This document shows positions 1 through 38,004 of a stretch of 38,004 nucleotides of DNA, piece by piece (position 1 is the stretch's first letter; each line of letters opens with the position of its first letter). The stretch covers positions 1 to 38,004 of the forward strand of contig CAMJJO010000002.1 of the NCBI GenBank assembly GCA_946406095.1, given 5' to 3'. Under the pieces are notes generated by a model. That model was not told the origin of the DNA, ran no database searches, and saw nothing but the letters and a program-made list of their open reading frames with translations. Source of the DNA: an uncultured Bacteroidales bacterium. Its GTDB lineage: Bacteria; Bacteroidota; Bacteroidia; Bacteroidales; UBA932. Position numbers and translations under genes: made by a program.

Positions 1-178
1 GTCCATCCTTGGAGACAAAGCTTCCGGTGCCCATGAAATCGATGGCGACAACTGCTTTGGACATTGCCTGAATGGCGGGTTTTGCAGTATGGATCATCCA
101 CATTCCTTCATCTGCGAAGAGATTGGCGGAAAAACACAGGAAAGTGGAAACTAGAACGGCTCGGATTATTCTTTTCAT
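1..178 (-). CDS. Peptidase S46-family (DPP7/DPP11-like) secreted protein, N-terminal fragment; gene continues beyond the left edge
   Basis: Reverse complement from ATG at 178 reads MKRIIRAVLVSTFLCFSANLFADEGMWMIHTAKPAIQAMSKAVVAIDFMGTGSFVSKDG. It has a signal peptide followed by the DEGMW N-terminus and the TGSFVS.DG segment typical of S46 peptidases. Open at the window edge, so absent from the ORF track. Confidence 0.72.
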   Translation of the reverse strand, partial: MKRIIRAVLVSTFLCFSANLFADEGMWMIHTAKPAIQAMSKAVVAIDFMGTGSFVSKDG

Positions 179-180
179 AA

Positions 181-199
181 TGCAATGATAATCATTAAT
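181..199. promoter_or_regulatory. Putative Fur box in the divergent S46 peptidase / TonB receptor intergenic region
   Basis: TGCAATGATAATCATTAAT contains AATGAT-A-ATCATT (185-197), a perfect 6-1-6 palindrome. It shares 14 contiguous bases with the classical Fur consensus GATAATGATAATCATTATC. Confidence 0.6.
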
Positions 200-217
200 T
201 ATGATTTTTTGAGCGTT

Positions 218-251
218 TTTGCCCGTTTTTCTTTATTAATACATATATTTG
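218..251 (+). promoter_or_regulatory. Bacteroidetes-type promoter (-33 TTTG / -7 TATATTTG) for the TonB receptor operon
   Basis: TTTG at 218-221 and TATATTTG at 244-251, spacing 22, located 21 nt before the ATG at 273. Confidence 0.5.
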
Positions 252-272
252 TGAGTAGTAGTTTATTCACCG

Positions 273-3200
273 ATGTTTCGCAAAACGACATTGATTCTGA
301 TCGGAATCTGCATGATCTGCTTCTGCGCGCACGCACAGAAGGGTTGCGTTTTTGCGGGAACGGTGCTGGATGAAACAGGTGCTCCGGTGGAATTTGCCAC
401 CGTGGTGCTGGAAAGGACGGAGCAGTGGGGCGTAGCGGACCTGAAAGGGCGTTTCAGCATAAACAACGTGCCGGCCGGCAAGAATACGGTCTCGATCTCC
501 TGCCTCGGATATGCCACCTGGACCAAGGAAATCCAGATCTCCAAAGACATAACCAATTTCAAGATATCCCTTAAAGCAGACAATCTGGCCCTGGAAGGAG
601 CAGTCGTCACGGCCCAGGAAGACGGAAACTCCGCCACCACCTCCCGCACCATCGACAAGACCGCCCTGGACCACGTGCAGCTGATGAATCTTTCGGACAT
701 CTCCCGCCTGCTGCCCGGAGGAGCTACGGCCAAGGACTCCCCCGCCCTCACCAACGAACAGCAGATCTTCCTCAGGGGGAACAGCGGAGAGAGCGGTAGC
801 GCTGCTTTCGGAACGGCCATAGAGGTGGATGGAGTGAGGATTTCCAGCAATGCATCCTTCACCAATTCCGACCTGAACGGGCGCACCGGAAGCGTTTCCG
901 GCAGCACCACCAACAACATCGCATCATCGAATATCGAATCTGTGGAGGTAATCACCGGCGTGCCTTCGGTCGAATACGGAGACATGACTTCCGGCGTGGT
1001 GAAGATCAACACCAGGAAGGGAAAGACTCCCTGGAGCGTCACCATGTCTACCAGCCCCAATACCAAGCAGATTTCCCTGAGCAAGGGATTCGGCCTCGGG
1101 GTTTCGTCCAAAGGCCAGCCCAAAGGAGTACTGAACGCCAGCATGGAGCACACGGTTTCCATTTCGGATCCCATGTCCCCCTACACTTCCTACGACAGGA
1201 ACGGCATCTCCCTCACCTACAGCAACCTCTTCTCGAAGGGGGCGCTGAAGGACACCCCCGTCAGACTGTCCGCGAGCCTTTCCGGAAACCTCGGAGGGCT
1301 GGACAACCAGGCCGACCCGGACAAGATGGTGGGCACCTTCCATACCAAGAAAGACAACGCCCTGCGTGGCAACTTCAGCGTAAACTGGCTGCTGAGCAAG
1401 AAATGGATCACCAATCTGGAGCTGAACGCATCCGCATCCTACGGCAACAAGCAGGACAGGGAGAAGGCATACTACGACAAGGCCACCACCACGACGGCCC
1501 TGCACGCCATCCAGAAAGGATATTACATGTCCACTCCCTACGACCCGAATAGCGACAATCCCGCGGTCCTGCTGGACAAGGGTGCGTTCTATAACGTAAT
1601 GCGCATCGACGACAGGCCCTTCAGTTCCAAGGTATCGCTCAAGGCCAACCAGGCCACGAGCCTGGGCAAGGTCAACAACAAGATAAAGGTCGGTACCGAC
1701 TGGACCGTCGACAAGAACTACGGCACCGGTGAAGGCACTGAGGAGCTTTCCACCGCCCCCACCTACAGGGAGTGGCGGTTCTGCGAGGTGCCTGCAATGC
1801 ACAACTTGGGCGCATACGCGGAAGACAATATGATGGTGCACATGGGCAAGGATGCCAGGCTGAACCTGATTGCAGGCCTGCGCGGCGATGCCACCGTCAT
1901 AAAGGGATCTGCCTACGGCACCACCACCAGCCTCTCGCCCCGCTTCAACGCGAAATACACCGCCTTCACCCCCAAGACCCGCAAGGACAGGTTCGTCAAG
2001 GAGCTTTCCGCACGCGCCAGCTGGGGAATTGCGGTCAAGCAGCCTTCCTTCTCGGTGCTCTTCCCCACTCCGAGCTATCTCGACATCGACGTATTCACCT
2101 CGACCGCCGATTCCAAGAACGTGATTTACAAGGCGATGTATGTAATGCCAAGGACCATCGAATACAATTCCGCGCTGCGCTGGCAGAGGAACCGCCAGGC
2201 GGAAATCGGCTTCGATATCAACCTCGGCGGCACCAAGGTATCGCTGGCGGCTTTCCGCAATGTCACGGTGGATGCATATAACAAGGGAACGAACTACGAT
2301 GTCTTCTCCTACAACCTCACCACCGCGGCTGCAGTGCAGGGCATAGACATCCCCGCAGATGACAGGATCTACGAGGTGAATCCCCTGGACGGAAGCATCA
2401 CGGTCAGTGACCGCACGGGCGCAAAACCCACGGTGGATGTGGCGAAGAACCAGGTAACGCGCTTTGTGGCAGGCTATTACGAGAAGAACGACGAGAGTCC
2501 CATCAAGCGCTACGGCCTGGAATGGGTGGTCGATTTCAAGCGCATCCGCGCCATCAACACCACCATACGCTGGGACGGCTCCTTCTACGGCTACAGGTCC
2601 GTCTACACCGACCTCACTCCCTACAATCCCACCTCCAAGAAGGATGGTTCCCTCTATAAATACATCGGATGGTATGTGGGCGGAATGAGCGGCAGCAACG
2701 GACAGGAGACCCGCTCGATAAAGACCAATATCACCATCACCACCCATATCCCCAAGGTGAGGATGATATTCTCCGCCAAGCTGGAGAGCAGCCTGATGCG
2801 TTATTCCAGGGCCCTCAGCGAGAAGGCGGACGGCTCGGCCCGCAGCTACGTGGTCTCCGACCCCACCGACTTCTCCAGCATTACCGACCAGTCCATCTAT
2901 GACGGCAAGTGCTACGCCGTGACCTATCCCGAGTATTACTCGGTGCAGGGAGATCCCACCCTCAGGCCCTTCAAGGAGGATTATCTGGCCGCAAAGAAAA
3001 ACAACGATACAGAACTGGTCGGCAATCTCAACGAACTGATATATACCAACACCACCTACCTGTACACCTACCTGAAAGACTGGATCAGTCCATATTTCAG
3101 CGCAAACATAAGCGTCACGAAGGAAATCGGGGACCTTGCTTCCATCTCCTTCTACGCCAACAACTTCTTCAACAACCTGGGCCAGGTTTATTCCACGAGG

Positions 3201-3275
3201 AGCGAGAACTGGACTTCCGTCTCTTCCTACATTCCCAGGTTCTATTACGGCTTGACATTAAGAATCAAATTTTAA
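273..3275 (+). CDS. TonB-dependent outer-membrane receptor with N-terminal carboxypeptidase-regulatory-like domain
   Basis: 1000-aa ORF: signal peptide, GTVLDETGAPVEFATVVLERTEQ (CarboxypepD_reg-like), plug-like region (FLRGNSGESGSAAFGTAIEVDGVRIS, SIESVEVITGVPSVEYGDMTSGVVKINTRKG) and terminal aromatic TLRIKF. Confidence 0.93.
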   Translation: MFRKTTLILIGICMICFCAHAQKGCVFAGTVLDETGAPVEFATVVLERTEQWGVADLKGRFSINNVPAGKNTVSISCLGYATWTKEIQISKDITNFKISLKADNLALEGAVVTAQEDGNSATTSRTIDKTALDHVQLMNLSDISRLLPGGATAKDSPALTNEQQIFLRGNSGESGSAAFGTAIEVDGVRISSNASFTNSDLNGRTGSVSGSTTNNIASSNIESVEVITGVPSVEYGDMTSGVVKINTRKGKTPWSVTMSTSPNTKQISLSKGFGLGVSSKGQPKGVLNASMEHTVSISDPMSPYTSYDRNGISLTYSNLFSKGALKDTPVRLSASLSGNLGGLDNQADPDKMVGTFHTKKDNALRGNFSVNWLLSKKWITNLELNASASYGNKQDREKAYYDKATTTTALHAIQKGYYMSTPYDPNSDNPAVLLDKGAFYNVMRIDDRPFSSKVSLKANQATSLGKVNNKIKVGTDWTVDKNYGTGEGTEELSTAPTYREWRFCEVPAMHNLGAYAEDNMMVHMGKDARLNLIAGLRGDATVIKGSAYGTTTSLSPRFNAKYTAFTPKTRKDRFVKELSARASWGIAVKQPSFSVLFPTPSYLDIDVFTSTADSKNVIYKAMYVMPRTIEYNSALRWQRNRQAEIGFDINLGGTKVSLAAFRNVTVDAYNKGTNYDVFSYNLTTAAAVQGIDIPADDRIYEVNPLDGSITVSDRTGAKPTVDVAKNQVTRFVAGYYEKNDESPIKRYGLEWVVDFKRIRAINTTIRWDGSFYGYRSVYTDLTPYNPTSKKDGSLYKYIGWYVGGMSGSNGQETRSIKTNITITTHIPKVRMIFSAKLESSLMRYSRALSEKADGSARSYVVSDPTDFSSITDQSIYDGKCYAVTYPEYYSVQGDPTLRPFKEDYLAAKKNNDTELVGNLNELIYTNTTYLYTYLKDWISPYFSANISVTKEIGDLASISFYANNFFNNLGQVYSTRSENWTSVSSYIPRFYYGLTLRIKF

Positions 3276-3293
3276 CACCAAATCATCAGTATT

Positions 3294-4607
3294 ATGAAAA
3301 AGATTTTGAGCATCTTCTCAATTGCTGCACTGCTCTTCGCTGCAGCATCCTGCAATGAGAACAAGGAACCCAAGGCGGTGGAAATCACCGTCCAGCTCAC
3401 CAGCGACAACGCGGCTCTCGCAGTCGAAGGCATTCCCGTAGAACTCGTGGAGGCCTCCGGCGCTGCCACCTACACCGAGAATACCGACGCCAGCGGCTGC
3501 GCCATCTTCAAGGTGCCCGCAGGCAGCTATTCCGCCTCCGTGGCTTACAAGACCGTCGCCGACGGTGAGAAACTGGTTTACAGCGGTTCCGTCAACGTGG
3601 TAGTCGACGGCGCTGCCGCCGAGCCTTTCATGCTCGCCCTCAACAAGGTCACGAGCCCCCAGATCATCATCAAGGAACTGTATTGCACCGGCTGCCCCAA
3701 GAACACCACCGGCAACTACACAGACGACGCCTACATCATCCTCTACAACAACTCCGATGTGGAAGCAGATGCCAGCGACATCGTCATCTCCCTGGTCCAG
3801 CCCGGTAACGGCCACGCCACCAACAAGTATTATGTCGACGACAAGCTCCTCTATGAGAACGAGAACTGGATCCTTGCCTACAGCGCCATCTGGTGGTTCA
3901 AGGAGCAGGTCAAGATTCCTGCATATTCCCAGATCGTCATCGCCATCTTCGGCGGCATCGACCACACCCAAACAGTCACCGCATCGGTCGACCTGAGCGA
4001 TCCCAACTACTACTGGATGTCCAACACCGACATCAGCACCACCTTCAAGGCCGCTAAGTACAGTGTCTCCAACAACATCCCCACGAGCCACTACATGACC
4101 ACCTATCCCGTATCCGCCGGTACCGCATGGGTCCTTTCCAACAACTCCCCCGCCCTTTACATCGGCAAGATGGACAAGGCAGCCGCAGAGGCTCTCAGCA
4201 AGGATACCGAGAACTACGAGAAGACTTCCCTCACCAACGCCAAGTTCCCCAAGGCCAATGTTACCGACTGTGTGGAGGTCTGGTCTGCAGCCAACATCGA
4301 GAAGAGCAAGGTCCGCTTCCCCGCTTCCCTCAACACAGGTCATGTGGATATCACCAACAACCTCGGCCACTCCGTCTATCGTAATGTTGATAAGGAAGCC
4401 ACCGAGGCTCTGGCCGAGAACGCCGGCAAGATCGTTTACAACTACGCAGGAGGCACCTTTGACGCTACCACCAATACAGGCTCCACCGATCCTTCGGGCA
4501 TCGATGCCGAGGCTTCCATCGCCGCCGGTGCACACATCGTCTACAAAGACACCAACGATTCCGGCAAGGACTTCCACGAAAGGACCAAGGCTTCCATCAA
4601 GAAGTAA
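3294..4607 (+). CDS. DUF4876-like secreted lipoprotein partner of the TonB receptor
   Basis: 437 aa; lipobox LLFAAASC at the N-terminus; IIIKELYCTGCPKNTTGNYTDDAYIILYNNSD segment resembles DUF4876; starts 18 nt after the TonB receptor stop. Confidence 0.7.
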   Translation: MKKILSIFSIAALLFAAASCNENKEPKAVEITVQLTSDNAALAVEGIPVELVEASGAATYTENTDASGCAIFKVPAGSYSASVAYKTVADGEKLVYSGSVNVVVDGAAAEPFMLALNKVTSPQIIIKELYCTGCPKNTTGNYTDDAYIILYNNSDVEADASDIVISLVQPGNGHATNKYYVDDKLLYENENWILAYSAIWWFKEQVKIPAYSQIVIAIFGGIDHTQTVTASVDLSDPNYYWMSNTDISTTFKAAKYSVSNNIPTSHYMTTYPVSAGTAWVLSNNSPALYIGKMDKAAAEALSKDTENYEKTSLTNAKFPKANVTDCVEVWSAANIEKSKVRFPASLNTGHVDITNNLGHSVYRNVDKEATEALAENAGKIVYNYAGGTFDATTNTGSTDPSGIDAEASIAAGAHIVYKDTNDSGKDFHERTKASIKK

Positions 4608-4612
4608 TTCCC

Positions 4613-6196
4613 ATGAAGTTCAGCCTGAAGGCAATATTCGCAGTTCTATGTCTCTGTTCCGCGGTTTCCGCCGCGGGACAGGGGGAACTGCGTAATTTCC
4701 GGTTCACGGTTGAGGCGAATCCAGGAATGGTATCGTCCAACCCGGCTTTCCTCGATGCGTGGAAAGGGAAAATGTCGATGGCGGAACTCTCTTTCGAAAA
4801 AGAAAACGGGGAACTCAAGGCCCTGAACGAATCGGCCGACAGCTGGACTCTCACCGCGCTCACCGAATCGTATTACCGCGTCTCCGACAAGTTAGACTTC
4901 CACGGCCTGCTTTCCTGGTCGGACTTCCAGGGCAAAGGCATGGGAGGACAGATCCTGCTGGATCCTTCCTACAACCCCGTCAACTTCCTCGAGAATACCG
5001 AATCTACCCTCGGCACCAAGAAAAAAGAGCTTTACACCCTTTCCGGAGGCATATCCTACGAGGTCAACGACCGTCTCTCCGTTGGATTCTCTTCCTTCTA
5101 TCAGGCCGGGGATATGAACAAAATCAAGGATCCCCGTTTCAGCAACATCTGGATGGACCTGGACCTGGATGCCGGCGTGCGCTACGTGGTGTCCGACTTC
5201 CTTTCGCTCGGTGCATCGCTGAAGTGGAGGAACACTCTCGAACAGGTGAAGGGGCAGATTTCCGGGGCTACTGGCAAACAATACTTCATAGACACCGACA
5301 AGGGCGGCTTCTTCGGCACTGTGGCCGAGCTTTCCGGAGACTATAATTATATCTCCGAGAGCAATGCACGCCCCATGAACAACAACTGGTACGGGGGCGC
5401 CATCCAGGCCGGCATAAGGGATGTATACTGCGGAGAACTCAGCTTCCTGGTGCGAAACGGCTACTTCGGCAGGAAAGCATCCGCCTCCGCGACCTATTTC
5501 GAATTCTCCGGAATGCAGCTGGGCTACGACGGAGCCCTTGACATCCCCTCCGGAAAGAATCTCCACCACGCCGTGTTGCACGCCGCATACGGCACCCTCT
5601 CGAACGACGAGAACATCATCAAATACAACACGCCCCCCGGCGGCAATACGGTTGTCGTCTACGGCGGGCAGAACCATATCCTGGACAGGACCACCATAGA
5701 GGCCTCGGCAGATTACTGCTGGATACGCGGCGCCGCTTCGGGCAACCCCGACTTTGCAGCCGGCGCCAGGGCGGATTTTTGCTCGATGTCCCAGGAGACG
5801 GTGCTATATCCCTACTACCGCAGGCAGGGCTACAGCCACGTGGAGGCCGAACTCTATTCTCAGAAGAGTTTTTCCGCAGGGCGTATCTTCATCTGCATCG
5901 ATGCCGCGGTCTGCGGCTATGCCGGCTTCGGCACCAAGAAGGACGATGGCTCCTATGCCTCCAGTTCCTCCACTTCCCTGAAAAGTTTCGACAGCTATCT
6001 CGACAAGCATTTCGAGTTCGAGACCGCTCCGAGGGCAGGCGCCCGCCTCTCACTCAGTTTCATCCTCCCCATCAAGGGAGGCATAACCCCCTACATCAGC
6101 ATTTCCGACCGTTTCATCTCCCTCACCGGAGAGAATGAATATCTGGCCGGCAAGACACGTAATCTCGCAGCCGTAAAGCTTGGCTGCAACTTCTGA
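4613..6196 (+). CDS. Putative outer-membrane beta-barrel protein, DUF6850-like
   Basis: 527 aa; signal peptide MKFSLKAIFAVLCLCSAVSAAGQ; repeated amphipathic strands with barrel-like C-terminus (NLAAVKLGCNF); 5 nt after the preceding gene. Confidence 0.65.
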   Translation: MKFSLKAIFAVLCLCSAVSAAGQGELRNFRFTVEANPGMVSSNPAFLDAWKGKMSMAELSFEKENGELKALNESADSWTLTALTESYYRVSDKLDFHGLLSWSDFQGKGMGGQILLDPSYNPVNFLENTESTLGTKKKELYTLSGGISYEVNDRLSVGFSSFYQAGDMNKIKDPRFSNIWMDLDLDAGVRYVVSDFLSLGASLKWRNTLEQVKGQISGATGKQYFIDTDKGGFFGTVAELSGDYNYISESNARPMNNNWYGGAIQAGIRDVYCGELSFLVRNGYFGRKASASATYFEFSGMQLGYDGALDIPSGKNLHHAVLHAAYGTLSNDENIIKYNTPPGGNTVVVYGGQNHILDRTTIEASADYCWIRGAASGNPDFAAGARADFCSMSQETVLYPYYRRQGYSHVEAELYSQKSFSAGRIFICIDAAVCGYAGFGTKKDDGSYASSSSTSLKSFDSYLDKHFEFETAPRAGARLSLSFILPIKGGITPYISISDRFISLTGENEYLAGKTRNLAAVKLGCNF

Positions 6197-6209
6197 TAAC
6201 CGATTGACA

Positions 6210-9023
6210 ATGAACAAGACCTGTTGTATTCTGGCCGCCGCATTATTCGCCGCCCAGGCAGTTTTCGCACAAATCATCCCGGACGATCCGGAGTTCCGCA
6301 CCGGCAAACTTGCCAACGGCATGAGCTACTATCTCTGCCATAACGAGAAGCCGGAAGGCTGCGCGGAATTTTACATCGCGCACAACGTCGGAGCCCTCCA
6401 GGAAGAGGATAACCAGAACGGCCTGGCCCACTTCCTCGAGCATATGGCCTTCAACGGCACCCGCCACTACCCCGGCAAGGGTATTCTGGACTTTCTTGCT
6501 AAGGAAGGCGTCCGCTTCGGATACAACGTCAATGCATATACTTCCCGGACGGAGACCGTCTACAACCTCTCCAAGGTGCCTCTGGTGAGGGATTCTTTCG
6601 TGGACTCGGTGCTGATGGTGCTTCACGACTGGTCTTGCGACATCTCCTGCGAGCAGCAGGCTCTGGACGATGAGCGCGGAGTCATCAGCGAGGAATGGCG
6701 TTTCCGCAACGACCCCCGGAGCCGGATGGCCAACAAGCAGAGCGCACTCATCTACAAAGGCTCGAAATACGCCGACAGGGATGTGATCGGCACCCTCGAG
6801 GTGATCAACGGCTTCAAACGTCACGAGATTCTCGATTTCTACCACAAATGGTACCGCCCGGACCTGCAGGCCATCATAGTAGTGGGCGACTTCGATACCG
6901 CCAGGATGGAGGGCAGGATCAGGAAACTCTTCTCGGATATCCCTGCAGCCGTCAATCCGACTCCGAAAGAGTCATATATATCTCCTGTGCTGAGCGAGTA
7001 CATGTTTGCGGACATGACCGATCCGGAAATCAAATATCAGGCATACAAGGCCATCTACAAACAGCGTTTCACGGTCAGCGACCCGAAGGACGAGGCCTAC
7101 CATAAAGACTTCTTCTGCAGGCAGATAGTATCTTCGGTGCTGGCCGACAGACTGCGCAAACGCAGCAAGGAGAAGGGCGCCCCCGCCCAGAGCGCCACCA
7201 TGGTCACCAGCGTCTATCAGCCGGATCTATACGTGTCGCTGATCACCGTGGTTCCCAAGAAAAAGGACCGGCTGCTGGACTGCCTGGAATTCACCGAACT
7301 CGAGGTTCGCAGGATGCTGCAGCACGGCATCAGCGCCGACGAGCTTGAGGTGGCCAAGATAAACATAGCTTCCCGATTCCATCTCAACCAGGAAAGCTCC
7401 AGAGAAGATACCAAGAACGCCGAGATAGTGCCCATGGCCCTCGGCGCCTTCCTGCAAGGTGCCCCGCTGGTGCTTCCGGAGACCCTGAAAGAACTGCGAA
7501 AGGCCATTCTGGACGGCATCTCCCCGGAGGATATCGCCCCCTACCCTGCAATGATGCTCAGGGACTGCGAGAAGATCTATACCAACAGCTACAACAGCAA
7601 GGACGACGCAGGCATAGCCCCTTCTCCAGAGCAGATGAAAGCCGCTCTGGCAAAGGTGGATGCAGAGAGTGTGGATCCGGAGTTCCTCGATTATCCCGAG
7701 CTGGACCTGAAGCTCGACGTGAAGCCCGGGCGCATCGTAAAGACCGCTTCCGTCAAGGGGAAGGATATGGAGAAATGGACCCTTTCCAACGGCGTGCAGG
7801 TGTTCTACAAGCAGGCCGAAAAGGTGAAGAGCGGGCAGAGCCTCTACATGACGCTTCTCTTCGACACCGGCTACAGAGCTTATCAACAGGACAAGATCGA
7901 TGCCAGCAACTTTGCGATGGGTTACAACAAACGCAACGCCGGCTTCCGCAATTGCTCCAAGACTGAATTCCGCAATTATCCCGAGCTGAACGGCGTGAGC
8001 ATCATCATGAGCAATGTTCCTCAGGCGGGGCGTATCATGATCAGTTCCCGCGCAGACAAGGTAGAAACCGCTTTCAAATCCGCCTATCTCCAGCTCACCG
8101 AGCCCTATTTCGGCACCCAGAGGGACCTGGACCTCTACAAGGCCCAGCAACTCAAGAGCCTAGGCAAGAAGAAGAGCGCACGCAACCTCTACGACATCAA
8201 ATGCAGGGACATAGCCTACGGCAAACACCCTTGGCTCAACGAACTCGACAGCGCCGCAGTCAATGCCACCGACATGGCTTTGCTGGAAGATTCCTACAAA
8301 CGCATCTACGGCGATATCTCCCACATGAAACTGGTGCTCTGCAGCGACCTTCCCCGCGAGCAGATATCCACCCTCGTGGAGCAGTATATTGCTTCTCTGG
8401 ATACGTCCTACCCTTATGGCAAGGGCAAATATTTCCCCGTCAAGCCCGTAATCAAGGGCCACAGCACCATCATGGAAAAGAACAAGCCGGTGGCGGCCCC
8501 ATATACCGACATCAGTTGCAACTACTTCTACAAAGGCGGCAGATCGCTCAAGGAAAGGGCTGAACTGGACATTCTCGACTACATCCTTTCCGCCCGTTAT
8601 CTCGCCCTCATACGCGAGGAACGCGGAGGCGCGTACAGCGTGTCTTTCCGCACCGAGATCAACGAAGAAGCAGGGCTACCTTCACACTCTTACGTAGATT
8701 TCCGCACCCGTCCCGAACTCAGGGAGATGCTTCTCCAGGACGTGCAGGACGTGCTCGACAAGATGTGCAAGGAAGGGCCCACGGCCGAAGAGATGGACCT
8801 TGCAGTAAAGTATCTGGTAAAGCACAATGCAGAGAAAGAGGCTCTGGCTAAGCGTTCCCTCAGCACCCAGGAAGACCGTATGCTCTCCTACGTTCGCTGG
8901 GGCACTCCCTACGGCTACGATTATGAGGGCGTAGTGCGTTCGGTCAAAGCTTCCGACGTGCGCGCCATGGCCAGGCACATCGCTGCCGGAAATGCCTTCA
9001 TACAGGTGTATACCGAGGAATAA
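6210..9023 (+). CDS. M16 family (insulinase/pitrilysin-type) zinc metalloprotease, secreted
   Basis: Contains LAHFLEHMAFNGT with the inverted zinc motif HxxEH, and a second M16-like half. ATG at 6210 gives signal peptide MNKTCCILAAALFAAQAVFAQ; the ORF-track start at 6180 overlaps the upstream gene. Confidence 0.92.
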   Translation: MNKTCCILAAALFAAQAVFAQIIPDDPEFRTGKLANGMSYYLCHNEKPEGCAEFYIAHNVGALQEEDNQNGLAHFLEHMAFNGTRHYPGKGILDFLAKEGVRFGYNVNAYTSRTETVYNLSKVPLVRDSFVDSVLMVLHDWSCDISCEQQALDDERGVISEEWRFRNDPRSRMANKQSALIYKGSKYADRDVIGTLEVINGFKRHEILDFYHKWYRPDLQAIIVVGDFDTARMEGRIRKLFSDIPAAVNPTPKESYISPVLSEYMFADMTDPEIKYQAYKAIYKQRFTVSDPKDEAYHKDFFCRQIVSSVLADRLRKRSKEKGAPAQSATMVTSVYQPDLYVSLITVVPKKKDRLLDCLEFTELEVRRMLQHGISADELEVAKINIASRFHLNQESSREDTKNAEIVPMALGAFLQGAPLVLPETLKELRKAILDGISPEDIAPYPAMMLRDCEKIYTNSYNSKDDAGIAPSPEQMKAALAKVDAESVDPEFLDYPELDLKLDVKPGRIVKTASVKGKDMEKWTLSNGVQVFYKQAEKVKSGQSLYMTLLFDTGYRAYQQDKIDASNFAMGYNKRNAGFRNCSKTEFRNYPELNGVSIIMSNVPQAGRIMISSRADKVETAFKSAYLQLTEPYFGTQRDLDLYKAQQLKSLGKKKSARNLYDIKCRDIAYGKHPWLNELDSAAVNATDMALLEDSYKRIYGDISHMKLVLCSDLPREQISTLVEQYIASLDTSYPYGKGKYFPVKPVIKGHSTIMEKNKPVAAPYTDISCNYFYKGGRSLKERAELDILDYILSARYLALIREERGGAYSVSFRTEINEEAGLPSHSYVDFRTRPELREMLLQDVQDVLDKMCKEGPTAEEMDLAVKYLVKHNAEKEALAKRSLSTQEDRMLSYVRWGTPYGYDYEGVVRSVKASDVRAMARHIAAGNAFIQVYTEE

Positions 9024-9908
9024 TTACTGATTCTCGAGCCAGGAGCCGATGAGCTCCACCCTCTTTGCGAAAACCGGGTAGTCCAGGCTTTCGCTGGTGT
9101 CCCCTTCCCTGTTGGTGTTCATGGTGATTCCGGAAGTGAACATCAGCACAGGTATGCCGCGGTCCAGGAAGAATTTGTGGTCGCTGACCTTGCGGTAGAA
9201 GAGCTCGGTGAAGGAACGGCTCCCGTAGTAGTTGTAGTATAGATGCAGGGCCAGCCCGTAGTTGGCCTTATCCAGGCTGCGCTGGAAGACCGATCCGCCG
9301 AGGATGATGAGATAATCCTTCCAATACCTGTCCGGCGGTGCCAGGGTGCTGCCAAGGATGTCCAGACTGACCACCTTGCGGAGGCGGTGCCTGGCAAGAA
9401 AGGCCTTGAGGGCCTCGGCTCCCGCCATGTTGGCGTTGTGCCCGTCGACGAAGGCGAGGATTATGTCGCTGCGACCCTTGAAACGCTCTGCCAGCGCCAG
9501 CAGGGCGGCCACTCCGGAGGCATTGCTGTCCGCTCCGGGATAGAGCTTCTCCCCCATCTTTCCCAGCCCGTCGTATCCCGCCATCAGCAGGGTGGCGTTC
9601 CTGCATCCTTCGGGGAAAGCGACCAGGTTCCTTCCGACTGCACCGGAAGGGGTGGTGAAACTGTTCACCTGCACCTCATAGCCAAGGGCGCGGAGCCTGC
9701 GGATGATGTGGAAGGCGGCGCCGGTGTTGCCCGGGGAGCCTGTCTTGCGCCCGGCACAGAGGCTGTCCGAGAAGAACTCCACATCTCTTTTCAATGCCGA
9801 TTCCAGTGCCGCCAGCCTCTCGTTCGCAGGCGCGGACGCGGCCGCGTTCGAAACCAAGAGCAGGCAGAGAATGAGAATTATTTTTGCCGGGCGGGCGGAA
9901 ATAGGCAT
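9024..9908 (-). CDS. M28-family peptidase-like secreted protein, probably degenerate at the active site
   Basis: Fold motifs include RKTGSPGNTGAAFHIIRRLRALGYEV, YPGADSNASGVAALLALAERF and SDHKFFLDRGIPVLMFTSG. The start MPISARPAK at 9908 is preferred because the 9977 start overlaps the divergent TPR gene. Confidence 0.82.
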   Translation of the reverse strand: MPISARPAKIILILCLLLVSNAAASAPANERLAALESALKRDVEFFSDSLCAGRKTGSPGNTGAAFHIIRRLRALGYEVQVNSFTTPSGAVGRNLVAFPEGCRNATLLMAGYDGLGKMGEKLYPGADSNASGVAALLALAERFKGRSDIILAFVDGHNANMAGAEALKAFLARHRLRKVVSLDILGSTLAPPDRYWKDYLIILGGSVFQRSLDKANYGLALHLYYNYYGSRSFTELFYRKVSDHKFFLDRGIPVLMFTSGITMNTNREGDTSESLDYPVFAKRVELIGSWLENQ

Positions 9909-9955
9909 AATAAATGTTATATTTGCTAATTGGTGCGTAAAGCACCACAAAAGTA

Positions 9956-12007
9956 ATGAAAAAGTTCGGGCTGGCAATATTCTTTTTGTTCTGTCTGGCG
10001 TTCCAGCCGGTGGGAATCATGCGTGCCCAATACGACAAAGATGTCTTTTTCCTGCGTGGAAGGCAGGCCTTCTCGGATGGGAAATATGCCCTGGCCATCG
10101 AGAACTTCAACGTCCTGGCCCGCCTGGACACCACCGACTACTGGAATTTCTTCTATCGAGGCATCTCCAAATACAATCTCGGGGACGTGCGCGGCGCCCA
10201 GCAGGATTTCGACCGCGCCCTGAGGCTGAACCCCATCTTCACCAACGGCTACCACTACCGCGGCATCACGAAGAGCCGCCAGGGCCAGTATGAAGAGGGC
10301 CTGAAGGATATCGACAAGGCCATCGAACTCCGTCCCGGTTTCGTGGGGCTCTATTTCAGCCGCGGAGTCACCTATTTCCTGGCCCAGCGTTTCGACGAGG
10401 CCATCGCAGATTTCGACCGCTACATCAAGAAAGAGCCCAAGGACCCGGGGGCCTACCTCAACAGGGGCGCATGCCACCTCTTCCAGAAAGACACCCTGCA
10501 GGCGCTCTCCGACTACAATAAGGCCATCAAGCTGGACCGCTACGACCCCGAGGCTTACATCCGCCGCGGGCGGGTATATGCCGCCAGGCAGGATTATGAA
10601 AAGGCCATCGCGGACCTGGACCTTGCCATCCGGCTGGATTCCACCAACACCTTTGCCTATTTCAACCGTGCCCTGATGTATGCCGACAGCAACAATCCCA
10701 AGGCCGCCATGGACGATCTGGACCGGGTGCTGAAGGAAGAGCCGGGCAATGCCCTCACCCTCTACAACAGGAGCCTCCTGAAGGCCCAGGTCGGGGATTT
10801 CGAGTCTGCACTGGACGACATGGACCGTGTGATTGGCATCAACCCCGGCAACGTGCTGGCATATTTCAACAGGGCCGGCTACTTCATAGAGATGGGCCGC
10901 TGGCAGGATGCCCTGGAAGACTATAACATGGCCATAGCCCTCTATCCGGACTTTGCCAAGGCGTATATGAACCGTTCCTACGTAGAAAACCGCATGGGCC
11001 GCAAGAAGGCCTCGAAGGCAGACTACGAGATAGCGCGAAAGAAGGTCGCCGAATACGAGAGCAAGCACGCCGAAGGCAAGGCGGACTTTGCCGACACCAC
11101 CCGCAAATACAGCTCTCTGCTGGCTCTGGATGCAGATTTTGCAAAAAAGGACTTCGACAACGAACTGCTTCAGCACAGGGACATCGACATCCGCCTCAAG
11201 CCGCTCTACAAGTTCCGCATCGCAGGCAATGAAGAGGAAGCGGCTCTGGTCTTCAACAGGGACTTCGAGCATCCTCTGGTCGAGAGGTTCCTCAGCGCCG
11301 TCCCGATCCCCGTCACTGTCACCAACGAAGACCTTCAGGCAGTGCGCCTCGGGAGGAGCCTCGGCAGCATTCTGGCAGGCGACAGCAGCAGCGGGCCGGG
11401 CAAGGTCGATCTCACGCCTTCCGCAATCAGCTTCATCCAGGGCATCTACGAGGTGCAGAACAAGCAATACAATGCAGCCCTCACCTGCTTCGACCGGGCG
11501 GCCAGACAGGCCACCGACGATGTGACCAAAGACCGTTATGCCCGTTTCTACAAGGCATTCTATCTGATGAACCGAGGGGTTCTGAGGGCGGAGATGATAG
11601 ATTTCATCGCCAGCATGGAGCGCAACGTCCAGACCCTCACCATGGACGATCAGGGAGCCATCCGTGCCCGCGTCAGCGACCGCGTGGACCGCAACTACGA
11701 CTATTCCGAGGCCATCGCCGACATGCGGGAGGCCATCCGCATCCTGCCGGACATCCCCTATCTGTACTTCAACCTGGGCAACCTGTACTGCCTGTCCAGC
11801 CAGATGGTAGAGGCCATAGAGAACTACGGCAAGGCCATCGCCATCTTCCCCTACATGGGAGACGCATACTTCAACAGGGGCCTGGCCCTCATATTCATAA
11901 AAGACAAGGAGAAGGGATGCATAGACCTCTCCCGCGCCGGTGAACTTGGCGTGGCGGATGCCTACAGCGTCATTTCCAAATACTGCAAGGAGGATGATCA
12001 GCAATAA
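9956..12007 (+). CDS. Tetratricopeptide-repeat (TPR) protein, secreted/periplasmic
   Basis: 683 aa with many ~34-aa repeats (YDPEAYIRRGRVYAARQDYEKAIADLDLAIRLD, NTFAYFNRALMYAD, etc.); N-terminal signal sequence. Confidence 0.92.
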   Translation: MKKFGLAIFFLFCLAFQPVGIMRAQYDKDVFFLRGRQAFSDGKYALAIENFNVLARLDTTDYWNFFYRGISKYNLGDVRGAQQDFDRALRLNPIFTNGYHYRGITKSRQGQYEEGLKDIDKAIELRPGFVGLYFSRGVTYFLAQRFDEAIADFDRYIKKEPKDPGAYLNRGACHLFQKDTLQALSDYNKAIKLDRYDPEAYIRRGRVYAARQDYEKAIADLDLAIRLDSTNTFAYFNRALMYADSNNPKAAMDDLDRVLKEEPGNALTLYNRSLLKAQVGDFESALDDMDRVIGINPGNVLAYFNRAGYFIEMGRWQDALEDYNMAIALYPDFAKAYMNRSYVENRMGRKKASKADYEIARKKVAEYESKHAEGKADFADTTRKYSSLLALDADFAKKDFDNELLQHRDIDIRLKPLYKFRIAGNEEEAALVFNRDFEHPLVERFLSAVPIPVTVTNEDLQAVRLGRSLGSILAGDSSSGPGKVDLTPSAISFIQGIYEVQNKQYNAALTCFDRAARQATDDVTKDRYARFYKAFYLMNRGVLRAEMIDFIASMERNVQTLTMDDQGAIRARVSDRVDRNYDYSEAIADMREAIRILPDIPYLYFNLGNLYCLSSQMVEAIENYGKAIAIFPYMGDAYFNRGLALIFIKDKEKGCIDLSRAGELGVADAYSVISKYCKEDDQQ

Positions 12008-12803
12008 GATAGTGTTCCAGTCCCTTTCCAGCGGCAGCTGCGGCAACTGCTACTTTCTCCACATAGACGGAGAAGAAGGCGGGGCGGGAATCATCATCGA
12101 CGCCGGAGTCAGCATGCGCAGGCTTAAGATGGAGCTGCTCAAGAACGGTTTCACCTACGACGACATCGATGCGGTGCTGATAACCCACGACCATATGGAC
12201 CACATCCACAACCTGGGGCCCTACTGCAAGCGTCTGACCAAACCCGTATGGATGACGCGCAAGCTCCGGGGATCGCTCGCGACCCATTGGATGACAGGAG
12301 AATACCTGGGGCCGGTGGTGAAGAACCTCAATGACGAAGGCTGGTCCGAGATCGTGCCCGGGAGGATACGCGCCAGGCATTTCATAGTGCCTCACGATGC
12401 CACTCAGACAGTCGGTTACTGCATCGACCTGGAAGGATATATCTTCGTGATAATGACCGACATAGGCCGGATGACCGACGAGGCTCTGGGCTATGCTTCC
12501 CAGGCGTCCACCGTGGTGATCGAGGCGAATTACGATCTCAACATGCTCCGCAGCGGCCCATACCCCATCGACCTCCAGAACCGCATCTGCGGCGGGCACG
12601 GGCATCTTTCCAATGCCGAATGTGCCGATGCCATCAGGGATTTCGTGCATCCCGGACTGGAGAACATCTTCCTCTGCCACCTGAGCGAACACAACAATAC
12701 CCCGCGGAAAGCGACCGAAGCCTGCGAGCCCGCCATAGAGGGCACTGGAATAAGGCTTCTGGCCCTGCCGCGTCAAAGCGCATCACCGATGTTCATATTG
12801 TAA
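11994..12803 (+). CDS. MBL-fold metallohydrolase (YycJ/WalJ-like)
   Basis: FQSLSSGSCGNCYFL N-terminus and zinc motif ITHDHMDHIHNLG. ATG at 11994 overlaps the TPR gene end by 14 nt; the ORF-track start at 11940 lies deeper in the TPR CDS. Confidence 0.88.
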   Translation: MISNKIVFQSLSSGSCGNCYFLHIDGEEGGAGIIIDAGVSMRRLKMELLKNGFTYDDIDAVLITHDHMDHIHNLGPYCKRLTKPVWMTRKLRGSLATHWMTGEYLGPVVKNLNDEGWSEIVPGRIRARHFIVPHDATQTVGYCIDLEGYIFVIMTDIGRMTDEALGYASQASTVVIEANYDLNMLRSGPYPIDLQNRICGGHGHLSNAECADAIRDFVHPGLENIFLCHLSEHNNTPRKATEACEPAIEGTGIRLLALPRQSASPMFIL

Positions 12804-12825
12804 TTTTGATTACCTTTGTAGATTG

Positions 12826-14658
12826 ATGAAAGCATTCTGGTCGATGTTGCGGCGCTATGTGCGGCCGTACAGAAAATACCTCGGAGGTTCGGTGCTGATG
12901 AACGTTCTCAGCGCCGTCTTCAACATATTCTCCTTCACCCTCATAATCCCCGTGCTGAAGATCATCTTCCAGATGGAAGAGGCATCCTACAGATTCATGC
13001 CCTGGGGCAGCGGCGATTTCAAAGAGGTGCTGGTGAACAACTTCTACTGGTTCGTCGCCCAATACATGGAGAATCACGGCCCGATAGTGACCCTGCTCGT
13101 GCTGGCCGGCCTGCTGATAGTGATGACGGCCCTCAAGACCTCCTGCTACTTCGGTTCCACCGCCGTGATGGTGCCCATGCGCACCGGAATAGTGAAAGAT
13201 ATGCGCATGCAGATCTACAACAAGATCCTGGGGCTGCCCTTAGGATTCTTCTCTCAGGAGCGCAAAGGGGACATAATCGCCCGCATGAGCGGAGATGTTC
13301 AGGAGGTGGAGAGTTCCATCACCGGCTCGCTGGACATGCTCATCAAGAACCCTATCCTGATAGTGTTCTACCTCGGCACCCTGATATTCATTTCCTGGAA
13401 GTTGACCCTCTTCGTGCTGGTTTTCGCTCCGCTGATGATGTGGCTGATGGGCGTGATAGGGCGCAACCTGAAGAAGAAATCCGCCGAGGCCCAGGTGCTC
13501 TGGAGCGATACCATGAGCCAGGTGGAAGAGACCCTCGGTGGCCTCCGCGTGATAAAGGCCTTCCTGGCAGAGAAGACGATGAGCCAGCGCTTCGACAAGG
13601 TGACCGGTGCAATGCGGCATAAGAACACCCGTGTCGCCACCCGCCAGGCCCTGGCCCACCCCGTGAGCGAATTCCTGGGCACGATGATGATTTGCATAGT
13701 GCTCTGCTTCGGCGGCTTCCTGATCATAAAGGACGAATCTTTCATCGACGCCCCGACCTTCATCTTCTACATGGTGATCCTCTATAGCGTCATCCAGCCT
13801 ATAAAGGACTTCTCCAAAGCCGCCTACAACATCCCCAAGGGCCTGGCCTCGATGGAACGCATAGACAAGATCCTGAACGCCCAGAACAACATCAAAGAAA
13901 GCGAAGGCGCCAAGGACCTTACCGGATTCAACGACGCCATCCGCTTTACCGATGTCGATTTCAGCTACGAAAAGGACGGCCGTCAGATACTTACAGGCAT
14001 CAACCTCGATATCCCCAAGGGCAAGACTGTTGCCATCGTGGGTGCATCCGGAGGCGGCAAATCCACCATGGTGGACCTTATCCCCCGCTTCTATGACGTG
14101 GATTCCGGAAGCATCAGCATAGACGGCACCGATATACGCGAATTCAAACTGGACAGCCTCCGTTCCTTGATGGGCAACGTCAACCAGGAGCCTATCCTCT
14201 TCAACGACACCATCTTCAACAATATCGCCTTCGGCGTGGAAGGAGCCACCGAAGAAGAGGTGATCGAGGCGGCGAAGATCGCAAACGCCCACGAATTCAT
14301 CATGGAGAAGGAAGAAGGCTACCAGACAAACGTAGGCGACCGCGGATGCAAGCTCAGCGGAGGTCAGCGCCAGCGCATCAGCATAGCGCGTGCAGTGCTC
14401 AAGAACCCTCCCATCCTCATCCTGGACGAAGCCACCGCCGCCCTCGACACCGAGAGCGAGCGTGCCGTGCAGGAGGCTCTGGAGCGCCTTATGAGCAACC
14501 GCACCACCATAGCCATCGCCCACCGCCTGAGCACCATCAAGGATGCCGACGAGATCATAGTCGTGGATGAGGGCCGCATAGTCGAACGCGGCCGCCACGA
14601 CGACCTCATCGCCCTGGGAGGGTATTATCGCAAACTTCACGACATGCAGGCCTTATGA
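12826..14658 (+). CDS. ABC transporter, fused permease and ATP-binding domains (MsbA/lipid exporter-like)
   Basis: Walker A GASGGGKST, signature LSGGQRQRISIARA, Walker B ILILDEATAALD, H-loop AHRLSTI; N-terminal transmembrane domain. ATG at 12826 (the track start at 12823 is TTG). Confidence 0.95.
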   Translation: MKAFWSMLRRYVRPYRKYLGGSVLMNVLSAVFNIFSFTLIIPVLKIIFQMEEASYRFMPWGSGDFKEVLVNNFYWFVAQYMENHGPIVTLLVLAGLLIVMTALKTSCYFGSTAVMVPMRTGIVKDMRMQIYNKILGLPLGFFSQERKGDIIARMSGDVQEVESSITGSLDMLIKNPILIVFYLGTLIFISWKLTLFVLVFAPLMMWLMGVIGRNLKKKSAEAQVLWSDTMSQVEETLGGLRVIKAFLAEKTMSQRFDKVTGAMRHKNTRVATRQALAHPVSEFLGTMMICIVLCFGGFLIIKDESFIDAPTFIFYMVILYSVIQPIKDFSKAAYNIPKGLASMERIDKILNAQNNIKESEGAKDLTGFNDAIRFTDVDFSYEKDGRQILTGINLDIPKGKTVAIVGASGGGKSTMVDLIPRFYDVDSGSISIDGTDIREFKLDSLRSLMGNVNQEPILFNDTIFNNIAFGVEGATEEEVIEAAKIANAHEFIMEKEEGYQTNVGDRGCKLSGGQRQRISIARAVLKNPPILILDEATAALDTESERAVQEALERLMSNRTTIAIAHRLSTIKDADEIIVVDEGRIVERGRHDDLIALGGYYRKLHDMQAL

Positions 14659-15062
14659 CGACTCCGAAAACCATACTTGCACGAATCCTTTTCCTGCTCT
14701 ATCTGGGAGCCATCGCCTTGCTGTGCTTCATGCACGTGGACAAACTGCCGGACGTGCAGAAATTCATATTCGGGATACCCACGGACAAGATCGTCCACTT
14801 CGGGATGTTCCTTCCCTTCCCCATACTGGCATATCTGGCATACGACCACCTCACCAACAAGCTCAGCCACGCGATACTGTTCGCGCTGGCCACCATGTTC
14901 ATCGGTCTGGCCATCGCCTACATCACGGAATATGTGCAGGGAACTCTCCCCTACCGTTCTATGGAAATGGCTGACTTCAAGGCAGATGCGCTTGCCATCT
15001 GCATCAGCAGCGTCTTCGTGTTCATAGTAGATGCCACACACCTCCCCGTCCGCAAGAAGTAA
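14655..15062 (+). CDS. VanZ-like family membrane protein
   Basis: 135 aa: DKIVHFGMFLPFPILAYLAY...ITEYVQGTLPYRSMEMADFKADALA, the VanZ-like pattern; ATGA overlap with the ABC gene. Confidence 0.85.
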   Translation: MTTPKTILARILFLLYLGAIALLCFMHVDKLPDVQKFIFGIPTDKIVHFGMFLPFPILAYLAYDHLTNKLSHAILFALATMFIGLAIAYITEYVQGTLPYRSMEMADFKADALAICISSVFVFIVDATHLPVRKK

Positions 15063-15064
15063 TT

Positions 15065-17992
15065 ATGCTGCGTAGAGTCCTGACCATTTCCGCATTCCTG
15101 CTGCTGAGCCTCTCCGCAAGCGCCCAGAAAGCTCTTCTGGAGGCCTTCAAACCGGTCACGGACTCGGTCACCGTGCTCGCGAAGGAGCATTTCGGCGTCA
15201 GATCCTACCTGCATCTGAACAAGGCGATGAAGCGCGGGAAGTATCTGGACCTTTACTTCACCAAGGAACTGGGAGATTATCCCTGGCGTCCTTCGGACCC
15301 GAAATGGTTCCGCAAACAAATCACCGATCTCTGGCCGGAGGAAGCCGCCTCCTACAGCCTGGGCACCGTCTGGTGCGAATCCGTCGACCTGGAGGAACTT
15401 GCCCAGCCGGCCATCGGCAACAACGGGCAGCCCAGGAACTACCGTTTCAAAGTGGATGCTCCTCCACGCAGGCCCTTCATAGAAGAAATCGGTTCCCAGA
15501 AAGCCGACAGAGGCCTGCGCGGGCGCCACATAGCACTCTGGCAGAGCCACGGCCGCTATTACGACAACGGAGCCGGAAACTGGAGCTGGCAGCGTTCCCC
15601 CAACTGGCGCACCACCGAAGACCTCTACACCCAGAGCTACGTGCTCCCCTTCCTTATCCCCATGCTGGAAAGGGCCGGGGCTTATGTGATGACTCCAAGA
15701 GAGAGGGATACCGGTTCCCTGGAGGTCATCTGCGACAACAATCCACATTTCCGCTCCCCCGGCTTCCCCGTCCGCACGCATGGCACATATAAAGAAAAAG
15801 GCGCCTGGAAGGATGCCGGAGAGGGATTCGCCGACAAAAAAGAAGTTTATGTGAAGGACGACAACCCCTTCACCATGGGCAGCGCCCGCCAGGCTTCCTG
15901 CACCGCCGGAAAGGCAAACGCCAGCGTGCGTTGGAATCCGGAGCTGGAGGCGAACGGCCGCCACTGCATCTACATATCCTACAAGACCCTGCCGAACAGC
16001 AGCCCCAACGCCCACTACACCGTTGTCCACAGGGGCGGCAAGAGCGAATTCATAGTCAACCAGAAGATGGGTGGCGGCACCTGGATATTCCTGGGCGAAT
16101 TCGAGCTCGGTCCGGATTCCTACATAAGCCTGGACAACGGCACTCCCGCCGGCCGCAGCCTGGTCAAGGGCAGCGTGGTGACGGCCGATGCGGTGCGTAT
16201 CGGCGGAGGAATGGGCAAGATAGCCCGCGGCAAGGGCAGGGACAGCTCCGAATGGGAGACCTCCGGCCTGCCGTCCTACCTCGAAGGAGCCATGTATTGG
16301 GAGCAGTGGGCCGGAATGCCCTATGAACGCATACATCAGTGGGACAAGGACTACACCTGCGACTTCGCTTCCCGCGGCGAATGGGTGAAGATGATGAAAG
16401 ACGACAAGGACATCCCCGTCGACCTTTCGCTCTCCTTCCACACCGATGCCGGGGTCACCCCCAACGACTCTATAGTGGGGACCCTGGCCATTTATACCCT
16501 CAAGGCAGATGGCAGCCGAAAGTTCACGAACGGCCACGACAGGGCCGCATGCAGGCTGCTTACGGACTGGGTGCAGACCCAGGTCGTGGAGGACCTGCGG
16601 GCAGACTACGATTCGCTGTGGACACGCAGGCAGATCTGGAACCGTTCCTACTCTGAATCCCGCACCACCGACGTGCCGGCAATCCTCCTGGAACTGCTTG
16701 CACATCAGAACTTTGCGGATATGAAGTTCGGGCTGGACCCTGGCTTCCGCTTCGATGTCTGCAGGTCCGTCTACAAGGGTATACTCAAGTTCCTGAGCAC
16801 TTACTACGGCGAGTCCTACGTGGTGGCTCCCCTGCCTGTCAAGGATTTCTCCGCCACTTTCGGGGATGATGGTTATGTGGTGCTTAACTGGAGAGCGGCT
16901 TTAGACACCAAGGAACCCACCGCAAACCCTTCCGATTATATAGTGTATACCAGGGTGGATGACGGAGCCTTCGACAACGGAGTCAAGGTGAGCGAATGCC
17001 ACCTGTCCCTCCCCATAGAGAACGGGCACCTTTATTCCTTCATGGTTGAGGCCTGCAACCGCGGCGGACGCAGTTTCCCCTCGGAGGTGCTGAGCATAGG
17101 CCAGGCCTCCGCAGATGCCAAGAAAGTGCTGATAATCAACAATTTCGACCGCATCAGCGCTCCTTCCTGGTTCGATTCCGAAAAGTATGCGGGATTCGAT
17201 TCCAGGCTGGACGGCGGAGTGCCGTACATCAAAGACATCTCCTATGGCGGAGAGAGCTGGGAATACCGCCGGGACAAGAAATACATCAACAACACGGCCC
17301 CCGGTTTCGGTGCCACCGAGATAGACAATGCAGGCTTCCAGCCCGCAGGCAACAGTTTCGACTATCCTGCCGTGCACGGAAAGGCCCTGCTGGACCTGGG
17401 CTACTCTTTCTGCTCCATGAGCCGCAGCGCCTTCGAGAAGGCCCATACAGGGCGTTATTTCGCTCTGGACGTCATCTGCGGCAAGCAGATCAGCACCCTT
17501 GTCGGAAAGCCTGGAAAAGGGCCCAGATTCAGGGTCTTCCCCACTGAATTCAGGAAAGCCCTTAGGGAGGCAACATCCGCAGGGGTGAACGTCCTCATTT
17601 CCGGGGCATACATCGCAACCGATGCCTGGGACGAAATCTACCCTATCGGCGACACCTCATATCAGGAAGATGCACGCTATTTCATCGAGAACGTGCTCGG
17701 CTACCGCTGGTCCACGACAAGAGGCTCCGTGAACGGCCGTGTGCTTTTCGACGGCGAAGACTACCGCTTCTGCCACGAGCCGAACGAAGAGAGCTACTGC
17801 GTGGAGACCGCGGGCGGCATCAAACCAAGTTCCGGAGGCAGGACCATCGCCACATACTCCAACCGCACCGGAGCCGGGGTATACCACCCATTCGACGGTT
17901 ACGGGGTGGTGGCCTGGAGCTTCCCGCTGGAGCTGACCGAAGGTAAAGATAAACTTAAAACCATTATAGATAAGTCTTTGAAACATTTTTAA
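15065..17992 (+). CDS. Secreted N-acetylmuramoyl-L-alanine amidase-like protein with inserted golvesin/CBM-like domain and C-terminal domains (often annotated xanthan lyase-like)
   Basis: Amidase_3-like motifs [32 protein letters not shown] and [15 protein letters not shown]; a beta-rich insertion (~16000-16230) between the second and third; fibronectin-like region [20 protein letters not shown]. Confidence 0.72.
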
Positions 17993-18000
17993 ATAACACT

Positions 18001-19407
18001 ATGGAAGAAAAGAAATTCAGACTGGAGTCCGACCTTATCGGCGAACTCGAAGTGCCTGCTGATGCCTACTATGGGGTCCAGACCCAGAGGGCAATCAACA
18101 ACTACAAGATTTCCACTACTCACATGAGCGATTACCCCGAATACATAATCGCAATAGCTTATGTGAAATGGGCGGCCGCAGCAGCCAATGCCGAGCTCGG
18201 TGCACTGGATCCGAAGATTGCAGATGCCATCTGCAAGGCCAGCGAAGAAATAGTCAACGGCAAATTCCACGACCAGTTCCCCGTCGACATGATGCAGGGC
18301 GGCGCAGGTACCTCCGTCAACATGAATGCCAACGAGGTTATCGCCAACAGGGCCCTGGAGATCATGGGACACAAGAAAGGCGAGTATCAGTTCTGCTCCC
18401 CCAACGACCATGTGAACTGCGCTCAGTCCACAAACGATGCCTACCCTACCGCATTCCGCTATACTTTCGTCCGGATGAACAGGCAGCTGGTCAAGGCCCT
18501 GACCGACCTCATCAACTCCTTCCGCGACAAGGGCGAAGAGTTCAAGGATATCCTCAAGATGGGCCGTACACAGCTTCAGGATGCAGTGCCCATGACCTCT
18601 GGACAGGAGTTCAACGCATTCGCAAACAACCTTGAAGAAGAACTTGCGAATCTCGAGCGCAACGCAGTGCTGCTCAAAGAGATAAACATGGGTGGAACCG
18701 CTATCGGAACCGGCCTTAACGCGGTTCCCGGCTTCGCCGAGCTCTGCACCAGGAAGATGTCCGAGCTGACCGGAGATAAATTCGAGAAAGCACCCGACCT
18801 GGTGGAGGCAACACCCGACACCGGCGCCTATGTCAGCTACTCCGCAGCCCTCAAGCGTCTCGCCATCAAACTCAGCAAGATCTGCAACGACCTCCGACTT
18901 ATGGCATCCGGCCCCCGCTGCGGCCTTCACGAGATCAACCTTCCCCCTATGGCCCCCGGTTCTTCAATTATGCCCGGAAAGGTGAATCCCGTTATCCCCG
19001 AGGTCACTAACCAAGTGTGTTTCAAGGTAATAGGCAACGACACCACGGTGGCCTTCGCCGCCGAGGCAGGCCAACTGCAGCTGAATGTGATGGAGCCTGT
19101 GATCGTGCAATCCGTGCTGGAAAGCATCACCTGGTTGACGAACGTGATGAACACCCTGCGCGAGAAGTGCATAGTCGGCATCACCGTCAACAAGGAGCAC
19201 TGCTACGAGATGGTGAAGAATTCAATCGGCATTGTCACCGCCCTGAACCCTTATATCGGATATAAGAACTCGACAAAGGTGGCCAAGGAAGCCCTTGCCA
19301 CCGGAGGCAGCGTCTACGACATCGTCCTGGAGAAAGGTCTGATGAGCAAGGAAGATCTGGACAAAGCACTGGATCCCGTCGCAATGCTTCACGCACACAA
19401 GCTTTAA
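18001..19407 (+). CDS. aspA: Aspartate ammonia-lyase
   Basis: 468 aa fumarase/aspartase superfamily; YYGVQTQRA, signature [12 protein letters not shown]. Confidence 0.95.
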
Positions 19408-20333
19408 CGCTTGGATTTCTGATACTCTTCCTGGGCGTCTTTGATCTCCTGCGGGATCAGGCGCCCGGTTACTTTTTCTATAGCTGCGAAACTGCCCAGG
19501 TCATCCCATGGCCAGTCGGCCGGAATGCACCATACGTCGGGGGATTTTTCCATCACCGCATAGTCGATCGAAATCTTCTCGCAGGTAGGGAAAAGACGCT
19601 GCAGTTCGGCCTCTTCGGAAGGGGTGTAGAAGGAGGGTTCCAGCTCATCCATTATGGCTGCGATGCCGGGTGCATGAGTGCGGATTTCAGACTCCACCGT
19701 CATCGTGTTCCAGACAAAGATTCCGGCGTTCCAGAAGTAGTTTCCAGCCTCCAGATAGCGTTTTGCAGTCTCAAGGTCCGGTTTTTCGCGGAAAGACTTG
19801 ACTTTTACGATATCTGGCTGATTGTCAATTGTTTGCATTTCATCAAGTGACGAAATTTCGATATATCCATAGCCGGTATTGGGGTTTGAAGGCTTAATTC
19901 CAACGCATACGATTGCGGGCTTGCCGGTGCCTGTGAATTTAAGGGCCTTTCTAATCGTAACTGCGTATGAATCAATGGATGAAACAAAAGCGTCAGAAGG
20001 GCTAACAACTATGTTACATTGGCCAAAGCGGGCTTTTATCTTCCAAATTGCATAAGAAATGCACGGAGCGGTGTTCCGGGGGGCCGGTTCGGCGAGGATC
20101 TGGTCGTCTGGAATGGAGGGCAATTGCTCCTTAATCCAGTGCACGTAATCCTTCGAAGTCACCACCCAGAAACGCGCTTCCGGATCCACTGCTTTGAAGC
20201 GTTCATAAGTCATCTGGATAAGGGTCTTCCCAACTCCGAGAAGGTCCAGGAACTGCTTAGGTTTTTCGGCTGTGCTGATGGGGTAGAGACGGGTGCCCTG
20301 CCCCCCTGCCATTATAACGATATGATTGGTCAT
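19404..20333 (-). CDS. manC: Mannose-1-phosphate guanylyltransferase
   Basis: [29 protein letters not shown] nucleotidyltransferase N-terminus; [43 protein letters not shown]. Confidence 0.92.
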
Positions 20334-20386
20334 AGTCTGTCTTTTGTTCTGCTAATATACGCAGTTTTTTGCTAACTTCGCGTCCG

Positions 20387-21064
20387 ATGAAATACGAACT
20401 TGTCATTTTCGATCTGGACGGCACTCTCTTGAACACCATCGAAGACCTGGGCACTGCCGTCAATCACTCCCTCTCCCTGAGGGCGCTCCCCCTCCATACC
20501 ATGGAAGAATACAGGGGCAAGGTCGGGCACGGAATCAGGGACCTGGTCACGAAATCCCTTCCGGAGGAACTGCGATCGGATGCAGCATACATAGATTCGG
20601 CCCTCAAGGATTTCCGGGAATACTATTCCAACCACATAGATGTGCATACCCGCCCTTATGCGGGCATGATGGAACTGCTTGAAGGATTGCATAAAGTCGG
20701 CACTCGTATAGCGGTGGCTTCCAACAAGTTCCAAGAGGGGACGGAGCGCCTGGTGAAAGAGTTTTTCCCCGGAGTGGACTTTGCGGCCGTCTTCGGCAAT
20801 AAAGAAGGGTTTCCCCTCAAGCCGGATCCCGCCATCGTGGAAGAGGCCTTAAGGGCGGCCGGCGCCTCGAGGGAAAGGGCAGTAATGGTCGGAGATTCCC
20901 GCACCGACATCCTCACTGCAGTAGGCGGAGGCATCCCGGCAATCGCCGTAAGCTGGGGTTTCAGGCCCAGGGCCGAGCTTCTTTCCGCGCTAAAGGAGCT
21001 CTCCCCTTCCGGAAGCCTTGCAGACAACGTTGAACAACTTGGAAGCCTTCTGGGGGCTTTTTAA
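20387..21064 (+). CDS. HAD-superfamily hydrolase (phosphoglycolate phosphatase-like)
   Basis: VIFDLDGTLLNTIEDLG motif I; AVASNKFQ motif II; MVGDSRTDI motif IV. ATG at 20387 rather than the track start at 20369. Confidence 0.9.
   Translation: MKYELVIFDLDGTLLNTIEDLGTAVNHSLSLRALPLHTMEEYRGKVGHGIRDLVTKSLPEELRSDAAYIDSALKDFREYYSNHIDVHTRPYAGMMELLEGLHKVGTRIAVASNKFQEGTERLVKEFFPGVDFAAVFGNKEGFPLKPDPAIVEEALRAAGASRERAVMVGDSRTDILTAVGGGIPAIAVSWGFRPRAELLSALKELSPSGSLADNVEQLGSLLGAF
21043..21062 (+). terminator. Possible intrinsic terminator overlapping the 3' end of the HAD gene
   Basis: AAGCC-TTCTGGG-GGCTT followed by a T run (GGCTTTTT), running into the TAA stop; short 5-bp stem. Confidence 0.4.
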
Positions 21065-21080
21065 AAAAAGTTGAAAAATA

Positions 21081-21112
21081 TTTGGATTATCAAAACTAAA
21101 GTTATACCTTTG
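21081..21112 (+). promoter_or_regulatory. Bacteroidetes-type promoter for the tRNA-Lys pair
   Basis: TTTG (21081-21084) - N20 - TACCTTTG (21105-21112), a match to the -33/-7 consensus; 21 nt before the first tRNA. Confidence 0.75.
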
Positions 21113-21133
21113 CAATCCCGTTTTAGGGCGGAG

Positions 21134-21206
21134 GACTCGTTAGCTCAGTTGGTAGAGCACAACACTTTTAATGTTGGGGTCTCGGGTTCGAGCCCCGAAC
21201 GGGTCA
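21134..21206 (+). tRNA. tRNA-Lys (anticodon TTT)
   Basis: Acceptor GACTCGT/ACGGGTC + A; D arm TAGCTCAGTTGGTAGAGCA; anticodon arm CAACA-CTTTTAA-TGTTG (anticodon TTT); T arm TCGGGTTCGAGCCCCGA. Confidence 0.95.
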
Positions 21207-21221
21207 CAAGATTGAAATAAT

Positions 21222-21294
21222 GCACCCTTAGCTCAGCTGGTAGAGCAATTGACTCTTAATCAATGGGTCCAGGGTTCGAGCCCCTGAGGGTGTA
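21222..21294 (+). tRNA. tRNA-Lys (anticodon CTT)
   Basis: Acceptor GCACCCT/AGGGTGT + A; anticodon arm ATTGA-CTCTTAA-TCAAT (anticodon CTT); T arm CAGGGTTCGAGCCCCTG. Confidence 0.95.
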
Positions 21295-21298
21295 CTAG

Positions 21299-21325
21299 AA
21301 AAGCCGGACGAAATGTCCGGCTTTT
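21299..21325. terminator. Bidirectional intrinsic terminator between tRNA-Lys and nadE
   Basis: AAAAGCCGGAC-GAAAT-GTCCGGCTTTT, perfect 11-bp stem with A tract on the left and T tract on the right; sits between convergent transcription units. Confidence 0.85.
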
Positions 21326-21332
21326 CTGTTTC

Positions 21333-23258
21333 CTATTTCAACCAAATACTGGAATAAGCGTCGCTGGGCATACGCCAGTCCCCTCTCGGCGAGAGCGAGA
21401 CGCTACCCACCTTGGGGCCGTCCGGCATGCAGCTGCGCTTGAACTGCTGGCTGAAGAAGCGCTTGCAGAATACCTTGAGCCACTTTGCTATCACAGCCTC
21501 GTCGTAGACACCTTCAAATGCGATCCCTGCCAGGAAAAGCACCTTTTCGGGGGTGTAGCCCCAGCGCATTATATTATAGAGGAAGAAATCGTGCAGTTCG
21601 TAAGGGCCTACAAGGTCTTCCGTCACCTGCAGGATAGTGCCGTCCGCCGCAGCGGGCAGCAGTTCGGGAGAGATGGGAGTGTCCACAATATCTGCCAGCA
21701 CATCCTGTGCACCGTCGAAATGCTCGGATGCCGCGAACTTCACCAGGGCGCGCACCAGGGTCTTGGGCACGGAAGCATTCACCCCATACATGGCCATGTG
21801 GTCCCCGTTGTAGGTGCACCACCCCAGAGCCAGCTCCGACAGATCGCCGGTGCCGATCACGATTCCACCCTCCTGCCCGGCCACATCCATAAGTATCTGC
21901 GTGCGCTCGCGTGCCTGCGCATTCTCATAGGTTGCATCGTGATTATCCAGGGCGTGGCCGATATCCTCCAGATGCCTGGTAACGGACGGCACGATAGAGA
22001 TTTCCCTGGAACTGATGCCAAGTTTCTCCATGAGAATGCCGGCATTGCCCTTAGTGCGACCGGTGGTTCCGAAGCCGGGCATCGTGATGCCGATGATCCC
22101 CTTGCGGTCCAGGCCGAGTTTGTCGAATGCCAGCACGCTGACCAGCAGTGCCAGGGTGGAATCCAGGCCTCCGGAAATGCCGACCACTGCCTTCCTGCAG
22201 CCTATATGCTCCAGACGGGAGCACAGGCCAAGCACCTGTATATTAAGGATTTCCTTGCATCGGTCCGCCAATTCCGCACCCTGGGGCACGAAGGGATGCG
22301 CCTCTACCTTCCTAAACAGCCCGCGGCTGAAATCCGTAGGGAAGGCATCCCCTCCGGGAACGGTGACATAGGCATCGGCCGTGCAGGAAAGAACATCCTT
22401 GAAATTGGGATTCTTGGCACGGAGAGCATCCATGCGCTCTACATCCACATCTGCATAGATGGCGGATGAAGTGCGCAGGAACCTTTCGTTCTCGGCCAGC
22501 AATGAATTGCTCTCGTAGATTACGGAAGACCCGCCCCAGACCAGGTCGGTGGTTGACTCTCCGTAGCCGCAGCTGCAATACACATAGCCTGCAAAAAGGC
22601 GGGAAGCGGTGGATGCCACCAGTTGCTTGCGGTAGTCGTTCTTGAGGAGTGCTTCGTTGGATGCGGACAGGTTGATTATGATGTTCGCTCCGGCAATGGC
22701 GGCATAGGTGCAAGGCGGCACCGGCACCCACAGATCCTGACAGATTTCTACTCCTACCACAGCTTTTCCAACAGAGAACAACTGCCTGGCACACAGCCTT
22801 GTAGTCTGGCCGGCATAAACTATTTCTTTATATACCGAGGCACCGCTCTCGAACCAACGGACCTCATAGAACTCGGCATGATTCGGCAGATAGGACTTGG
22901 GTACAATGCCAAGTATCTTGCCCCCTTTGATCAGGACAGCGCAGTTGAAGAGTCTGCCTGCGCAGCGCACCGGAGCGCCCACGGCCACCAGCATCCCGGA
23001 AGGGAGACCGGCACCGGCTATGTCCTTGACGGCCTTCTCGGCCGCTTCCAGCAAACGCTGCTGGCCGAACAGGTCGGCACAGCTATATCCCGTTATGCAT
23101 AGTTCGGGGAAAACGACTATCGATGCCTCTTTACGGGCGGCCTCTTCTGCAAGACGGATAATCTCGGCCGTATTGCGCTCTACATCTGCCAAATACTGCC
23201 TTGGTGTGACCGCCGCAACACGGACAAGCCCATAGTCTTTATGCTCAAGTTCTTTCAT
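21333..23258 (-). CDS. nadE: NAD(+) synthase, glutamine-hydrolysing
   Basis: 641 aa: N-terminal nitrilase-like domain (IVVFPELCITGYSCADLF) plus synthetase domain (VVGISGGLDSTLALLV P-loop; GTGDLSELALGWCTYNGDHMAMYGVNASVPKTLV). Confidence 0.95.
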   Translation of the reverse strand: MKELEHKDYGLVRVAAVTPRQYLADVERNTAEIIRLAEEAARKEASIVVFPELCITGYSCADLFGQQRLLEAAEKAVKDIAGAGLPSGMLVAVGAPVRCAGRLFNCAVLIKGGKILGIVPKSYLPNHAEFYEVRWFESGASVYKEIVYAGQTTRLCARQLFSVGKAVVGVEICQDLWVPVPPCTYAAIAGANIIINLSASNEALLKNDYRKQLVASTASRLFAGYVYCSCGYGESTTDLVWGGSSVIYESNSLLAENERFLRTSSAIYADVDVERMDALRAKNPNFKDVLSCTADAYVTVPGGDAFPTDFSRGLFRKVEAHPFVPQGAELADRCKEILNIQVLGLCSRLEHIGCRKAVVGISGGLDSTLALLVSVLAFDKLGLDRKGIIGITMPGFGTTGRTKGNAGILMEKLGISSREISIVPSVTRHLEDIGHALDNHDATYENAQARERTQILMDVAGQEGGIVIGTGDLSELALGWCTYNGDHMAMYGVNASVPKTLVRALVKFAASEHFDGAQDVLADIVDTPISPELLPAAADGTILQVTEDLVGPYELHDFFLYNIMRWGYTPEKVLFLAGIAFEGVYDEAVIAKWLKVFCKRFFSQQFKRSCMPDGPKVGSVSLSPRGDWRMPSDAYSSIWLK

Positions 23259-23322
23259 AACAAGTTCTTTATTCCCACAAATTTAGTTATTTTTGTATAC
23301 TTTTTACGAAAAACCTAATCCA

Positions 23323-23763
23323 ATGAACAAAGAAGAAATTCAAACCATCATCCCGCACCGCCCCCCGATGCTTCTCGTGGATGAGACCCAATTTTTCGAA
23401 GACGGACACGTCGAATCCAAATATACAATTCCCCAGGACGCATGGTTCGTCCAGGGCCATTTCCCCGGTTATCCGGTTGTGCCGGGCGTGATAATGTGCG
23501 AGATTATGGCCCAAGGCAGCGTGCTGCTGATTCCCAGGGAGCAGCTGGCGGTCAACACCGCTATGTATGCAGGCCTGGATGGCATAAAATTCAAAGGTTC
23601 CGCCTTCCCAGGAGACACTGTGGAAGTTTATTCCAAGCTCGTGGATCTGCGTCCTCCCCTCGTAGTGGTGGATTCCACTGCAAAAGTCAACGGGAAACTG
23701 TGCACCAAGGGCACATTGAAATTCTTCCTCGTCCCCAAAGAAAACCTTCAAGGCATAGAATAG
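23323..23763 (+). CDS. fabZ: 3-hydroxyacyl-[acyl-carrier-protein] dehydratase FabZ
   Basis: IIPHRPPMLLVDE and GHFPGYPVVPGVIMCEIMAQ signatures; ATG at 23323. Confidence 0.92.
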   Translation: MNKEEIQTIIPHRPPMLLVDETQFFEDGHVESKYTIPQDAWFVQGHFPGYPVVPGVIMCEIMAQGSVLLIPREQLAVNTAMYAGLDGIKFKGSAFPGDTVEVYSKLVDLRPPLVVVDSTAKVNGKLCTKGTLKFFLVPKENLQGIE

Positions 23764-23764
23764 A

Positions 23765-24499
23765 ATGAGCAGAAAAGCACCCATAGTCGACTGGCCAATC
23801 AAAATCAACAGCTTCGAGGTCGACCTCAACTCGAACATCAAGACAGTAAGCCTCCAGAACCTGCTCCAGGAGGTGGCCTACAAGGGTTCGGACTTCTGCA
23901 AGTGCGGGCCGGACGTGATGAGGTCCAGGGGGCTGTTCTGGGCGCTTAACCGCATTCATTTCAACATACTCCGCTGCCCCAGGTGGGGAGATGACCTGAT
24001 ACTTCAGACCTGGTCCCGCGGGCAGGTAGGGCCTCTTTGGCACAGGAATTTCCGTATGGTCACCCTGGACGGCACCCCGGTGGTGCTTGGCACCTCCGCC
24101 TGGACTGTGGTGGATTACAGGGAGCGCGCCCTTTTCCACGGTGAACTGGGTTTCGACCCGTCTTTCCACTACGAAGAAGACACCCTGCCTTTCTGCACCA
24201 AAATACTGATTCCCAGGGATTTGGAGCATGTGCCGGCAGGCAGCCACACGGTGGTATGGTCGGACATAGACACCAACGGGCACGCCAACAACTGCGCTTA
24301 TACCCAATGGGTGCTGGACGCGATGCCTGTAGATTATGTACGGGAGCACAGCGTGAAAGACGTCCAGGTGAACTACAACCACGAAATCCACTTTGGCGAG
24401 AAAGTGGACTTCTCTTTTGCAAGATCAGAAAACGTCTGGTATGCCGCCGGCAGAGTGGGCGACAAAATCTGCTTCAGCGAAAGGCTTGAATTCAATTAA
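23765..24499 (+). CDS. Acyl-ACP thioesterase (FatA/B family)
   Basis: 244 aa, tandem hot-dog pattern (FEVDLNSNIKTVSLQNLLQEVAYKGSDFC; VVWSDIDTNGHANNCAYTQWVLDAMP); 1 nt after fabZ. Confidence 0.88.
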   Translation: MSRKAPIVDWPIKINSFEVDLNSNIKTVSLQNLLQEVAYKGSDFCKCGPDVMRSRGLFWALNRIHFNILRCPRWGDDLILQTWSRGQVGPLWHRNFRMVTLDGTPVVLGTSAWTVVDYRERALFHGELGFDPSFHYEEDTLPFCTKILIPRDLEHVPAGSHTVVWSDIDTNGHANNCAYTQWVLDAMPVDYVREHSVKDVQVNYNHEIHFGEKVDFSFARSENVWYAAGRVGDKICFSERLEFN

Positions 24500-25695
24500 A
24501 GCTCGATAGCTTCGGCAAGGACTTCTATAGGATTGAGCACGGGAATTCCTGTGCTCATTTCTATTTGCCACTTGCAGGTCTCGCAGTCGGTCGCGACGTA
24601 TTCGGGGTTGCTGGTGCGGATGTCTTCGAACAGTTTGGAACCGATCTTCTGGGAGAAGCCGTAGTTCTCTTTCTTGAAGCCGAAGGTGCCGGAAATGCCG
24701 CAGCAGTTCTGGTCCAGAACCGTCAGGGTCACCCCCGGAATCATGCGCAGCAACTCTATGGAATAAAGCTGCCAGCCCATCTTCTGCATGTGGCAGGCCG
24801 TATGATATACCACCTTCATCCTGAAGTCTTTACGGAATTTCAGCTTAATCTCCCCTGAAGATATCTTTTCGTACAGCCACTTGGTTGCCAGCATTATATT
24901 GTCCCTTACATCGGAGTTCTGCAGGCCAAGCACGTCCGGGTACTCATCCCTCATGGTGAAGGTGCAGGTAGAGGACGTGGTCAGCACAGGCTCCCCTGCC
25001 TCTGCGGCCTTGCGAATGGATGCCAGATTCACGGCCCCCTGTTTCTTCGCCCTGGCGGCAAAGCCGTTGCTCATAAGGGCCACACCGCAGCATTTCTCCT
25101 TTTCGAGCAGATGCACGCCATAGCCGGCGGCGTTCAATATCTTCACCAGATCCTGCCCCAGTTTGGGATAGTTGTAGTTGACGTAGCAACCATGGAAATA
25201 GCTGACGAACCTGTCGAATCCGGACTGGTCCTGCTTGCGGAACCAGTTCACGAACTTCTGCTTCGAATACTTGGGGAACGTGCGGTGCTTGTCGACACCC
25301 AACATGCCATCCATCACGGACTTGACCGGCTTCAGCTGCAGCACCTCGTTCACCACCGGGGCGAACGGACTGGCCAGCGAGCCGACCAGGTCGGTGGATG
25401 CAAGGGTCCAGTCCCTGAGCCCGCGCAGGCCCTTCGCCTTGGCTTGAGAGCCGTATTTGATGCGGGCGGCCTGAATCATGTCCCCGATGTGCACGTCCGA
25501 AGGGCAGGCGACCTCGCAGCGCTTGCAGTTAAGGCAGTACTTCAGGGCATAGTCGAAGAATGCAGGGTCTTTCAGCCTGTAACGCTCCCCGTCCGGGCCG
25601 GCCTTCTTGGGGCCGGGATAATCCGGATTGACCTCCATCATAGGGCAGACCAATGTGCAGAGATTGCACTTGAGGCATTGTTCAAGATTATTCAT
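24496..25695 (-). CDS. glpC: Anaerobic glycerol-3-phosphate dehydrogenase subunit C
   Basis: Two ferredoxin-like Cys clusters (CLKCNLCTLVCP, CLNCKRCEVACP) and CCG-type motifs (CCGVALMSNG, CCGISGTFG); follows glpA and glpB. Confidence 0.92.
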   Translation of the reverse strand: MNNLEQCLKCNLCTLVCPMMEVNPDYPGPKKAGPDGERYRLKDPAFFDYALKYCLNCKRCEVACPSDVHIGDMIQAARIKYGSQAKAKGLRGLRDWTLASTDLVGSLASPFAPVVNEVLQLKPVKSVMDGMLGVDKHRTFPKYSKQKFVNWFRKQDQSGFDRFVSYFHGCYVNYNYPKLGQDLVKILNAAGYGVHLLEKEKCCGVALMSNGFAARAKKQGAVNLASIRKAAEAGEPVLTTSSTCTFTMRDEYPDVLGLQNSDVRDNIMLATKWLYEKISSGEIKLKFRKDFRMKVVYHTACHMQKMGWQLYSIELLRMIPGVTLTVLDQNCCGISGTFGFKKENYGFSQKIGSKLFEDIRTSNPEYVATDCETCKWQIEMSTGIPVLNPIEVLAEAIEL

Positions 25696-26206
25696 TGCAT
25701 ATATCTCCCACTGCAGTAAGATTAACTATTGCCTTCCCTCCAACCAGCACCCTTCCTTCGGCATCGGTCTTAACTCCGAATTTCATAAAAGGCTGAGGGG
25801 CCTCGAAATCGGGATCGAACCACTTGGTGCGGTCGGGATCATACACCACGTCCGCACCGAAAACGGGCTCCCAGATATGTTCTTTGTCGGAGAGCAGCCC
25901 ACGGGAAAAGAACTTGCCGGTAGCGAGCACATACTCATCAGCCACAAGGGGCTCGTCCATGTTGCGCGTGCGGATCTCCACAACCTTTCCGTCCTCTATC
26001 TTTCCGGAAATGGCCCTGTCTCCCCTCAAAACCACGGCTCCCTGCTTCTGGAGGGTAGCCAAACGGGCATAAGGGCTTTCGTACTTGACGGCAGAGAGCG
26101 ACAGGCCCTCAGACACAATGCAGACCTTCTTGCCTGCTTCCACCAGAGGCTCGGCGGCGGTGCATCCAGCCCATCCGCCTCCTATAATAATTACGTCAAA
26201 TCTCAT
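25688..26206 (-). CDS. glpB: Anaerobic glycerol-3-phosphate dehydrogenase subunit B, compact form (172 aa)
   Basis: MRFDVIIIGGGWAGCTAAEPL FAD motif, then IRTRNMDEPLVADEYVLATGKFFSRGLL and FEAPQPFMKFGVKTD matching the GlpB C-terminal region; overlaps both glpA and glpC. Confidence 0.82.
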   Translation of the reverse strand: MRFDVIIIGGGWAGCTAAEPLVEAGKKVCIVSEGLSLSAVKYESPYARLATLQKQGAVVLRGDRAISGKIEDGKVVEIRTRNMDEPLVADEYVLATGKFFSRGLLSDKEHIWEPVFGADVVYDPDRTKWFDPDFEAPQPFMKFGVKTDAEGRVLVGGKAIVNLTAVGDICNE

Positions 26207-27737
26207 CTCTGTTGGTTTTTTGCATATATTCCGCCTCCCTGAGCGTATCTCCCCACAGTACCGGGGTCATCCCCTTCCATCTTTCCTGCATGTACTCCCG
26301 CACAAGCTCTTCGGCAGACACAGAAAGGATATCGGCAAGAACGGCAGCCACTTTGCGTATGCAGAACGAACCCTGGCAGGTACCCATTCCTATGCGGGTG
26401 TGGCGGCGCAGGTCCGAGATATTCCGGACTCCGAACTGCTTCACGGCATACTCTATCTCTGCGCGGGTGACGCTCTCGCACTCGCAGATTATCTCACCTC
26501 CCTTCTCGAAATCCATCTGAGCCACCTCCGTGCCGTGGCGGCCGATTGCCGCCCTCATATTGAAAGGATCCTTGAAGCGGGGCTTGCGACCCTCGGATCC
26601 GGGCAGGGCCCTGACTGCGGTTTCGCAACGTGCGGAAGAGCCCAACTTCTTGCAAATCAAGTCTGTAGCCATCTCGGCCATAAGGCGGGCAGTGGTCAGT
26701 TTACCACCCGTTATGGTGATGAGCCCGGGCACTCCGTCACGGGTTTCATGGTCCAGGAGGACTATCCCGCGGCTGACGTTGCGGCCGTCTCCGGCAGGGT
26801 CCGCCACCACCAGGGGACGCACCCCCGCATAGGCCCGGATGATGCGCGTATGCGCCAGACTTGGCACCAGTTGCTCGCCTTCCCGCATGAGGAGGTCCAC
26901 CTCCTCGGGAGTGGCGTGCATATCGTCGCATGTTTCGACGGGCACTTTGTCGGATGTGGTGCCGAGCACGCTGACCACGTCTCCCGGCACCAGGATATCT
27001 GCATTGGCGGGCTTGCGGCAGCGGTTGATCACCATGTTGGCCACCCGGTGGCCATATATGATGAGGGCGCCCTTGCTGGGCATCATCCCTATCTTGACTC
27101 CGGCGGCCTGCGCCAGGCCGGCTGTCCAGATGCCGGCGGCAAGCACCACTTCGCGGGCACGGATGACATCCCCCTTGGAAGTCTTCACTCCCACTACCCT
27201 GTCGCCCTCCTTCACCAGTTCGGTGACGGCGGTGAACTTGAGGATGTCGGCGCCGTGGCGCTGTGCATCGAGGATATGGGCGTCCACCAGGCGGAAAGGA
27301 TCCACCGACGCATCCGGCACCTTCACGGCCCCGATGATGCGGGGGTTGATGGCAGGCTCCATCCGAAGTGCCTCCGCGGGGTCTATGGCCTCGGCGTCGA
27401 TGCCGGCCTCCCTGCATTTCTTGATAAAGTTCGCCTGATAGTCGAGGCCGTCTTCGGGAAGGGAGATGAAGAGGCCTTCCGTCTGCTCCACGCAATTGGA
27501 AGCGATGCGGCGGAGTATCCTGTTCTCCCGGATGCATTCCTCGGCCCCTTCGCGGTCGGTGACTGCATAACGGGCGCCGCTGTGGAGCAGGCCGTGGTTG
27601 CGGCCGGATGCCCCATCGCAGATGTCTCCGCGCTCTATCAAAAGCGTAGAGAGGCCGCGCAGGGCGCAGTCTCTCACTGTCGCGGCGCCGGTCACTCCGC
27701 CGCCGACAATTATAACATCGTATTCTTTTGCTGACAT
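26196..27737 (-). CDS. glpA: Anaerobic glycerol-3-phosphate dehydrogenase subunit A
   Basis: YDVIIVGGGVTGAATVRDCALRGLSTLLIERGDICDGASGRNHGLLHSGARYAV DAO-type FAD domain; C-terminal BFD-like 2Fe-2S cysteines (CECES...GTCQGSFC). Confidence 0.93.
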   Translation of the reverse strand: MSAKEYDVIIVGGGVTGAATVRDCALRGLSTLLIERGDICDGASGRNHGLLHSGARYAVTDREGAEECIRENRILRRIASNCVEQTEGLFISLPEDGLDYQANFIKKCREAGIDAEAIDPAEALRMEPAINPRIIGAVKVPDASVDPFRLVDAHILDAQRHGADILKFTAVTELVKEGDRVVGVKTSKGDVIRAREVVLAAGIWTAGLAQAAGVKIGMMPSKGALIIYGHRVANMVINRCRKPANADILVPGDVVSVLGTTSDKVPVETCDDMHATPEEVDLLMREGEQLVPSLAHTRIIRAYAGVRPLVVADPAGDGRNVSRGIVLLDHETRDGVPGLITITGGKLTTARLMAEMATDLICKKLGSSARCETAVRALPGSEGRKPRFKDPFNMRAAIGRHGTEVAQMDFEKGGEIICECESVTRAEIEYAVKQFGVRNISDLRRHTRIGMGTCQGSFCIRKVAAVLADILSVSAEELVREYMQERWKGMTPVLWGDTLREAEYMQKTNRDEI

Positions 27738-27743
27738 AAGAGA

Positions 27744-28883
27744 TTATCTTCCCTTGTACATATCTTCGTAGTACTTCTGGTAGTCTCCGCTGGTGACGTT
27801 GTCCATCCATTCCTGGTTGTCCAGATACCAGCGCACCGTCTTCTCTATGCCCTCTTCGAACTGAAGGCTCGGCTCCCATCCAAGCTCTTTCTGAAGCTTG
27901 CTGGAGTCGATGGCATAGCGGAGGTCGTGCCCGGCGCGGTCCGTCACGTATGTGATGAGGTCCATATCCGCACCTTCGGGACGGCCCAGCAGACGGTCCA
28001 CGGTGTTGATGAGCACCTTGATGATATCGATGTTCTTCCACTCGTTGAAGCCGCCGATGTTGTAGGTGTCTCCCACCTTGCCCTCGTTGAAGATGAGGTC
28101 GATGGCACGGGCGTGGTCTTCTACGTAGAGCCAGTCGCGAACGTTCTCGCCCTTTCCGTAGACGGGCAGGGGTTTGCGATGGCGGATGTTATTGATAAAC
28201 AAAGGGATAAGCTTCTCGGGGAACTGATAAGGGCCGTAGTTGTTGGAGCAGTTGGTCACTATGGTGGGCATTCCGAAGGTGTCGTGGAATGCACGCACGA
28301 AATGGTCGCTGCTGGCCTTGGCGGCGCTGTACGGGCTGTGCGGCTGATACTTCAGGTCTTCGGTGAAGAACTTCTCTCCGTAGGCAAGATGGTGCTCGCC
28401 GGAAGAAGCCTTCGTGGTGAAGGGGGGCTTTATGCCCTCGGGGTGGGTCATTTCCAAGGCGCCATAGACCTCGTCGGTGGAGATGTGGTAGAACCTCTTT
28501 CCTTCGAACTTCTCCGGCAGGCTCTCCCAGTAGGCCTTTGCGGCCTGCAGCAGGCTCAGAGTGCCCATCACGTTGGTCTGGGCGAAGGTGAAAGGATCCT
28601 TGATGGAACGGTCCACGTGGGACTCTGCGGCAAGATGGATGATGCCGTCCACGTGCTCTTCCTGCATCAGCTTCAGAACGCCCTCGAAGTCGCAGATGTC
28701 CATCTTGACGAACCTGTAGTTGGGTTTGTCCTCGATGTCCTTCAGATTTGCCAGGTTGCCGGCATAGGTGAGCTTGTCCAGATTGATTATCTTGGTGCCG
28801 GGATATTTGTTGACAAAAAGGCGCACTACGTGGCTGCCTATGAATCCTGCACCACCGGTGATGATTATCGTTTTATGTGTCAT
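27744..28883 (-). CDS. rfbB: dTDP-glucose 4,6-dehydratase
   Basis: IIITGGAGFIGSHVVRLFVNKYPG, HLAAESHVDRSI, YSAAKASSDHFVRAFHDTFGMPTIVTNCSNNYGPYQFPEKLIPL. Confidence 0.95.
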   Translation of the reverse strand: MTHKTIIITGGAGFIGSHVVRLFVNKYPGTKIINLDKLTYAGNLANLKDIEDKPNYRFVKMDICDFEGVLKLMQEEHVDGIIHLAAESHVDRSIKDPFTFAQTNVMGTLSLLQAAKAYWESLPEKFEGKRFYHISTDEVYGALEMTHPEGIKPPFTTKASSGEHHLAYGEKFFTEDLKYQPHSPYSAAKASSDHFVRAFHDTFGMPTIVTNCSNNYGPYQFPEKLIPLFINNIRHRKPLPVYGKGENVRDWLYVEDHARAIDLIFNEGKVGDTYNIGGFNEWKNIDIIKVLINTVDRLLGRPEGADMDLITYVTDRAGHDLRYAIDSSKLQKELGWEPSLQFEEGIEKTVRWYLDNQEWMDNVTSGDYQKYYEDMYKGR

Positions 28884-28909
28884 TTCTTATAAGAGAATGC
28901 TTTATCATT

Positions 28910-28940
28910 CAAAAATAAGAAAAAAACGGCAGATTACAAA
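28910..28940 (-). promoter_or_regulatory. Bacteroidetes-type promoter for rfbB-glpABC
   Basis: On the minus strand TTTG (28940-28937) - N19 - TATTTTTG (28917-28910); the -33 element lies against the stop codon of the upstream gene. Confidence 0.6.
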
Positions 28941-30457
28941 TCTTTCACCTTAATAATGAGCGGTGCGGAAGTGGCAGGCATGGAGAAATGCACGTTTTCT
29001 CCCTTTCCTATCTCGACGTACGGCTGCCAGACGAGGGTGCGTCCAGCAGGCTCGGAAGGGGCCAGAGCCGAGGAATTGAGGGCAAGTGGATAGGAGCAGC
29101 CGCGGAAGTCCAGGATGCGCACGTGTTCATCGAAGGCGAGGGCGGACATGTCGTTACGGGTGGTCACGAAATTGATTATGCCGCAGAACGCCTTTTTCCC
29201 CATGACATATATGTTCTTGTAGACATAAACGTCCCTGAGGGCAAGTGCGTCATAGGCAAACAGCCTGCGGTGGTCGCTCACCGGCACTCCGTCCAGCATG
29301 ACGAGTGCCTCTTCCTTGTTGCCGTAGAACAGGATGCTCTTCCGTCCCTTGGAGTTCCGGACTCTAGCGTACGGAACCAGCTCGCGGATGATGTCGTCGA
29401 TGGAGTTGAAACGGGTATAGTCGTCCAGATGATACTGGACGCAGTCCTCTCTCGAGAGCAGGAGATTGTCCCTCTTGGGGAGGAAGCGGTGGAGGGTATC
29501 CGTCTTCACCGAAACCCCCAGAGCCCGGTTCCTGGCGAGCAGAGCGCTCCGCATGGATGGAGACAGGCGCATCTTCCTGAATGCCAGGCCTTCCGGAAGC
29601 ACGAAAGGACTCACCGGGGAGAAGTAACACTCCAGATTCTCCCCGGCATAATCGAAGATCTCGCACACCAGATCCCTCTCCCCATAGATGTTGTTGGTGC
29701 GGAAAGAGATGGTTCCGTCCGGGGAAATCACCCCGGTATAGGTGTCGGCGGCAGAACCGGGAGAGGATATCACGGGCACCAGCCATGGCCTGGAAACCAG
29801 TTCGGCCGCATCCTTTCCATACACCGTCGCACGCACGATTTCTCCGTCTTCCTCCTTCTCCCGGGGCACAAGCGGGACCGACTGCGGGCCGCAATCCTCA
29901 GGCCTCAGGCCATCATCTTCCACGACGGAAACGCAGACTACCCTGGCCCTGTCCCCGGCATTGCGGAGGGTGAGTTCCATCCTTTGCCCGAAAACTCCCA
30001 TGCTGAGTTCCATCCCCTCGGGAAGGTCCCTGCAAGGGGCCGGCTCCGGCATGGGGTCTTCGCATATCTCCACGCCCCCGCTCACTCTCGCTCCGGACAT
30101 GGTGTTGAAGACGGCGATATCCTGCACCTCGGCGCGGTCTGACTGGGCCGTGAATGCAAACAGCTTGTAGTTTCCGGTGGGGATTCCGGCCGGGAGTGCA
30201 AGCACGCCCGAGCCCTTCCCCTCTATCAGCGCGATTTTCGCGCTGGCGGCGATTCCATCTTCGGAAACGAGCTCTACGTAAGCGACCGCGGACGGCTTGC
30301 CGGCATCGTCTCCGTTCTCGCAGACGGCGCAGCACCATATGAAATCCCCGGCCACATACACGCTCTTGTCGGTCACGAGACGCAGCGTTTCGGCAGCATT
30401 CAATCCTGTCCGGGCCAGGAGGAGGCAAGTCAATATGAATATCTTTTTCAATCCCAT
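28934..30457 (-). CDS. Secreted protein with MG2/macroglobulin-like N-terminus and TonB plug-like C-terminus lacking a barrel
   Basis: 507 aa; signal peptide; LVTDKSVYVAGDFIWCCAVCENG...GIPTGNYKLFAFT (MG2-like) and ALVMLDGVPVSDHRRLFAYDALALRDVYVYKNIYVMGKKAFCGIINFVTTRND (plug-like). Confidence 0.7.
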   Translation of the reverse strand: MGLKKIFILTCLLLARTGLNAAETLRLVTDKSVYVAGDFIWCCAVCENGDDAGKPSAVAYVELVSEDGIAASAKIALIEGKGSGVLALPAGIPTGNYKLFAFTAQSDRAEVQDIAVFNTMSGARVSGGVEICEDPMPEPAPCRDLPEGMELSMGVFGQRMELTLRNAGDRARVVCVSVVEDDGLRPEDCGPQSVPLVPREKEEDGEIVRATVYGKDAAELVSRPWLVPVISSPGSAADTYTGVISPDGTISFRTNNIYGERDLVCEIFDYAGENLECYFSPVSPFVLPEGLAFRKMRLSPSMRSALLARNRALGVSVKTDTLHRFLPKRDNLLLSREDCVQYHLDDYTRFNSIDDIIRELVPYARVRNSKGRKSILFYGNKEEALVMLDGVPVSDHRRLFAYDALALRDVYVYKNIYVMGKKAFCGIINFVTTRNDMSALAFDEHVRILDFRGCSYPLALNSSALAPSEPAGRTLVWQPYVEIGKGENVHFSMPATSAPLIIKVKDL

Positions 30458-31626
30458 CCTTCAGGTTTTTCCAATGTTCCGCCGCTGAGACGGCAATCAT
30501 AGCAGAATGTCGGCACCCACAGCAGATTCGGGTCGGACATATAGGGATAATACCCCTGTTTATATGCCTCCAGATTAAGCTCGTTGAACGATTTTTCCGG
30601 GTACACCCCTCTCAAGGTCGAAATGATGTCGGTAGTGTAGTTGTCCGGGTTGAAGAAACTCCCCCTCCCAAGTGTATTGATATGGAACAGCCTCTTGGCA
30701 ACCTTGCTGACCCCGATATACCCGATCGCATAATCGTTCGGATCGGCCGCGTTGCGGATATTTCCTATCTGTTCGCCCGGGACCGGAGAGAACAGGGAAC
30801 CCATGCTCTCGGACCCTTCGTTGACTGCATTCAGATACCGGTACTGTGCTTCGGGGATGCTTCTGGCAATCAACCGCAGGTAATACTCCCCTGCCGTGAG
30901 CTTCTCGGAAGACGTCTTCATCGTGAGGAACTCATAGTTCTTGAGAGTCGATCCCTGCAGGGATTTCGCGATTTCCACTGCAGTGCGCCGGGAACCTGTC
31001 TCTTTCCAGCACCATTCATATTTCCACCAATCCTGAACCTCACTGATGTCGGAAGCATCTGAATGATCCTTTATGGCACCGGTCTTCAGGTCGAGCTCGA
31101 GGATTGGCGAACCCATGGGCGAACGATAGTGGTAGAGTTCTTCGTATTCCCATCTGTAGCAGCCGCTTTCGTAGTCGGAAGATAGGTTGAGGGCAAGGCT
31201 CAGGATGCCGTCCTGCACGCTTTCCACCAGACGCCCGATCTCCGGAGCCGGGGCCGGAGCCTGCCAGTCCGAGGCGAACGTTACCGGATCCTCTCCCTCG
31301 GCGCGTATCACTTCCGCAACCAGCCTGTAGCGGGTGTCGGATTCCGCAGTGGAGAGGTCTATGTCTCCGGGGCTTGCCTCATTGTAGACGGCCCCGTTCT
31401 CTGCCTCCACCTTGAAGGAGGCCTTGTAAACCCCTATACTGCTGGCCGTATAGTAGTTTGCATCGAAAGGAACTACCTGATTGGCAGTAAAGTGGCTCAC
31501 CGTCCCCAAGGAGATGTCGCCCTCTATCACCACCCTTCCGTATTCATCCGAAATGTCCGGCGTATAGGGATAGATGCACGAGAAAAGGAGCATCAGGACA
31601 GACAATATGACCAAACTTTTCTTCAT
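30448..31626 (-). CDS. DUF4249-type lipoprotein partner of a TonB receptor
   Basis: 392 aa; lipobox MLLFSC; VVIEGDISLGTVSHFTANQVVPFD...FKVEAENGAVYNEASPGDI pattern; TGATG overlap with the upstream TonB receptor. Confidence 0.8.
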   Translation of the reverse strand: MKKSLVILSVLMLLFSCIYPYTPDISDEYGRVVIEGDISLGTVSHFTANQVVPFDANYYTASSIGVYKASFKVEAENGAVYNEASPGDIDLSTAESDTRYRLVAEVIRAEGEDPVTFASDWQAPAPAPEIGRLVESVQDGILSLALNLSSDYESGCYRWEYEELYHYRSPMGSPILELDLKTGAIKDHSDASDISEVQDWWKYEWCWKETGSRRTAVEIAKSLQGSTLKNYEFLTMKTSSEKLTAGEYYLRLIARSIPEAQYRYLNAVNEGSESMGSLFSPVPGEQIGNIRNAADPNDYAIGYIGVSKVAKRLFHINTLGRGSFFNPDNYTTDIISTLRGVYPEKSFNELNLEAYKQGYYPYMSDPNLLWVPTFCYDCRLSGGTLEKPEGWD

Positions 31627-34600
31627 CAGAATATGATATTCAGGTTGATATAGGGCACGGGGGTGGCGAAAACGCTCAGTTTATAGGCATTGAGGGAGCT
31701 CCCGTCCTTTGTGTCGTAGAAGACGGAGTATGCGTTCTTACGGCCGGTCACATTGTAGCAGCCTACGGTGAAGGAAGCATGTGCAAGGGCCTTCAGGTAG
31801 TGCCCGGGATCGATGTTGAACGCGACGTCCATGCGGAAGTAATCCGGAATCCTGTACGCATTGCGCAGCGAGTATGCCAGCCTTGCTCCGTTGGCGTAGA
31901 TGTAGTAGCCGACAGGGAAGGTCACAGGGCGGCCGGTGCTGTAGTCGATGTTCAGCGAGAAACTGTACCGTTTGGTGAAGGCATAATTGCCGATAAACTT
32001 GAAATCGTGGGGTTTGTCGCTCGGAGCATTATACCAGCGCCCTCCGTTTATGGCCATCAGTCCGGTGTTCTGCGTATCCCGGAGGAAAGAACGGGACCAG
32101 GTATAGGACACCCACCCGTTGAGTTTGCCGACGCTTTTGCGGGCCATGAGCTCCACCCCGTAAGACCTGCCGGCGACACGCACAAGGTCATCCGCCAGAT
32201 TCTCGTTCATCACGAGGATTGCCGAATATGCATAATCCAGATGGTCCCGCACCTGCTTGTAATAGGTTTCGGCGCTGAGGTCCACCTTTCCCCCGAAGAC
32301 AGTCCAATAAATGCCTGTGGAGGCCTGGTAACCGATGGTGGGGCGTATCTTTGCGTTTGAAAGTTTCCAGGTATTCACGGGGGAGATGGAACTGCTGTTC
32401 GAAATCAGGTGGATATACTGGGCGGTGCTGTTCAGTCCGGCCTTGACCGAAAGCACAGGGGTGAACGAATAACGGCCGGAGAGCCGGAGTTCGGGATATG
32501 CGTAGAAACTCTTCCCCTGAGAGAAGGAAGAAAGCCGCAGTCCGGCATCGATGGAGTAGGAAGGATCCGGATTCCAACTGTCCGAGAAATACAGCGAGGG
32601 CTGGAGCGCAGTCTCCGTGGGGAGGTCTTTGGAAATCACTATCGACTCCTCCCCCAGGGGGCGCCTGTGGCCGCCGTCCAGCTTATAGTACAAGAGTTCT
32701 GCGCCGGCGTTCAGGGTGTGCGAGGCAGACAGCGGATGCTTCAGGTTCAGCCTCGCAAACATCTGGTCTACAGACGTTTTCAGGGTGTAAGCCTCGGCCG
32801 CATTCTGCTCTTCCTCCATCTCGTTGTTATAGTGGTCCAGGCCTATGGAAGTCTTCGCGGTCCAGGAGCCGGACTCCTTTGTCCAGTGCAGAGAAGCGTT
32901 GGCATTCCCGTAACGGAAGGTGGTGTCGGCTCCGAAACTGAATCCGTCCGAAGAGAGATATCCGAATGCCTGGAGAGTGGTGTTTTTATTCGGTTTGCGG
33001 GTAATCACGATGGTGCCGTCGTAGAAGCTGGCGGAGCCTCCGGAGAACTCGCTCGAAGTGGGAATCATCCCAAGCAGCCAGTCGGAGTAGGATGTCCTGA
33101 AGCCAGTGTTGATGGTGGTCTTGTGCCCCAGGGGGCCTTCCAGGTTAAGCCTGCTTGTAAGGAGCCCCAGCCCCAGCGAACCCCGGAACCCCTTGGCACT
33201 TCCCTCCCGCACCCCGACGTCCAGCACGGAACTGACCCTGCCGCCGACGGACGCCGGACCGCCCCCTTTGTGGAGCTCCACCCCGTCCGTCATATCCGGG
33301 CTGAATACGGAATTGATCCCGAAGAAATGCGTAGGATAATATATGGTATTGCCGTTGAAGAGGATGAGGTTCTGGTCTGTGCTGCCACCACGGACATTGA
33401 AACCGGCAGACGCCTCCCCGACAGTCTGAACGCCGGGAAGCGCCAGTACGACCTTGAGCACGTCACCTTCCCCGAAGGCGGTCGGGATCTTGGAAATCAG
33501 CCTGGAATTGATGGACGCCATGCCTATGTCGGAAGTCCTGTGCTGGCGCATGCTCTCCGCGGAGATGCTTGCCGCATCCAGCAGGGTGCTGCGGTCGTGC
33601 AACTGCACGTTCAGCACGCCGTCGCCGCATAGGATTACACTGAGTTTCTGCTCCTCCTTGTCGGGATCGTTGAAAGACAGTACGGTCTCTCCGACAGGGA
33701 TGGTCAGGCAATATCTTCCGTTCTTGTCCGAACGGGTGTATGTGCCAGATCCGTCATCCACTATCAGGACCCCGGCGAGAGGGACGGCTTCATCGTCCGT
33801 AATCACACCCTCTATCTTTGCAGATGTCGCGGCCCCGGCTATACCTATTCTGTAGATCTTGTTCTTGTATCTGGCATCTATGGTCTCCGTCAGGGTAGCG
33901 GCATCCGAGTGCATCTCGAAGTAACCGGCCGGGAGCGATTCTCTCACCTTCGTGCCGCTCCTCCGGACGGAAGGGGCGACCAGTTCCGCACCGGTGCCTT
34001 CCACCGGATGCCAGCTTGGGATGGTCTTCGAGAATGCGCCGTTTTCGGTGGCAGATGCAAGAATCCTTTTGGCCTTACGGGGCCTCAGGCGCACCAAGGT
34101 GCCCTTATCGAGCATCCAGAAACTCGTGACCATCTCGTAGAAAGTAATCAGTTTCTCGTCGTATTCCGGGTCGGTGTAGCCGATGTAGGCCGGGCCGTTA
34201 TGGTTCCCGGGCACCGAACGGTACTTCTTCTGCACCAACTTGAACACCGGAGTGTCGCTGTCGGATACCAACTGCATGAAGCGGGCGGGAGATCTGAAGC
34301 CCGCATACTCCAAGTTCACGAACAACTCGTTTTCGCGGGTAAACCATGCGACCTGGCGGGGATCCGGAGCTATGGCCGCGAAGTTCCTGTCCTTACGGAC
34401 CAGGAGTTTGTCTTCGCAGGCGTCTATCCTCACCTCCACGTCCTCATACAGACAGGCGTTGTAGTACACCGTTCCCTTCCGGAACGACAGCGTATCCCAG
34501 TATGGAGTGCCGTTGAAGCCGGATGTGTACTTGGTGGCGATGCGCCCTCGGAACAGCATGGAAGGGCTTTCACCGGGCTCCACCGCCTGTCCCGCCAGCG

Positions 34601-34661
34601 TAAATGGCAGCAGGAAAGCAAGCAGAAGCAGGGCTATTTCCTTTTTTGATACAGTTCCCAT
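31626..34661 (-). CDS. TonB-dependent receptor with long N-terminal extension plus carboxypeptidase-regulatory-like domain
   Basis: 1011 aa; CarboxypepD-like IEGVITDDEAVPLAGVLIVDDGSGTYTRSDKNGRYCLTIPVG begins around residue 280; plug-like ALPGVQTVGEASAGFNVRGGSTDQNLILFNGNTIYYPTHFFGINSVFSPDM; barrel ends PVPYINLNIIF. Confidence 0.92.
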   Translation of the reverse strand: MGTVSKKEIALLLLAFLLPFTLAGQAVEPGESPSMLFRGRIATKYTSGFNGTPYWDTLSFRKGTVYYNACLYEDVEVRIDACEDKLLVRKDRNFAAIAPDPRQVAWFTRENELFVNLEYAGFRSPARFMQLVSDSDTPVFKLVQKKYRSVPGNHNGPAYIGYTDPEYDEKLITFYEMVTSFWMLDKGTLVRLRPRKAKRILASATENGAFSKTIPSWHPVEGTGAELVAPSVRRSGTKVRESLPAGYFEMHSDAATLTETIDARYKNKIYRIGIAGAATSAKIEGVITDDEAVPLAGVLIVDDGSGTYTRSDKNGRYCLTIPVGETVLSFNDPDKEEQKLSVILCGDGVLNVQLHDRSTLLDAASISAESMRQHRTSDIGMASINSRLISKIPTAFGEGDVLKVVLALPGVQTVGEASAGFNVRGGSTDQNLILFNGNTIYYPTHFFGINSVFSPDMTDGVELHKGGGPASVGGRVSSVLDVGVREGSAKGFRGSLGLGLLTSRLNLEGPLGHKTTINTGFRTSYSDWLLGMIPTSSEFSGGSASFYDGTIVITRKPNKNTTLQAFGYLSSDGFSFGADTTFRYGNANASLHWTKESGSWTAKTSIGLDHYNNEMEEEQNAAEAYTLKTSVDQMFARLNLKHPLSASHTLNAGAELLYYKLDGGHRRPLGEESIVISKDLPTETALQPSLYFSDSWNPDPSYSIDAGLRLSSFSQGKSFYAYPELRLSGRYSFTPVLSVKAGLNSTAQYIHLISNSSSISPVNTWKLSNAKIRPTIGYQASTGIYWTVFGGKVDLSAETYYKQVRDHLDYAYSAILVMNENLADDLVRVAGRSYGVELMARKSVGKLNGWVSYTWSRSFLRDTQNTGLMAINGGRWYNAPSDKPHDFKFIGNYAFTKRYSFSLNIDYSTGRPVTFPVGYYIYANGARLAYSLRNAYRIPDYFRMDVAFNIDPGHYLKALAHASFTVGCYNVTGRKNAYSVFYDTKDGSSLNAYKLSVFATPVPYINLNIIF

Positions 34662-35581
34662 GAGTTGACCAGATTGTGCCAGACTGCATACAGTCCGCCT
34701 GCGACGGACGTGACCGGCGTCATATATGAAAGGCCCAGCCAGATGATGAATCCCGTATTCTTCTGCCCCAGGGCCTGGCCTGCAGTGATCGATTCCACAC
34801 GCCCGTAGCCTTTAGCCACCTTCCTGCCCAACCAGAACTGGAAAAAGCAGCAAATGAGGGATACCACGGCGATGCCGAAAACAACCAGCACGCCGATTCC
34901 GCTGTTTACAAGTGCTCCAGTGGCAAGCGACAGTGCCAGGGTCAGCCCCACGGACCAGACATAGAAAGCCCAGCCGGCGTACCTGGCAAGCCAGCGCTGG
35001 AGCCCCGGAAGCAGATAACGTATCAGCCAGGCCAGCACGCAAGGCAGCACCAGAATCGAGAAAACCCTTTTGATGATGGCCCAGAACGATGCCAGAAAAC
35101 TCATCTCCACACCCGGATGCACCATCGGGATCATCAACGGGATCAACAGTGAGGCCAAAGTGTCGGAAAGCACCGTGTATGTCATTATGCCCGGAAGGCT
35201 CCCTCCTATCTTGGAAGTGATGACCCCCGCAGCAGCAGCCGTAGGACAGATGAAGCACAACATCGCGCACTCCATCAAGATGCGCCCTCCCCCATGAGCC
35301 ACGCTCATCGCCATAAAAGCGAAAACCGCAAAGAGCGTTGCCTGGACGGCAATAAGCTCGAAATGCCATTTATGGAATCTGAGGTCGGTGGGGGCGACTG
35401 TGTTGAGCTGCAGGAAAAGCATTATGCTCACAAGGATGGGCTGCAGCTTTCTCGCCACCGCCATATAGCCCTCCTCACTGAAAGAAGGTACGTAATGCAG
35501 TATAAGGTAGATTGCCGCACCTGCCGTCATGGCCAACGGCAGCATCCAGTTCTTTAAAAAAGTTCTCTCTTTCTCCAGCAT
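34634..35581 (-). CDS. Bile acid:sodium symporter (BASS/SBF) family transporter
   Basis: 315 aa from ATG at 35581; polytopic; CPTAAAAGVITSKIGGSLPGIMTYTVLSDTLASLLIPLMIPMVHP and a QALGQKNTGF segment consistent with SBF-like transporters; the track start at 35584 is TTG. Confidence 0.75.
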   Translation of the reverse strand: MLEKERTFLKNWMLPLAMTAGAAIYLILHYVPSFSEEGYMAVARKLQPILVSIMLFLQLNTVAPTDLRFHKWHFELIAVQATLFAVFAFMAMSVAHGGGRILMECAMLCFICPTAAAAGVITSKIGGSLPGIMTYTVLSDTLASLLIPLMIPMVHPGVEMSFLASFWAIIKRVFSILVLPCVLAWLIRYLLPGLQRWLARYAGWAFYVWSVGLTLALSLATGALVNSGIGVLVVFGIAVVSLICCFFQFWLGRKVAKGYGRVESITAGQALGQKNTGFIIWLGLSYMTPVTSVAGGLYAVWHNLVNSWELYQKRK

Positions 35582-35626
35582 CAATGATACAAAAATAAAA
35601 CATTTTCGTCATTTCTTGGAATTATA

Positions 35627-35657
35627 TTTGCATAACAAAAAAAAGTCATTACCTTTG
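35627..35657 (+). promoter_or_regulatory. Bacteroidetes-type promoter for the right-edge outer-membrane receptor
   Basis: TTTG (35627-35630) - N19 - TACCTTTG (35650-35657), ~38 nt before the ATG at 35696. Confidence 0.7.
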
Positions 35658-35695
35658 CAGTGTGATAGTAAACTAATACACTATCCGGACAGATT

Positions 35696-38004
35696 ATGGT
35701 TAAGAAGTTAGTTATCATCTCGATCCTTGCCCTGACGGGCATATTTGCATCTGCCCAGAACATAGTCAGCGGCAGAATCATCGATGCTCTCACCAACGCC
35801 CCGGAACCCGGAGCCGTCGTGCAGCTTTTCACCGGCGCTTCGGCCGAGAACAACAATATGAAAGGATATGCCCTCAGCGACTCGCTCGGCGTCTTTTCCA
35901 TACCTTATAAGAATATAGCATCCGGCACCGAGTGCACAGTGCTCGTCGTCAATATGGGGCGGAAGAGCGAGCAACGTTCTTTCCGCATCCAGAGCGGCAC
36001 CTTCGATCTGGGAACAATAGGATTGGAAGATGACGTCCAGGCCATCCAGAGCGCCAAGGTGTCTGCCGCGAAACCGCTCATCAAGATGGACGCGGACAAG
36101 ATCGCCTACGATGTGGAGAGCGACGCCGATTCCAAGGCCACGACAGTGCTGGAAATGCTCCGCAAGGTGCCTATGGTGACGGTGGATGGCCAGGATAATA
36201 TCACCGTGAACGGCAGCAGCAATTTCAAGGTCTATGTGGATGGCAAGCCCAACCAGATGCTCAGTTCCAATCCCTCCAAGATATTCAAGGTTATGCCGGC
36301 ATCTTCGGTCAAAGGCATTGAAGTTATAACGAATCCCGGCGCCAAGTATGATGCGGAAGGCACCGGCGGAGTGCTCAACCTTATCACCGCACGCACCGAG
36401 AGCGGTTCCAGCGCCATTCCGGACGGGGCCAACGGCAGCATCAGCGCAGGCGCAGACACACAGGGAGGCTATGACGGCGGTCTGTTTTTCAATGCGAAGA
36501 AAGGCAAACTGACAGTGGGTGGAAACGCTTATGCCGGTGTGCAGCAGCAGAAAGGCAGTTACCAGGAGTCTACCCAGCATCTGCTTGAATCGGGAATCGA
36601 CCAGACAACCGGCGGCGATGTCGCCAAGCAGAGGAGTCCCTATCTCTTCGGGGATTTCAATGCCAGCTATGAGTTGGATACCCTCAACCTCTTTTCCGCA
36701 TCCCTCGGCATCGAGAGCTGGTCTTATATGCAGGACGCTACCGGATTCGGCCGTGCGGTGATGGGCTCCGTCCCTCTATACAGTTACGGAGGATACAGCT
36801 ACGCCAGCGGCGGATCGGCCGGAATCAACGCCAGTTTCGACTGGCAGCACAACTCAAAGAAGAACAAGGAACGCATGACCACCCTTTCCTACCGTTTTTC
36901 GAACGATCCCGAAAAGGAATATGTGGAAAGGACTTATGAAGACGTGGTCGGCACGACCCTCAACGACCTTAAGATAGACGGGCGCAACGTTTCGCAGGAG
37001 CACACCTTCCAGGCAGACTTCACCACCCCCATCGCAAAGGGGCAGACCGTCAGCAGCGGAGTCAAATACATCTACCGCAACAACTTCTCCAACGATGAGT
37101 ATTACCTGAATCTCGGCAGCGGTTATGTGCTTCAGCCTACAAACGACTCGGAGTACCATCATCACAACAACATCGCCGCCGTCTATGCCGAGTATGCCGG
37201 TTCTTTCGGGAAATTCTCTTTGAAAAGCGGCCTTCGCTATGAGTACACCTTCCTCGATGTTCAATACGCCGATGGCACCTCATACAACGGCAAATACGAC
37301 AACCTTGTGCCCAACCTCAGCCTGCAGTACAATCTGGGTATGACTTCCAATGTCGGGCTCACCTACAACATGCGCATCCACCGTCCCGGCATCAGCTACC
37401 TGAATCCTTTCATTATGCGCTCCTCGACCGACCGGATTTCATATGGCAATCCGGATATCGACCCCGAGAAGACACACAGCTTCGCGCTCAAATACAACTT
37501 CTTCTCCCCTGTCATAATGCTCAACGCCGGGCTTTCGTACCGCTTCGGGCAGGGAGGAATCGCAAGCTACCAGAAGTTTGCACCGGATCCCGAAGATCCC
37601 GCGGCAATGATCCTGCACAACACCTACGGAAACATTGTGGACAACCGCACATTCGGCTTTAATTATTTCTTCAACATCAACCCTGCAAAAGATACCAGAA
37701 TCTATTCCAGCGCCAATTTGGGCTATAATGTCATTTCCAGTTCGGTGCTTGACCAGAAGAACAGCGGTTGGAACGGGCACGTCATGCTGGGCGCACAGCA
37801 GACCATTTTCTGGGATATGAGGCTCAGCGCCAATCTGTTTGCAAACACAAAGAACTATTCCCTCCAGGGTTGGAACAGCGGATTCAGTGGCGTTGCATTG
37901 GGGCTCACCAAGAGTTTCTTCGAAGAAAAGCTGAATGTTTCCGTGCAGGGATTCACCAACCTCAAAGGAGGCGCCAAGGCCAAATTCGAGCAATACTCCG
38001 AGGG
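35696..38004 (+). CDS. TonB-dependent receptor / outer membrane beta-barrel family protein (OMP_b-brl_3-like), truncated by the right edge
   Basis: Manual translation from ATG 35696: MVKKLVIISILALTGIFASAQNIVSGRIIDALTNAPEPGAVVQLF...LEMLRKVPMVTVDGQDNITVNGSSNFKVYVDGKPNQMLSSNPSKIFKVMPASSVKGIEVITNPGAKYDAEGTGGVLNLIT...; open to the end of the window, so absent from the ORF track. Confidence 0.9.
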   Translation, partial: MVKKLVIISILALTGIFASAQNIVSGRIIDALTNAPEPGAVVQLFTGASAENNNMKGYALSDSLGVFSIPYKNIASGTECTVLVVNMGRKSEQRSFRIQSGTFDLGTIGLEDDVQAIQSAKVSAAKPLIKMDADKIAYDVESDADSKATTVLEMLRKVPMVTVDGQDNITVNGSSNFKVYVDGKPNQMLSSNPSKIFKVMPASSVKGIEVITNPGAKYDAEGTGGVLNLITARTESGSSAIPDGANGSISAGADTQGGYDGGLFFNAKKGKLTVGGNAYAGVQQQKGSYQESTQHLLESGIDQTTGGDVAKQRSPYLFGDFNASYELDTLNLFSASLGIESWSYMQDATGFGRAVMGSVPLYSYGGYSYASGGSAGINASFDWQHNSKKNKERMTTLSYRFSNDPEKEYVERTYEDVVGTTLNDLKIDGRNVSQEHTFQADFTTPIAKGQTVSSGVKYIYRNNFSNDEYYLNLGSGYVLQPTNDSEYHHHNNIAAVYAEYAGSFGKFSLKSGLRYEYTFLDVQYADGTSYNGKYDNLVPNLSLQYNLGMTSNVGLTYNMRIHRPGISYLNPFIMRSSTDRISYGNPDIDPEKTHSFALKYNFFSPVIMLNAGLSYRFGQGGIASYQKFAPDPEDPAAMILHNTYGNIVDNRTFGFNYFFNINPAKDTRIYSSANLGYNVISSSVLDQKNSGWNGHVMLGAQQTIFWDMRLSANLFANTKNYSLQGWNSGFSGVALGLTKSFFEEKLNVSVQGFTNLKGGAKAKFEQYSE

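Follow-up and report, generated by a model that had tools for sequence, protein, structure and literature searches.

A conserved four-part TonB-dependent transporter module of Bacteroidota, with a receptor fusion and a probably unrelated BASS neighbour in an uncultured Bacteroidales bacterium

A four-part module comprising a TonB-dependent transporter (TBDT), a DUF4249 lipoprotein, a secreted protein with MG2-like and plug-like parts (the MG2/plug protein) and a small secreted protein (NTD) is conserved phylum-wide in Bacteroidota. In the window, i.e. the whole stretch of 38,004 nucleotides analysed here, the NTD, normally encoded by a separate fourth gene, has become the N-terminal part of the receptor by fusion. 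Overall, positions 28934-34661 are best explained as a TonB-dependent outer-membrane transport module with four parts in three genes, unrelated to the BASS-family transporter gene overlapping it, and we consider this explanation probable. The BASS gene itself is a chance neighbour, an unrelated conserved gene which is at most co-transcribed with the string.

Gene string and its surroundings

The window originates from an uncultured Bacteroidales bacterium, whose near relatives are mainly ruminant-gut MAGs, including a Candidatus Cryptobacteroides. All four open reading frames of the string lie on the minus strand and overlap serially by 28, 1 (TGATG) and 10 nt; coordinates and overlaps were re-derived and agree with the initial annotation. 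The features are as follows:

34634-35581, minus strand: BASS-family inner-membrane transporter (ATG at 35581; partial PF01758; AxGQKN clade; outside the conserved module)
31626-34661, minus strand: TBDT (1011 aa, signal peptide; NTD, CarboxypepD_reg, plug and barrel)
33909-34601, minus strand: NTD of the TBDT (residues ~21-251), homologous to a free-standing secreted protein of ~240 aa
33576-33815, minus strand: CarboxypepD_reg-like domain (CPD) of the TBDT (residues 283-362; 25.9 bits, below the cut-off, kept in homologues)
33240-33473, minus strand: plug domain of the TBDT (residues 397-474; Pfam Plug)
30448-31626, minus strand: DUF4249 lipoprotein, the proposed lid of the TBDT
28934-30457, minus strand: MG2/plug protein (secreted, no lipobox, no barrel)
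30149-30379, minus strand: MG2-like domain of the MG2/plug protein (residues 27-103)
29135-29845, minus strand: CPD-like and plug-like part of the MG2/plug protein (residues 205-441; weak)

As for the domain calls made previously, three exceeded their Pfam cut-offs: SBF (PF01758) in the BASS protein (27.1 bits against 24.3; partial, residues 88-225), Plug (PF07715) in the TBDT (32.2 against 23.9) and DUF4249 (PF14054) in the lipoprotein (52.1 against 28.5), the last of which also carries the lipobox LLFSC. The MG2 call remained under its cut-off (16.3 bits against 32.8) and is backed by homologues (see below).

Downstream of the string, the window contains genes for dTDP-glucose 4,6-dehydratase and anaerobic glycerol-3-phosphate dehydrogenase, and the divergent gene encodes an outer-membrane protein. 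The open reading frame between glpA and glpC (25688-26206) encodes only 172 aa and represents a shortened GlpB; full-length GlpB of E. coli has ~420 aa.

Conservation of the module

Among 80 loci chosen by TBDT similarity alone, 72 had the complete set of NTD, TBDT, MG2/plug and one to three copies of DUF4249, and most of the eight exceptions were cut by contig or locus ends. This quartet was carried by Bacteroides fragilis Q1F2, Parabacteroides, Mucilaginibacter, Niastella, Hymenobacter, Rufibacter and Cyclobacterium, and the order TBDT-DUF4249-MG2/plug occurred far beyond chance. The pairing of TonB receptors with DUF4249, pointed out earlier as a theme of Bacteroidetes, is thus present here as part of a conserved string which has the MG2/plug protein as its third member. 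In nearly all loci, the DUF4249 gene adjoins the TBDT gene. Several quartets harboured two to three DUF4249 genes in tandem (L220, L235, L237, L239, L241, L242, L251, L252, L231, L162 and L151), as if one receptor might be served by interchangeable lids.

Three other TBDT-DUF4249 pairs of the window genome served as a control. Neither NTD nor MG2/plug was present near these pairs, which are located on short contigs. The number of DUF4249 genes given by a Pfam scan of this genome is a lower bound, since the scan missed the window copy. This suggests that the quartet is a subtype of the known TBDT-DUF4249 pair.

Fusion of the NTD to the receptor

The ~250 residues preceding CarboxypepD_reg in the window TBDT gave no convincing match to a Pfam family. 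In most Bacteroidota relatives, the NTD is a separate secreted protein of ~240 aa encoded beside the TBDT, and the fused and free-standing forms are clearly homologous (hhalign 99.9%, E 5.8e-31). Separate NTD open reading frames were found by phmmer in L144-L146, L150, L151 and L172. The separate NTDs mostly possess a signal peptide and no lipobox, and their genes are situated directly upstream (often at -4 nt) or downstream of the string; in another arrangement, an NTD relative ends the string (L158, L165, L166, L170 and L174). In L190, L192 and L203, a second NTD-TBDT pair directly follows the quartet.

Residue 236 onward of the window TBDT corresponds to residue 103 onward of an unfused sister TBDT, with 47% identity over plug and barrel. 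In fused TBDTs, NTD and CPD are mostly separated by 23-40 residues, while unfused TBDTs have ~162 residues ahead of CPD, indicating that the fusion replaced the signal peptide and an STN-like segment. In unfused TBDTs, this segment is represented by a sub-threshold Pfam match in L152 and elsewhere by a signal peptide and STN-like sequence recognised by eye. After a simple frameshift or an assembly join of two genes, the STN-like segment would still be there.

A quickly built maximum-likelihood tree requires approximately six changes of the label "fused", with at least five forced by well-supported branches and with the fused rows L143 and L191 placed in poorly resolved parts. It appears that the NTD was either fused to the receptor repeatedly or lost from it again; in both cases, it acts like a functional partner of the receptor. 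The structural model of the NTD was of low confidence (pLDDT 60), and a fold search gave no significant match.

The MG2/plug protein

The MG2/plug protein consists of a signal peptide, MG2, further beta domains, CPD-like and plug-like parts and a C-terminal beta domain; when it was scanned, only MG2 and the CPD/plug-like parts were found. MG2 was matched by 18 of 21 homologues, CarboxypepD_reg by seven and Plug by one. The second half of the protein (residues 205-441) is colinear with CPD and plug of the partner TBDT (residues 280-493), with a weak hhalign score (E 4e-4, probability 34%). The MG2 half of the name used in the initial annotation is therefore upheld by the homologues, while its plug half is weakly backed, and "barrel-less plug protein" is a plausible description. 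Across loci, these proteins mostly lack a lipobox. AlphaFold2 predicted with confidence (pLDDT 84.8) a mainly beta structure with a small alpha/beta part, and a fold search with the protein retrieved MG domains of alpha-2-macroglobulin and complement proteins. Kinship with the T9SS Plug was considered and is not supported, as PDB profile and fold searches yielded only MG-domain and weak TBDT-plug matches.

The likeness to the alpha-2-macroglobulin family lies in the MG2 domain (18 of 21 homologues, the window protein being sub-threshold); unlike members of that family, the 507-aa MG2/plug protein has neither the full MG series nor a bait region or thioester domain. The window genome also encodes a 767-aa MG2 protein (G000:C1:38491, L168) with no recognised TBDT or DUF4249 neighbour, which belongs to a related but separate family. 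In Bacteroides fragilis Q1F2, a protein of more than 1550 aa (L226:3-4661), for which NCBIfam gave no match, is encoded divergently from the quartet; judged by eye, it may be an alpha-2-macroglobulin relative.

The BASS gene

The BASS protein resembles BASS transporters such as Yersinia ASBT and PanS in its SBF match, and its C-terminal half aligns with ASBT structures; on the other hand, it scores 27 against a PanS cut-off of 400. At the sodium site, it carries A-L-G-Q-K-N where Yersinia ASBT has E-V-G-M-Q-N, so that the ExGMQN pattern is absent, alanine replacing the glutamate and lysine the glutamine. In ASBT, the glutamate and glutamine of this motif bind sodium. Nearly all of the 40 aligned BASS proteins kept G-Q-K-N (a few had A-Q-K-N) at the position of G-M-Q-N in ASBT. 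As the canonical E/Q residues are missing from this clade, a sodium/bile-acid symporter is not its natural reading: the residues argue against a canonical identity of this kind, and the Bacteroidales clade with GQKN (L034-L052, L054-L073) is possibly not sodium-coupled. In three relatives, the BASS gene was seen by eye among putative purine biosynthesis genes including a purF-like gene (L037, 2899-4005; L039, 9023-10036; L073, 9743-10741), and in other relatives it had different neighbours.

A BASS homologue was present in 41 of the 61 genomes searched. Relatives of TBDT, DUF4249 or MG2/plug were found by tblastn near none of 39 BASS loci from other genomes, most of which extended several kb on each side (less than 1 kb downstream in L044 and L052). 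Conversely, none of 39 loci around TBDT or MG2/plug relatives contained a BASS match even at E = 1, nor was BASS found near the TBDT in 80 further loci from named public genomes, giving 119 TBDT loci with a few shared between both sets. Both BASS and a close relative of the TBDT were found in at least ten sister genomes, in each case on separate contigs, and among the genomes examined the adjacency of the two genes was restricted to the window. The gene ahead of the TBDT varied: it encoded EF-G (L175), an HflX-like GTPase (L177), GH97 (L197, 31 nt), an esterase (L191, 46 nt), CorA (L219, 4 nt), a nucleotidyl transferase (L137, 3 nt) or an M23 peptidase with LysM (L156, 4-nt overlap). Since unrelated upstream genes at tight spacing are common for this module, the spacing between BASS and TBDT says little about function.

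Proposed working and alternative explanations

The gene order and its conservation, the fusion, the loss of the STN-like segment, the DUF4249 lipobox and the absence of BASS elsewhere are direct observations. The module would presumably serve import and not export. The TBDT barrel would form the channel, and the DUF4249 lipoprotein would act as its lid, as proposed for BT2172/BT2173 (see below). N-terminal signalling domains of TBDTs, positioned ahead of the plug, are periplasmic (PMC11658791), hence the fused NTD should be periplasmic as well, with which the signal peptides without lipobox on separate NTDs agree; beneath the plug, it might function there as an adaptor or a gate. The MG2/plug protein would be a soluble envelope protein which repeats the CPD and plug cassette of the receptor without the barrel and, judging from gene linkage, probably binds to this complex as well. 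The window genome has genes for TonB proteins; no match to ExbB was found in its 74%-complete assembly, probably owing to incompleteness.

The initial annotation had proposed a two-membrane pathway encoded by one coupled operon, in which an organic anion (for example a bile acid-like compound) is imported through TonB and then passed across the inner membrane by the BASS protein. Apart from the shared strand and the 28-nt overlap in the window, which speak for it, this pathway depended on the BASS gene only, and the check suggested together with it, a synteny search for BASS with TonB/DUF4249 in other genomes, came out against BASS as a pathway member in both directions (0/39 BASS loci, 0/119 TBDT loci). 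The sister genomes with both genes on separate contigs, the equally tight unrelated genes upstream of the TBDT in other relatives and the non-canonical sodium site of the clade count against it too, and we now give it very little credence. Support for the presumed substrate falls away together with that for the pathway, as it was deduced solely from a BASS gene which is unlinked elsewhere and lacks the canonical E/Q residues. Alternatively, BASS might have been co-opted in the window lineage only, i.e. a chance juxtaposition became a co-transcribed unit and BASS now handles the TBDT substrate. The overlap indeed makes co-transcription likely in the window, yet this arrangement is known from a single genome, and a homologous BASS gene is kept without the module in most sister species, which places its main role elsewhere; such co-option is highly improbable.

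A different kind of alternative leaves BASS aside and supposes a role of the module in exporting or assembling a surface component or in sensing a signal, with the TBDT as a TonB-driven gate. A precedent for a TBDT needed for protein secretion exists in Myxococcus, where Oar is required for secretion of PopC (PMC6434023). Moreover, the MG2 domains are similar to their counterparts in alpha-2-macroglobulin and complement, i.e. proteins that handle proteins, and unfused receptors bear the STN-like segment described above. Against this, neither a secreted substrate nor a sigma/anti-sigma gene was recognised beside the module in the loci read, and TBDT-DUF4249 pairs occur without the extra parts, the role proposed for the pair in PMC11003636 being that of transporter and lid. 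We therefore regard export or sensing as unlikely and prefer the transport module with an unrelated BASS neighbour. As a tentative extension of this preferred reading, less likely than the reading itself, the quartet might constitute a distinct phylum-wide TonB machine, with the lid outside, the NTD under the plug and the MG2-CPD-plug protein serving as a mobile second plug or a cargo acceptor in the periplasm.

Comparison with known systems

TBDT-lid pairs are one of the main feeding routes of Bacteroidota and mostly have no known substrate; naming the system after the BASS gene would point to a wrong one. The window TBDT resembles receptors of the SusCD/RagAB type in its CarboxypepD_reg, plug and barrel, in having a surface lipoprotein partner and in a weak match to TIGR04056. 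It differs from them in that this match to the SusC/RagA model reaches 26.2 bits against a cut-off of 368, that the lipoprotein matches only DUF4249 in Pfam and not SusD, and that no glycan-degrading genes adjoin the string in the window. With FecA/FpvA-type receptors, it shares an extra domain ahead of the plug, periplasmic by topology; the NTD (~240 aa) is, however, unrelated to theirs and replaces the STN-like segment, and no FecI/FecR-type genes were recognised near the window string.

A close counterpart is BT2172/BT2173 of Bacteroides thetaiotaomicron, for which, according to PMC11003636 (citing Price et al., bioRxiv 2023, 10.1101/2023.03.17.533168), a TBDT and a DUF4249 protein were proposed to act as transporter and lid; the same paper states that disruption of either gene gave similar phenotypes and that pairs of this type are conserved across dozens of genera. 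The window likewise has a TBDT adjoining a DUF4249 lipoprotein, whereas its module adds the fused NTD and the MG2/plug protein (BT2172/BT2173 being compared as a pair only). In the open-access literature, where a single paper was found to mention DUF4249 by name, we found no account of the NTD, the fusion or the MG2/plug protein as a constant member of the set, and nothing on MG2 together with TonB receptors in Bacteroidota. That the quartet is retained in gut Bacteroides as well as in soil Mucilaginibacter singles out two unstudied proteins as transporter partners, and its presence in a culturable genus (Bacteroides fragilis Q1F2) makes it experimentally approachable. The TBDT-DUF4249 pair was already known; what is new is its combination with two further parts, together with the fusion.
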